64,000 nt of DNA, taken from NCBI GenBank assembly GCA_023511535.1, contig JAIMBK010000006.1, positions 1 to 64,000 of the forward strand, written 5' to 3'. The position numbers and the translations under genes were made by a program. Under the pieces are notes generated by a model that was not told where the DNA came from, did not search any database, and was given only the letters and a program-made list of their open reading frames with translations. Positions 1-64,000 of this stretch are shown piece by piece. The first letter of the stretch is position 1; the number at the start of each line of letters is the position of its first letter. This DNA is from Armatimonadota bacterium (GTDB lineage Bacteria; Bacillota; Desulfotomaculia; Desulfotomaculales; Nap2-2B).

Positions 1-76
1 TGGTGAACCGCCGTATACCGAACGGTACGTACGGTGGTGTGAGAGGACGGGGGTCAATCACCCCCTCCTACTCGAT
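1..76 (+). mobile_element. 3' end of a group II intron (body lies upstream of the window)
   Basis: GCCGTATACCGAACGGTACGTACGGTGGTGTGAGAGG...CCCCCTCCTACTCGAT resembles the conserved region after the RT ORF and the 3' terminus of bacterial group II introns; pattern recognition only. Confidence 0.5.
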
Positions 77-117
77 TGTGCATAAGGAAGCTTTTATTGT
101 GCATAAGGAAGCTTTTA
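76..117 (+). repeat. 21-bp perfect tandem repeat (2 copies TTGTGCATAAGGAAGCTTTTA)
   Basis: Direct reading: 76-96 and 97-117 identical. Confidence 0.95.
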
Positions 118-623
118 TCGGGCAAAATTACTTCGCATTATTTTGGCCCGGCAAAAAACCCGGCTAATCAGCCGGCCGGCTTTCTTTATTTTGTCCTGAT
201 TAAAAGAAAGGATGAGCAGAATCAGGGAAGTTCCCAAAACTCCCCCGGTCTGCCGGAACGTGCCGCGTAACCCAGAGATGGCGGCTGTTTTTTCGGGCAT
301 CAGTTCGACGGCCGCGTTGTTCGAAGGGGGGTGGCCGGGACGAGAAACCCCGCCGCCATGGGCAGCCGGTAGCCGGTGCGGTTTAAAGACGTGCTGACCA
401 GCGCCTGGAAGATATACTTACGCGCAGGGCAGGGATTTTGACCTTTCCAGCACCTACCGAAGATCATGATCCAGCTCTGCACGAGGAGGACGTAAAAGCT
501 TTAGATGACTCTCGTTACCCACCCTTACGCCAAGCAGGCACCATTTTTTCCGGCTTTTCGAAAAGGTATTTTGCGCCTGCGGCTCGAATATAAAAAACTA
601 ATCTTCTTTTGGAGGGATGCTTT

Positions 624-2174
624 ATGCTGCCGACCACCAGGGATTTACTTTCCCGCAACAGACTGCGCAACCCCGGAAAACTTGCCGTAGCCAGCGGTCC
701 GGTCCGGTACACTTTCGCCGAATTTGCCCAGCGCTGCCACCGGCTGGCCAACCTGCTCTCCGGCCTGGGCCTAAAGAAAGGGGACCGGGTTGCTTTCCTG
801 GATAAAACCTGCCCCTGGTATCTGGAGTTCTATTACGGGATAACCATCGGCGGTTTTGTCGCCGTCCCATTGAATTACCGGCTGGTGGGGCGGGAGTTGA
901 TCTACATCCTGAACAACTGCCGACCCAGGGCGATTATCGCCGGGAGGGACTATACCGGGATGATCGATGCGATCCGCGGCCAGATTCCCACGGTGGAGCA
1001 CTTTCTTGCAATAGCGCCCGCCCCCGGCTACGCCTTTTACGAAGATGCGCTCGCCGCCGCTTCCCCGGAAGAACCCCGAGCGGAAATCTCCCCGGACGAC
1101 CTGGCGGTTATCTGCTATACCAGCGGGACGACGGCGATGCCCAAGGGGGTCATGCTCTCCCACGGAAACATCGCGGCCAACGCGGCCAACGAGAACCTGG
1201 GGATTGCCCTTTCTCCCGACGACATCGTTTACTACCCCGCCCCCTTGTTCCACGTGATGGGCTGCATGGCGATGGGGATGATGGCCCTGGGCTGCACCAT
1301 GGTTTTTGAGGAATTTAACGTGAACACGATTTACGAAACAATCCAAAGGGAGAAAGTCACCGAGATTACCACCACCGCCGGCCCGTGGACCATCCTGGTG
1401 AACTCCGGGATTGACGCGCGCAAGTATGATTTAAGCTCCGTGCGCACCGTCCTGGCCGGGGGCAGCCAGATGCCCAAAAGAGTGGCGGCCGAACTGTTTG
1501 ATATTTTTCCGAATCTGAACGTGCTCTACACCTCCTTTGCCCAGACGGAGGCGGCCCCTTTTGTGACCATTGGGCCGGTCACCCGGGAAGACATCCGGGC
1601 CGGGCGCTTTAACGAACACTCCGGGCGGGAGGTGTTTTTAACCCGCGCCCGGATTGTGGACGACAAAGACAACGATTTGCCGGTTGGACAGCGCGGGGAG
1701 ATCCTTGCCCGGGGGCCGAACGTGATGCTCGGCTATTGGGAGCTGCCCGAGGAGACCGCCGCCGCCTTGCGCGGGGGTTGGCTGCACACCAACGACATCG
1801 GTTATTTCGACGAAAACGGGTATCTCTACGTGGTGGACAGGAAAAAGGACATGATCTTAAGCGGTAGCGAAAACATCTCCTCCAAGGAGGTGGAAAGTGT
1901 CCTCTACCAGCACCCGGCCATCGCCGATGCGGCGGTGATCGGCGTTCCCGACGAAAAGTGGGGCGAGCGGGTGCACGCAGTGGTGGTTTTAAAGCCGGGA
2001 CAAGAAGCTACCCCCGAGGAAATCACGCAATTTTGCCGGGCCAACCTGGCCGGATACAAGATCCCCCGTTCCTATGAATTTGTTTCTGAACTCCCCCGGA
2101 ACCCGTCCGGGAAGGTTTTGAAGAATCAGCTGCGGGAAAAATACAGGAAGCAGGGAGAACAGGGAAAAAGTTAA
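624..2174 (+). CDS. AMP-dependent acyl-CoA synthetase/ligase
   Basis: YTSGTTAMPKGVMLSH, GYWELPEETA, NPSGKVLKNQLREKY motifs; ATG at 624 after GGAGGGATG. Confidence 0.9.
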   Translation: MLPTTRDLLSRNRLRNPGKLAVASGPVRYTFAEFAQRCHRLANLLSGLGLKKGDRVAFLDKTCPWYLEFYYGITIGGFVAVPLNYRLVGRELIYILNNCRPRAIIAGRDYTGMIDAIRGQIPTVEHFLAIAPAPGYAFYEDALAAASPEEPRAEISPDDLAVICYTSGTTAMPKGVMLSHGNIAANAANENLGIALSPDDIVYYPAPLFHVMGCMAMGMMALGCTMVFEEFNVNTIYETIQREKVTEITTTAGPWTILVNSGIDARKYDLSSVRTVLAGGSQMPKRVAAELFDIFPNLNVLYTSFAQTEAAPFVTIGPVTREDIRAGRFNEHSGREVFLTRARIVDDKDNDLPVGQRGEILARGPNVMLGYWELPEETAAALRGGWLHTNDIGYFDENGYLYVVDRKKDMILSGSENISSKEVESVLYQHPAIADAAVIGVPDEKWGERVHAVVVLKPGQEATPEEITQFCRANLAGYKIPRSYEFVSELPRNPSGKVLKNQLREKYRKQGEQGKS

Positions 2175-2221
2175 TCGTTTTAGCGCAGGGGTGCCCGGGC
2201 CGTCAATAAGGAGGGCAAGGG

Positions 2222-2545
2222 ATGCCCATCAACGTGAAAATCTTTTCCGATTGCCGAAGGCAGCGCCAGAATGGTACGTACAGCTTCGACTGCCTCGACC
2301 TGACCGTGGTGACTTTCTGCTATCGTTTGGTCAATCTGGCCGAACTGCCTGGGTGGGAACTTTTGAGGCGCGGCCCGGTGGGTATTATCCCCCTGGTGCC
2401 CCTCATGCGTCACGAGGAGTCGCCGGAGGAAGTTTTGGAAAAATGCGTCGAATGCTTTGGATCCCGGTTCAGCGGGTTTTTCCATGGTTGCAAAAGCCTC
2501 CCTGCGCATGCATCTTACCAGGGGAGTTGCTGGTTGTCAAGATAA
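2222..2545 (+). pseudogene. Remnant of Rpn-family (PD-(D/E)XK nuclease / putative transposase) protein
   Basis: FDCLDLTVVTFCYRLVNLAELPGWELLRRGPVGIIPLVPLMRHEESPEEVLEKCVE resembles the middle of Rpn proteins; no complete N- or C-terminus. Confidence 0.45.
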
Positions 2546-2753
2546 CAACGTTTCCCCGCCCCAACATCTCTAATTTGCCTGCTTTATTTTTGCCCCCGGC
2601 TCAAGGACATTTTTTCGACAATCCCTGCATATATGATCTTGGAGGAAGGTTTGACCCGCAGCCGGCGCCACGGAAAAAGGAGCCACTGGTGCCTTGTTGT
2701 TTTCCAGGCGCGCTTGCAAATCTTTCAAACCAGGATAAGGGGGCGCAGCAGGC

Positions 2754-3869
2754 ATGGCCAAAGGCAGGTTGAAAAAGGTTTTTCCGGGAGGCAACACCGG
2801 CCAGGGCTTTTATTCTTTTTACGATTACATTATTGACCAGGACGCCACCCGCATCTTCGTGATCAAAGGAGGCCCGGGGGTGGGCAAATCCACCTTCATG
2901 CGCAAGATCGGCGAGGAAATGCTGGAGCGGGGCTACGACGTGGAATTCCACTGCTGCTCGTCCGACAACGGCTCACTGGACGGCGTGGTCATCCCCGCCA
3001 TCCGGGTGGCCCTGCTGGACGGTACCGCCCCGCATGTGGTCGATCCGAAAAACCCGGGGGCGGTGGACGAGATCATCCACCTGGGGGACCACTGGAATGA
3101 GGAGGGGTTAAGGGCGCACAAGAAAGAAATTCTGGCCTTAAACCGGGAAATCGGCCGGCTTTTCCGGCGGGCCTACGCCTACCTGGCGGCGGCGCACCTT
3201 TTTCTGGAGGAGGTCCGGTCCTTTTACCAGGAAACAGGCGCCTTTAACGTGGGCGCCTTCGACCGGCTGGTGCTGGACCTGGCCCACGCGATCTTCACGG
3301 GCCGGGAGCGGCAGAGCGATAATCCCCGGGCGCGCCACCTTTTTGCTACGGCCATTACCCCCGACGGGCCGGTGAGTTACCTGGACACCATCGTCGGCCG
3401 TTTAAAAAAGCGTTACATCATTAACGGCGACGACGGGACGGGAAAAACCACCCTGGTGCGCCGTTTGCTGGAGGTGGCCCTGATGCGTGGTTTCGATGTC
3501 GAAGCATACCACTGCGCGCTTGATCCAAAGAGAGTGGAACACCTGGTCGTTCCCGCCCTGGAAATCGCGGTGGTGAATTCCGTAGAGCCGCATTATTATA
3601 AGCCGCACAATGGAGACGAGGTCGTGGACACCATGACCTGCGTCAAACAGCTGACCGATGAAAGCATCCAGGAGGAAAGGGATACGGCCCGGGAGATGTA
3701 CCGGCGCTGCCTGGAGGAAGCGGTTGATTTCCTCCAACGCGCCAAAAAAACGCACGACGAGATGGAGACGTATTACATCCCGCAGATGAATTTCGCCGAG
3801 ATTGAGGCGAGAAGGCAGAAGGTTTTGGAACGCATTCTGGCGCTGGCCAGAAACAATCAAGAAAAATAA
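2754..3869 (+). CDS. ATPase with two P-loops (PRK06851-like)
   Basis: GGPGVGKSTFMRKIG and INGDDGTGKTTLVRRLLE Walker A motifs in one 371-aa ORF. Confidence 0.75.
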   Translation: MAKGRLKKVFPGGNTGQGFYSFYDYIIDQDATRIFVIKGGPGVGKSTFMRKIGEEMLERGYDVEFHCCSSDNGSLDGVVIPAIRVALLDGTAPHVVDPKNPGAVDEIIHLGDHWNEEGLRAHKKEILALNREIGRLFRRAYAYLAAAHLFLEEVRSFYQETGAFNVGAFDRLVLDLAHAIFTGRERQSDNPRARHLFATAITPDGPVSYLDTIVGRLKKRYIINGDDGTGKTTLVRRLLEVALMRGFDVEAYHCALDPKRVEHLVVPALEIAVVNSVEPHYYKPHNGDEVVDTMTCVKQLTDESIQEERDTAREMYRRCLEEAVDFLQRAKKTHDEMETYYIPQMNFAEIEARRQKVLERILALARNNQEK

Positions 3870-3871
3870 AA

Positions 3872-3897
3872 CAGGGGGCCGGATTTCCGGCCTTTTC
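3872..3897 (+). terminator. Rho-independent terminator
   Basis: GGCCGGATTTCCGGCCTTTTC. Confidence 0.7.
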
Positions 3898-4055
3898 AAA
3901 CTTTTTTCCGGGGGTTTAATTCCATTTTAGAAGCGGTGGAAGAACGGGGTGGAAGACCGGGGGAAACCAGGTTATAATAGATAAAACGTAACCTGAGATA
4001 CTCCATCGAAAATATCAGGCACAAAGTTTCCCAGGCACAAAGAAGAGGTAAAAAA

Positions 4056-5456
4056 ATGCGCGCCCTGCTGGTGAATCCCTGGATTTGCGACTTTGCCGCC
4101 TACGATTTGTGGGCCAGGCCCCTGGGGCTTTTACAAATTGCCGCCTATCTGCGCCGGGCGGGGGTGGAAGTGATCCTCGTTGACTGCCTGGACAGGTTTG
4201 ATCCGCGCCTGGTCGGGTATCTTCGGGAAAAATACCCGGAGCGCAAGTACCCCCGCGCCACCCCTTACGGGGACGGCCCTTATCACGCGGAAACTATCCC
4301 GAAGCCGCCTGTCTACCGGGATGTTCCCCGCCGCTACAAGCGGTACGGGATGCCGGTGGAGCTTTTCCGCCGGCTTTTGCGCGAGAGTCCGCAGCCGGAC
4401 GTCATCCTGGTTTCTTCCGGTTTGACTTACTGGTACCCGGGGGTCTTCGAGGCCATCCGCCTGCTCCGGGAAGCATTCGGCCCGGTCCCGCTCCTTCTGG
4501 GCGGCATTTACGCTGCCCTGTGCCCGGAGCACGCCCGCCAAAACAGCGGCGCCGACGTGGTTTACGCGGGCTCCGCGCTGCCGGAAATCCTGCGCCTGAT
4601 CAGTGAGCTGACCGGCTTTCCTTTCAAAGAGCCCTTTCCCGGAGCGGCGGAGGAGGCCAGGGTCTTTCCGGCCTACGACCTTTACCCGGAGTTAAGGTAC
4701 CTCACCCTGCGCACTTCGGCGGGCTGCCCTTTTCGCTGCAGTTATTGCGGCTGGTATTTGCTGGCGGAAAGCAGCCGGTACACCCGCCTGGCGCCGGACC
4801 GGGTGGTGGAGGCGATTGAACACGGCTATCGAAATTTACACGTGCATAACTTTGCCTTTTACGACGAGGCGCTGCTTTATCGGGCGGAGGAGCACCTGCT
4901 GCCGATCCTGGAAGGCGTCCGCAAAAAAGGTTTGCAGTGCATTTTCCATACGCCCAATGCCCTGCATGCCCGGTTTTTGACGCCGGAGTTGGCCAGCGCA
5001 ATGAAGCAGGCGGGGTTCGTACAGCCCCGCCTGGCGCTGGAGACCGTTGACCCGGTCCGCCAGCGGCGAACGGGCGGTAAAGTAAACGCCCGGGAAGTGG
5101 AACGGGCGCTTTTCTGGTTGGAACAAGCAGGTTACGCTCCTCACGAAATCGGCGTCAACGTTTTGATCGGACTTCCGGAGCAGCCCCTGGCGGAAGTGGA
5201 AGCCTCCCTGGAGTTTGTCCACCGCCTGGGAGCCCGGATTTTCCTGGAAGAATACGCCCCCGTCCCCGGTACGCCCGCCTACCGGGAGAGCGGCCTGCCG
5301 CCGGACGCCGACCCACTGCTGCACAATAACTCCATTTTCCCGCTGTACGGCCCGGAGCATTATGCCCAATTCCAGCGGATTAAAGACCTGGCCCACCACC
5401 TGAACCGGGAACTGGAAGAGAAAAAACCGGCGGGTAAAAAAGGGGCAGGCAGCTAA
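4056..5456 (+). CDS. B12-binding-domain radical SAM protein
   Basis: N-terminal Rossmann/B12-like region, SAGCPFRCSYCGWY radical SAM motif. Confidence 0.85.
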   Translation: MRALLVNPWICDFAAYDLWARPLGLLQIAAYLRRAGVEVILVDCLDRFDPRLVGYLREKYPERKYPRATPYGDGPYHAETIPKPPVYRDVPRRYKRYGMPVELFRRLLRESPQPDVILVSSGLTYWYPGVFEAIRLLREAFGPVPLLLGGIYAALCPEHARQNSGADVVYAGSALPEILRLISELTGFPFKEPFPGAAEEARVFPAYDLYPELRYLTLRTSAGCPFRCSYCGWYLLAESSRYTRLAPDRVVEAIEHGYRNLHVHNFAFYDEALLYRAEEHLLPILEGVRKKGLQCIFHTPNALHARFLTPELASAMKQAGFVQPRLALETVDPVRQRRTGGKVNAREVERALFWLEQAGYAPHEIGVNVLIGLPEQPLAEVEASLEFVHRLGARIFLEEYAPVPGTPAYRESGLPPDADPLLHNNSIFPLYGPEHYAQFQRIKDLAHHLNRELEEKKPAGKKGAGS

Positions 5457-5534
5457 GAAAAAGCAAGATACGGAATAATGAGGTATTCCGGCTTAAGAGC
5501 TGAAAGCCGGCTGCCGATTCCCGATACCTGTATT

Positions 5535-5568
5535 CTCTGTGCTCTCTGTGTCCTCTGTGGTTTAAATT
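5535..5568 (+). repeat. CTCTGTG-type short intergenic repeat
   Basis: CTCTGTGCTCTCTGTGTCCTCTGTGGTTTAAAT; related reverse copy at 7626-7646. Confidence 0.7.
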
Positions 5569-5576
5569 TATTATTT

Positions 5577-6518
5577 TTACAAGCCCCGGGAATATTCGGG
5601 CCGCAGCAGGGAGGGGTCCCTTTTCGCCAGGACGGATTCCAGGTCTTTGAGCATTTGCTCTTTTTCCCGGGGCAGCCGGCCGCGCACGGTAAAATAGTTG
5701 GAAGCGTGCATGGAGCTGAAGAAGCAGTTGGTAAAGCAGGCGTTTTCGACGATGATTTTCAGCTCTTCTAAAGAGCCAAAAGGCGTAACGAGCTGGAAAT
5801 CGCCCCGCCGTACCTGGTCGGCGAGGGGTGTGCCGGGGACCAGAGTGAGGGTGAGCGCTCCGGCGTAATCAGGATCGATCGCGCTTAATATTCCGGCCGT
5901 GGCCAGGGCGTGTCTTGCGCTGCCGGCCGGCCCGGCGAGGCCCAAAATAACGGTGACGGAAAGGGTAATCCCGGCCTCTTTGACCCTTCTTCCCGCTTCC
6001 ACCATCTCCTGGTAAGTTACCCCTTTGCGGACGTTTTGCAGAACCTCTTCATCCCCGCTTTCTACGCCCATGTAGAGGATGCCCAGCTTCAGCTCCCGGA
6101 GCGTTTCCAGTTCCTCCACGCTCCGACGCAAAATGTCCTTTGCCGTGGCATAGGCGGCCACGCGCTCCAGGCGCGGGAATTTTTCATTTAAATGTTCCAG
6201 AACCTGCTTTAATTTGGGAAAAGGATAAACCAGCGCGTCCCCGTCCTGCAGAAAGACGCGCTGCCCGTCCCAGCCCCGGGCAACGGCGTAAACAAGCGGG
6301 TGCATGTTGGCGACGGTGATCCCGTGCCGTTTGTAAAGAGCCAGGGCGTCAATTTCCGCCAGCACTTCTTCCACTTTTCTTAAGCGCAGCCGGGAACCGT
6401 AATAATTGCAAAAGGTGCAGGTATTGTTCGAACACCCGCTGGTCAGGGGAAGGAAGTAGCTGCGCCACTCGCTGGGCGGCCGGATAATTGCGGGCCGTTC
6501 AAAAGACATCGACACCAC
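5577..6518 (-). CDS. Radical SAM protein (B12-independent, Elp3/MiaB-like)
   Basis: TSGCSNNTCTFCNYYGSRLRLR; RGWDGQRVFLQDGDAL. Confidence 0.85.
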   Translation of the reverse strand: MVSMSFERPAIIRPPSEWRSYFLPLTSGCSNNTCTFCNYYGSRLRLRKVEEVLAEIDALALYKRHGITVANMHPLVYAVARGWDGQRVFLQDGDALVYPFPKLKQVLEHLNEKFPRLERVAAYATAKDILRRSVEELETLRELKLGILYMGVESGDEEVLQNVRKGVTYQEMVEAGRRVKEAGITLSVTVILGLAGPAGSARHALATAGILSAIDPDYAGALTLTLVPGTPLADQVRRGDFQLVTPFGSLEELKIIVENACFTNCFFSSMHASNYFTVRGRLPREKEQMLKDLESVLAKRDPSLLRPEYSRGL

Positions 6519-7025
6519 CTCGCCCTTGGATAGTTAACATAATAATTCCTGTAGATTCAAGTTTAGCAGCTTTTTGAGCGGGGGTCAACGGGGCCGCGAC
6601 TTTTTCGCGTTGCTTTGTTGGGGTAACCAAATTGCTTTCCCAATTTTTTTTTCTTTTTTCCGGGTAAAAACTTCCTCTTTTTCATTTGAAGATTATCGTT
6701 TGGCACCCCCAATTATTTTCCGGCAACGTAAACTGAGTGCGAAAAAAACTAAAACCTGCCCGTCGGCAGTGATTCTGCCCGCCGGCGGTTATTTTCCAGT
6801 GGCTTGAACTTTCCCGTTTGTAATCGGGCAGGAAAAGTGGCGGGTTGTACAGCAGATCAGCGAAGTTTACGAAGTGACGCGGGAGAGGTACCGGGAGGTG
6901 GTGGTGGATTAGTGGATTTCCTGCGCCCACTTCCGGTTTTCCTCCAGAAGATCTTTTCTCTCCGCCGCCAGTGCCCCGGCCGGCCCTTTCCTGTCCTCCA
7001 GATATGGAATAATGTGGCTTAAAAT

Positions 7026-7604
7026 TTAGTTTTTCAAAGTGAGAATCACCTGCCGGGCCACCCTGGCCAGGGGAAGGCAGCGGTCCATGCTGATTTTTTG
7101 CAGGTATTTGTAAGCTTCCTGTTCGCTGAAGCCCTTTTTCTCCATGAGCAAACCCTTGGCCTGCTCGACCAGCTTGCGCGTTTCCAGTTGCTTGCGCAGG
7201 TCCTGCACTTCTTTTTGCAACCTGGCGACCCGTTCAAAGTTGGCCAGGGCTGCTTCCAGGACAGGGAGGATGTTTGTTTCCTGAAGCGGTTTGGTCAGGA
7301 GGCCGTAGACGCCGGTTTTCCTGACCAGCTCCTCCAGATTCTGCTGGTGGTTTAATTCTACGGCCAGCACCACCGGGGCCACCCGGTGCTCCCCGATAAT
7401 TTCCGCGAGATCGATCCCTTCGCTGCCGGGAATCCTGTCCTCCAGGATGACGAGGTCCGGTTCGGTTTGAAAGACGATTTGCAGGGCGCTTTTCCCCTCG
7501 CCGGCTTCCCTGATCAGTGTGCAGCCCGCGTGGCGTAAAATATCTTTCAATTGCCGCCGGAAGTTTAAATCGCTGTCGGCAATTACCACGCGGCTCACCG
7601 GCAC
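7026..7604 (-). CDS. ANTAR-domain response-regulator-like antiterminator (ANTAR1)
   Basis: Receiver-like N-terminus plus ANTAR helix region LVEQAKGLLMEKKGFSEQEAYKYLQKISMDR. Confidence 0.9.
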   Translation of the reverse strand: MPVSRVVIADSDLNFRRQLKDILRHAGCTLIREAGEGKSALQIVFQTEPDLVILEDRIPGSEGIDLAEIIGEHRVAPVVLAVELNHQQNLEELVRKTGVYGLLTKPLQETNILPVLEAALANFERVARLQKEVQDLRKQLETRKLVEQAKGLLMEKKGFSEQEAYKYLQKISMDRCLPLARVARQVILTLKN

Positions 7605-7795
7605 GCCGCCACCCCCCTTGCAAGGAATTTAACCACAGAGGACACATAACACTACGCCTGGTTGCCCGGTCCGGACACTTTTCCGGCCGTCTTTCGTTTC
7701 TCAAAAATATCATAAACTTCGGGTTTCTTCAACTTGCTTTGGCGGGAAACATCCTTTCCCCGATATGTGTATACAATATACTTATATAAGAGGTA

Positions 7796-7823
7796 TTGAA
7801 TTTTTTAATCGAACTGATATAAT
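7796..7823 (+). promoter_or_regulatory. Sigma-A-type promoter for degenerate GS leader
   Basis: TTGAAT-N16-TATAAT. Confidence 0.65.
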
Positions 7824-7845
7824 AACTCCCTGTAAATAATTATTT

Positions 7846-7906
7846 GAGGGCAATGGCGTCCTCTGACAGGTTTTTTTTCAGGGCCTGTTTGAGGGCGTTT
7901 TCTTTT
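7846..7906 (+). promoter_or_regulatory. ANTAR-type hexaloop hairpin overlapping a terminator
   Basis: GAGGGC[AATGGC]GTCCTC (7846-7863); GCGTCCTC (7856-7863) can pair with GAGGGCGT (7891-7898) followed by TTTTCTTTTT; no clear first hairpin. Confidence 0.7.
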
Positions 7907-7995
7907 TAGCCGGAATATTAGCGGTCTGCCTGCGAAGAGCTGCGGCTTAAGCGGGCCGGCACCTTAAAACAGCCCGGCGGCGAAGGTTTGGGGAG

Positions 7996-9300
7996 GTGGA
8001 GAAGATGCGGTCCGCTTACACCAGGGAAGACGTCCTGGAGAAAGCCCGGGAGTACAACGTTCAGTTTATCCGGCTGCAGTTCACCGATATTTTCGGGGTT
8101 TTTAAAAATATTGCCGTCACCATTGACGAATTACCCAGGGCTCTCGAAGGAAAGGTATCCTTCGACAGCTCCGTCCTCGAGGGGCTGGTGGGCAACCGGA
8201 CCAGGGATATTTGCCTTTTGCCCGATCCCGCCACTTTTGTAGTTTTTCCCTGGCGTCCGCGGGAAGGAGCGGTGGCCAGGTTGATTTGCGACGCGGTTAC
8301 CCCCCAGGGAGAACCCTTTGGCGCCTGTTCCCGCCACGTGCTCAAAAAAGTGCTGAAAGCGGCCCGGGAAGCCGGTTATGGCCTGCAGGCAGGCGCCGAG
8401 ATGGATTTTTTCCTTTTTCACCTGGACCAGCAGGGCAAACCGACGGTGGTTACCCACGACCAGGCCGGGTATTGCGATTTGACGCCCGTGGATTTGGGTG
8501 AAAACGCCCGGCGCGACATGGTTTTAACCTTAAAGGAAATGGGTTTTGACGTTTCCTCTTCCCACCACGAAATCGCCCCCGGTCAGCACCAGATTTTTCT
8601 CAAAGAGGACAACGCCCTGACGATGGCCGACCAGATCGTCACGTTCCGGTTTGTGGTGCGGACCATTGCCCAGCGCCACGGCCTGCACGCCTCCTTTATG
8701 CCCAAACCCTTTGCCCGTCTGAACGGCTCGGGGATGCATCTGCATTTGTCCTTGCGCCCGGGGGAAGAAAACGCTTCCCGGCAATTGGCCGGCCGGTTTA
8801 TCGCCGGCCTGCTTGAACATGCCGCCGCCTTCACGGCCATTGCCAACCCGCTGGTGAACAGCTACAAGCGCCTGGCGTTCAGTGAGCTGGCCCCGGCCAT
8901 CGTAGGCTGGTCGAACAGCAGCCGGAATACCATGATCCGGGTCCCGAACCAGCGAGAAGCGCTGTCGCCCATTATCCTGCGCAGCCCCGACGCCGCGGCC
9001 AATCCCTATCTGGTGATTGCCGTCGCCCTGGCGTCCGGCCTGGACGGAATCGCCCGCCGGCTGGAGCTTCCGCCTGCGCTTGATGATTTTCCCGCGCGCG
9101 AAAAGAAGAGCGAAAAGGAACGGCGGCTTCCCCGCAATTTGGGCGACGCCCTTTGCGCCCTGAGCCGGGATGAACTGGTCTGCGGGGTGTTGGGCGAACA
9201 GATGACCGGGCTTTTCCGGAAGGTAAAGGAAGCCGAATGGGAGCGCTACGAAACCCAGGTGCACCAGTGGGAACTGGACGAATACCTGGCTAATTATTAA
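7996..9300 (+). CDS. Glutamine synthetase-like protein with degenerate active site
   Basis: Collinear with GS-I paralogues in this window but lacks several catalytic/metal residues (GQHQI, ELAPA, SPIILRSPD). Confidence 0.9.
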   Translation: MEKMRSAYTREDVLEKAREYNVQFIRLQFTDIFGVFKNIAVTIDELPRALEGKVSFDSSVLEGLVGNRTRDICLLPDPATFVVFPWRPREGAVARLICDAVTPQGEPFGACSRHVLKKVLKAAREAGYGLQAGAEMDFFLFHLDQQGKPTVVTHDQAGYCDLTPVDLGENARRDMVLTLKEMGFDVSSSHHEIAPGQHQIFLKEDNALTMADQIVTFRFVVRTIAQRHGLHASFMPKPFARLNGSGMHLHLSLRPGEENASRQLAGRFIAGLLEHAAAFTAIANPLVNSYKRLAFSELAPAIVGWSNSSRNTMIRVPNQREALSPIILRSPDAAANPYLVIAVALASGLDGIARRLELPPALDDFPAREKKSEKERRLPRNLGDALCALSRDELVCGVLGEQMTGLFRKVKEAEWERYETQVHQWELDEYLANY

Positions 9301-9513
9301 TCTTGCAAAAACATGAGCAAAAGGGGGAGGGTTGGGTAAAGATTCGGTAGAGAGTAGTTATTCCAGAAACAGGGAAGAGAAGAGAACAGAAGAGATAGGG
9401 AAGAAAAAAGCAAAAAGAAGAGACCAAAAAGAAAAAGAAAAAAAGAGAAACCACACAGGCTGCCTTTTTATAAGCGGCACGGCAGCGCCACAATGTTTTA
9501 GGAGGATGGAAAA

Positions 9514-11097
9514 ATGGGATACAGTAAAGGTATTAACGCCAGCGCGGCCACGCTCACCAGGTCGCGCACGGGCGACGATCAGTGCCCTTTTAGCGGAATG
9601 TGCGTAACCTGCCTGGACGGCTGTCCGGGCCTCTGCGAGGTCGGGAAGTCCGCCGTCCGGGGAAAGGAAGTCCTTTATCCCCAGCCGTTTGGAAAAACTA
9701 CTTCCGCATCGCAGAAAGATTACCCGGTGGATTATTCGCATTTTAACATCATGGGAACGGCGGTAGGCGCCTTCGGGATCGATCCCGATCCCGACAAAGC
9801 AATTTTCCCGGCGGTCAACCTGGAAACCGCCGTGGGCGCGAACGGCGATCTCAAGCTGGCTCTGCCGATCGTGATCGCCGCCATGGGCTCGACCAACGTG
9901 GCCGCCAATAACTGGGACCACCTGGCGGCCGGGGCGGCCATCTCGGGCGTAGGAATCGTCATTGGGGAAAACGTTTGCGCCATGGACCCGGAAGTAGAAA
10001 TTAAAAACGGCCGGGTTGTTCATTCCCCGGCTCTTTCCCGGCGGGTCAAGGACTTCCAGATGTGGTCCGGAGATAAAGGTTTTCTTGCCGTCCAGGCCAA
10101 CGTGGAGGACACCCGGTTAGGCGTTCAGGAGTACGCGATCGAAAAATTAAATGTCGAGGCCGTCGAGCTCAAATGGGGCCAGGGCGCGAAAGACATCGGC
10201 GGGGAGGTCAAGCTGAACACGCTGGAGCGTGCCCTGCAGTTGAAGAGCCGCGGTTACATCGTTTTGCCCGACCCGGAAAACCCGCAGGTCCAGGCTGCTT
10301 TTAAAGCAGGTGCGTTTAGCGAGTTTGAGCGTCATTCCCGCATTGGGATGGTGGAGTATGAATCTTTCCTGGCCCGCGTCGAAGAACTGCGGAAAGCAGG
10401 CGCCAGATACGTTTTCTTGAAAACGGGCGCTTATCGTCCCGCCGATCTGGCCCGGGCGGTGAAGTTCGCTTCCGATGCCCGCCTCGACCTGTTGACGGTG
10501 GACGGAGCCGGCGGCGGCACAGGCATGAGCCCCTGGCGGATGATGAACGAATGGGGCGTGCCAACCGTTTATCTTCAGGCGCTGCTGGTAAAATACCTGG
10601 ATAAGCTGGCCGCCGGGGGCGCCTACGTCCCGCCCGTGGCTATTGCCGGCGGTTTTGCCCTGGAGGATTTGATCTTTAAAGGGCTGGCCATCGGGGCTCC
10701 CTACACGAAGGCGGTCGGAATCGCCCGTTCTCCCCTGGCGGCGGCAATGGTCGGCAAAACGGTGGGCGAGGCCGTTAAATCCGGCAAGGTTCCCAACGAA
10801 TACAAGAAGTACGGGGATACCCTGGAGCAGGTCTTTATCGCCGCTGCCGAGCTGAAGGAAAAACTGGGCGGCGAAGCCTTCGCCCGGCTGCCCGTAGGCG
10901 CCATCGGGGTTTACACCTACTTTGAACGCCTGGCCCAGGGGTTGCGGCAGTTCATGTGCGGCGCCCGCAAGTTTGCCCTGGCTTATCTAACCCGCGACGA
11001 TGTGGCCGCCCTCACCAGGGAAGCGGCGGAAATTACGGGCATCCGTTACATTATGGATGTGGATGCGGAAGAGGTCGAAGAAATTTTCGCCGGTTGA
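9514..11097 (+). CDS. FMN-binding glutamate synthase family protein (orphan GltB2-like)
   Basis: LTVDGAGGGTGMSPWRMMNEWGVPT; Cys-rich N-terminus CPFSGMCVTCLDGCPGLCEVGK. Confidence 0.85.
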   Translation: MGYSKGINASAATLTRSRTGDDQCPFSGMCVTCLDGCPGLCEVGKSAVRGKEVLYPQPFGKTTSASQKDYPVDYSHFNIMGTAVGAFGIDPDPDKAIFPAVNLETAVGANGDLKLALPIVIAAMGSTNVAANNWDHLAAGAAISGVGIVIGENVCAMDPEVEIKNGRVVHSPALSRRVKDFQMWSGDKGFLAVQANVEDTRLGVQEYAIEKLNVEAVELKWGQGAKDIGGEVKLNTLERALQLKSRGYIVLPDPENPQVQAAFKAGAFSEFERHSRIGMVEYESFLARVEELRKAGARYVFLKTGAYRPADLARAVKFASDARLDLLTVDGAGGGTGMSPWRMMNEWGVPTVYLQALLVKYLDKLAAGGAYVPPVAIAGGFALEDLIFKGLAIGAPYTKAVGIARSPLAAAMVGKTVGEAVKSGKVPNEYKKYGDTLEQVFIAAAELKEKLGGEAFARLPVGAIGVYTYFERLAQGLRQFMCGARKFALAYLTRDDVAALTREAAEITGIRYIMDVDAEEVEEIFAG

Positions 11098-11107
11098 CTA
11101 AAGGGTA

Positions 11108-11136
11108 TTGCTTTCAACAACTTGTAGGGTTATAAT
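11108..11136 (+). promoter_or_regulatory. Sigma-A promoter for ANTAR2 leader
   Basis: TTGCTT-N17-TATAAT. Confidence 0.75.
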
Positions 11137-11158
11137 AAAGGCATCTTAAATGGGTAGA

Positions 11159-11241
11159 TTAGATACAATGGTGTATCTAAGGAAGGCAAGGGTGCCCTCG
11201 GCAGGTTTTCGCTAAACCTGGCAAAGAGGGCATTTTTCTTC
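11159..11241 (+). promoter_or_regulatory. ANTAR dual-hexaloop leader with terminator
   Basis: P1 TTAGATAC[AATGGT]GTATCTAA (11159-11180); P2 GAAGGC[AAGGGT]GCCCTC (11182-11199); terminator TGCCCTC (11193-11199)/GAGGGCA (11226-11232)+T tract, so P2 and terminator are mutually exclusive. Confidence 0.85.
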
Positions 11242-11343
11242 CCGTATTGATCAACCTGATGTTCATCATTTTTCTTTCGCCCGGGGTTTTCTTTTCTGAC
11301 TTCTGACCTCCGACCTCTGACATCCGTTTTAGGAGGTTTCTCC

Positions 11344-11925
11344 ATGGCGGAAAATCGTATAGTTGTGATAGATAACGACGCTGCCTGGCGAAAAAACATC
11401 AAGGCGATCTTAACCCGGTCGGGCTACTGGGTGATCGGCGAGGCGGGCGATGGCTTAAGCGCCTTGAAACTGATCAGGAGCCGGCAGCCGGACCTGTTGA
11501 TTATCGCCGCCGAATTACCGGGTATGGACGGCCTGGAAGTGGCCAGGATTGTTCACGAAGATAAATTGGCCCCGGTGATTGTGCTGGCCGCGGCCCAGAC
11601 TCCGGGGCTGCTGGAAAAAGCCAAGGACGCCCGGGTGGCCGCCCTGTTGATCAAACCCGTTGAGGAGGCAAGCCTTTTGCCGGCGATCGAAATCTCCCTG
11701 GCCAATTATCAGGAGATTATCAAGCTGGAAAAACAGATCAAGGAACTGCAGGAGGCTCTGGAAACCCGCAAACTGGTGGAGCGCGCCAAGGGCATTTTGA
11801 TGGAAACCCTGGGCCTTTCCGAGGCGGAAGCCTTCCGGCGCATCCAGAAGCAAAGCATGAACAAACGCCTTTCGATGCGCCAGGTGGCCGAAGCAATTAT
11901 CCTGGCCCAAAGCCTGAAAACGTGA
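11344..11925 (+). CDS. ANTAR-domain response-regulator-like antiterminator (ANTAR2)
   Basis: LVERAKGILMETLGLSEAEAFRRIQKQSMNKRLSMRQVAEAII. Confidence 0.92.
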   Translation: MAENRIVVIDNDAAWRKNIKAILTRSGYWVIGEAGDGLSALKLIRSRQPDLLIIAAELPGMDGLEVARIVHEDKLAPVIVLAAAQTPGLLEKAKDARVAALLIKPVEEASLLPAIEISLANYQEIIKLEKQIKELQEALETRKLVERAKGILMETLGLSEAEAFRRIQKQSMNKRLSMRQVAEAIILAQSLKT

Positions 11926-11935
11926 AGGGAAAGCA

Positions 11936-12007
11936 CAAAGGGAAAGAGGCACCGAGGCAAAAAGGGCAGGGGAATAAAGGCACAGATGGGCGGAGGAATA
12001 AAGTAGA
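11936..12007 (+). repeat. 8-bp-periodic degenerate array (GGCACAAA-like)
   Basis: GCACAAAG GGAAAGAG GCACCGAG GCAAAAAG GGCAGGGG AATAAAGG CACAGATG... Confidence 0.65.
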
Positions 12008-12055
12008 AAAGGCCCGGAGATCCAAAAGTCTATAAGGTAAAAAAGTTTAATCGAG

Positions 12056-12150
12056 CGGGACAAAGGAGTACCGGCAGTTAAAAAACAAGGCAACGGCGCC
12101 TTTGGGGAAAGGATCCTCTTTCCTTGATCGAAAGGCGCCTTTACGTTTTT
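12056..12150 (+). promoter_or_regulatory. ANTAR dual-hexaloop leader with terminator upstream of GS2
   Basis: P1 CGGGAC[AAAGGA]GTACCG (12056-12073, one internal mismatch); P2 AAGGC[AACGGC]GCCTT (12087-12102); terminator GGCGCCTTT (12095-12103)/AAAGGCGCC (12131-12139)+TTTACGTTTTT. Confidence 0.82.
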
Positions 12151-12177
12151 CAGCCAAAAATTGAAGAGGTGGTTAAC

Positions 12178-13506
12178 ATGTCCGTGGACAAAAACGAGAT
12201 CCTGGCGAAAGCCAGGGAGATGGGGGTTAAATTCATCCGCCTGCAGTTCACCGACATCACGGGTGTCTTGAAAAATGTGGCCATCACCGTGGAGCAACTG
12301 GAAAAGGCGCTGGACGGGGAGCTGATGTTTGACGGTTCTTCCATTCACGGTTTTGTGCGGATTGAGGAATCGGATATGTACCTGCGCCCCGATCCCGATA
12401 CTTTTACCGTTTTTCCCTGGCGGCCCCGGGACGGGGCGGTGGCCAGGCTGATCTGCGATATCTATAACCCGGACGGGACTCCTTTTGCCGGCTGCCCGCG
12501 CAACGCTTTAAAAAGGGTCCTGGCCCGGGCGGCCAGGATGGGCTTTACCATGAATGTGGGGCCGGAATGTGAATTTTTCCTGTTTTATACCGATGGCGAG
12601 GGCAGGCCGACTTTGCGCACGCACGATCAGGCCGGGTATTTTGATTTAAGCCCGGTGGACCTGGGCGAAAACGCCCGGCGCTCCATGGTCCTCACTTTAG
12701 AGGAAATGGGTTTTGAAATTGAGGCTTCGCACCACGAGGTGGCGCCCGGCCAGCACGAGATCGATTTTAAGTATGCGGACGCCCTGGACGTGGCCGATAA
12801 AATCATCACCTTTAAATTTGTGGTGCGCACCATTGCCCAGCGCCACGGCCTGCACGCCACCTTCATGCCCAAGCCGGTTTTCGGGATTAACGGCAGCGGG
12901 ATGCACATGCACCAGTCGCTTTTCCGGGACGGGCAAAACGCCTTTTACGATCCCCACGACCCGCAGGGCTTGAGCAAGACGGCGCGCTACTACATCGGCG
13001 GGCTGCTGAAGCACGCCCGGGCCCTGGCGGCGGTAACCAGCCCGACGGTAAATTCCTACAAGCGGCTGGTTCCCGGCTACGAGGCACCGGTTTACATTTC
13101 CTGGGCCGAACGCAACCGGAGCCCGCTGATCCGGGTGCCGGCCAAGCGCGGCGCTTCCACCCGGATCGAGTTAAGGTGCCCGGATCCTTCCTGCAACCCT
13201 TACCTGGCCGTCGCCGCCTGCCTGGCGGCCGGCCTGGACGGCATCGAAAAGAAAATTGAGCCTCCGCCGCCGTGCAATTTGAACATTTACGAGTTGACTC
13301 CCGCCCAGCGGCAAAAGCTGGGGATCGGCAGCCTGCCGGCCAGCCTGGAAGAAGCTCTGGCGGAGTTGGCCGCCGACGACGTGATCAAGGGCGCCCTGGG
13401 CGAGCACATTTACGAGCGCTTCCGGGAAGCCAAGCAAAAGGAATGGGAGGAGTACCGCACGCGGGTCCACTCGTGGGAGATCGAGCAATACCTGACCAGG
13501 TTTTAG
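12178..13506 (+). CDS. glnA: Glutamine synthetase type I (GS2)
   Basis: Intact motifs [69 protein letters not shown] at 12178 preferred over the TTG start in the track. Confidence 0.93.
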
Positions 13507-13667
13507 GAATTCTTTTCAGGACAGGTTTTTCCATCCTCCACCCTTTCGGCAAACCCTCGCTGGTTGCTGAAAGGGTATTTTTTCCACGACAATTTTTTTA
13601 TCAAAAAAGCTTCCCTTTTGAAAATTATATGCTATAATACTGACTAGCTACAAAAAAACTAAATAAA

Positions 13668-13749
13668 GGTACAACGACGTACCGTTTGGGGCGAAGGGGC
13701 CTGAACCGGCGGGTAAAGGGCGAATTATCCGGCGTAAAGGCCTTTTTTT
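13668..13749 (+). promoter_or_regulatory. ANTAR-type dual-hairpin leader with terminator upstream of GS3
   Basis: P1 GGTAC[AACGAC]GTACC (13668-13683); P2 GGGC[GAAGGG]GCCT (13689-13702; first loop base G, not A); GGCCT (13698-13702)/AGGCC (13738-13742)+T7; TATAAT at 13633-13638. Confidence 0.75.
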
Positions 13750-13785
13750 CATTGTGCTTCCCCAAATGAAGAAGGAGAGGTATTT

Positions 13786-15117
13786 GTGGTTCAGTTGACC
13801 GCCGACGACGTGCGAAAAATGGCCAAGGAGTTAGGGGTAAAGTTTATCCGCCTGCAGTTTACCGACATTTTCGGGGTGCTCAAAAATGTTTCCATTACCG
13901 TTGAGCAGCTGGAAAAGGCCCTGGCCGGGGAATTAATGTTTGACGGTTCGTCCATTGAAGGTTTCGTCCGGATTGAGGAATCGGATATGTATCTGCGGCC
14001 GGACCCTTCCACGTTTGTTGTTTTCCCCTGGCGCCCCCGGGACGGCGCGGTGGCCCGGTTGATCTGCGATATTTACACCGCGGCCGGCGAGCCCTTTATC
14101 GGCGACCCCCGCTACGTGCTGAAAAGGGCGATTAACGAAGCAAAAGAAATGGGCTTCACCATGAACGTAGGCCCGGAAGCAGAGTTTTTCCTCTTCCATA
14201 TCGACAGCGAAGGGCGCCCCACCACTGTTACGCACGACCGGGCCGGCTATTTCGACCTTACGCCGGTGGACCTGGGCGAGGACGCCCGGCGGGATATGGT
14301 TTTAACCCTCGACGAACTGGGCTTTGAGGTGGAGGCTTCCCATCACGAAGTGGCGCCCGGCCAGCACGAGATTGACTTTAAATACGCCGACGCGCTGGAA
14401 ACGGCCGACCGCATCGTCACCTTCCGGTTTGTGGTGCGCACCATCGCCCAGCGCCACGGCCTGCACGCCACCTTCATGCCCAAACCGATCATGGGCATCC
14501 CGGGTTCCGGCATGCATTTAAACCAGTCGCTGATGAAAAACGGCCAAAACGCCTTTTATGATCCAAATGCCCCTTTGCAGTTAAGTGACACGTGCCTTTA
14601 CTATATCGGCGGTCTCATACGGCACGCCCGGGCGATTACCGCCGTCACCAACCCCACGGTGAACTCTTACAAACGGCTGGTGTCCGGCTACGAGGCGCCG
14701 GTTTATATTGCCTGGTCCTTCCAGAACCGCAGCCCGCTCATCCGCGTACCCGCAAAGAAGGGCCAGTCCACGCGGATTGAATTAAGGAGTCCGGATCCTT
14801 CCTGCAATCCTTACCTGGCTCTGGCTGTTTGTTTAAAGGCCGGCCTGGAGGGGATCAAGAAACAAATCCAGCCCCCCCGGCCTTGCGACCGGAATATTTA
14901 CGAGATGACCCCGGCGGAACGGGAACAGCTGGGCATCGGAAGCCTGCCGGAAAGCCTGGCGGAAGCGCTGCAGGAACTGGAGAAAGACCCGTTGATCCAG
15001 GACGCCCTGGGACCGCACGTGCTGCAGCGCTTTATGGAGGCCAAGCGCATCGAGTGGGAGCGCTACCGGGTCCAGGTGCATCCCTGGGAGCTGGACGAAT
15101 ACCTGACGAAGTATTAA
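13786..15117 (+). CDS. glnA: Glutamine synthetase type I (GS3)
   Basis: Full-length GS-I, very similar to GS2; [13 protein letters not shown] differs from GS2. Confidence 0.92.
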
Positions 15118-15122
15118 AGGCA

Positions 15123-15157
15123 GGGATTAGGGGTTAGGGATAGGAATTAAGAATTAG
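15123..15157 (+). repeat. 7-bp-periodic degenerate array
   Basis: GGGATTA GGGGTTA GGGATAG GAATTAA GAATTAG. Confidence 0.75.
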
Positions 15158-15160
15158 TGA

Positions 15161-15330
15161 CTGGTCCAACGAAGGGCCAGCGCAGGGCAACGGCGCCCAC
15201 GGGCAGGAACAAATCAGGATACTGTCGTTATTCTTCGCAATAATTTATCGTCAGATCAGGATTTATTCGTTTTTTTGGCGAGCATTTTTAGACAGTGTCT
15301 CACGGTTAACCTGCCGTGGGCTATTTTTTT
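15161..15330 (+). promoter_or_regulatory. ANTAR dual-hexaloop leader with long terminator region upstream of the GOGAT operon
   Basis: P1 CTGGTCC[AACGAA]GGGCCAG (15161-15180); P2 GGGC[AACGGC]GCCC (15185-15198); GCCCACGGGCAGG (15195-15207) can pair with CCTGCCGTGGGC (15310-15321)+TATTTTTTT. Confidence 0.78.
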
Positions 15331-15368
15331 AAAGGGAGCTCTTAAGCGAGCCGGACAATTCCAGTCCG

Positions 15369-15869
15369 ATGGGAAAGAACGCTGCCATGGTTTTGGGAAG
15401 GGTGATTTTGATGGGAAGGGTTTTGGTTAAGCCGGAGGTTTGCATCGGGTGTCATTTGTGCGAGATCTGGTGCGCCGTAGCCCACTCGCGTTCCAAAAAC
15501 ATCATCAAGGCGTTTACCAGCGAGCAGCCAAAGCCGCTGCCCAGGGTTATTGTGGAGGAAAGGCTGCCTTTAACTTTTGCCCTTTCGTGCCGGCACTGCG
15601 CCGAGCCGGACTGCGTCTTTGCCTGCATCAGCGGCGCCCTGTACAAAGACCGGGAGACGGGGCGGGTCGTGCACGACCGCGCGCGGTGCGTCGGCTGCTA
15701 CAGCTGCGTGATGGCCTGCCCGTACGGCTGCGTACTGATCAACGAAAGAGAGCGCCAGGTTTTGAAGTGCGACCTCTGCACCGGGCTGGATTTTCCATAT
15801 TGCGTCAGCCACTGCCCGAACGGGGCGCTTGTTTATGAGGAAGCGGCAGACAAGCACGGGGGGTTTTAA
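15369..15869 (+). CDS. 4Fe-4S ferredoxin-type iron-sulfur protein of glutamate synthase module
   Basis: CIGCHLCEIWC, CRHCAEPDCVFAC, CVGCYSCVMACPYGC; alternative ATG at 15411. Confidence 0.85.
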   Translation: MGKNAAMVLGRVILMGRVLVKPEVCIGCHLCEIWCAVAHSRSKNIIKAFTSEQPKPLPRVIVEERLPLTFALSCRHCAEPDCVFACISGALYKDRETGRVVHDRARCVGCYSCVMACPYGCVLINERERQVLKCDLCTGLDFPYCVSHCPNGALVYEEAADKHGGF

Positions 15870-15872
15870 GGG

Positions 15873-17162
15873 ATGAGCAGGTTTACCTACCTGATTATTG
15901 GCAATTCGGCGGGTGCCGTGGGATGCATCGAGGCTCTGCGGGAAGTGGACGGAACAGGGACCATCGCCCTGATTTCGGACGAAACCCGCCACGTATACTC
16001 CCGGGCCCTGATTCCGTATTACCTGGAGGGGAAAATCGAACGCGCCGGGATGGATTACCGTCCGCCCGATTTCTACACAAGGCACGGCGTAACCCCTTTT
16101 TTAGGAAAAGAGGCGGTGGGGGTCGATTTTGACCGAAAAGAAGTCGAACTGGCCGGCGGCGAACGGATCGGCTACGGAAAGCTTCTTCTGGCCACCGGCG
16201 GAAGGCCCTTTCTGCCGCCGCTGCCCGGCCTGGATAGGCAAAACGTTTTTACCTTTCTAAGCCTCGACGACGTGCTGGCCATCGAAAAGGCCCTGCCCGG
16301 AGTGAAAAACGCGGTCGTCCTCGGCGGTGGGGTAATCGGCCTGATGGCCGCCGAGGTATTGAGCAAAAAGGGTCTCGACGTTTGCGTCCTGGAACTGGCC
16401 GGCAGAGTGCTGGCCCCGGTGGTCGACGAGACGGCTTCCGCGCTGGTCGAAGACCTGTTTCGGAAAAACGGAGTCAAAATCTACACAGAAACTACAATTA
16501 AAGAGATCCGCGGGGCGGAAAGCGTGGAGGAAGTCAGGCTGACCGACGGCCGGACGATCCCCGCCGGCCTCCTGATTATTGCCGTTGGGGTCGTTCCCCG
16601 GGTGGAGCTGGTGAAAGGCACCGGGATCAGGGTTAACCGGGGGATTGTGGTGGACCAAAGGATGCAGACTTCCGTCCCGGACGTTTACGCCTGCGGCGAC
16701 TGTGCCGAGGTCTACGACTTCGCGGCCGGCCATCATAAGCTGCTGCCCCTGTGGCCGAACGCCTACGCCGGGGGAAGGATCGCCGGTTTCAACATGGCCG
16801 GGCGCCCCCGGAAATACGAGTGGGGAACCGGGATGAACGCCACGCACTTTTTCGATTTTTACATCATCAATGCCGGGGTGAATGTAACCGGGGATAATGC
16901 CGATGGGTACGAGATAGTCAGCAAGTTGGCGGAAGACCGGCGGAGCTACCGCAAATTTGCCCTCAAAGCCGGCCGGATCCAGGGCTTTGTCCTGGCGGGG
17001 GAAGTCGCCCGGGCGGGAATTTTCCTGCACCTGATGCGGAAAGCGGTTGACGTGCGGGCTTTTCAGCAGGAGCTCACGAAGAGCAACTTCGGCTTCAGCG
17101 ACCTGCCGGATCAGTTGCGGTGGGCGCTGTTAAAAGACGACGTGGTTTTGGGAGTGGTGTAA
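15873..17162 (+). CDS. FAD-dependent NAD(P)H oxidoreductase (pyridine nucleotide-disulfide family)
   Basis: VVLGGGVIGLMAAE, TSVPDVYACGDCAEV. Confidence 0.88.
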   Translation: MSRFTYLIIGNSAGAVGCIEALREVDGTGTIALISDETRHVYSRALIPYYLEGKIERAGMDYRPPDFYTRHGVTPFLGKEAVGVDFDRKEVELAGGERIGYGKLLLATGGRPFLPPLPGLDRQNVFTFLSLDDVLAIEKALPGVKNAVVLGGGVIGLMAAEVLSKKGLDVCVLELAGRVLAPVVDETASALVEDLFRKNGVKIYTETTIKEIRGAESVEEVRLTDGRTIPAGLLIIAVGVVPRVELVKGTGIRVNRGIVVDQRMQTSVPDVYACGDCAEVYDFAAGHHKLLPLWPNAYAGGRIAGFNMAGRPRKYEWGTGMNATHFFDFYIINAGVNVTGDNADGYEIVSKLAEDRRSYRKFALKAGRIQGFVLAGEVARAGIFLHLMRKAVDVRAFQQELTKSNFGFSDLPDQLRWALLKDDVVLGVV

Positions 17163-18302
17163 ATGCTCGTCAAAAGGTGTTTTGCCAGCGAACGGCGGCT
17201 GCCGGCCAAAGAAAGCGAAGCCTGCGGGCTTTTCGGGGTAATGGACATCACCGGAAAAAGGTTTGGCGGGGAAATGGCAATCAGCGCCATGAAGAACATC
17301 AAAGTACGCGGAAACGGCCTGGGGGGCGGTTTTGCGGTTTACGGCCTTTATCCCGAATACAGGGATTATTACGCCCTGCACATCATGTTTCAAAATAAAA
17401 TGGCCAAAGAACAGGTGGAAAGTTATTTAGTTGAGAACTTTAACATCGTTTATGACGAGGAAATCCCCACCAACCCGGACGTCAATTTATTTTGCCCGCC
17501 CCTGGTCTGGAGGTACTTTGTCGCCCCGAAAAAAAAGGGGGAGGAGCAGGCGCTGTCCGACGACGATTTCGTCGTTTCCCGGGTAATGTACATCAACACC
17601 AGCATTGAGGACGCCTGCGTGTTTTCTTCCGGGAAAGACATGGGCGTTTTTAAGGGGGTCGGTTTTCCGGAAGAAATCGCCGCCTACTTCCGGCTGGCTG
17701 AACTGTACGCGGGATATCTCTGGACGGCGCACAGCCGGTTTCCCACCAATACCCCGGGCTGGTGGGGCGGTGCGCACCCTTTCAGCATCCTCGACTGGAC
17801 CGTGGTGCACAACGGGGAAATTTCTTCCTACGGAACAAACCGGCGGTTTTTAGAGATGCACAATTACTACTGCACGCTCTTTACCGATACGGAAGTAATG
17901 GCCTATGCGGTGGACCTGCTGATGCGCCGGCAGGGGCTGCCCATTGAGGTGGTTTCCCGGATCTTTGCGCCGCCCCTGTGGGATTTGATCGAGCATATGG
18001 AAGAAAGAGAAAAAAAGCTTTATTCGACCCTGCGGATGGTTTACGCCCCCCTTTTAATCAACGGCCCGTTTACGGTCATTGTGGCCCACCAAAATGAAAT
18101 GTTCGGCCTGACGGACCGGATCCGGCTCCGTCCGATCACCGCCGGCGCCAAAGGGGACCTGGTTTTCCTGTCTTCCGAAGAGGCGGCCATCCGGTGCGTC
18201 TGCCCGGACCTCGACCTTGCCTGGACGCCCCGGGGGGGCGAGCCGGTGGTGGTGCGGCAGGGCTCCCGGGACCACCTGTTGAGCCTGCCGGAATCGGTTT
18301 AG
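17163..18302 (+). CDS. Class II glutamine amidotransferase domain of glutamate synthase
   Basis: CGLFGVMDITGKRFGG; TAHSRFPTNTPGWWGGAHPF; VHNGEISSYGTNRR. Confidence 0.88.
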   Translation: MLVKRCFASERRLPAKESEACGLFGVMDITGKRFGGEMAISAMKNIKVRGNGLGGGFAVYGLYPEYRDYYALHIMFQNKMAKEQVESYLVENFNIVYDEEIPTNPDVNLFCPPLVWRYFVAPKKKGEEQALSDDDFVVSRVMYINTSIEDACVFSSGKDMGVFKGVGFPEEIAAYFRLAELYAGYLWTAHSRFPTNTPGWWGGAHPFSILDWTVVHNGEISSYGTNRRFLEMHNYYCTLFTDTEVMAYAVDLLMRRQGLPIEVVSRIFAPPLWDLIEHMEEREKKLYSTLRMVYAPLLINGPFTVIVAHQNEMFGLTDRIRLRPITAGAKGDLVFLSSEEAAIRCVCPDLDLAWTPRGGEPVVVRQGSRDHLLSLPESV

Positions 18303-18371
18303 TAACTGAGGCGGGGCATTTCAAGGACAAGCCATGCCCTCTGCCCAAAATTTAGCTTCGAGGGTGAGACC

Positions 18372-19886
18372 ATGTACTCTTATCTCCTGCCTGAATTTAT
18401 CGTGGAAAGAAGAGAAGACAGGTGCATCGCCTGCCGGGTTTGCGAAAGGCAGTGCGCGAATGACGTCCATGCCTACGATCCGGAGCTGGAGCGGATGGTT
18501 TCCCGCGCGGAGGCCTGCGTGGGCTGCCAGCGGTGCGCCGTTTTGTGCCCGACCGGGGCGCTTCTTATCCGCCCCCACCCGGCGGAGTACCGGCCGAACA
18601 GCAGCTGGACGCGGGAAAAGCTCCAGGACTTGAAAAAGCAGGCCGAAACCGGCGGGGTAATCCTGACCGGAAGCGGCAACGACAAGCCGTACCGGATTTA
18701 CTGGGACCACCTGGTTTTAAACGCGTCCCAGGTGACCAATCCCTCCATTGACCCGCTGCGGGAGCCGATGGAACTGAAAACCTTTTTGGGCCGGAAACCC
18801 GATACTTTGGAAATTGATCTCGATAATGGCGGGGTAAAAATAGAATCCGCCCTCCACCCGAATGTGCCCGTGGCCACCCCCATCGTTTTTTCCGCCATGT
18901 CCTACGGGGCGATCAGCTACCAGGCTTTTCAGTCGCTGGCCAGGGCGGCCAAAGAAGCCGGCACCCTCTTTAATACCGGGGAGGGCGGCCTGCCCAAAGA
19001 AATGCGCGCCGCCTACGGCGGCAACGCCATCGTCCAGTGCGCCAGCGGGCGTTTCGGCGTCGACCCGGAATATTTGAACTGCGCGGCGGTCATCGAAATA
19101 AAAATCGGTCAGGGGGCCAAACCGGGCATCGGGGGTCACCTGCCGGGGGAAAAGGTTTCCGAGAATATCTCCGTCACCAGAATGATTCCCCGGGGAACGG
19201 ATGCGCTGTCGCCGGCGCCCCAGCACGACATTTACTCCATTGAAGACCTGTCCATGCTGATTTACGCCTTAAAGGAAGCGACCAACTACGAAAAGCCGGT
19301 TTCCGTGAAAATTGCCGCCGTGCATAACGTGGCGGCCATCGCCTCGGGAATGGTGCGGGCCGGGGCGGACATCATCGCCATTGACGGGCTGCGGGGAGGA
19401 ACCGGCGCGGCGCCGAAAATTATCCGGGACAACGTGGGTATCCCCATTGAACTGGCGCTGGCCGCCGTGGACAAAAGGCTGCGGGAGGAAGGGATCCGCA
19501 ACAAGTGTTCCATCCTGGCCGCCGGCGGAATCCGCTGTTCGGCCGACGTGGTGAAGGCGATTGCCCTGGGGGCCGACGCGGTGTACATCGGGACGGCGGC
19601 CTTAGTCGCGATGGGGTGTACCCTTTGTCAGAAATGCTATACCGGGAAGTGTAACTGGGGGATCTGCACCCAGGACCCCTACCTGGCCAAACGTTTAAAC
19701 CCGGAGATTGCCGGCCGGCGGCTCGTCAACCTGCTCCACGGCTGGAGCCACGAAATCAAAGAAATGCTGGGCGGAATGGGTATCAACGCCATCGAAAGCC
19801 TCCGGGGCAACCGGGAGCACCTGCGTGGCGTAGGGCTGGCGGAGTGGGAACTGGACGTCCTGGGCGTGAAGGGAGCGGGGGAGTAG
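18372..19886 (+). CDS. Archaeal-type glutamate synthase, N-terminal ferredoxin plus FMN domain
   Basis: CIACRVCERQC/CVGCQRCAVLCP; GLRGGTGAAPKIIRDNVGIP; CTLCQKCYTGKCNWGICTQDP. Confidence 0.9.
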   Translation: MYSYLLPEFIVERREDRCIACRVCERQCANDVHAYDPELERMVSRAEACVGCQRCAVLCPTGALLIRPHPAEYRPNSSWTREKLQDLKKQAETGGVILTGSGNDKPYRIYWDHLVLNASQVTNPSIDPLREPMELKTFLGRKPDTLEIDLDNGGVKIESALHPNVPVATPIVFSAMSYGAISYQAFQSLARAAKEAGTLFNTGEGGLPKEMRAAYGGNAIVQCASGRFGVDPEYLNCAAVIEIKIGQGAKPGIGGHLPGEKVSENISVTRMIPRGTDALSPAPQHDIYSIEDLSMLIYALKEATNYEKPVSVKIAAVHNVAAIASGMVRAGADIIAIDGLRGGTGAAPKIIRDNVGIPIELALAAVDKRLREEGIRNKCSILAAGGIRCSADVVKAIALGADAVYIGTAALVAMGCTLCQKCYTGKCNWGICTQDPYLAKRLNPEIAGRRLVNLLHGWSHEIKEMLGGMGINAIESLRGNREHLRGVGLAEWELDVLGVKGAGE

Positions 19887-19889
19887 AAA

Positions 19890-20741
19890 ATGAACAACTT
19901 AAACGTCAGGTTCGGCCTGCGCGACATGTTTTTGGACGGGGTGAGGCCGGCGGCGGCCCTGATCAAATACGTAAACATAAACGGGCAGAGCGCCGAAATC
20001 GATGCGCTGGATTTAAAGCACAAAGAACTGAACGATTTATTGCGAGCAGTGGCCCTGCAGGGGATCAGCAAAGTAACCGTCAAAAACGTCTTCGGGCAGC
20101 GGTACATCGGGACGCGGCTCTATCTTCCGGACCCGGAGAAAAGACTGGAGATAAGGATCTCCGGGAACCCCGGCAACGACCTGGGTGCTTTCCTGAACGG
20201 ACACCGGATCATCGTTTTCGGCAACGCCCAGGACGGCGTGGGAAACACCATGGACGACGGGGAAATTATCGTTCACGGCCGGGCCGGGGACATTGCGGCC
20301 ATGTCCATGCGCGGCGGCAAAATCTTTATCCGGGATAACGTGGGTTACCGCGCCGCCATCCACATGAAGGAATACCCCGGCAAAGTGCCGGTGCTGGTGA
20401 TCGGCGGCACGGCCCAGGATTTCTTCGGCGAATACATGGCCGGGGGCATCGTCATTCTGCTGGGGTTAACCCTCAAGGAAAACGAGCCCCACAAGGCCCA
20501 CTACATCGGGACGGGCATGCACGGCGGAGTAATCTACCTGCGCGGCCGGGTGGAGGAGTACCAGTTAGGCAAAGAGGTGGGAGTGCGCCCCCTGGACGAC
20601 CGGGACCGGGCGGTCGTGGAGCGGTACGTCGGCGAATTTTGTGCGCACTTCGGCCTTTCCGCCGGGAAAATCCTCCAGGGAGAGTTCCGGAAGCTCCTGC
20701 CCGTTTCCAAAAGGCCCTATGGAAAGATTTACGCCTATTAA
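19890..20741 (+). CDS. Glutamate synthase GXGXG (GltB3) domain protein
   Basis: GNAQDGVGNTMDDGEIIVHGRAGDIAAMSMRGGKIFIRDNVGYRAAIHMKEY. Confidence 0.88.
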   Translation: MNNLNVRFGLRDMFLDGVRPAAALIKYVNINGQSAEIDALDLKHKELNDLLRAVALQGISKVTVKNVFGQRYIGTRLYLPDPEKRLEIRISGNPGNDLGAFLNGHRIIVFGNAQDGVGNTMDDGEIIVHGRAGDIAAMSMRGGKIFIRDNVGYRAAIHMKEYPGKVPVLVIGGTAQDFFGEYMAGGIVILLGLTLKENEPHKAHYIGTGMHGGVIYLRGRVEEYQLGKEVGVRPLDDRDRAVVERYVGEFCAHFGLSAGKILQGEFRKLLPVSKRPYGKIYAY

Positions 20742-20837
20742 TGCGCCCCGCGGCAAAAAAAATTGTTGACAGCGGAACTGATCCTGTGATAAAAAAAGGT
20801 GGAAGTCCGCAAGACTGAACAGACAGGTGAAGAGGAC

Positions 20838-20899
20838 GACAAAGGCGTCTTTTCAGCAGGTCGAGGAAGACCTGCGAGAAAAGGCGTCTTTTCTTTTTG
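20838..20899 (+). promoter_or_regulatory. Putative ANTAR-type hexaloop and terminator upstream of GS4
   Basis: GAC[AAAGGC]GTC (20838-20849, extendable with mismatch); GCGTCTTTTC (20845-20854)/GAAAAGGCGT (20878-20887)+TTTTCTTTTT; TTGACA at 20766-20771. A possible first hairpin CTG[AACAGA]CAG does not match the loop rule. Confidence 0.55.
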
Positions 20900-21002
20900 T
20901 CCGCCGAAAACCGGAAAAAGGAGGGGGAAGCGGCCCAAAGAGAGCGATTCTCAACTGATTGCCGGATTGTTTTTTGGAGATTAGGTAAGGAAGGGGATTT
21001 TC

Positions 21003-22436
<1,434 letters not shown>

Positions 22437-22452
22437 TTATTGGGGAAGGTAA

Positions 22453-22495
22453 GCTGGATAACCGGGAGCGGTTTATGCCTGCTCCCGGTTTGTTT
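22453..22495 (+). terminator. Terminator after GS4
   Basis: AACCGGGAGCGGTTTATGCCTGCTCCCGGTTTG. Confidence 0.7.
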
Positions 22496-22609
22496 CCGCA
22501 AAGTGGTGAGTTTAGCGCAAATGACCCGTCTTTCCCTTACATATAATGGCAATAATTTAAACGGAGGGCCGTATTTAGTTCGGGCGGAGCGACACTAGCG
22601 AAGGGTCGG

Positions 22610-22644
22610 TTCGATATTCGACGTTCGAAATTCGAAGTTCGAAC
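22610..22644 (+). repeat. 7-bp tandem array TTCGANN x5
   Basis: TTCGATA TTCGACG TTCGAAA TTCGAAG TTCGAAC. Confidence 0.9.
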
Positions 22645-22834
22645 AGCGAACCTCTAGCTTCAAATATGGCGCAGCGGCGGTTAGTGAACCGGCTCTCACC
22701 TCTCAATTGCCTGGTTCTTGTGCCTCAAGGCAAACCGATCCCGGTTCAACCCGGGGTGGCGAAGCGACTTCGCTCAAATCCAGCCCGGCGGGAAAAACCG
22801 GGGCGATAACTGATTTCGGGAGGGTCTAGTTTTT

Positions 22835-24505
22835 TTGAAAATCCTCGTCGCCCAGCTTAACCCCATTATTGGCAAAATTAAATCCAATACGGAGAAAATA
22901 TTGCGGGTCGTCGACCTTGCCCGCCGGATCAAGACAGACCTGGTCGTTTTTCCGGAGCTGGCCCTGATCGGCTACCCGCCGCGGGACCTTTTGTGGCGCC
23001 GGGAGCTTTTAGAGCAGGGGGAAGCGGTGCTAAGCAAAAAGATTGCTCCGGCCAGCACGCAGGTCGGCATCCTGATCGGGGCTCCGGTAAGAGAAGAAGG
23101 AGATCTTTACAACGCCGCGCTGCTGTTTGCGGGCGGCCGGCTGGCCGGCCGGCAGGACAAGACCCTTTTGCCGGACTACGACGTTTTTGAAGAAAGCCGG
23201 TATTTTCAGCCGGCAAAGGAAAGAAAACCGGTTTTGTTCCAGGGAGTAAAGCTTGGCCTGACGGTCTGTGAAGACGTTTGGAACGATAAGGATTACTGGA
23301 ACCGGCGTCTTTATCCCCTCGATCCCGTAGAGGAACTGATTACGCAGGGGGCGGATTTGATCATCAATATTTCCGCTTCCCCGTACTATTTAGGAAAAAT
23401 TGGCCTACGCGCCGATATGTTGCAAAAAATGGCCGCCAAGTACCGGAAAGCGTTTCTCTACGTCAACCAGGTGGGTGGTAATGACGAGCTGATCTTCGAC
23501 GGCACCAGTCTGGCAGTCGATCCCCGGGGGGAAACGATTTGCCGGGCGGGGAGTTTTGGCGAGGATGCGCTGTGCCTTAATTACACGGTGAATAAACTAT
23601 CTGCGGAAGACTGTCCGGCGGAAAAACAAAAAATATTTCCGGAAAAGGTTTACCGTGCCCCCGTGCCGGAAGACGTGAGCTGCCTCTACCGCGCCCTGGT
23701 GCTGGGAATTAGCGATTACCTGCGCAAGACCGGCTTTCGGCGGGCGCTGGTGGGTTTAAGCGGCGGGATTGATTCTTCCGTTACCGCCGCTCTGGCCGCC
23801 GCCGCCTGCGGACCGGAAAACGTCCTGGGGGTGGCCATGCCGTCCGCGTATTCTTCGCCGGGGAGCGTGACGGACGCCCGCCGGCTGGCCGCCAACCTGG
23901 GGATCGGGTACCGCGAAATACCCATCCAGAACATTCTTGATTCCTACCTGCAGGTTTTCAACCGGGGCGGCGTCCCCCTCGTCGATCTGGCCGAAGAAAA
24001 CATCCAGGCCCGCATCCGCGGGAACATTTTAATGTTTATTTCCAACCGGGAAGGCTACCTCGTCCTGACTACCGGAAACAAGTCAGAACTGGCGGTGGGT
24101 TACTGCACCCTTTACGGCGACATGTCCGGCGGGCTGGCCGTGATTTCCGACGTGCCCAAGACAATGGTTTACGCCCTGGCCGGGTACATCAACCGCGAAC
24201 GGGAAATCATCCCCGCCGGGGTCCTGACCAAACCCCCCTCGGCCGAACTAAAGCCGGGGCAGACCGACCAGGATTCCCTTCCCCCTTACGAGGTGCTGGA
24301 CGCCGTCTTGCGCCTGTACGTCGAAGAAAACCGGCCGGCCGCTGAAATCGTCGCCGCGGGTTTTGATCCCGCGCTGGTGCAGGAAATTATCCAAAAGGTG
24401 GATCGGGCGGAATACAAGCGGCGCCAGGCCCCTCCCGGCCTGAAAGTGACGACGAAGGCCTTCGGCCTGGGCCGGCGCCTGCCCATCGCCTGGCAGAAAG
24501 GATAA
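22835..24505 (+). CDS. nadE: Glutamine-dependent NAD+ synthase
   Basis: Nitrilase-type N-terminus plus GLSGGIDSSVTAALA and TGNKSELAVGYCTLYGDMSGG; TTG start. Confidence 0.93.
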   Translation: MKILVAQLNPIIGKIKSNTEKILRVVDLARRIKTDLVVFPELALIGYPPRDLLWRRELLEQGEAVLSKKIAPASTQVGILIGAPVREEGDLYNAALLFAGGRLAGRQDKTLLPDYDVFEESRYFQPAKERKPVLFQGVKLGLTVCEDVWNDKDYWNRRLYPLDPVEELITQGADLIINISASPYYLGKIGLRADMLQKMAAKYRKAFLYVNQVGGNDELIFDGTSLAVDPRGETICRAGSFGEDALCLNYTVNKLSAEDCPAEKQKIFPEKVYRAPVPEDVSCLYRALVLGISDYLRKTGFRRALVGLSGGIDSSVTAALAAAACGPENVLGVAMPSAYSSPGSVTDARRLAANLGIGYREIPIQNILDSYLQVFNRGGVPLVDLAEENIQARIRGNILMFISNREGYLVLTTGNKSELAVGYCTLYGDMSGGLAVISDVPKTMVYALAGYINREREIIPAGVLTKPPSAELKPGQTDQDSLPPYEVLDAVLRLYVEENRPAAEIVAAGFDPALVQEIIQKVDRAEYKRRQAPPGLKVTTKAFGLGRRLPIAWQKG

Positions 24506-25835
24506 CCAAATCAGGGGGACGGGCCGGCCGGAGCATTTGCCAGACCGGGGCGTTGATCGTGGCGGCAGCCTCCCGGGCCAGGTTGACGAAGCCGTTAAAC
24601 CCGGCGTAAGGAGTATTTTGCTGAGGAAAGACCAGGTAGGGGATACCCAGCTTGTGGGCAAGGAATTTTTCCCTGGTTCCCCCCACCATCAGGTGGGGCC
24701 GGCAGCGCCGGAGAAATTCGCCCAGTTCCTGGACGCTGGCGTCGTCAACGAGCAGCGTATCGCCACCGGCGATGCAGCGGCCGGCCTCGCGGTAATCTTC
24801 CCGGCTGCCGCACTGGGCGCCGGCGAACACGATTTCCATGCCCAGTTCCTGAAAAGCGCGCGCCATGGAGCCGATCCGGGAGGCGCCGAAAAACATGGCG
24901 ACTCGCTTTCCAGCCAGTTGCGGGAGGTATGGCGCCACCCTCCGCCAGGTTTCTGCCACTTTTTCCTCTATGTGTCCGCAGGCGTCTTCCCGGTTAAAAA
25001 ACCGGCCGACGGCCTTAAGGGTTTTGGCCGTTTCGGCTATTCCGAAAAAGGACCCTTTTAAGTACGAAATGCCGTAGCGTTCCTCCAAGAGCCGGGCGAG
25101 CAGTTCTCCCGTGCGCCGGCAGTGGACGATGTTTAAGGCCGCCCGCCGGGCCAGGGCCAGGTTTTCCACCGCCGCCCGCCCGGAGACGGCGCAGAGAACG
25201 TTTAACCCCAGTTCCGAGAGCAGTTGCTCTATTTCTTGCAGATCGCCCTGGACGTCAAATTCACCAAGGATGTTGAGGGTGTTTTCCAGCACCGGGCCGG
25301 CCGGTCCCCGGGCGATAAAATGTTCCAGCAGCACCCTGGCTGCCACGTCGTGCCCGGTTCCCTGGCTTTTTCCGCCAAAGCCGGGGCAATTTACCGGCAC
25401 TACAGGCCGGCCGAATTGAAGTGACGCTTCGCGGCAGACCGTCTCCACGTCTTCGCCAATTAACCCGGCGGCGCAGGTTGTGTAGACCAGCACCCCCCGG
25501 GCCGCCGGCTGCAGACGCAGCGCTTCGCCAATGGCCCGGCGCAGCTTTTGCTGCCCGCCGAAGACCACGTCTTCTTCCTTCAGCGCAGTAGAATAGACCG
25601 GGTAATTTTTTCCCCGGACTTGACTGCTGTAGTAGGCGCAGCCCACGGGCCCGTGGATAAGGTGAAGCACTTCCCGCACGGGGGCCAGCACCCAGCGGGC
25701 TCCGTAGAGCACGCAGGCCCGCGAGGAAATTACTCCGGGAAGGGTGGCCCGTTCGCACTGGAATTGTTCCGGCACAAAGTGCGCTTTTGACGTCACGTGA
25801 CCCTGCCGTTCCGGCAGCGCATCTAAAGAGAGCAT
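24387..25835 (-). CDS. nifE: Nitrogenase cofactor biosynthesis protein NifE, unusual 3' end
   Basis: RACVLYGARWVLAPVREVLHLIHGPVGCAYYSS, TTCAAGLIGEDVETV, NCPGFGGKSQGTGHD; last ~35 aa overlap nadE antisense. Confidence 0.85.
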   Translation of the reverse strand: MLSLDALPERQGHVTSKAHFVPEQFQCERATLPGVISSRACVLYGARWVLAPVREVLHLIHGPVGCAYYSSQVRGKNYPVYSTALKEEDVVFGGQQKLRRAIGEALRLQPAARGVLVYTTCAAGLIGEDVETVCREASLQFGRPVVPVNCPGFGGKSQGTGHDVAARVLLEHFIARGPAGPVLENTLNILGEFDVQGDLQEIEQLLSELGLNVLCAVSGRAAVENLALARRAALNIVHCRRTGELLARLLEERYGISYLKGSFFGIAETAKTLKAVGRFFNREDACGHIEEKVAETWRRVAPYLPQLAGKRVAMFFGASRIGSMARAFQELGMEIVFAGAQCGSREDYREAGRCIAGGDTLLVDDASVQELGEFLRRCRPHLMVGGTREKFLAHKLGIPYLVFPQQNTPYAGFNGFVNLAREAAATINAPVWQMLRPARPPDLVILSARRWAGAGPGRRPSSSLSGREGPGAACIPPDPPFG

Positions 25836-26680
25836 TTTTGTCCGGCCTCCTCTTCTTCCTCAATCAGTAAACCGGCCGCGTCGGCCCGGCACTGGCGGCA
25901 CCAGTCCATCTGGGGCAGGGCAACCCGTAATCTGGCGCGCATTTTTTGCAGTTCGCCGGCGCCGGGCGGGCGCAGGCGGGAAAAGTCAGCGAGCGGAATC
26001 AAGGGAACGAGATTCATTAAGTGGACGCCCAGCCGGGCCAGCGTCTTCGCCAGGGAAGGAAGTTCTTCCTCGTTTATTCCGGGAATAAAAATCGTATTGA
26101 CTTTTACCCGCAGTCCGGCCGCCACGGCCAGGACAATTCCTTCCCGCTGCCTTTCCCAGAGCAGCCGGGCGGCCTCCTCACCGCGGTAGATTTTCCCTCC
26201 CCGTTTCACGTAGGCGTAAATTTTGGCACCCGTGGCGGGAGCGGTGGTGTTGACCGTAACAGTTACGTTGTTCAGCCCCGCTGCCTTTAATTCCGGAATT
26301 TTCTCCGGGAGTTCCAGGCCGTTGGTGGACAGGCATTTGACGTGTCCGGGAAACTCCCGGTGGACAAGGCGCAGGGTTTCGAGTGTTTCCCGGTTGGCCA
26401 GGGGTTCCCCTGGTCCGGAAATGCCGATCACCTTGATTCGTTTGTCCCGGGTCAGAATCTTCCGGGCGTAAGCCAGGGCCGCCTGCGGGCTGAAAATCCT
26501 TAAAGTCACCCCGGGCCTGTTTTCATTTACGCAACCGATGCGCCGGTCGCAATAGCGGCATTTGATATTGCACCGGGGGGCTACCGGCAGGTGAAGGCGT
26601 CCGTACGTACCGGCTGCCTCCCGGTAAAAGCAAGGGTGGACTTCATTTTTGCCGGCCGGGGCGATGGTCTTTTTGTTCAT
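25823..26680 (-). CDS. nifB: NifB radical SAM protein without NifX domain
   Basis: HPCFYREAAGTYGRLHLPVAPRCNIKCRYCDRRIGCVNENRPGV; CRQCRADAAGLL near C-terminus. Confidence 0.92.
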   Translation of the reverse strand: MNKKTIAPAGKNEVHPCFYREAAGTYGRLHLPVAPRCNIKCRYCDRRIGCVNENRPGVTLRIFSPQAALAYARKILTRDKRIKVIGISGPGEPLANRETLETLRLVHREFPGHVKCLSTNGLELPEKIPELKAAGLNNVTVTVNTTAPATGAKIYAYVKRGGKIYRGEEAARLLWERQREGIVLAVAAGLRVKVNTIFIPGINEEELPSLAKTLARLGVHLMNLVPLIPLADFSRLRPPGAGELQKMRARLRVALPQMDWCRQCRADAAGLLIEEEEEAGQKCSL

Positions 26681-26700
26681 GGCAATTTAACTCCTTTTTA

Positions 26701-26740
26701 TCTATTTTTGAAGCTGCTGGTCTATTTTTAAAGCTGCTGG
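26701..26740. repeat. 20-bp imperfect tandem duplication across the nifK stop codon
   Basis: TCTATTTTTGAAGCTGCTGG / TCTATTTTTAAAGCTGCTGG. Confidence 0.95.
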
Positions 26741-28224
26741 GTACGGTCGTCGGGATACCGGTAGTCCAGGATGGCATTGACGATGTCGTAAAGAAGGAGT
26801 TCTGCCCCCCGGTAGCCGACAATTGGTTTCTTCTGGTAGCCGAAGCGGTCGTAAACCGGAAAGCCGGCCCGGACTAACGGAACGTCAAGTTCGCCGGCGA
26901 TGTCCTTGCCTTTGGAATGGCCGATGATTAAATCCAGGCGCTTTAACGTTTTCAGGTACTCTTCAAATTCAAACAGATCGCCGCCGTTAAAAATCTTTGG
27001 CTGATCCAGGAACAGGTGCTGGTACTCAGCAAAGATTGCCTGTGCAGCACGCCCAAAGGTCCTGGTCGGGGTGCCGGCGGCCACCGCCACCGGTGTCATG
27101 CCCAGTTCGCAGACAAACCTGGTCAACCCCAGGGCTGTATCGGGGTCTCCGAAGACGGCCACCCGTTTCATCATGGTGTGATGAAAGGTGTCGGCCATGG
27201 CGTCGACCAGGCGTCCCCGCTCGTCCAGGAGGGATTGCGGCACCCCCCGGCCGGTGAAGCGGGCGAGGGCCTGGACGAAGGCGTCCGTGGCCGCCACCCC
27301 CACCGGCATCGGCCCCACCACCGCCGGCAGGCCGAACCGGCGCTCCAGGAACCGGGCACCCGCCCCGCCGGCTTCCGGCTGGAGGGCGAAGGTGGCGGCG
27401 GCGTTGGCCATTTCCCGGATTTCCTCCAGGGTGGTGCCGCCGGGCGGGTAATAGGGCAGGCTCTGCGGTGGATGCAGGGGGGCGTCCAGAGTGTCCGCGA
27501 TGTCAAAGAGGACCGTCCCAACAATTTCCATCTCCTGGAGCAGGTGCTTGATTTCCCGGATGTCCCCGGGGTAAACCAGACCGGGGATGATGTTAATCTT
27601 TTTGTTCGGCCTGGTGCGCCTGGTCGCCAGGGTTTCCAGAAAGGCGCGCGCCGCCCGGTTGTACCCTTCGACGTGGGAGCCGGCAAAGCTGGGGGTATTG
27701 ATCAGGACGATGGCGACGGCCTCTTCCTTTTCCGCCCCGATTTCGTCGCGCAGCCGCTTTCTGGCCATTTTCAGAAAGCTGACCATATCGTCGCCGATGA
27801 TCTCGCTGGAACAGGTGGTGACCACGCCGATTACCTCCGGCCAGTAGCGCACCACCAGGTTCCGGATGCCTTCCACCACGTTGCGCCTTCCGCCGAAAAC
27901 GGCGGCGTCTTCGTGGAAGGAGGCCGTGGCGATGGCGGCCGGCTCTTTGAAGATCCGGCAGAAGGTATAGCGTACGTAAGTGGTGCACCCCTGGGCCCCC
28001 TGCACGAAAGGGATGGCCCGGCGGACGCCCAGGACGGCCAGCATGGCGCCTAAAGGCATGCAGGTGTAGCCGGGGTTGATCACCACGGCCCGGTTTTCCG
28101 CGGGGATGAGCCGGGCGTCGCGCGGAATGTAGGCAGGAGTAGCCGGAATTTTTTCGATTTTAATCTGGTCGTAGGTGATTCCTTCGACCGGGATTTCCTT
28201 TACCGGTGATTCTTTTACTGACAT
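26728..28224 (-). CDS. nifK: Nitrogenase beta chain
   Basis: QGAQGCTTYVRYTFCRIFKEPAAIATASFHEDAAVFGG; VVTTCSSEIIGDDM; INTPSFAGSHVEGYNRA. Confidence 0.92.
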   Translation of the reverse strand: MSVKESPVKEIPVEGITYDQIKIEKIPATPAYIPRDARLIPAENRAVVINPGYTCMPLGAMLAVLGVRRAIPFVQGAQGCTTYVRYTFCRIFKEPAAIATASFHEDAAVFGGRRNVVEGIRNLVVRYWPEVIGVVTTCSSEIIGDDMVSFLKMARKRLRDEIGAEKEEAVAIVLINTPSFAGSHVEGYNRAARAFLETLATRRTRPNKKINIIPGLVYPGDIREIKHLLQEMEIVGTVLFDIADTLDAPLHPPQSLPYYPPGGTTLEEIREMANAAATFALQPEAGGAGARFLERRFGLPAVVGPMPVGVAATDAFVQALARFTGRGVPQSLLDERGRLVDAMADTFHHTMMKRVAVFGDPDTALGLTRFVCELGMTPVAVAAGTPTRTFGRAAQAIFAEYQHLFLDQPKIFNGGDLFEFEEYLKTLKRLDLIIGHSKGKDIAGELDVPLVRAGFPVYDRFGYQKKPIVGYRGAELLLYDIVNAILDYRYPDDRTQQL

Positions 28225-29684
28225 GCGGCCTTCCCTTCCTTTCTCTCATCCGCTGCCTCCCCGGACGGCAGGCCGTTTTGAAAGCGCCAGACCGGGGCAT
28301 AAATCCCCTGGTAGATGTCGCGGGCGAAGTTGATCAGGCCGGCAAATCCAGCGTAGGGTCCTTTCTCGTAAGAGTGGGAATTTACCGTCGGGATGCCCAT
28401 CTTGCGGCCCAGGTATTTTTCTTTCAGGCCGCTGAGAAACAAATCCGGCTTATATTCCATGAGCATTTCCTCGATTTCGAATTCGTTGGGCGCGTCAATC
28501 ACCAGCATACCCCCTTTGTGCCGGGCGTTGATTTTTTCGTAGTCATCCTCGTGGGCGAAGGTGCAGGCGCCGGCCACCACTTCCATCCCCAGTTCTTCCA
28601 TTAATTTAATCCAGTGCCAGACGCGCGGGCCGCCGACGTAAATGGCCACCCGCTTGCCGGCCAGCCGGGAGCGGTAAAAAGCCAGGGACTTTTCGGTGCG
28701 CGCCGTTTCTTCGGCAATCACTTTTTCGGCCCGCTCTTCAAGTCCAAAGAAAGCCGCCACTTCTCTTAAGGCCCTGGCCGTCTGCTCCACACCAAACAGA
28801 GAACAGCGGATAAACGGGATGTCGTAACCGTCTTTTTCCATTTCGGCGATGTATTCGGCCGAGCGCTGGCAGTGCACCACGTTTAGTTTTACGTCCGGCA
28901 TTTTGAGCAGATTGTGAATCCTTTCGTTGCCGGTAAAAACAGCCACAATGCGCACGCCGATTTTTTCAAATAACGGCTTGATTACTTTCAGGTCCCAATC
29001 CATGTTGTATTCCCCGATCAGGCAGATGTCGTAAGGGGTTTTTTCTGTTTCCGGCATTTTCAGTTCCGGCCGCCGCTCGCGCAAAGCACGCACCTGGCGG
29101 TAAAACTGGATGTTGAAGTCGTGGTGCCCTTTGGACTGGCTCACCCCCGAGCAGCCGGGGGATTCCGCCGTGAAGACGGGGAGCCCGGTTTCCTTTTCCA
29201 CCTCGCGGGCGACCGCCTGCACGTCGTCCCCGATCAACCCGGTGGTGCAGGTGGTAAAGATAATCACCCCCTTTGCTTCCGGGAAAAGGCGGACGGCTTC
29301 CAGACAGCACTGCTTGAGTTTTTTGACCCCGCCGAAAACCACGTCTTTTTCCTGCATGTCCGTGACGACACAATAGCGCCGGTTAAAGGAGGTGTTGGTC
29401 AACCGGCCGGGGGCGGCCCAGGGATAGAGGTCCGACAGGTGGCGCCGGGTGCCCCACGTATACCAGGCGCAGCCGACGGGGGCGTGCACCATGGCGATGA
29501 TGTCGGCGATGGGGCCGCCGATTACACCCCGGGCACCGGCGAAGGCACACCCCCGCTCGGTCATATCCCCCGGTATGGTGTTGATGTTGCAGGCCGGGAT
29601 GACCGGCTCTGCCGGATCATGAATATAGATGTGTTTACCCCGCTCCGGGATTTTTTCGTTGCATTTCAGGTTAATCAGGGGCAT
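28215..29684 (-). CDS. nifD: Nitrogenase alpha chain
   Basis: TERGCAFAGARGVIGGPIADIIAMVHAPVGCAWYTWGTRRHLSD; TTCTTGLIGDD; GVSQSKGHHD; VHCQRSAEYI; NSHSYEKGPYAGF. Confidence 0.92.
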   Translation of the reverse strand: MPLINLKCNEKIPERGKHIYIHDPAEPVIPACNINTIPGDMTERGCAFAGARGVIGGPIADIIAMVHAPVGCAWYTWGTRRHLSDLYPWAAPGRLTNTSFNRRYCVVTDMQEKDVVFGGVKKLKQCCLEAVRLFPEAKGVIIFTTCTTGLIGDDVQAVAREVEKETGLPVFTAESPGCSGVSQSKGHHDFNIQFYRQVRALRERRPELKMPETEKTPYDICLIGEYNMDWDLKVIKPLFEKIGVRIVAVFTGNERIHNLLKMPDVKLNVVHCQRSAEYIAEMEKDGYDIPFIRCSLFGVEQTARALREVAAFFGLEERAEKVIAEETARTEKSLAFYRSRLAGKRVAIYVGGPRVWHWIKLMEELGMEVVAGACTFAHEDDYEKINARHKGGMLVIDAPNEFEIEEMLMEYKPDLFLSGLKEKYLGRKMGIPTVNSHSYEKGPYAGFAGLINFARDIYQGIYAPVWRFQNGLPSGEAADERKEGKAACQ

Positions 29685-29906
29685 TTTTTCCCTCCTATCT
29701 CAATATTTTTCATTGATGCTCTAAAAAGCTATATCTATCTGCCATTTTTAAAATTTATCTTGGGTGGCGTAACCCACCTGTTCGCCCCCTGCTCACCCTA
29801 TCATGTCTCCCGGGGTCAATAGCCCTTACATTCCTTCGTTCAGCATAATGAGGGCGGGTGGGGCACCGTTACTCAGAAGCAGAGTCATGTCCTCAGAAAA
29901 TATTTC

Positions 29907-30272
29907 TCAGGATATTGCCGCTGCTCCCCTTTCTTGCGTTCGGATGCGGACGGCGTTTTCAACGGGACAAATAAAGATTCGCCCGTCGCCGATTTCGCCT
30001 GTCCGGTTTACTTTGGTAATTACGGCGACCACCAGCGGCACGTCTTCGTCGCCAACGACCAGGAAAATGAGCCGCTTGGGAATGTACTTCATTCCTCCCG
30101 GCCGGGCGGCCAGTTTGGGGTTGACGGGAAAGGCAACCTCCCCGGCCAGCCCTTTTTGCTTCCCCCGGCCCAGTACTTTTGCCGCGGAAAGCGCGGGAAA
30201 GCCGAGTTCGGCCAGGATTTCTTTGGTTTTGGCAATTTTATTGGGCCGGATGATGGCGATTATTTCTTTCAA
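29907..30272 (-). CDS. nifI2: PII-family nitrogenase regulator NifI2-like
   Basis: MKEIIAIIRPNKIAKTKEILAELGFPALSAAKVLGRGKQKG; position between nifH and nifD. Confidence 0.85.
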   Translation of the reverse strand: MKEIIAIIRPNKIAKTKEILAELGFPALSAAKVLGRGKQKGLAGEVAFPVNPKLAARPGGMKYIPKRLIFLVVGDEDVPLVVAVITKVNRTGEIGDGRIFICPVENAVRIRTQERGAAAIS

Positions 30273-30286
30273 GCAAACAGCACCTC

Positions 30287-30604
30287 CTATAGCTCCCGGC
30301 TGCCGGTCCTGATGGTATAAGCTTCCTCCACCGGGCTTACAAAAATCTTGCCGTCGCCAAAATTCCCCGTGTAGGCCGCCTGGTTAATAATGCTGATGAT
30401 CTCTTCCACATTTTCATCTTCGGTAACCAGCATTAACATGGTCTTGGGCAGTTCGTCGTAATAAACACTGCCGATCTGGAGCCCTTTTTGCTTCCCCCGG
30501 CCGGCCACGTCCATTTTAGTTAAGGCGACGTAGCCGGCAGCTTCCAGAGCATCCACCACTTCTTCCGTTTTTTGCGGCCTGATAATTGCCCGGATCATTT
30601 TCAT
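30287..30604 (-). CDS. nifI1: PII-family nitrogenase regulator NifI1-like
   Basis: MKMIRAIIRPQKTEEVVDALEAAGYVALTKMDVAGRGKQKGLQIG. Confidence 0.87.
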   Translation of the reverse strand: MKMIRAIIRPQKTEEVVDALEAAGYVALTKMDVAGRGKQKGLQIGSVYYDELPKTMLMLVTEDENVEEIISIINQAAYTGNFGDGKIFVSPVEEAYTIRTGSREL

Positions 30605-30679
30605 TGCCGATATTCCCTCCTTATTTCGCCCGCACAGGATTCGGTCGACCCGCTTGAAGAATCCGGCTGGGGCGGTTTT

Positions 30680-31600
<921 letters not shown>

Positions 31601-31601
31601 T

Positions 31602-31661
31602 CAAAAATTAAAAGGCGCTCTTTAAGGAGGAGCAACTCTGCTCCTTTTGAGCGCCTTTGCT
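31602..31661 (-). promoter_or_regulatory. Putative ANTAR-type hexaloop and terminator upstream of nifH
   Basis: Minus strand: AGC[AAAGGC]GCT (31650-31661) overlaps terminator arm AAAGGCGCTC (31649-31658)/GAGCGCCTTT (31611-31620)+TTAATTTTT; nested hairpin AGGAGC[AGAGTT]GCTCCT (31628-31645). Confidence 0.6.
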
Positions 31662-31788
31662 TTTTTAAGGTAAAAGCCCTTGACCATTTTTTTCCTTTTG
31701 TCAAGAGGTTTTCAAAAATAATTGGGCCGCTCCAGGCATTCATCCTTGCTGTTTGAAGAGAAATCGACGTGGCGATTTCTCCGCCTGA

Positions 31789-32151
<363 letters not shown>

Positions 32152-32165
32152 TTATCAGTCAGTAA

Positions 32166-33575
32166 TCAGGAAGAGCTTACCGAAGGCTCCTTAAGAGTGG
32201 CCGCAGTTGTTTCGCTATCCGCAATCCCCCGGCCTACCGGAGCACCGATCACCAGGTCCGCGTACCCGTCTTCGCCGTGCTGGGTCAGGTCTAAACCCTG
32301 CTCTTCTTCATCGGCGCTGGCGCGTAGTTTGGTGAAGAGCCCGACGACTTTTAAAATGACGAAGGTTAAAATTACAGCGAAAACCCAGGTGCTGGCTACA
32401 CCGATGAACTGAATCCAGAGCTGGCCGGGATTGCCGAAAAACAGCCCGTCGGCGCCGGCGGGGTTGACGGCGGTGGAGGCGAACAGACCGGTGGCCAGGG
32501 CGCCCCAGGTGCCGCCGATTCCGTGTACCCCGAAAACGTCCAGCGAATCATCGTAGCCCAGCCGGGCCTTGAGGATACTGACGGCAAGGTAGCAAACCAC
32601 CCCGGCGACCAGACCGATGAGCAGGGCCGCCAGCGGGCCCACAAAACCGGCAGCGGGAGTGATGGCCACCAGTCCAGCCACGCCGCCGCTGGCTGCGCCC
32701 AACATGGTGGGTTTGCCGTGGTGCGCCCATTCGGCAAAAACCCAGGAAAGGGCCGCCATGGCGGCAGCAGTGTTGGTCACCGTAAAGGCGCTGGCGGCCA
32801 GACCTCCGGCAGACAGGGCGCTGCCGGCGTTAAACCCGAACCAGCCGAACCAGAGCAGCGCCGCCCCCAGCACAGTCATGGGCAGGTGATGGGGGAGCAT
32901 GGGTTCGCTGCCGTATCCTTTCCGCCGGCCCAGCACTAAAGCAGCGATCAACCCGGAAACTCCGGAGCTGATGTGCACAACCGTCCCTCCGGCGAAATCC
33001 AGGGCGCCCAGTTCGCGTAGCCAGCCGCCCAGACCCCAGACCCAGTGGGCCAGCGGATCATAGACGAAAGTAGTCCAGAGCAGAATGAAGCCAAGAAAAG
33101 CCGGAAAACGCATTCTTTCGGCAATCGAACCGGTGATCAGGGCAGCCGTAATGATCGCAAACATGAGCTGAAAAACCATAAAGGTTTGGTGGGGGATGGT
33201 GGCCGCGTAATCGGGATTGGGCTCCTGGCCAACCCCTTTTAAGCCCAACCAGTCCAGTCCACCGATCAGGTGACTGTGGTCGGGGCCGAAAGCCAGGCTA
33301 TAACCAAACAGGACCCACTGCACGGAAACCAGGCAAATAATGATAAAGCACTGCATGAGTATGCTCAGGACGTTCTTCTTCCGTACCATTCCGCCGTAAA
33401 AGAGGGCGACTCCCGGCGTCATGATCATCACCAGCGCGGCGCTGATTAAGATAAAGGTGGTGTCGCCGGTGTCCGAAGCTGCCTCCCCGGCCAGGGCCAG
33501 ACCCGGGCAGGCGAGCAAAAAACAAAGGATGAGAAACAGGATGGAAAGTTTTGGCCTTTTCGACCGACTCCGCAT
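32166..33575 (-). CDS. amtB: Ammonium transporter
   Basis: TTFILISAALVMIMTPGVALFYGGMVRKKNVLSILMQ; VVHISSGVSGLIAAL; DVFGVHGIGGTWGALATG. Confidence 0.96.
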   Translation of the reverse strand: MRSRSKRPKLSILFLILCFLLACPGLALAGEAASDTGDTTFILISAALVMIMTPGVALFYGGMVRKKNVLSILMQCFIIICLVSVQWVLFGYSLAFGPDHSHLIGGLDWLGLKGVGQEPNPDYAATIPHQTFMVFQLMFAIITAALITGSIAERMRFPAFLGFILLWTTFVYDPLAHWVWGLGGWLRELGALDFAGGTVVHISSGVSGLIAALVLGRRKGYGSEPMLPHHLPMTVLGAALLWFGWFGFNAGSALSAGGLAASAFTVTNTAAAMAALSWVFAEWAHHGKPTMLGAASGGVAGLVAITPAAGFVGPLAALLIGLVAGVVCYLAVSILKARLGYDDSLDVFGVHGIGGTWGALATGLFASTAVNPAGADGLFFGNPGQLWIQFIGVASTWVFAVILTFVILKVVGLFTKLRASADEEEQGLDLTQHGEDGYADLVIGAPVGRGIADSETTAATLKEPSVSSS

Positions 33576-33654
33576 GGATAAAACCTCCCGTCATTTTTTA
33601 TTTGCTCTTTCCGGTCTGGACGGCGCCTGATCCATCCCGGAAGAACAGCCAAAA

Positions 33655-33708
33655 TAAAAAAGCGCATTTTTGTGAGGCGGAGCGACAACGCCCCGAAAAT
33701 GCGCCTTT
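33655..33708 (-). promoter_or_regulatory. Second terminator/hexaloop-like unit in amtB leader
   Basis: Minus strand GCGCATTTT...AAAATGCGC+TTTTTTATTTT (33662-33704) preceded by weakly closed loop GC[AAAGGC]GC. Confidence 0.5.
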
Positions 33709-33730
33709 GCTTGAGCTGGATTGCGAAAAT

Positions 33731-33799
33731 AGAAAAAGCCCCTAGTCAGAACCATCCCTGCCCAAGGGCTTCTTTGCCGTTAAATACTTCCTTGTATTT
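33731..33799 (-). promoter_or_regulatory. ANTAR dual-hexaloop leader with terminator upstream of amtB
   Basis: Minus strand P1 AAATAC[AAGGAA]GTATTT (33782-33799); P2 GGC[AAAGAA]GCC (33767-33778); terminator AAGCCCTT (33764-33771)/AGGGGCTT (33736-33743)+TTTTTC. Confidence 0.8.
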
Positions 33800-33936
33800 T
33801 TCAGAAGAAGTATAGATCAAACCTTTCATTTAGTCAAGGGGGCCGGGAAAAATTTTTGAATAATTTTATTCCATGATTATCCAGAACGGCCCGGCGGACA
33901 CTTTTCTCTTTGGCGCATAAGATAAAGATGCCGGGT

Positions 33937-33975
33937 AGTTGCAAGGAGGTAACTCCGGTCCGGGCAATGGCGCCC
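33937..33975 (+). promoter_or_regulatory. ANTAR-type dual hexaloop leader upstream of asnB
   Basis: P1 AGTTGC[AAGGAG]GTAACT (33937-33954); P2 GGGC[AATGGC]GCCC (33962-33975); competing terminator less clear. Confidence 0.65.
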
Positions 33976-33988
33976 TCCAGATTGGTTG

Positions 33989-34016
33989 TGACTCGTCAGA
34001 TGCCGGACGTCAGAAA
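33989..34016 (+). repeat. 7-bp-periodic degenerate array
   Basis: TGACTCG TCAGATG CCGGACG TCAGAAA. Confidence 0.65.
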
Positions 34017-34122
34017 AAATTTCGCCGGAATAAGGAAAAATTTTCATCGCCAGAGGGGTTTTCGACGGAAAAAACGATGCTGACGTCCGCCGGCAAGAAA
34101 AAAGTTTTGGAGGGAGAGCCAG

Positions 34123-35970
34123 ATGTGTGGAATAACGGGCTGGATAGATTGGGAGGTAGACCTCACCAAAGCGCGCACCGTTCTGGAGGAAATGGCGCAA
34201 ACCCTGTCCTGCCGGGGGCCGGACGACAGCGGCTTTTGGCTTTCGCCGCGGGCGGCCCTGGCGCACCGCCGCCTGGTGGTCATCGATCCAAAGGGCGGGA
34301 GTCAACCGATGGTTCGCCGGCGAGGAGAAAGGGAATACGTAATTACCTACAACGGCGAACTTTATAATACTTCTGAGCTGCGGCGGGAGCTGGCGGCCAG
34401 GGGGCATAAATTTTTCGGTCATTCCGATACGGAAGTTTTGCTTAACGCTTATATCGAATGGGGGACGGATTGCGTCGAGCGCCTCAACGGCATTTTTGCC
34501 TTCGCCGTCTGGAGTGCAGGCGACCAGCGGCTTTTTTTAGCCCGCGACCGGTTGGGGGTCAAGCCCCTCTTTTATGCTCAACGGGGAAGCGCTTTTCTTT
34601 TCGGTTCCGAGCCGAAATCCCTGCTGGTCCACCCGGCCGTCCCGGCGGAGGTGGACGCCGTTGGCCTGGCCGAAATTTTTCTGATTGGCCCGGCCCGCAC
34701 GCCCGGTCAGGGAATTTTTCGCGGCCTGCAGGAACTTAAGCCGGGGCACTGGCTGGTTTACGACCGCCGGGGGGTGCAAATTTGCCAGTACTGGTCCCTG
34801 GAAAGCAAGCCACATTCAGACGACCTGCCGGCTACCGCCGGGAAGATTCGCCAGTTGCTGGAAGACGTCGTGAAAAGGCAACTGGTTTCCGACGTTCCCC
34901 TGTGCACTTTACTCTCCGGCGGCCTGGATTCCAGCGCCATCACCGCCTTTGCCGCCCGTGAGCTGGTGCGGGCTGGCGGCGGGCCGCTGGTCACTTACTC
35001 CGTGGACTACGTGGACAACAATCGCCATTTCCGGCCGAACTGCTTTCAACCCAGTGCCGATGCGCCGTGGGCACCGAAAATCGCTTCTTTCTTCGGGACC
35101 CGCCACCGCGCCGTTTTCCTCGACACGCCCGAACTGGTCGATGCGCTGCCGGTCGCCCTGCGGGCGCGCGATTTTCCGGGAATGGTTGATATCGACGCCT
35201 CCCTTTATCTCTTTTCCCGGGCGGTGAAAAGAGGGGCCACCGTGGCCCTGGCGGGGGAGTGCGCCGACGAAATATTCGGCGGCTATCCCTGGTGCCGGGA
35301 CTGGGAAGCCAGCCCAAACGGGACCTTTCCGTGGCTGCGGCTAATCCGCGAACGGACGCGTCTGCTCTCGCCGGAGCTTCTTTCGTACGTCCATCCGGAA
35401 GAATATCTTGCCGACCGTTACCGGGAAGCCCTGGCGGAAGTTCCCCTTCTTCCGGGTGAAAGCAAATTTGAAGCGCGCATGCGGCAGATTCTTTACCTGA
35501 ACATCACCCGCTGGATGCCCGTCCTGCTTGACCGGATGGACCGGATGAGCATGGCCGCGGGCCTGGAGGTGCGGGTGCCGTTTTGCGACCACCGGCTGGT
35601 CGAATACGCCTGGAATATTCCCTGGGCGATGAAAAATTGCGACGGCCGGGAAAAGGGAATTTTGCGCCGGGCGCTGGCCGGGGTGCTGCCGGCGGATTTA
35701 CTGGCGCGGCGCAAAAGCCCGTACCCGAAAACGCACAACCCCACCTACCGGGAAGCGGTGCGCACCTGGCTCCGGCGTATCCTGGCTGACCCTGCCGCCC
35801 CCTTGCGCCGGCTGGTCAATGCCGGTTTTGTGCACGAACTCCTCCAGAGCGACGCCATTGCCTTCGACCCGGCCTGGTTCGGGCAACTGATGGGGGGCGC
35901 CCAGCTTTTCGCCTATCTGGTCCAGATCGACCTCTGGCTGCGGGAATACCGGGTGCGGCTTCGGCTTTAG
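34123..35970 (+). CDS. asnB: Asparagine synthase (glutamine-hydrolysing)
   Basis: MCGITGW N-terminal nucleophile; LLSGGLDSSAITAFAA; GECADEIFGGYPWCRDWE. Confidence 0.94.
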   Translation: MCGITGWIDWEVDLTKARTVLEEMAQTLSCRGPDDSGFWLSPRAALAHRRLVVIDPKGGSQPMVRRRGEREYVITYNGELYNTSELRRELAARGHKFFGHSDTEVLLNAYIEWGTDCVERLNGIFAFAVWSAGDQRLFLARDRLGVKPLFYAQRGSAFLFGSEPKSLLVHPAVPAEVDAVGLAEIFLIGPARTPGQGIFRGLQELKPGHWLVYDRRGVQICQYWSLESKPHSDDLPATAGKIRQLLEDVVKRQLVSDVPLCTLLSGGLDSSAITAFAARELVRAGGGPLVTYSVDYVDNNRHFRPNCFQPSADAPWAPKIASFFGTRHRAVFLDTPELVDALPVALRARDFPGMVDIDASLYLFSRAVKRGATVALAGECADEIFGGYPWCRDWEASPNGTFPWLRLIRERTRLLSPELLSYVHPEEYLADRYREALAEVPLLPGESKFEARMRQILYLNITRWMPVLLDRMDRMSMAAGLEVRVPFCDHRLVEYAWNIPWAMKNCDGREKGILRRALAGVLPADLLARRKSPYPKTHNPTYREAVRTWLRRILADPAAPLRRLVNAGFVHELLQSDAIAFDPAWFGQLMGGAQLFAYLVQIDLWLREYRVRLRL

Positions 35971-36112
35971 GAGGGCGTCCGTCCGGTTGGTCAAGAATAT
36001 TAAACTAATGACAACATCACTTGTAATTATCTGAAGGGGGCGGGACCTTTACTTTTTTTCGAAAATGATGTATTGATGTATTACAAATAAAAAATTTTTG
36101 GAGGATGGAAAA

Positions 36113-38689
36113 ATGCCCGGCAAACCCGAGTTGCTGGCTCCGGCGGGGAGCTGGGAGGCGCTGGTGGCAGCGGTGCAGAACGGCGCCGACGCGGTCTACC
36201 TGGGGGGCCGCTCGTTTAACGCCCGGCAGTCGGCAGCGAATTTTGACGACGCGGAGCTGGCCCGGGCCATCGAATACGCCCACGTGCGCGGCGTGAAGGT
36301 TTACGTGACAGTGAATACGCTGGTGGCGGAGGAAGAGCTGGAACAGGCCGCCCGGTTTCTTTTTTTTCTCGCCCGCGCCGACGCCGACGCGGCCATTTTG
36401 CAGGATCTGGGGCTGGCCGCGCTGGCCCGGGAGGTGGTTCCGGAGCTGCCCCTGCACGCCAGCACCCAGATGACCGTGCATAACTCCCCGGCGGTGGCGA
36501 ACTTACGCCGGCTGGGTTTCCAGCGGGTCATCCTGGCCCGCGAATTACACCTGGCGGAAGTGCAAAGAATCAAGGAAGAGACGGGGGCCGGGGTAGAGGT
36601 GTTTATCCACGGCGCGTTGTGCGTCTGCTATTCCGGGCAGTGCCTGTTCTCCAGCCTGGTGGGCGGGCGCAGCGGCAACCGCGGGCGTTGCGCGCAGCCC
36701 TGCCGGCTGCCGTATACCCTGGTCGACGGGCACGGCCGGCCGTTGGCCGATCCCGGCCAGGTGGGCGAGTACCTTTTAAGCCCGCGCGATTTGAACGTCA
36801 GCCGGCACCTTCCCGCCCTCATCCAGGCGGGCGTCGACGCTTTTAAAATTGAGGGCCGCCTGAAGAGACCGGAGTACGTGGCGACGGTGGTGCGCATTTA
36901 CCGGCAGTTGCTTGACCGGGCCGCCGCCCTGGGGCCGGAGAAATTTTTTGTTGCGCCGGAGGAGGCGAAGGATCTGGCGCAAATTTTTAACCGGGAGTTT
37001 ACCGCCGGCTACCTTTTCGGGCAGCAGGGCAAATTGCTGATGAGTTATAAGCGCCCGAACAACCGGGGAGTCTTTTTGGGCCGGGTGCGCTGCCGGGAGA
37101 ACGGCTGGCTGCAGATCACTCTGGAGGACGGCTTAAACGTCGGCGACGGTCTGGAGGTTTGGGTTACCGAGGGCGGCCGGGACGGTTTTGAGGTCGGGGA
37201 AATTTTCGTGGATGGGAAAAAAGTCCCGTCCGCCCGGCCGGGGCAGACGGTCCGGCTGGCGTACCGGGGTCCGGCCCGCCCGGGGGACCGGGTCTTTAAA
37301 ACCCACGACAGAGAACTGATCGAGCGGGCCAGAGCCACCTTTACCTCCCCCCGGGAAATCCGGAAAGTACCGGTATACTTTTCTGTGCAGGCAAAAGCGG
37401 GAAAGCCGCTGGTTATTTCCGTCCGGGATGAGGAGGGCAACGCGGGTGAGGGAAAGACCCTTTCCCCGGGCGAGCCCGCCCTAAAAGCACCGTTGTCCGC
37501 TGAATTTCTTGAACAGCAGTTGGACCGCCTGGGAAACACCCCCTTTACGCTGGCCGGGTTGGATTGCCGCCTGGAAGGGGCGGTGATTTACCCGGTGAGC
37601 GAAATCAACGCCGCCAGGCGGCAGGCGATCAGATCTTTGGCCAAAGCCAGAGCGCGGGCCGCCCACAGAGCAGGGGCGCCCTCGCCGGAAGTTTTTGAGC
37701 AGCGGCTGGCACTGGCCTTAAAGAACGGAAAGCGGTATCTTGCCGGGGACGGCCGGTCCGGAGATGATGATCAGTTTCCTTCCGGAGAATTTTCCCCCGC
37801 CGGGCTTCCTTTGCTGGCTGTTTTTGCCGGCGACCTGGCCTCCGTGCGGGCGGCGGCGGACGCCGGGGCCGACCAGATCTACTTTGGCGGCGACGCTTTC
37901 CGTTTTCCGCCGGCCGGCCGGGAGGATTTGCACGCGGGGTTCCGCTACTGCCGGGAGCACGGAGTGAAATTTATTTTCGCCACGCCGCGGATTATCAAAG
38001 ACGGGGAGTTGCCGGCGATTTACGAACTCTGCCGGGAAGTTGCCGGGTGGCCGGCGGACGGGATCCTGGTGGGCAACCTGGGTTTGCTGGAGCTGGTTAG
38101 AGAACTGAAAATCCCCTTTTCCACGGATTTTGCCTTCAATGTATGGAACAGCTGGACGGGCCGCTATCTGCACGCGGCGGGCGCGGCGCAGGTGGCTCTT
38201 TCCCCGGAGTTGACGAGGAAGCAAATCCGGGAGGTGGCCGGCTGCGCGAAAGTACCCGCGGAAGTCCTGGTGCACGGCGGCGTGGAATTAATGGTTTCCG
38301 AATACTGCGCGCCCGGGAGCGTCCTGGGGGGCCTGACCCCGGAAAAGAAATGCCCGCGGCCCTGCCGGGAGCACAAATGCTACCTGCGGGACCGCCGCGG
38401 CGTTCTTTTCCCCGTTGAAGTCGACCGGTTCTGCCGGATGCACATCTTTAACTCCCGGGAGCTTTGCCTGCTAGACGAGCTGCGGGCGGTAATGGAGACC
38501 GGGGCAAGCGTTCTCCGGATCGACGCCCGCCGGCACGGGCCGGATTACGTTTCCAAAGTAACCCGTGCCTATCGGCAGGCCCTGGAGCGGGGCGGAAAAG
38601 GTCCGGGGAAAGAGGTAATCCTCTCTTTAATTCCGGGTGGAATCACTACCGGGCACTTTTTCCGGAAAATTCGGGGGACACCATACTAA
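36113..38689 (+). CDS. U32 family peptidase
   Basis: ELLAPAGSWEALVAAVQNGADAVYLGG; FIHGALCVCYSGQCLFSSLVGGRSGNRGRCAQPCR. Confidence 0.92.
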   Translation: MPGKPELLAPAGSWEALVAAVQNGADAVYLGGRSFNARQSAANFDDAELARAIEYAHVRGVKVYVTVNTLVAEEELEQAARFLFFLARADADAAILQDLGLAALAREVVPELPLHASTQMTVHNSPAVANLRRLGFQRVILARELHLAEVQRIKEETGAGVEVFIHGALCVCYSGQCLFSSLVGGRSGNRGRCAQPCRLPYTLVDGHGRPLADPGQVGEYLLSPRDLNVSRHLPALIQAGVDAFKIEGRLKRPEYVATVVRIYRQLLDRAAALGPEKFFVAPEEAKDLAQIFNREFTAGYLFGQQGKLLMSYKRPNNRGVFLGRVRCRENGWLQITLEDGLNVGDGLEVWVTEGGRDGFEVGEIFVDGKKVPSARPGQTVRLAYRGPARPGDRVFKTHDRELIERARATFTSPREIRKVPVYFSVQAKAGKPLVISVRDEEGNAGEGKTLSPGEPALKAPLSAEFLEQQLDRLGNTPFTLAGLDCRLEGAVIYPVSEINAARRQAIRSLAKARARAAHRAGAPSPEVFEQRLALALKNGKRYLAGDGRSGDDDQFPSGEFSPAGLPLLAVFAGDLASVRAAADAGADQIYFGGDAFRFPPAGREDLHAGFRYCREHGVKFIFATPRIIKDGELPAIYELCREVAGWPADGILVGNLGLLELVRELKIPFSTDFAFNVWNSWTGRYLHAAGAAQVALSPELTRKQIREVAGCAKVPAEVLVHGGVELMVSEYCAPGSVLGGLTPEKKCPRPCREHKCYLRDRRGVLFPVEVDRFCRMHIFNSRELCLLDELRAVMETGASVLRIDARRHGPDYVSKVTRAYRQALERGGKGPGKEVILSLIPGGITTGHFFRKIRGTPY

Positions 38690-39432
38690 AATTTTTGTCC
38701 TTGAGAACTATGCTCATAGTATAGTATGATAAAGGCATGGCCAGGATAGCGCGAGTAGTGGCGCCTGGTGTGCCCCACCACGTTACCCAGCGGGGCAACC
38801 GGCGGCAGCAAACATTTTTTTGCGAAGAGGACTACAGAGCATATCTGCACCTGATGGCGGAATGGTGTTCCAGGTGGAAGGTAGAGGTTTGGGCGTATTG
38901 CCTGATGCCGAACCACGTACATCTCATCGCTGTGCCACCGTCAAAAGAGGCTTTGACCAGGGCGATTGCCGAAGCTCATCGCCGCTACACCTGCCGGGTG
39001 AACTTACGGGAGGGCTGGACGGGACACTTGTGGCAGGGTCGCTTTTCTTCATTTCCGCTGGCTGAGGCTCACCTGTATACCGCGGCACGCTATATAGAGC
39101 TTAATCCCGTGCGTGCCGGATTGGTAAAAGAGCCCTGGCAGTATCCCTGGAGCAGTGCCGCGGCGCACCTTGCGGGGCGTGACGACCGGCTGGTGCGGGT
39201 CGGGCCGTTATTGGAGATGTTCGGAGACTGGCGGGAATATCTTACCCGGGACATCCCTGAAGAGGACGTTCAAGCATTGCGACGTCACGAGAGGACGGGG
39301 CGGCCACTTGGCGACGAAGCTTTTCTTGCCGGTCTTGAAGAAGCACTGGGACGGGCTTTGCGGCCGCGCAAAAGCGGACCAAAAGGGCCCCGGCGGAAGG
39401 AAGTGAACAGATAATTGAGTATGGTGTCCCCC
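38673..39432 (+). mobile_element. RAYT (Y1 transposase) element bounded by 15-bp perfect inverted repeats
   Basis: GGGGGACACCATACT (38673-38687) and AGTATGGTGTCCCCC (39418-39432) flank the transposase ORF. Confidence 0.85.
38737..39414 (+). CDS. REP-associated tyrosine transposase (Y1_Tnp)
   Basis: HHVTQRGNRRQQTFF; YCLMPNHVHLIAVP; YIELNPVRAGLV. Confidence 0.93.
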   Translation: MARIARVVAPGVPHHVTQRGNRRQQTFFCEEDYRAYLHLMAEWCSRWKVEVWAYCLMPNHVHLIAVPPSKEALTRAIAEAHRRYTCRVNLREGWTGHLWQGRFSSFPLAEAHLYTAARYIELNPVRAGLVKEPWQYPWSSAAAHLAGRDDRLVRVGPLLEMFGDWREYLTRDIPEEDVQALRRHERTGRPLGDEAFLAGLEEALGRALRPRKSGPKGPRRKEVNR

Positions 39433-41801
39433 TGATTTCACAAGATTTAAAACGCCTGGAGTACGATAAAATTTTAAACCGCCTGGCATCCTTTTGTGTT
39501 TCCGCGGCGGGGCGGGAACTTGCCCTGGCGCTGCGGCCGCTGACCGAACGGGAACCGATTTTGCGCGCTCAGGCCGAGACTACCGAAGGCAGGGAGCTGT
39601 TGCGCCTGGAGCCGCTGGCCGATCCGGGCGGCTGGCCGGACGTTCGGCGGGAAATATTCAGGGCGCAGCAGGGGGGCACGCTCGCGCCGGGGGAGCTTTT
39701 TGCCGTCGGCCAGGCTCTGGAGGCTTGCCAACGTTATAAAAAGTTTTTTATGGAGCGGCGCGAACGCTACCCCCTTTTGGGAGAGATTGGCTCCGCCATC
39801 GGCAATTTCGCAACTTTAGAGAAAAATATTTTCGCGGCCATTCTCCCCGGACCGGAAGTTTCCGACCACGCTTCGCCCGCGCTGGCCGGGATCAGGCGCC
39901 GGCTGGCCGGGCGGCAGCAGGAGATCAAGGAGCGGCTGGAGCACCTGATCCGGTCGCCGGGCATCCGGAAATACCTGCAGGAACCGCTGGTAACGATGCG
40001 GGAGGGGCGCTGCGTGATTCCCGTCAGGCAGGAGTTCCGCGCCCAGGTACCGGGGATCGTTCACGATCAGTCGGCCAGCGGGGCGACCATTTTCATTGAA
40101 CCGATGGCCGTGGTGGAAGCCAACAACGAAATCCGCCGGCTGCAGGCGGCGGAAAGGCAGGAGATCGAGAAAATTCTGGCCGCCCTTTCGGCCCAGGTGG
40201 CCGCCGCGGCGGAAGAACTCGCCGTTTCCCTGAACCGCCTCGGCCGGATCGATTTTATTCTGGCCAAAGCCCGCTACAGCCAGGCGCTGGACGCACAGGA
40301 GCCGGAGATTACTCCCGGCCGGCCCTTTTTCCATTTTAAGGGGGCCCGCCACCCTTTGCTTACCGGCGGCGTGGTGCCCATCGACGTGCGTTTGGGGGAG
40401 GATTTCGATACCCTGATCATTACCGGGCCGAACACCGGCGGGAAAACCGTCGCCCTGAAAACGGCGGGCCTGCTGGTCCTGATGGCCCAATCCGGCCTGC
40501 ACGTTCCCGCCGCCGGCGCCCGGCTGGGTGTTTTTGGGCGCGTGTTTTCCGATATCGGCGACGAACAGAGCATTGAGCAGAGCCTGAGCACTTTTTCCGC
40601 GCACATGAAGAACATTGTGCAGATCTTAGCAGAGGCCGATGCGGGGAGCCTGGTTCTTTTAGATGAACTGGGCGCCGGCACCGATCCCGTCGAGGGGGCG
40701 GCCCTGGCCCGGGCCATTTTGGAAAGGCTGCAGGGTAAAGGCGCGAAGACCATCGCCACCACCCACTACAGCGAGTTGAAAGAGTTTGCCCACGGCCGGC
40801 AGGGAATGGAGAACGCCTGCGTGGAATTTGACGCTGTTAGCTTTAAGCCCACCTACCGCCTGTTGACGGGCCGGCCCGGCGGCAGCCAGGCTTTTGCCAT
40901 CGCTCTGCGCCTCGGGGTGGATGCGGCGCTGATCGCCCGGGCCAGGGAATTTTTAAGCAAAGAACAGGCCGCCCTGGCGGATTTGCTCCCGGAGCTGGAG
41001 CGCGACCGGCAACTGGCCGCCCGGGACAGGGAAGAAGCCGGCCGTTTGAAAGAGGAAGCCCGGCAGCTAAAAGAGCGCTACCTGGAGATGGAAAAAGATC
41101 TCACGGCGCGCCGGCAGGAAATCATCAAGAAGGCCGCTCAAGAAGCCCGGTACCTGGTGCGGCAGGCCCGGCGGGAAGTGGAGGAAATTGTCCGGGAAAT
41201 GCGCGCGCGGGCAAACGAAGAAGCGCAGGCCGAAAGGGAGAAAGCAATTCTGGAGGCCAGGCGGAAAATCCGGCACGCTGCGGAGAAGATTCCTGATCCG
41301 GAGTTCCCGGCGGAAAAAGGGGAGGGTGAGGTTCCTGCGGAGGTCAGGGCCGGCCAGGAAGTATACCTTCCCGGGTTTAACCAGACCGGCTGGGTGGTAG
41401 CGCCGGCCGGAGACGGCCAGGCCCAGGTGCAGGTAGGGGCGATCAAACTCACCCTGCCCCTCCGGGAAATGCGCATTATTCGCCGGGAACCGGCGGCGGC
41501 CGGGAGACCCGGCGAAAAGCCCGCCGGCGCCGGCCTGGCGGCGGCCAGGGCCAGGGACATCTCCGTCAACCTGGATTTGCGCGGCCGGCGGGCCGGCGAA
41601 GCCCTGCTGGAGGTGGAGAAGTACCTGGACGACGCCGTCCTGGCCGGGCTCCCCCGGGTCTACCTGATTCACGGCAAAGGGACGGGCGCCCTGCGCGCGG
41701 CCATCCAGGAGCAGCTGAAAACCGACCGGCGGGTGAAGTCCTTCCGTCTGGGCGAACCCGGCGAAGGCGGCGCCGGGGTGACAGTGGTGGAACTGGCGTA
41801 A
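39432..41801 (+). CDS. mutS2: Endonuclease MutS2 (5' end abuts the RAYT element)
   Basis: TGPNTGGKTVALKTAGL; LLDELGAGTDPVEGAALA; Smr domain LDLRGRRAGEALLEVEKYL...IHGKGTGALR; frame open upstream of the track start (LISQDLKRLEYDKILNRLASFCVSAAGREL). Confidence 0.88.
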   Translation: MISQDLKRLEYDKILNRLASFCVSAAGRELALALRPLTEREPILRAQAETTEGRELLRLEPLADPGGWPDVRREIFRAQQGGTLAPGELFAVGQALEACQRYKKFFMERRERYPLLGEIGSAIGNFATLEKNIFAAILPGPEVSDHASPALAGIRRRLAGRQQEIKERLEHLIRSPGIRKYLQEPLVTMREGRCVIPVRQEFRAQVPGIVHDQSASGATIFIEPMAVVEANNEIRRLQAAERQEIEKILAALSAQVAAAAEELAVSLNRLGRIDFILAKARYSQALDAQEPEITPGRPFFHFKGARHPLLTGGVVPIDVRLGEDFDTLIITGPNTGGKTVALKTAGLLVLMAQSGLHVPAAGARLGVFGRVFSDIGDEQSIEQSLSTFSAHMKNIVQILAEADAGSLVLLDELGAGTDPVEGAALARAILERLQGKGAKTIATTHYSELKEFAHGRQGMENACVEFDAVSFKPTYRLLTGRPGGSQAFAIALRLGVDAALIARAREFLSKEQAALADLLPELERDRQLAARDREEAGRLKEEARQLKERYLEMEKDLTARRQEIIKKAAQEARYLVRQARREVEEIVREMRARANEEAQAEREKAILEARRKIRHAAEKIPDPEFPAEKGEGEVPAEVRAGQEVYLPGFNQTGWVVAPAGDGQAQVQVGAIKLTLPLREMRIIRREPAAAGRPGEKPAGAGLAAARARDISVNLDLRGRRAGEALLEVEKYLDDAVLAGLPRVYLIHGKGTGALRAAIQEQLKTDRRVKSFRLGEPGEGGAGVTVVELA

Positions 41802-41862
41802 AATATAAGGGGAGTTCCCCATGAAAACGTTCGTTCCCTCCATTTAAAGAAAGAAAGAAAAT

Positions 41863-41904
41863 AAAGGCACAGAGGCAAAAAGGTACAGAGATACAGAGGC
41901 TGTT
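41863..41904 (+). repeat. 8-bp-periodic degenerate array
   Basis: ATAAAGGC ACAGAGGC AAAAAGGT ACAGAGAT ACAGAGGC. Confidence 0.7.
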
Positions 41905-41994
41905 TTAGAACGTCCGGGCAGGTAATTGACATCTGCTTGCGATAAGGTATAAGATAAGGTAAAAAGTCCGGTTGAGGAAAGGGGAGCCGGGGGA

Positions 41995-42294
41995 ATGGGC
42001 GAAGTAAACATCAGCCTGGAAGACGTAATTAAAGTGCGGGAACTGGAGAGGGCGCTCAATGAGTTTCCCGGAGTGGAAGCATGTGCCGTTTTAATTGAAG
42101 AGTTGCCCGGCGGCGAAAAAGAATTGATCGCCTTTGTCCAATTGGACGAGAAATGCACCGTGGAAAAAGAAGCGCTTCGTGCCCAAATGACCAAAAAAAT
42201 AGATGTGTCCATGAGGGTTAAATTTTGCGAACTTCCCAAAACCCCAACGGGAAAGATAGCCCGTCACCTGCTGAAAGCGGCGGGCGACCGGTAG
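41995..42294 (+). CDS. Stand-alone C-terminal domain of AMP-forming adenylate enzyme
   Basis: ELERALNEFPGVEACAVLIEELPGGEKELIAFVQL...ELPKTPTGKIARHLLKAAG matches AMP-binding_C. Confidence 0.7.
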   Translation: MGEVNISLEDVIKVRELERALNEFPGVEACAVLIEELPGGEKELIAFVQLDEKCTVEKEALRAQMTKKIDVSMRVKFCELPKTPTGKIARHLLKAAGDR

Positions 42295-42396
42295 CGCTCA
42301 CCTCTGCGCCTTGGCACCTTGGCGCCTTTTGTTCCGGCAAAAACAGGGCGTTCCCTGGACGCCTGAACAAACGCATTGGAAGAATGTGAATGTTTT

Positions 42397-43533
42397 ATGT
42401 CCATCGGTTTATACATCCACGTTCCCTTTTGCCTGAAAAAATGTAATTATTGCGATTTTATTTCTTATCCGTACAACGAAAAAGACGCGGATGCTTACCT
42501 GAACGCCTTAATAAAAGAAATGGAACTGGTCAGCGCATCCCTTCCCCCCGAAGCAAAGGAAGTGGAAACGATCTACCTGGGGGGCGGGACGCCCACCTGT
42601 TTGCCGGCGCCAGCCCTGGCCGCGATCCTGGGAAGCTGCCGGCGATGCTTTTTTGTTCTGCCGGGGGCGGAAATAACGGTGGAGGCCAACCCCGGCACGG
42701 TGGACGGGGTAAAGCTCGCCGCGCTCCGGGAGGCGGGCGTAAACCGGTTGAGCCTTGGCGTGCAGGCCGTTCAGGAGCGGCTGCTCAAATTTTTAGGCCG
42801 GATGCATACTTTTGAGCAGGCCCGGGAAGCTGTGCGGATGGCCCGGGAAGCCGGGTTTGCCAATCTAAATCTCGATTTAATTTTTGGCATTCCCGGCCAG
42901 ACGCCGGCGGATTGGGAGGAATGTTTAAAACGGATTCTGGACCTCCGGCCCAGCCACGTTTCCACTTACGGTTTGCAGCTGGAAGAAGGCACCCCTTTAT
43001 GGCGGGACGTGCAGGCCGGAAAGGTGGCTCCCGTTGACGAAGAAGCCGAACTGGCCATGTTTGAGCTGGCGATCGAAATCTTAACCGCGGCCGGCCTGAT
43101 CCATTACGAAATTTCCAATTTTGCCGTACCGGCCGGCCGGTGCCGGCACAACTTGCGCTACTGGCGCAACCTCCCCTACCTGGGCCTCGGCCCGGCGGCC
43201 CATTCTTTTTCCGGTTCCTGCCGGTTCAGCAACGAAACTTCTTTAGAAAAATACGTTGTCCGCCTGAAGGCGGGAGAATTGCCGGTTGCCGGACGGGAAA
43301 AACTAACCAGGCAAACCTTGCTGGCGGAAACTGTTTTTTTAGGGTTGCGCCTGCGGGAGGGCCTTGATTTAAAAGCTTTTGCCGACCGCTTCGGGCAGGC
43401 CGTCGAAGAGGTTTACCGCGTTGAGCTGGACCGTTTGCTGAAATTAAATTTGATTGAAATAAAAAACAATTTCTTACGCCTTACCCCCCGGGGTCTGCCG
43501 GTGGCTAACCAGGTGTTTGCCAGCTTTGTCTAG
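42397..43533 (+). CDS. hemW: Radical SAM family heme chaperone HemW
   Basis: SIGLYIHVPFCLKKCNYCDF; IYLGGGTPTCLPAPAL; EANPGTV; LSLGVQAV. Confidence 0.92.
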   Translation: MSIGLYIHVPFCLKKCNYCDFISYPYNEKDADAYLNALIKEMELVSASLPPEAKEVETIYLGGGTPTCLPAPALAAILGSCRRCFFVLPGAEITVEANPGTVDGVKLAALREAGVNRLSLGVQAVQERLLKFLGRMHTFEQAREAVRMAREAGFANLNLDLIFGIPGQTPADWEECLKRILDLRPSHVSTYGLQLEEGTPLWRDVQAGKVAPVDEEAELAMFELAIEILTAAGLIHYEISNFAVPAGRCRHNLRYWRNLPYLGLGPAAHSFSGSCRFSNETSLEKYVVRLKAGELPVAGREKLTRQTLLAETVFLGLRLREGLDLKAFADRFGQAVEEVYRVELDRLLKLNLIEIKNNFLRLTPRGLPVANQVFASFV

Positions 43534-43578
43534 ACCTTGACAAATACCCGCGGGAGTGCTATGTTTTAACTTAGGGGT

Positions 43579-43605
43579 TTAGCACTCAATGAAGTAGAGT
43601 GCTAA
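43579..43605. promoter_or_regulatory. CIRCE element
   Basis: TTAGCACTC-N9-GAGTGCTAA, perfect. Confidence 0.98.
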
Positions 43606-43624
43606 CAAAAGGAGGTGGCGCCGG

Positions 43625-44674
43625 ATGGAACTGAATTCCCGCCAGCAGCAAATTCTTTTGGCCATTATTAACGAGTATATCGATACCGCGGAACCGGTTG
43701 GTTCGCGGACCATCGCCAGAAAGTATAAACTGGGGGTCAGTCCGGCCACCATCCGGAACGAGATGGCGGATCTGGAAGAAATGGGTTTCATTGAGCAGCC
43801 GCATACCTCCGCCGGCCGGATCCCTTCCGAACGGGGTTACCGGTATTATGTAGACTACCTGATGCAAAAATACAAACTGTCGCCGGAAGAAGAAGACCTG
43901 ATCAGGCAGGAGTACACGAGCAAAGTCAGGGATATCGGCCTTCTTCTTCAGCGCACCGGCCAGCTTTTATCCCAGCTGACCCAGTGCGCGGCGGTGGTGC
44001 AGTCGCCGAAAATAGAAGTCGGGCCGTACAGGCACATTCAGTTAATCGAGATGGGCGTGGGGCGCGCTCTGCTGGTGCTGGTCATGGAAAACGGGATGAT
44101 CCAGCACCGGCTGATCGACATTCCCGCCACCATTACGGGCGGCGATCTGGCGACCATCTCGAGCGTGTTAAACGCCAAGCTCAGCGGCCATACCGTCGAA
44201 ACGATCAGGTTTACCTTGATCAAAGAAATTTACCTGGAGTTAACCAGGCACCGGCGCGTTCTGGACCTGGTTCTGGAGGTCCTGCGCTCCAGTCTGGTTC
44301 CGGGCGCCGAAGACAAGATTTATCTGGGCGGACTGTTTTATATTTTAAACCAGCCGGAGTTTCATAATATTGAAAAGGTGAAAACGCTGTTGAGCCTTTT
44401 GGAGCAGGAAAGCCTGCTGGCAAGCCTGCTGGCGCAGATTAGCAAACCCGGGGTAAACGTCCGCATCGGCGGCGAGATCAGCTGCCAGGCCATCCAGGAC
44501 TGCAGCATGGTCATCGCGACGTACGGAGTGGGCGGCCAGCCCGCCGGTTCCCTGGGGGTGCTGGGGCCCATCCGGATGGATTACGCCAAGGTAATCAGTA
44601 TCGTCGATTACCTGACCGAGAATCTCTCAATTGCTTTAGAGCGGATCTTTAAAGGTGGAGGTAGCCGGATTTGA
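43625..44674 (+). CDS. hrcA: Heat-inducible transcription repressor
   Basis: ELNSRQQQILLAIINEYIDTAEPVGSRTIARKYKLGVSPATIRNEMADLEE. Confidence 0.97.
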   Translation: MELNSRQQQILLAIINEYIDTAEPVGSRTIARKYKLGVSPATIRNEMADLEEMGFIEQPHTSAGRIPSERGYRYYVDYLMQKYKLSPEEEDLIRQEYTSKVRDIGLLLQRTGQLLSQLTQCAAVVQSPKIEVGPYRHIQLIEMGVGRALLVLVMENGMIQHRLIDIPATITGGDLATISSVLNAKLSGHTVETIRFTLIKEIYLELTRHRRVLDLVLEVLRSSLVPGAEDKIYLGGLFYILNQPEFHNIEKVKTLLSLLEQESLLASLLAQISKPGVNVRIGGEISCQAIQDCSMVIATYGVGGQPAGSLGVLGPIRMDYAKVISIVDYLTENLSIALERIFKGGGSRI

Positions 44675-46239
44675 CGTTGAAGCAGCAGGCCAGCGGCGGC
44701 GCCGAAGTGAACGAGCGGCTGGCCGCTCTGGTGAACAACGCCAACGCCGTCCGGGCCATCGCCGCGGCGGTGGAAAGCACACTGGGCCCCAAAGGTCTGG
44801 ATACCATGCTGGTGGACCGCTTCGGGGAAGTGATCATTACCAACGACGGTGTAACTATCCTGACCGAAATGGAGGCCAACCACCCGGCGGCCCGGATGCT
44901 GATCAACATCGCCAAAGCGCAGCAGGAGGAGGTTGGCGACGGGACCACCACGGCCACCGTCATGGCCGGGGCGATGGTGGGAACCGGGGTGGAGCTGGTA
45001 TCCCGGGGGGTGCCCGTCGCCAGGGTGATCGAAGGTCTACGCGCCGGCTTAAAAAAGGGATTGGAATTAATGCAGGAAAAGGCCCGCCCCCTGGCCGGGC
45101 TGGACGATCCCGCGGTACCCCGGGTGGCTCTGGTGGCCGGCCGGGGCCGCGAGGACATCGCCGACCTGGTGGTCCGGGCGGCGCGCCTGATTGGCGAAGA
45201 AAAATTAAAGGAACCGGCCTTTAAGTTTGTTGAGACCATCACTGCCCGGGAAGGGGCCGAAAACCAGGTTTTTTCCGGCGTGATCATCACCAAAGAGCGC
45301 TTAAACCGCCAGATGCCCCGCGAATTGGAAAACGTGCCGGTGCTGGTCATCGACGATGCCCTGGAGCCGGAAGAAATTGAAGACGAAGCCCTCTCCACCG
45401 AGTCCGGATTTGCACGCTACATGGAGCTGCAGAACCAGTTCCGGGAGAACGTCCGGAAGATTATTGCGCTAGGGGCCGGGCTGGTCCTGGTCGACCGCGG
45501 AGTCAGCGACCTGGCCGAAGAAATGCTCACCGACGCGGGCGTGATGGTCGTCCAGCGGGTGCGGGCGCGGGAATTGCGGAAAGCGGCCGAACATACCGGC
45601 GCGCGTATGCTCAAGCGGACGGGCTTAAAAAAGGATCTGGAACAGCTGAAAGCATACCTGGGACACGCCCGCCGGGTTTTTAACGACGAAAAACTGGAGC
45701 AGGTCTGGATCTGCGAAGGGGCCGGCAAGCCCATGGCCACGGTGGTGGTGGGCGCATCTACCCGGGAAGTGGTCGGTGAACGCGAGCGCATTGCCCGGGA
45801 CGCGGCGGCCGCCGTCCAGGCAGCGCTGCGCGGGGGCATTGTGCCCGGCGGCGGCGCCCTGGAGGTGGCCGTGGCCCGCGAAGTGGAAAAGTTGCGCGCC
45901 GGGATGCGCGGGATGGCCGCCTACGGTGTAGATTGCGTGGTGGAAGCCCTTAAGCGCCCCCTGGCCCAGATCGTCACCAACGCCGGCTTTAATGCCCTGG
46001 AGAAAATCGGCGACGTGATTGCCGCCCAGGTGGAAAGTAATAACGATGCCCTGGCCGTCGACTGCGACACGGGCGAGATTTGCGACATGTACCAGGCGGG
46101 GGTGGTCGACCCCCTGCCGGTCAAAACCTGCGCCTTCAAAGCCGCAGGCGAAGTGGCCGAGGCCATCTTGAGGATCGATACGATTATCAAGAAGAAAGAA
46201 GAAAAAGGCGAAGGGAAAGACGCGGAGGGAAAAATATAG
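44671..46239 (+). CDS. Thermosome-like (group III) chaperonin
   Basis: TLGPKGLDTMLVDRFGEVIITNDGVTILTEMEANHPAARMLINIAKAQQEEVGDGTTTATVMAG; archaeal-type rather than GroEL sequence. Confidence 0.93.
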   Translation: MTLKQQASGGAEVNERLAALVNNANAVRAIAAAVESTLGPKGLDTMLVDRFGEVIITNDGVTILTEMEANHPAARMLINIAKAQQEEVGDGTTTATVMAGAMVGTGVELVSRGVPVARVIEGLRAGLKKGLELMQEKARPLAGLDDPAVPRVALVAGRGREDIADLVVRAARLIGEEKLKEPAFKFVETITAREGAENQVFSGVIITKERLNRQMPRELENVPVLVIDDALEPEEIEDEALSTESGFARYMELQNQFRENVRKIIALGAGLVLVDRGVSDLAEEMLTDAGVMVVQRVRARELRKAAEHTGARMLKRTGLKKDLEQLKAYLGHARRVFNDEKLEQVWICEGAGKPMATVVVGASTREVVGERERIARDAAAAVQAALRGGIVPGGGALEVAVAREVEKLRAGMRGMAAYGVDCVVEALKRPLAQIVTNAGFNALEKIGDVIAAQVESNNDALAVDCDTGEICDMYQAGVVDPLPVKTCAFKAAGEVAEAILRIDTIIKKKEEKGEGKDAEGKI

Positions 46240-46273
46240 GGGATAAAGTTTCATTGGCACATAAGGACAAGGG

Positions 46274-46310
46274 ATAAAGGCATAAAGGCATAAAGGCACA
46301 GAGGTACAAA
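46274..46310 (+). repeat. 8-bp-periodic array AAAGGCAY
   Basis: ATAAAGGC ATAAAGGC ATAAAGGC ACAGAGGT AC. Confidence 0.8.
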
Positions 46311-46384
46311 AACGACGGCAAACGAACGGCGGGCCGGGGTAGATGGTAAATGAACCTTAAAATAGTATAGTAGGTAACGGTGAG

Positions 46385-47122
46385 GTGAAACAGGTGGGTG
46401 ACCATCTGCATAAAGAAGATATGAATAATCAAGAAGATATGAATCCAGAAGTTCTCGCGGAAAACAACAGCAGCGCGCCGCTGCAAGACAAACAACCAGG
46501 CCCTGCCCGGCAAAAAACTGTCGCGGAGGAAACTTCCCGGCAAATTTCTCCGGATATTCCGGAAGAAGAACAAAAAGCGCAGCCGGTTGACGAAGAAATG
46601 CCGGCCGCCAACCAGGCTGAAGAACTGGCGGCCAGGGTGGCCGAACTGGAAAGCCGCCTGGGTGAGGCCGAAGCCCGCGCCCGGGAAAACTGGGACCGCC
46701 TGGTCAGGCTGCAGGCGGACTTCGAAAATTACCGCAAACGCACTTTGAGGGAGAGGGAAGATTTATTAAAGTTTGCCGGCGAGCAGTTGATTACCGAATT
46801 GCTGCCGGTGCTGGACAACTTTGAGCGGGCGCTGGCCGCCGGGCGGGAGAGCACGGATGGATTTTACGAAGGCGTGGAGATGATTTACCGGCAGCTCGGC
46901 GACCTGCTGAAGGCCCAGGGGCTCACGCCGGTTCCCGCCCTGGGCGAGAAGTTCGATCCCGGCCGGCACGAGGCCGTGGCCTGGGAGGAAACCGGCGAGG
47001 AAAGCCAGGACAACATTATTATCAAAGAGTTCCGGAAGGGATATTGCCTGAAGGAAAAGGTTATCCGGCCGGCCATGGTTGTTGTGGCGCGTGCAAAACA
47101 AAACGAAGAGGTGAAGAAATAG
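46385..47122 (+). CDS. grpE: GrpE nucleotide exchange factor
   Basis: LVRLQADFENYRKRTLRERED; operon position. Confidence 0.95.
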   Translation: MKQVGDHLHKEDMNNQEDMNPEVLAENNSSAPLQDKQPGPARQKTVAEETSRQISPDIPEEEQKAQPVDEEMPAANQAEELAARVAELESRLGEAEARARENWDRLVRLQADFENYRKRTLREREDLLKFAGEQLITELLPVLDNFERALAAGRESTDGFYEGVEMIYRQLGDLLKAQGLTPVPALGEKFDPGRHEAVAWEETGEESQDNIIIKEFRKGYCLKEKVIRPAMVVVARAKQNEEVKK

Positions 47123-48952
<1,830 letters not shown>

Positions 48953-49073
48953 CCCGGGCTTAACAGACCGGGGAACAGAAGTAAAGATACAAAGGCAAAA
49001 TTATTTCACCTTTTGCCCTTGTGCCTGGAAAACTTTGGGTCTGGTATTTCCAGGGGAGGCAGGGATAGAACAT

Positions 49074-49108
49074 CACTTCCCTGATTCCCAACCCCTAATC
49101 CCTAATTC
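49074..49108 (+). repeat. 7-bp-periodic degenerate array
   Basis: CACTTCC CTGATTC CCAACCC CTAATCC CTAATTC. Confidence 0.7.
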
Positions 49109-49118
49109 CTGTTTTTAA

Positions 49119-50270
<1,152 letters not shown>

Positions 50271-51023
50271 ATGATGTATTTTTTTGTTCCTCCCGCGCAA
50301 ATTAAAGAACAAAAAGTAATTGTCACCGGCCCCGATGCAGTCCACCTGACGCGTGTTTTGCGGCTGGGGCCGGGAGCCGGGTTCACGGTTGCCGACGGGC
50401 AGGGCAAAGGGTACCGGGTCAGGTTAAGCAAAATCAGTTCCGGGGAAATCGAAGGGATTATTGAAGAAGAATTTATCCTTGCCGCCGAACCCCCGGTTTC
50501 CATCACGCTGGTCCAGGGCATCCCCAAGGGCGGGAAAATGGAATTGATCATCCAGAAAAGCACGGAGTTGGGCGTGAAAGAAATTATTCCGCTCCTGGCG
50601 GAAAGATCGATCGTCAAACTGGCCGGGGAAAAGCTGGAGCAGCGGCACCTGCGCTGGCAGCGGGTTGCCCGCGAGGCGGCGAAGCAGTGCCGGCGGGGGG
50701 AAGTGCCGGCGGTAAGCGTTCCCCTGACCCTGAACCAGGTTTTTTCGCGGATGCCGCCCGGGGCGGCCGGAATCATGCCCTGGGAGGAAGAAGGAGAAGT
50801 TTCTTTAAAACAGGTCTTGCCCACTCTTCAAGAAGCACTTCCAGGGGCGGGCGTTTTTCTTTTTATCGGGCCGGAAGGCGGGTTTGCGCCCCGGGAAGCG
50901 GCGCTGGCGAAAGAAAACGGGGTCGTTACCGTCTCCCTGGGCAGGCGCATCCTGCGCACGGAAACGGCGGCCCTGGCGGCGGCGGCCATAATCCTGTACG
51001 AACTCGGCGATCTGGGGGGATAA
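50271..51023 (+). CDS. rsmE: 16S rRNA m3U1498 methyltransferase
   Basis: HLTRVLRLGPGAGFTVADGQG; FIGPEGGFAPREAALAKENGVVTVSLGRRILRTETAA. Confidence 0.93.
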   Translation: MMYFFVPPAQIKEQKVIVTGPDAVHLTRVLRLGPGAGFTVADGQGKGYRVRLSKISSGEIEGIIEEEFILAAEPPVSITLVQGIPKGGKMELIIQKSTELGVKEIIPLLAERSIVKLAGEKLEQRHLRWQRVAREAAKQCRRGEVPAVSVPLTLNQVFSRMPPGAAGIMPWEEEGEVSLKQVLPTLQEALPGAGVFLFIGPEGGFAPREAALAKENGVVTVSLGRRILRTETAALAAAAIILYELGDLGG

Positions 51024-51025
51024 GC

Positions 51026-52354
51026 ATTAATAAAACAGTCGCGATCGCTACCCTCGGCTGCAAGGTAAATCAATATGATTCCGCCGCCCTGGCCGCCCTG
51101 TTCGCCCGGCGGGGCTACCGGGTCGTGGATTTTGCGGAACCGGCGGACGTCTACGTGATTAACACCTGTACGGTTACGCACATCAGCGACCGGAAATCGC
51201 GCCAGCTGATCCGCCGGGCGGCGAGAAACAATCCGGAAGCCATGATCGTGGTAACGGGTTGTTACGCGCAGGTGGCTCCCGGGGAAGCGCTGGCCATCCC
51301 CGGCGTCGACCTGGTGATCGGGATGCGGGAGCGGAACCGGATCGTTGATTTAATTGAAGAAGCGGCTTTTCGACCGGACGGTCCCCGGCAGGCCGTCCGC
51401 GACGTTCGCACCGCCGGGGAATTCGAGGAGTTGCCCGCACCTGCCCTCGCCCACGAGCGCGTACGGGCTTTTTTAAAGATCCAGGAAGGTTGCAACAACT
51501 ACTGTACGTACTGTATTGTGCCCTACGCCCGGGGTCCGCTGAAAAGCCGGCACCCGGAAAAGGTCCTGGCCGAGGCGAGGCATTTGATCGCCGCCGGGTT
51601 TAAAGAAATCGTGATCACGGGCATTCACACGGGCGCCTACGGCTGCGACCTGCCGGAAAAAATCAATCTGGCGGACCTTCTTCAGGAATTGGTGCAGTTG
51701 CCCGGTCTGGTCCGGCTGCGGCTCAGTTCGGTGGAACCTCTGGACGTGAGCCCAGAATTGATTGCCACCGTCGCCACCTGCGGCAAAATTTGCCCCCACC
51801 TGCACATCCCGCTGCAGAGCGGCGACGACGCGGTCTTGAAAAGAATGAACCGGCATTATACCGCGGAATATTTTCGCCGGCTCGTTCGGGAGATCCGCCG
51901 GAACATTCCGGAAGCAGCGCTGACCACGGACGTGATGGTGGGTTTTCCAGGGGAAACCAGGGAGCAATTCCAAAATACTTGCCGTTTTGTCCAGGAAATG
52001 GCCTTTTCCCGGCTGCACGTGTTTAAGTATTCGCCGCGCCAACCCACCCCCGCCGCCAAAATGCCGGACCAGATTCCGGCGCCGGTGAAAGAAGAGAGAA
52101 GCCGGCTGCTGATTGCCCTGGGTGAGGAACTGGCCCGTTCCTTCGCCGCCCGTTTTTTGGGCCGGGAGGTGGAAGTGCTGGCCGAAGAGCCCTCCCGGGA
52201 ATTTCCGGGGCATTACGAAGGGCTGACCGGCAATTACCTCCGGGTCATTTTTCCGGCGGCCGGCAATTGCCGGGGCGAATTGATAGCGGTTCAGGCAGAA
52301 GAGTTGATTGGTTCGAATTTACGCGGGAAAATGGTTGAAGGTGCCGGGGGTTAA
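51026..52354 (+). CDS. mtaB: tRNA t6A37 methylthiotransferase MtaB
   Basis: VAIATLGCKVNQYDSAALA; CNNYCTYCIVPYARGPLKSR; exact start uncertain (possibly ATT). Confidence 0.9.
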   Translation: MNKTVAIATLGCKVNQYDSAALAALFARRGYRVVDFAEPADVYVINTCTVTHISDRKSRQLIRRAARNNPEAMIVVTGCYAQVAPGEALAIPGVDLVIGMRERNRIVDLIEEAAFRPDGPRQAVRDVRTAGEFEELPAPALAHERVRAFLKIQEGCNNYCTYCIVPYARGPLKSRHPEKVLAEARHLIAAGFKEIVITGIHTGAYGCDLPEKINLADLLQELVQLPGLVRLRLSSVEPLDVSPELIATVATCGKICPHLHIPLQSGDDAVLKRMNRHYTAEYFRRLVREIRRNIPEAALTTDVMVGFPGETREQFQNTCRFVQEMAFSRLHVFKYSPRQPTPAAKMPDQIPAPVKEERSRLLIALGEELARSFAARFLGREVEVLAEEPSREFPGHYEGLTGNYLRVIFPAAGNCRGELIAVQAEELIGSNLRGKMVEGAGG

Positions 52355-52378
52355 AGGAACCCGGGCAATAGGGGTAAA

Positions 52379-52446
52379 GGTGCAAAGGGATAAAGGGACT
52401 AAGGCATAAAGGGACAAAGGGACAGAGGCAAAGAAGCAAAAAAGAT
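52379..52446 (+). repeat. 8-bp-periodic degenerate array
   Basis: GCAAAGGG ATAAAGGG ACTAAGGC ATAAAGGG ACAAAGGG ACAGAGGC AAAGAAGC. Confidence 0.8.
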
Positions 52447-52665
52447 AAGAGAAGAAAAGGATAAAGGATAGAGGACAGAGGGGTAGAACCCGGGATAATT
52501 TTAATAATTTAATCAGGAAAGCAGGATTTAAAAAAATCCTGTTGAATTGTTAAGATTAAATGACTGCTGAATGCTGAATGGTTACATTCTGATCACTCCG
52601 GCGGCCGTCAACCTGCCTTTGGAATTTGATTTTTAACAACCGGTGACCGTTCAAAAGGGGGTGAT

Positions 52666-53016
52666 TTGACTTTGCAAGAGTGTATCTTTTGTAAAATCGT
52701 GCACAAAACCGTCCCGGCCGAAATAATTTATGAAGACGACCGGGTGATGGCCTTTAAGGATATTCATCCGGCGGCCCCGGTTCATTATTTGTTGATTCCC
52801 AAAAAACACATCCCCACCTTCCTGGACTTAACGGAAGAAGAGGAAGGGATTGTCGGTCATCTGCAGCGTGTTGCCGGTATTATTGCCAGAGAAGCCGGCC
52901 TCGACCGCAAAGGTTTCCGGCTGGTTGGCAATTGCCTGGAAGATGCCGGGCAACTGGTTTTCCACCTGCATTATCATTTTCTCGCCGGTCGTTCCCTGCA
53001 GTGGCCGCCCGGTTAA
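52666..53016 (+). CDS. hinT: HIT-family protein
   Basis: [54 protein letters not shown]. Confidence 0.93.
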
Positions 53017-53084
53017 ATATAAATGTTCAAAGTGGGGTTGAAAAATGTGCAGACGGTAATCAAAGGCGGAGGGAGGGGAAATGG

Positions 53085-53261
53085 ATGGCAGAGGTACGAG
53101 TTGGAAAAAACGAAACACTGGACAGTGCCCTCCGTCGTTTTAAGCGCACCTGCCAGAAAGCGGGTGTGCTGGCTGATGCGAGAAGACACGAGCGTTACGA
53201 AAAACCAAGTGTCCGGCGCAAGAAAAAAGCGCAGGCGGCGCGCCGGCGCAAATTTCGGTAA
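53085..53261 (+). CDS. rpsU: 30S ribosomal protein S21
   Basis: [51 protein letters not shown] at 53085. Confidence 0.96.
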
Positions 53262-53278
53262 AACATTCAGGCACGGCA

Positions 53279-53306
53279 ACGCCCGGGGTAACTCCCGGGC
53301 GTTTTC
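53279..53306 (+). terminator. Terminator after rpsU
   Basis: AACGCCCGGG gtaac T CCCGGGCGTTTTC. Confidence 0.85.
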
Positions 53307-53493
53307 GATTGAAAAGACGGCTGGCGTTGTTTCTCCTTATCAGTTATAAATAAACCAGGAATTTATTTTTTGAACCCAAAAGGATTAGTAGTACATTTTG
53401 TAGAATAATATAGTTCCAAAGAAATAAAGATAGACACCCATGCTGCAAAAGCAGCACCAGCAAAGGATGAAAATTAGCGAAGGTTATTTTCAT

Positions 53494-53521
53494 ACCCTAT
53501 CCCTACCCCCTATCCCCTATT
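53494..53521 (+). repeat. 7-bp-periodic degenerate array
   Basis: ACCCTAT CCCTACC CCCTATC CCCTATT. Confidence 0.7.
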
Positions 53522-53540
53522 TTTAAGGGAGGTGCAGCCG

Positions 53541-54137
53541 GTGAGTTTTCGCGAGGAAAGGGCGGCGGAAAGAAAAATGAACATCATCAAGGTTGCCGCC
53601 AAATTGTTTAGCGAAAAGGGGTATCACGACGCCACCCTGGAGGATATCGCCAAAAACCTGAAGTATACCAAGGGGTCGATTTATTACTACATCAACAGTA
53701 AACAGGAACTGCTTTTCCAGTGCCACGAACTGGCCATGGACATGTTGATTAACCGCATGGAGGAGATTGTGGCCGCGGATTGGCCCCTGGAGGTCAAGCT
53801 AAAGGAAGGGATCAAGGCACACATCGAAATGGTCGTGGGGGAAATGTCCCTGGTTACCGTGGCCCTGGGCCAGGAATTCGAATTGCAGGAGGATTACCGG
53901 CAAATTATCGTTGCCAGGCGGGATCAGTATGAAAGGTATTTCCGCCGGCTCGTGGACGAGGGGGTTGAAAAAGGGATCTTTCGTCCGGTCCCCAGTAAAA
54001 TGGCCGTCTTTATCATTATGGGGGCGGTGAACTGGATCCCCCGCTGGTATTCCGAAAAGGGGAGCATGAGCAAGGAGGAGATCGCCGAATTTTTTGCCGA
54101 TTATCTCGTCCGGCCGCTGCTTCAAACGCAGGCCTAA
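53541..54137 (+). CDS. TetR/AcrR-family transcriptional regulator
   Basis: IIKVAAKLFSEKGYHDATLEDIAKNLKYTKGSIYYYINSKQELLFQ. Confidence 0.93.
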   Translation: MSFREERAAERKMNIIKVAAKLFSEKGYHDATLEDIAKNLKYTKGSIYYYINSKQELLFQCHELAMDMLINRMEEIVAADWPLEVKLKEGIKAHIEMVVGEMSLVTVALGQEFELQEDYRQIIVARRDQYERYFRRLVDEGVEKGIFRPVPSKMAVFIIMGAVNWIPRWYSEKGSMSKEEIAEFFADYLVRPLLQTQA

Positions 54138-54763
54138 AAGAGGTTGGCCGCCTGGCCGAGTTTGCCCATAAACCGCATGCTTTCAAACAGGGCGAGATCC
54201 TCTTTGCCGACGTTTTTACCGAATTTGGCCATTAAAACGTTGGCCGGGTGCTCAAGGATGTCCGGGTCGTCGGTGGTTACTTTTTTCAGGCCTACCTTGC
54301 CGAATAGCTTGGTGAGGACCTGCTGGTAGCCCCACAGGCTCAGGCCCGTGTTTTTCAGATCCCAGTGCCAGCAGTATTCTGTGGTGATGACGATAAAGTC
54401 TTCCAGCCGCTCATTGGCAAAGGCCAGTTTCAGCATATTCTCCGCCAGGCGGCACTGCCGCCACTCCGGGCTTACTTCAATGCCGCCCATTTCTAAAATG
54501 CGGGGGTGCTTGCTCCAGCGGGAATATTCATCCGGCCGGTGAAAGGCGATGTAAGCGACGATTTCTTGCTGGTGGCGGGCGAGGTAAATCATGCCGTCGG
54601 GTAAATAAGTAATTTTAATGAGCGCTTGTTTTTGACGGTCGGGAGGGCGAAAGTTGGTTAAAAGGTGATTCATTGTCAAAGTTTCCAGGTAAGTACCCGG
54701 AGCAGGCCCCTCAATATAAACGGTTCCCTTTGGTGTTTCGAGCGCGACCTGTTGCATTTCCAT
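54134..54763 (-). CDS. GNAT-type acetyltransferase (AcuA-like)
   Basis: IAFHRPDEYSRWSKHPRILEMGGIEVSPEWRQCRLAENMLKLAFANE. Confidence 0.65.
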   Translation of the reverse strand: MEMQQVALETPKGTVYIEGPAPGTYLETLTMNHLLTNFRPPDRQKQALIKITYLPDGMIYLARHQQEIVAYIAFHRPDEYSRWSKHPRILEMGGIEVSPEWRQCRLAENMLKLAFANERLEDFIVITTEYCWHWDLKNTGLSLWGYQQVLTKLFGKVGLKKVTTDDPDILEHPANVLMAKFGKNVGKEDLALFESMRFMGKLGQAANLF

Positions 54764-54911
54764 CAACAGCCCACCTCCTTCACCTTTTAACTTCCCGCCG
54801 TTAATCATAGGATTGCTTTCTGCTTGCATTTTTATTATAATGATCTAACTTCCAATTGACAATAGCGAGGAATGAAATGGTTCTATTGAAAATTTTCGAA
54901 TAAGTGCTTTA

Positions 54912-54941
54912 TTGACACGGTTGTTTTCTTTGTTGTATAAT
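54912..54941 (+). promoter_or_regulatory. Sigma-A promoter
   Basis: TTGACA-N18-TATAAT. Confidence 0.8.
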
Positions 54942-54971
54942 GTTTTCCAAAAGGGAGAAGGGATGGTTTAA

Positions 54972-55292
54972 ATGGCTTTTGAGGTGTATAAACCTCGCGG
55001 TGAAAAAGCGGAAAAGGCTCCGATAGTGTCTTTTTCCAAAAGTTCAATTGTTTTAAATAATATCTCCAGGGAGAAACTTAACTCATCAAATGTCGAACTG
55101 GCTTATGACGATGAAACAAAAACAGTACGGATCCGCGCCGTGGAAGACGGCGGTATGCAAATTAAAAAGACAAAAGTTTTCGGCCGGGGTTTTTACAAGC
55201 ACTTCGGCATCAACCCGCGGGGCAAATGCGAAGCCCGGTTTGATGAACAGGAACGGGCTTTATATGTGGACATCAGCAACATTTTAAATTAA
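54972..55292 (+). CDS. Hypothetical small protein
   Basis: 106-aa ORF with its own promoter, good RBS context and downstream terminator. Confidence 0.75.
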   Translation: MAFEVYKPRGEKAEKAPIVSFSKSSIVLNNISREKLNSSNVELAYDDETKTVRIRAVEDGGMQIKKTKVFGRGFYKHFGINPRGKCEARFDEQERALYVDISNILN

Positions 55293-55402
55293 AAGGGAAA
55301 ACTCATTTTTTCATCGGCAAGCCGACGAATTTTTTCTGCTGTCGGCTTTTTTGCGTTGCTTGACCGGACATTTACACCAAATGCAGGCAAGGGGGGTTCT
55401 TG

Positions 55403-56023
55403 ATGCGCCTGGGTGTTGACATCGACGGAGTTATTGCCGACACCTTTCCTTTGCTGGTGCGCGAGCTTAACGAATATTTTCAGGTTGATCTGGCTTTGCA
55501 GGACATAAACGATTATAATATTTTTAAAGTGTACGGCTTAAATGAAGCGGAAATGCTCCGGTTTCTCGGCGACAAAGAGGAAGCTTTAATGGAAGGCCCG
55601 GCCGTTAAAGAAGGCGCCGTCGAATGTTTAAGCGTTTTAAGCAAAAAGCACACCATTTGCCTTGTCTCTGCCCGGTATGAAAAATACCGGTCCCAAACGG
55701 AAAAATGGCTCCGCAAACATGCCGTTCCTTACCACGTTCTGGTTTTGTTGGGCAGTCACGATAAAAGGGAAGTTTGCAGCCGGATGGCAGTGGATGTGTT
55801 TATTGAGGACAGTTTAAAAAATGCCCACCAGCTCAGCGCCTGCGGAATCCCTGTCCTGTTGTTCGATGCCCCTTATAACCAGGGGGAATTGCCGCCCCTG
55901 GTCCGGCGGTGCTATTCCTGGGAGGAAATTTTTCAGCTGTTCAAAAACGAAAAATTAGCTGGTTTTAGACCCGAAGAAGTTTTCAGCACCCGGAGGACGG
56001 TTGAAAATCGGTTAAAGGGGTGA
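55403..56023 (+). CDS. HAD-superfamily 5'-nucleotidase-like protein
   Basis: MRLGVDIDGVIADTFPLL; LVSARYEKYRSQTEKWL; VDVFIEDSLKNA. Confidence 0.8.
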   Translation: MRLGVDIDGVIADTFPLLVRELNEYFQVDLALQDINDYNIFKVYGLNEAEMLRFLGDKEEALMEGPAVKEGAVECLSVLSKKHTICLVSARYEKYRSQTEKWLRKHAVPYHVLVLLGSHDKREVCSRMAVDVFIEDSLKNAHQLSACGIPVLLFDAPYNQGELPPLVRRCYSWEEIFQLFKNEKLAGFRPEEVFSTRRTVENRLKG

Positions 56024-56030
56024 ATAATTT

Positions 56031-56792
56031 ATGGAGTATCCCGGGCAAATTGCCGCCCTGGCCGATTTGTTGAGAAACTGTCGGCCCTGTTATGCCCTTA
56101 CGGGGGCGGGGATCAGCACGGAAAGCGGCATCCCGGATTTTCGCAGCCCCGGCACGGGCTTGTGGACCAAATACGATCCCATAAAAACCGCCAGCCTGAC
56201 CGCTTTACGCCGGGACCCGGCGAAATTTTACGAAATTAACCTGACGCGCTGGACCAGCTACCGGGGCTGCCGGCCGAACAACGCCCACCTTGCTTTGGCG
56301 CGCCTGGAAAAGCTGGGCTATGTGGCCGGTGTCATTACCCAGAACATCGACGGCCTGCACCGGGAGGCGGGCTCCCGGCGGGTTTGGGAAGTGCACGGCC
56401 ACCTGCGCACCTGCCGCTGCATGAAGTGTGCGGGCAGCTACCCGTTTGATTTGCTGGTTGAGCGGGTCAAGTCCGGGCAAAATCCTCCCTTATGCGAAAA
56501 ATGCGGGGGGGTTTTGCGCCCTGATGTGGTTTTATTTGAAGACCGGATGAGCGACGACTTTTTTGCCGCCACCCAGGTCCTGACCGGTTGCCAGCTGCTC
56601 ATTGTGGTCGGGAGCAGTCTCACCGTGTATCCGGTCGCCGGTCTGCCTCAATTGGCGCGCCGGGTCGTGATCATTAACCGGGACCCCACGCCCTGGGACG
56701 AGCAGGCCGAACTGGTCATCCGCCGGATGGCCGGGCAGGTTTTTACCGATTTAATGACCGCTTTAGGCGAGCCGCTGGAAATTGGAGGTTAG
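56031..56792 (+). CDS. cobB: Sir2-family NAD-dependent protein deacylase
   Basis: ALTGAGISTESGIPDFRSPGTGLW; ITQNIDGLHREAGS; CxxC...CxxC. Confidence 0.95.
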   Translation: MEYPGQIAALADLLRNCRPCYALTGAGISTESGIPDFRSPGTGLWTKYDPIKTASLTALRRDPAKFYEINLTRWTSYRGCRPNNAHLALARLEKLGYVAGVITQNIDGLHREAGSRRVWEVHGHLRTCRCMKCAGSYPFDLLVERVKSGQNPPLCEKCGGVLRPDVVLFEDRMSDDFFAATQVLTGCQLLIVVGSSLTVYPVAGLPQLARRVVIINRDPTPWDEQAELVIRRMAGQVFTDLMTALGEPLEIGG

Positions 56793-56815
56793 CGGTTGGA
56801 GGTCGGAGGTTGGAT
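56781..56815 (+). repeat. 7-bp-periodic degenerate array overlapping sir2 stop codon
   Basis: ATTGGAG GTTAGCG GTTGGAG GTCGGAG GTTGGAT. Confidence 0.8.
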
Positions 56816-56884
56816 GAAAAAATTCAGCCTTTTTGTGGTGTTGTCCGGGAAAAAATGATCGCCGCGTACATTTGAGAGGTTAAA

Positions 56885-57907
56885 ATGGGCGTAAAGATCC
56901 TGGCCATTGAGACTTCCTGCGATGAAACGTCTGCCGCCGTCGTGGAAGACGGGGTAACGATCCGCGCCAACATTATTTCTTCCCAGATCGCCGTCCACCA
57001 AAAGTTTGGCGGCGTAGTCCCGGAGGTTGCTTCCCGCAAACATTTGGAATTGCTGAACGGCGTGATTGCCGAAGCCCTGGCCGAAGCCGGGCTGGATTTT
57101 GCCGGTCTGGACGCCGTTGCGGTTACCCACGGTCCCGGTCTCGCCGGAGCCTTGCTGGTGGGCGTGGCGGCGGCGAAAACCCTCGCCTACGCGCTGGACA
57201 TCCCCTTAATTGCGGTGAACCATCTGGAAGGGCACGTCTACGCCAACTTCTTGGCCGAACCGGCGCTGCCGTTTCCCTTCCTCTGTTTGATTGTGAGCGG
57301 CGGCCACACCGACCTGGTTTTCAGCGAATACCACGGAAACTACCGGCTATTGGGCAGCACGCGCGACGACGCCGCCGGTGAAGCCTTTGATAAAATCGCC
57401 AGGGCGCTGGATTTGGGGTATCCCGGCGGACCTGCCATTGAAAAGCTGGCCGAAAAGGGCGACGAGGAGGCGATTCCTTTCCCGCGGGCCTACCTGGAGG
57501 AAGGAACTTTTGACTTTAGCTTCAGCGGCTTAAAAACCGCCGTCATCAATTATTTACGCCAGGCCGGGGAACAGGGGTCGCCGGTGCGGAAGGCGGATGT
57601 GGCGGCCTCGTTTCAGAAGGCTGTGGCGGATGTTCTGGTGGAAAAAACCTTTCAGGCTGCGGTAAGTTGCCGGGCCAAAGCCGTCCTGCTGGCCGGCGGG
57701 GTGGCCGCCAACCGGCGCCTGCGCGCCCTTTTTCAGCTTTACGCCGACCGCCGGATGCTTCCGGTGATTTACCCGCCGCCTGTTCTATGCACGGACAACG
57801 CCGCCATGATCGGCTGCGCGGCCTATTATCGATTCCTGCGGGGAGATTTCGCTCCTTTAACCTTAAACGCGTTTCCCGGCCTTCCGCTTGGCGAGGAACG
57901 ATACTGA
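56885..57907 (+). CDS. tsaD: tRNA N6-adenosine threonylcarbamoyltransferase
   Basis: ILAIETSCDETSAAVVEDG; HLEGHVYANFL; SGGHTDLV. Confidence 0.97.
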   Translation: MGVKILAIETSCDETSAAVVEDGVTIRANIISSQIAVHQKFGGVVPEVASRKHLELLNGVIAEALAEAGLDFAGLDAVAVTHGPGLAGALLVGVAAAKTLAYALDIPLIAVNHLEGHVYANFLAEPALPFPFLCLIVSGGHTDLVFSEYHGNYRLLGSTRDDAAGEAFDKIARALDLGYPGGPAIEKLAEKGDEEAIPFPRAYLEEGTFDFSFSGLKTAVINYLRQAGEQGSPVRKADVAASFQKAVADVLVEKTFQAAVSCRAKAVLLAGGVAANRRLRALFQLYADRRMLPVIYPPPVLCTDNAAMIGCAAYYRFLRGDFAPLTLNAFPGLPLGEERY

Positions 57908-57919
57908 AACAGGACTGAT

Positions 57920-58011
57920 TGTGGATAAGTGACTTCTGTGGATGAGTGACTGTGGATAATGTGGATAACTATGTTAATAACTTTCTTGAAAAGGGTTCGG
58001 GCTGTGGATGA
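57920..58011 (+). promoter_or_regulatory. Cluster of five DnaA boxes
   Basis: TGTGGATAA at 57920, 57951, 57960; TGTGGATGA at 57937, 58003; all same orientation. Confidence 0.85.
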
Positions 58012-58077
58012 GGATTCTGAAAATTATAGTAATTATTTGCATTTAATATGCCGGGAAGCCAAAGGGGGCCTGGATCA

Positions 58078-58509
58078 ATGAAGGTGAAACAGATTTCCGT
58101 TTTTCTGGAGAATAAATCCGGCTGGCTGGCGGAGGCCGCCAGGGTTCTCGGGGAGAGCGGGATTAACATTCGCGCCCTGTCGATTGCCGATACCACCGAT
58201 TTTGGAATTTTGCGCTTGATTGTGAGCAACCCCGACCTGGCTTATCAAATCTTAAAGGAAAAGGGTTTTACCGTCAGCGTAAACGAAGTGATTGTTGTTG
58301 AAGTTATTGACGAACCGGGCGGGCTGGCCGGTGTTCTAAGTATATTAAGAGGCGTGGAGATCAACATCGAGTATTTATACGCCTTTGTGCAGAAAACAGC
58401 CAAAGCCGCCCTGGTCGTTTTCCGGGTTGAGCAGCTGGACGAAACCATCCGCACCTTGCAGGAAAACGGGGTCCGGATTCTCGGCGAACAGGAAGTTTAT
58501 ACGCTCTAG
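58078..58509 (+). CDS. Tandem ACT-domain protein
   Basis: MKVKQISVFLENKSGWLAEAARVLGESGINIRALSIADTTDFGILRLIV; second ACT EVIDEPGGLAGVLSILRG. Confidence 0.92.
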   Translation: MKVKQISVFLENKSGWLAEAARVLGESGINIRALSIADTTDFGILRLIVSNPDLAYQILKEKGFTVSVNEVIVVEVIDEPGGLAGVLSILRGVEINIEYLYAFVQKTAKAALVVFRVEQLDETIRTLQENGVRILGEQEVYTL

Positions 58510-58527
58510 GCGGCAGGGGTTGAAAAA

Positions 58528-59013
58528 ATGGCTTGCGTCAGGTGTTTTCTTGGTTTGGGTGCCAACCTGGGGGACAAAGAGGCCAACCTGAAAACAGCCA
58601 TCTCTTTTTTAGAACGCGAAAAAAACATCCGGGTCAGGCGGGTGGCCCCTTTTTACCGGACGGCTCCCTGGGGATATACCGACCAGGACTGGTTTATCAA
58701 TACGGTGGTGGAAATTGAGACCTCGCTGTCCCCGCAGCAACTGCTGAGCGTTTTGCTTGCCATTGAAGAAAAAATGGGCCGGGTCCGGGAGGTGCGCTGG
58801 GGTCCCCGGGTGATCGATCTGGATCTTTTACTTTACGGGAACGCTATGCTTTACGAACCCAACCTGATTGTTCCCCACCCGCGGATGGCCGCGCGTGCGT
58901 TCGTTCTGGCACCCCTGGCCGACCTCGATCCAGACCTGGTGATCCCGGGCCAGGGCCGGGTTGCGGATTTATATAAAAAAGTCAGGGAAGAACAAGACGT
59001 TAAAAAATTGTAG
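58528..59013 (+). CDS. folK: 2-amino-4-hydroxy-6-hydroxymethyldihydropteridine diphosphokinase
   Basis: FLGLGANLGDKEANLKTAI; RWGPRVIDLDLLLYG; PHPRMAARAFVLAPL. Confidence 0.95.
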   Translation: MACVRCFLGLGANLGDKEANLKTAISFLEREKNIRVRRVAPFYRTAPWGYTDQDWFINTVVEIETSLSPQQLLSVLLAIEEKMGRVREVRWGPRVIDLDLLLYGNAMLYEPNLIVPHPRMAARAFVLAPLADLDPDLVIPGQGRVADLYKKVREEQDVKKL

Positions 59014-59291
59014 CCGGGGGCCGAAAGGGGTAAAATTTTTCAAGGAAAACTCTTGCCGTCTCTCCGGAGGTATGATAAAATTTAGCCGAGGTTAGCATCC
59101 TGATTGGAGCTATACCATAAAATTTTCGTACTTTTATTTGGGGAGCTTTGTTGCCCGCATTTATTTAATTTACCGCTTGGAGCCGGATGGACCGAGACGG
59201 GAGAGGGGCAAATGAAACCTTTCGGGTTTGGTCGATCCGGAAGGTTTTCTTTTTTTACCGGATGCAAAGAATAAAAAGGGGTGGAGCAGGA

Positions 59292-60233
59292 ATGCAAAAA
59301 CCTGCCCTTGCCGTTATCGGGGCGGGCAAGGTCGGCTCGGCGCTGGCCATCTTGCTGCAGAAAAAAGGTTACCCGGTGGCGGGAGTGGCCAGCCGCACCT
59401 TAAGTTCAGCCGAAAAGCTGGCGAAAGCGTTAAATTGTCCGGCCTACGAGAGGCCCTGGGAGCTCACCCGGCGGGCCGGGTTGATCCTGATCACAGTTCC
59501 GGACCGGGAGATTGCCCGCACGGCGAAAAAAATTGCCGCCGGGGGCGGTTTTGGCTCCGGCCAGGTGGTGGCGCACACCAGCGGCGCCCATGCCGCCGCC
59601 GAGCTGCAGGGTGTCCGGGAAGCGGGGGCGCTGGCGGTCTGCATCCACCCGTTGCAGTCTTTTGCCGAAGTCGAGGGCGCCATGAAAAACCTGCCCGGTT
59701 CTTATTTCGCTCTGGAGGGGGACGAAAAGGCCCTTCCCCTGGCCAGGCAGGTGGTGGATGATCTGGAAGGAAAGGCATTTATTCTTGATGCCGGGGATAA
59801 ACCGCTCTACCACGCCGCCGCCTGCATCGCGTCCAATTACCTGGTTTCCTTAATTCACTTTGCCACCGGGCTTTATCGGCATTTCGGGCTCTCCCGGGAG
59901 GAGGCCTTCCAGGCGCTGCTTCCCCTCGTGCAGGGCACCATTCGGAACGTCAGCCGGGTGGGGCCGGTGCAGGCCCTTACCGGGCCGGTTTCCAGGGGCG
60001 ACGTCCCGACGGTTGCAGACCACCTCCCGGCGCTGAAAACGGTGGGCGAGGAAGAGTTAAACCTTTACCGCGCCCTGGGGTTGTATACCGTGCGCGTGGC
60101 TCTGGAAAAGGGAAGCATCGATGACCGGCAGGCGGCTCAACTGAAGGAAGTATTTAATGAAGGGATAAGAGCAATAAGACACAAAGGCACGAAGGCACAG
60201 GGGAATGAAAGCACAGGGGCACAAAGGCCCTAA
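59292..60233 (+). CDS. Rossmann-like / DUF2520 domain protein
   Basis: LAVIGAGKVGSALAILLQKKGYPVAGVASRT; SGAHAAAELQ; HPLQSFA. Confidence 0.88.
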   Translation: MQKPALAVIGAGKVGSALAILLQKKGYPVAGVASRTLSSAEKLAKALNCPAYERPWELTRRAGLILITVPDREIARTAKKIAAGGGFGSGQVVAHTSGAHAAAELQGVREAGALAVCIHPLQSFAEVEGAMKNLPGSYFALEGDEKALPLARQVVDDLEGKAFILDAGDKPLYHAAACIASNYLVSLIHFATGLYRHFGLSREEAFQALLPLVQGTIRNVSRVGPVQALTGPVSRGDVPTVADHLPALKTVGEEELNLYRALGLYTVRVALEKGSIDDRQAAQLKEVFNEGIRAIRHKGTKAQGNESTGAQRP

Positions 60234-60243
60234 GGCGCAAAGA
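60177..60243 (+). repeat. 8-bp-periodic degenerate array forming the 3' end of the DUF2520 CDS
   Basis: GACACAAA GGCACGAA GGCACAGG GGAATGAA AGCACAGG GGCACAAA GGCCCTAA GGCGCAAA. Confidence 0.8.
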
Positions 60244-60288
60244 GAACTGCACCTGAATATTTACTTTGTGCCTTTGTGCCTGCCCTGA

Positions 60289-60316
60289 ACGGTCGTCAGA
60301 TGTCGGACGTCGGAAG
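60289..60316 (+). repeat. 7-bp-periodic degenerate array
   Basis: ACGGTCG TCAGATG TCGGACG TCGGAAG. Confidence 0.75.
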
Positions 60317-60350
60317 ATAACGTATGTTTTCGAAAGAGGAGGTTAATAAA

Positions 60351-61193
60351 ATGAGTTCAGAGCGGGTAACCACTGCCTACTTCCGGGAAGCCAAAAGGGA
60401 AGGCCGGCCGATTACCATGCTCACCGCCTACGACTACCCAATGGCAAAGCTGGTCGACGCCGCCGGCATCGACGGCATCCTGGTGGGGGATTCCCTGGGC
60501 AACGTCGTCCTGGGGTACGGCTCGACCATCCCGGTAACGATGGACGATATGGTCCACCACATTAAAGCCGTGGCTCGCGGCGTATCCAGGGCCATGGTCG
60601 TCGGCGACCTGCCCTTTCTTTCCTACCACCTGTCCAGAGCAGAAAGTTTGCGCAACGCCGGACGCATTATCCAGGAAGGGGGCGCGCAGGCGGTTAAGCT
60701 GGAGGGCGGCCGGGAGATTGCGGAAACGGTACAGGCCATGGTGGCGGCGGGGATTCCCGTCATGGGCCACCTGGGACTCACTCCCCAGTCTGTGCACCAG
60801 CTGGGCGGTTATAAAGTCCAGGGGAAGGACGAAGCGGCGGCCAAAAAACTTATTGACGACGCTAAAGCCCTGGAGGAAGCCGGAGTCTTTGCCCTTGTTC
60901 TGGAATGTGTACCCGCCCCCCTGGCCAAAATGATCACGGAAATGCTGGCCGTGCCCACCATCGGCATCGGCGCGGGGCCGCACTGCAGCGGGCAGATCCT
61001 CGTCACCCACGACCTGCTGGGCCTGTACGGAGGCGGCGGACCCAAATTTGTCAAGCGTTACGCCAGCCTTCACGAAGAAATCGCCAGGGCGCTCGCCGCC
61101 TACCGTGAAGAAGTGCAGAGCGGAGCCTTCCCCGGCCCGGAGCACTCCTTTGGCATGCCCGAAGAAGTGCTGGCCGGGCTCGCGCGAGAATGA
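60351..61193 (+). CDS. panB: 3-methyl-2-oxobutanoate hydroxymethyltransferase
   Basis: MLTAYDYPMAKLVDAAGIDGILVGDSLGNVVLGY. Confidence 0.97.
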   Translation: MSSERVTTAYFREAKREGRPITMLTAYDYPMAKLVDAAGIDGILVGDSLGNVVLGYGSTIPVTMDDMVHHIKAVARGVSRAMVVGDLPFLSYHLSRAESLRNAGRIIQEGGAQAVKLEGGREIAETVQAMVAAGIPVMGHLGLTPQSVHQLGGYKVQGKDEAAAKKLIDDAKALEEAGVFALVLECVPAPLAKMITEMLAVPTIGIGAGPHCSGQILVTHDLLGLYGGGGPKFVKRYASLHEEIARALAAYREEVQSGAFPGPEHSFGMPEEVLAGLARE

Positions 61194-61243
61194 AAACCGG
61201 ACAATTCCAGCCCGGTGATGCTGTTTTCGAGGGAGAGGGTTTC

Positions 61244-62119
61244 ATGCTGATTTGCCGAACAATCAACGAAATCCGGGAGTTCGTCCGGCAGGTGCGGGAG
61301 CGCGGCCGGACAATCGGCCTCGTGCCCACCATGGGCTATTTTCACGAAGGCCACCTTTCCTTGATGCGGGAAGCCAAAAAAGCCTGCGCGGCGGCGGTGG
61401 TGAGCATCTTTGTGAACCCCCTGCAGTTCGGCCCGCAAGAGGATTTTCACCAGTACCCCCGCGACTTTGAGCGGGACCGGAAGATGGCCGAGGAAACGGG
61501 GGTGGACGCCATCTTTTACCCTTCCGTGGAGGAAATGTACCCGGCCGGATTTTCCACCCACGTGGAGGTAGGCGGACTGACGGAGTGCCTCTGCGGTCTT
61601 TCCCGTCCGGGCCACTTCCGCGGCGTGGCCACGGTAGTCGCCAAACTGTTGAATATCGTTTTGCCGGACAAAGCCTTTTTCGGCTGGAAGGACGCCCAGC
61701 AGGCGCTGGTGATCAGGCGGATGGTCAGGGATCTGAACATGCCTGTGGAAATTGTCACCGTGCCCGTCGTGCGGGAGCCGGACGGGCTGGCCATGAGTTC
61801 CCGGAACGTTTATCTGGATCCCCGGGAGAGGACCGCGGCCCGGGTGCTTTTCCGGAGCTTGCAAATTGCCGAACGGGCGGCAGCCGGCGGGGAAAGGGAC
61901 GTGGCGCGGCTGCAAAAGGCGGTGCGGCAGGAAATCGCTTCCGAACCCCTGGTCCAAATTGAATACGTGGAAATCCGGGCGCTGCCCGGCCTGGAACCAA
62001 TCTCCCGCCTGCAGGGCCCGGCGCTGCTCGCCCTGGCGGTGCGGATCGGCAAAACACGCCTGATCGACAACACAGTGTTAAATCCGGAGGGTGATCAGCT
62101 TGCTTTTGACCATGTTTAA
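61244..62119 (+). CDS. panC: Pantothenate synthetase
   Basis: [45 protein letters not shown]. Confidence 0.97.
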
Positions 62120-62519
62120 ATCGAAAATTCACCGGGCCACCGTGACCGAGGCCAACTTGAATTATCTGGGCAGCATTACCATCGACCAGGAGTTGCTGGA
62201 GGCCGCCGGGATTTTGCCCCACGAAAAAGTGCAGGTGGTCAATATCAACAACGGGGCACGCCTGGAAACGTACGTTATTGAAGGGGAGCGCGGCTCCGGA
62301 ATGATCTGCTTGAACGGCGCCGCGGCCCGCCTGGTGCAGCCGGGCGACGTGGTGATCATTATTGCCTACGCCCTGCTGACGCCCGAAGAAGCCGGTGTTT
62401 TCCAGCCGACCGTAGTACTGGTGGACGAGCGCAACCGCATTACGGAAATTATTCGCCGGGAAAAACCCCGGACAACCGCCGCCGCCACAAAGCAGAGTAA
62501 TAAAGGCATTGAAGCATAA
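62112..62519 (+). CDS. panD: Aspartate 1-decarboxylase
   Basis: [43 protein letters not shown]. Confidence 0.97.
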
Positions 62520-62641
62520 ATAAATAGTCGTCAGACTGACGATTCAATTCCCTGTGCCTGTTAAACTTTGTGCCTGATCTTTAATCAGGCCGTTGCCATC
62601 CCGGCAAACAAATGGCATAATATTTTCTGTGGTGGTGGCGG

Positions 62642-64000
62642 GTGAAAGGAAAGAAGTCGCTCTTTTTGGTGGTTGGACTTGTTTTCCTGGTTCTCCTTTT
62701 TTTCTTTGTCAAATGGTCGGAAAGTGAACTTCCGCCGGCGCAGTCTGAAATGGCCGCCGTTCAGCCGGTTTTGACGCCCCCTCCTGATTTTCCCTTGAAT
62801 GTTGAGATCAAGGCGGCGCTGGTTTTTAACGAGGGCGGACAGGATCCGGAAGCCCTGGCCGCCTACCGGCAGGTTTTGACCGAGGAAGGATTTCCTTTTG
62901 AGGTGATTCCCGCCCGGTCGCTGTTACGGTATAACGCAAAAACCTTAAAAGAGGTTTATGCGGCAATTATCCTCCCGGAAAACGTAAACCGGGAAATAAC
63001 CCTCCCGGTAGCCAGACTGCTGGAAGAGTACGTCACCAGGTCCGGCGGGAAAGTTTATCTTGGTGCCGACGCGGGCACGGCTGGCGAAAAAGAACACGGT
63101 TTGCTTTCTTCTCTGGCGGGCTTACAGTCCAGGTTGCCCGGCCCGTCCGGGGAAAAAACGGTTGCCGGCGAAAGCCCGGAGCAAGGCGTTCTCTTGATCC
63201 CCGAACATTCCCCCCTGCGCAGGCATTTCGACCCCGGCCTTTTTGACCATGACGCGCTGAAAGTTTTTGACAGCCCCCCGGTACAGGTCAGCCACTTTCC
63301 CCTCGCTCACGTCACGGCCGGGATTTTAGCCTATACCGGCCGGGAAGACCGCCCGGAAGATGGTTCCGTACTGCTGAAAAAATACCCCGGCGGCGGCGCG
63401 GTGCTGTATGTGGACGGCGCCCCCGGCCTGTTGAAAACCAGGGAAAACGTGGACTTTGTCCTGCGCGGGCTCCTGAAATACTTCCTTTTGGAACTGGCGG
63501 GCCTGCCGCGCCTGGTGGCTTCCCCGGGCGGCACGGCCGGGCTGGTCTTGGCCATCCACTTTTGTTCCGGAGCCTATTTTCGCGATCTGGACCGGATTCT
63601 GGCCTGGCGGCTGCTGTCCCCGGACCTCCCCTTTTCCTTTTACGTAACGGCCGGGCCGGACAACGACCGGCCCGGCGACAAACGGGGCGTGGACGTTTTG
63701 AACCCGAAAAAAGGGCGGCGTTACGTGGAGGCGCTTGGGCAGTACGGCAGCATCGGCGCCCACGGGGGCTGGTGCCATAATTACTGGGCCTACCATTATA
63801 AGGAACTGACTGAAAAAGAAAAGAAAACGTACCTTGAATGGAATTACCAGGCCCTGGCCGGGGTTACCGGGCAGCCGGTCACCGATTACGCCGCTCCCGG
63901 CGGCGCCCACGATCCGAAGGTGAATGATTATCTGGCTGCCCTGGGGACGAAGGCGGCCTCGGTGCCGGCGGCCTTCAACTCCCCGCCCACGCACGCCTGG
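62642..64000 (+). CDS. Membrane-anchored polysaccharide-deacetylase-like protein (truncated by window edge)
   Basis: Continuous open frame from GTG 62642 to the window end (absent from the track because it lacks a stop); N-terminal hydrophobic anchor KSLFLVVGLVFLVLLFFFV; late IGAHGGWCHNYW and YAAPGGAHD motifs. Confidence 0.6.
   Translation, partial: MKGKKSLFLVVGLVFLVLLFFFVKWSESELPPAQSEMAAVQPVLTPPPDFPLNVEIKAALVFNEGGQDPEALAAYRQVLTEEGFPFEVIPARSLLRYNAKTLKEVYAAIILPENVNREITLPVARLLEEYVTRSGGKVYLGADAGTAGEKEHGLLSSLAGLQSRLPGPSGEKTVAGESPEQGVLLIPEHSPLRRHFDPGLFDHDALKVFDSPPVQVSHFPLAHVTAGILAYTGREDRPEDGSVLLKKYPGGGAVLYVDGAPGLLKTRENVDFVLRGLLKYFLLELAGLPRLVASPGGTAGLVLAIHFCSGAYFRDLDRILAWRLLSPDLPFSFYVTAGPDNDRPGDKRGVDVLNPKKGRRYVEALGQYGSIGAHGGWCHNYWAYHYKELTEKEKKTYLEWNYQALAGVTGQPVTDYAAPGGAHDPKVNDYLAALGTKAASVPAAFNSPPTHAW

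Follow-up and report, generated by a model that had tools for sequence, protein, structure and literature searches.

In the 64,000-nt stretch of DNA analysed here (the window), the gene for a degenerate type I glutamine synthetase (GS) paralogue, GS1, lies beside a gene for the ANTAR protein ANTAR1, and the pairing of a degenerate GS with an ANTAR gene recurs throughout the class. Given its lost catalytic residues, a dN/dS of 0.13 and a predicted fold that is still that of a GS, we read GS1 as a maintained pseudoenzyme, its loss of activity being predicted from its residues. A copy that is broken yet preserved beside an ANTAR gene class-wide is probably a nitrogen sensor and not an enzyme, and by analogy with AmiC-AmiR and NasS-NasT we lean towards GS1 serving as a cytoplasmic nitrogen-status sensor partner of ANTAR1.

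Results

Active site, ancestry and predicted fold of GS1

The 434-aa product of the GS1 open reading frame carries both GS domains (Pfam PF00120, 334 bits; PF03951, 76 bits), and the former score and the predicted fold (TM 0.90) agree in making it a homologue of type I GS. With a TIGR00653 score of 366 bits, it falls under the 429-bit NCBIfam GlnA equivalog cut-off (GS2 and GS3 score 607 and 597 bits), and it lacks the catalytic flap Glu, E327. The true start of the gene is probably ATG 8005 rather than GTG 7996, since a Shine-Dalgarno sequence (GGGGAGG, 7990-7996) abuts the GTG. Of the genome's five GS genes, four lie inside the window. A fifth GS-like gene (L005, contig C14) lacks E327 and S53, keeps all six metal ligands and probably encodes a different gamma-glutamyl ligase.

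Aligned to GS2 and GS3, GS1 shows every substitution named in the first-pass annotation (S53V, E131D, E220Q, E327L, R355P and E357I) and retains H269, R321, R339, R344 and R359 as stated there; the set of six metal ligands (E129, E131, E212, E220, H269, E357) is thus incomplete through E131D, E220Q and E357I. The E327L call is robust to alignment because the stretch from SYKR to the flap has no gap; the flap acid of GS1 lies one residue earlier than the E327 position. The claimed loss of key residues extends to the whole class for S53, E327 and the metal ligand E357 (replaced by V, I, L, A or T), which are gone from 41/41 class GS1 sequences, whereas E131D, E220Q and R355P occur in some lineages only: E129, E131, E220, H269 and R355 are variable, being lost in subsets of the 41. 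D50, E212, Q218, G265, R321 and R339 are kept in all 41. In GS2 and GS3 of the same genomes, the six metal ligands, S53, E327 and R355 are intact (losses in 0/62), and D50, E212, Q218, R321 and R339 are likewise kept in 62/62.

GS1 also has fixed changes specific to its clade, among them S58 for G and C160 for F. C160 (8473-8475), a Cys for Phe after the Tyr of the Y179 loop, is invariant clade-wide, basal members included, and a redox or ligand role for it is possible. Among the intact paralogues, position N264 is A or P and position H271 is N in the GS3 orthologues of nearly every genome, with all six metal ligands intact, and N271 is found in most GS2 as well; altered kinetics of GS3 from the N264 and H271 changes are possible.

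GS1 orthologues occur in most of 60 relatives, and the open reading frame is full-length across the whole class. In a tree built with active-site columns masked, the degenerate GS sequences form one clade (SH-aLRT 99), which gives the phylogeny that the first-pass annotation had proposed as a check; on this sequence evidence, GS1 descends once from an ANTAR-associated glutamine synthetase. Its dN/dS against a same-genus genome is 0.131, that of GS2 0.057. The AlphaFold2 model (pLDDT 81, pTM 0.88) finds GS structures as its best PDB matches (TM about 0.90), in keeping with the idea of a pseudoenzyme of intact fold, and since the first of these is the Paenibacillus polymyxa GS-glutamine-GlnR complex, a scaffold of this kind can dock a regulator. 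Shortened or broken GS1 copies were found at two loci (L121:1266-1523 and L131:2729-3744), each between an intact ANTAR1 and a GltS-like gene. Such copies and the decay of the active site are what a decaying relic would leave, but this explanation is barely credible given a dN/dS of 0.13 (on which we rejected it), class-wide full-length reading frames and invariant clade-specific residues such as C160.

Outside the class, in Thermincola-type relatives and several other families, S53 and E327 are gone but the six metal ligands are all still present; the sequences of this kind that were included in the tree form the earliest branches of the degenerate clade. The simplest reading of these sequences is that ammonium chemistry was lost first and the metal site later. 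The same basal relatives could suit an enzyme still working as a ligase or transferase, on a new substrate for which the ammonium-site residues would be dispensable, and the contig C14 protein suggests that the flap Glu may not be needed in other GS-fold ligases. However, no class sequence retains E357, the n2 metal ligand, H269, E129, E220 and R355 are often lost, and GS1 stays with ANTAR and glutamate synthase genes and no new pathway genes, so that we consider a new-substrate enzyme highly improbable.

Table 1. Features of the window discussed in the text, in order of position.
Feature	Position	Strand	Basis
ANTAR1: receiver-like domain and ANTAR RNA-binding domain; Glu at the phospho-Asp position	7026..7604	-	domain search, alignment
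Candidate sigma-70 promoter of GS1: TTGAAT, 16 nt, TATAAT	7796..7823	+	by eye
Single AnnGnn hexaloop hairpin in GS1 leader, GAGGGC(AATGGC)GTCCTC, with clade-conserved G.U pair	7846..7863	+	sequence, leader alignment
Terminator-like hairpin CCTCTGACAGG...CCTGTTTGAGG, then T-rich run; overlaps 3' arm of hexaloop hairpin	7860..7907	+	read from sequence
GS1: degenerate type I glutamine synthetase paralogue	7996..9300	+	Pfam, GlnA profile, alignments; predicted AF2 fold GS
GltA: glutamate-synthase FMN-domain-like protein	9514..11097	+	domain search, neighbourhoods
Dual-hexaloop ANTAR target upstream of ANTAR2	11162..11197	+	R1, 43.0 bits
ANTAR2: the genome's one ANTAR gene besides ANTAR1	11344..11925	+	domain search
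Dual-hexaloop ANTAR target upstream of GS2	12057..12101	+	R1, 26.7 bits
GS2: type I GS, catalytic residues intact	12169..13506	+	GlnA profile, alignment
Dual-hexaloop ANTAR target upstream of GS3	13668..13702	+	R1, 33.4 bits
GS3: type I GS, all six metal ligands	13786..15117	+	GlnA profile, alignment
Dual-hexaloop ANTAR target upstream of ferredoxin/oxidoreductase/GOGAT genes	15163..15198	+	R1, 38.3 bits
Ferredoxin, FAD oxidoreductase, split glutamate synthase (amidotransferase, FMN domain, GXGXG)	15369..20741	+	ORFs
Dual-hexaloop ANTAR target upstream of ammonium transporter gene amtB (32166..33575, -)	33766..33798	-	R1, 28.2 bits
Dual-hexaloop ANTAR target upstream of glutamine-hydrolysing asparagine synthetase gene asnB (34123..35970, +)	33938..33975	+	R1, 25.6 bits

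Linkage of GS1 to ANTAR genes

Loci were chosen by similarity to GS1 and not by the presence of ANTAR. Of the 41 class GS1s (40 genomes), 38 directly follow an ANTAR gene in the same orientation, two have one divergently beside them and one, an extra copy, has none; an ANTAR gene is also adjacent at 15/16 further class loci. The resulting 55/57 class loci, nearly always co-directional, and the 13/13 degenerate GS loci outside the class with an ANTAR gene directly beside them bear out the linkage that the first-pass annotation had said should be checked, although the genomes are related and the counts are not independent events. At three loci (a second copy in G034, L175 and L092), GS1 has no adjacent ANTAR1. 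In Thermincola-type relatives, the GS gene immediately follows the ANTAR gene, whose stop codon often overlaps the GS start codon, and four loci outside the class (L103, L197, L199 and L208) have a compact array of ANTAR, degenerate GS, ANTAR and intact GS genes, a minimal version of the system. The divergent ANTAR neighbour first described for GS1 is present here, but in our sample this layout is confined to the genus (this genome and its congener), with co-directional genes elsewhere, and we take it from this distribution to be derived. The GltA gene comes next after GS1 in nearly all relatives. No ANTAR gene is present in 14/113 class genomes, whose 13 GS loci are all intact, none degenerate.

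Such conserved adjacency of a candidate sensor gene to an ANTAR gene is also seen in the AmiC-AmiR and NasS-NasT pairs. Linkage alone is no proof of a special role for GS1, because intact GS2 is also commonly found behind ANTAR2; as judged from these neighbourhoods, these GS genes share ANTAR linkage as a family, and GS1 is not alone in having it. The strongest rival to a sensor is an inactive subunit: GS1 would enter mixed dodecamers with GS2 or GS3 and tune their activity, its tie to ANTAR being co-regulation only. GS1 shares about 52-54% identity with GS2 and GS3, whose genes lie a few kb away, and it keeps the predicted GS fold and, in every class sequence, D50, a residue that one GS subunit lends to the active site of its neighbour. 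However, the gene beside GS1 is ANTAR and not GS2 in almost all genomes, the ANTAR1-GS1 pair is kept in four genomes (G022, G027, G028 and G037) despite a rearranged or missing GS2/ANTAR2 part, and genomes without ANTAR are also without GS1, yet have intact GS. We therefore hold the mixed oligomer to be rather unlikely.

The genome has exactly two ANTAR genes, both within the window. The phospho-Asp of the ANTAR1 receiver is replaced in about half of the relatives and kept in the rest, and a second residue of the acidic pocket is lost almost everywhere among them. The Glu found here at the phospho-Asp position fits control by a partner protein without a phosphorelay in this genome; phosphorylation may operate in lineages that retain the Asp. 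In the ANTAR tree, the ANTAR2 proteins group together (SH-aLRT 96) along with some relatives from outside the class; the ANTAR1 proteins form a long-branched grade. A distance-correlation test for pairing specific to GS1 and ANTAR1 did not favour ANTAR1 over ANTAR2 (0.60 for GS1-ANTAR1, 0.75 for GS1-ANTAR2), with a GltA control that was noisy, some GltA copies being paralogues. Because GS1 distances correlate better with ANTAR2, that protein could be the functional partner, with the ANTAR1-GS1 adjacency marking the shared ancestry of ANTAR-GS pairs, and each ANTAR gene does pair with a GS gene (ANTAR1-GS1, ANTAR2-GS2). Against this, GS2 evolves more slowly than either ANTAR1 or GS1, and G022 has GS1 with ANTAR1 as its sole ANTAR gene. 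We judge a partnership with ANTAR2 to be improbable.

The GS1 leader and the predicted regulon

The ANTAR-type hairpin that the first-pass annotation had placed in the GS1 leader is there, as a single hexaloop (Table 1), and a hexaloop hairpin occurs in the GS1 leader of 33/40 relatives versus 6.6 expected from dinucleotide shuffles. Upstream of ANTAR1 there is no excess of such hairpins (5/38 versus 8.2 expected), so that operon-type relatives have the hairpin between the ANTAR1 and GS1 genes. Its consensus is RGGGC(AAYGRN)GTCCY, with the G.U pair fixed in 30/30 aligned leaders and compensatory change in the outer pairs; percent-paired values are biased upward, hairpins having been picked by pairing ability. 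A dual hairpin in the GS1 leader was considered and rejected, as only 4/40 passed, and in many relatives a TATAAT-like box is too close upstream for a first hairpin. The GS1 leader is thus without the usual first hairpin of a dual site, which counts against the ANTAR-sensor explanation, and we know of no single-hexaloop ANTAR target shown to attenuate transcription. An Rfam search of positions 1-30000 reported no ANTAR-type family. A target with one hexaloop is allowed for by the structure of EutV with RNA, from which the minimal ANTAR target was redefined in this way (PMC8934654).

Across the 3.2-Mb genome, the covariance model R1, trained on relatives and two window sites (those of ANTAR2 and GOGAT) with the other four outside training, gave six confident dual-hexaloop ANTAR sites, all in the window and all at nitrogen genes. 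The leaders of ANTAR2, GS2, GS3 and GOGAT have the canonical P1-P2 dual hexaloop, and in the candidate target leaders AnnGnn hexaloop hairpins overlap a terminator, as expected for an ANTAR pair. The genes at 15369..20741 are ones whose products we take, from knowledge of such sequences, to be ferredoxin, FAD oxidoreductase and split glutamate synthase. The amtB and asnB sites are divergent and lie between both genes, and the predicted regulon reaches beyond GS and GOGAT. In the leader of a nifH-like gene (31649-31685, minus strand), a weak dual-hexaloop-like site with a terminator-like hairpin was not significant (12.7 bits, E 0.27). The window start (6-76) matches a domain of group II introns (RF00029, 44 bits).

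Discussion

ANTAR control of Desulfotomaculum nitrogen genes and NitR control of GS and GOGAT genes are already known (PMC3369931, PMC6316151). In D. reducens and D. acetoxidans, Ramesh et al. (2012) described dual-hexaloop sites in front of nitrogen genes; in the main text of that paper, "glutamine synthetase" does not appear, and we found no sensor partner named for the Desulfotomaculum regulons (PMC3369931). Those regulons are dual-hexaloop, unlike the single hexaloop of the GS1 leader. NitR, an ANTAR protein of Clostridium saccharobutylicum, antiterminates GS and GOGAT genes (PMC6316151) and so resembles the present system in its targets; in Clostridium and Lachnospiraceae loci, however, an intact GS adjoins the ANTAR gene, with ANTAR downstream, which is unlike GS1. 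Our search of an open-access library turned up no report that links a GS pseudoenzyme, or this clade of them, to ANTAR.

The first-pass annotation had loosely likened GS1 to GS-GlnR/TnrA signalling, in which, as would be the case here, a GS-fold protein reports nitrogen status to a transcription regulator. The best fold match is such a GS-GlnR complex, but in detail the likeness is weakened. In Bacillus and Paenibacillus, a catalytically active GS works with a MerR-type DNA-binding regulator that has a GS-binding C-tail, whereas no such regulator is found at the GS1 locus, where the neighbour is a receiver plus ANTAR protein. Moreover, Glu304 and Arg62 of Bacillus GS fix the glutamine-bound state that GlnR binds (PMC9249791), and in class GS1s this lock is absent, the Glu (E327 in our numbering) being kept in 0/41 and R62 in 4/41, with loss in 37/41. 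Because both residues are gone, the literal GS-GlnR glutamine mechanism is unlikely in GS1.

AmiC-AmiR of the Pseudomonas amidase operon and NasS-NasT of nitrate assimilation, in which a ligand-binding protein gates an adjacent receiver-ANTAR protein (PMC3369936, PMC3795266), seem the better working analogues, closer than GS-GlnR/TnrA. They share with the GS1 locus a non-catalytic protein encoded beside a receiver or pseudo-receiver ANTAR protein that acts on nitrogen-gene leaders. They differ in that AmiC and NasS are not glutamine synthetases, and in that interaction and ligand have been shown for them and are putative for GS1.

Based on these comparisons we can sketch how GS1 might work. 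It would bind an amino-acid or nucleotide ligand through the retained R321, R339, R344 and R359. In nitrogen-replete cells, ligand-bound GS1 would hold ANTAR1 and the leaders would terminate; under nitrogen limitation, ANTAR1 would be released and would antiterminate the GS1 leader and, possibly with ANTAR2, the leaders of GS2, GS3, GOGAT, amtB and asnB. As GS1 is itself preceded by an ANTAR-type hairpin, GS1 and ANTAR1 would be linked in negative feedback acting through the GS1 leader. More tentatively, and with somewhat less confidence than we place in the partnership itself, we suggest that a sensor GS pseudoenzyme gates the ANTAR antiterminator class-wide and drives its own gene via a single-hexaloop attenuator.

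We know of no described mechanism of nitrogen sensing for the ANTAR proteins that govern GS, GOGAT and ammonium uptake in anaerobic Firmicutes, and a conserved GS pseudoenzyme beside an ANTAR gene provides a concrete, testable candidate for that sensor. The active GS paralogues in the same gene cluster offer built-in controls, and the clade appears to preserve graded stages in the passage from enzyme to regulator, with the flap and S53 going first and the metal site later.
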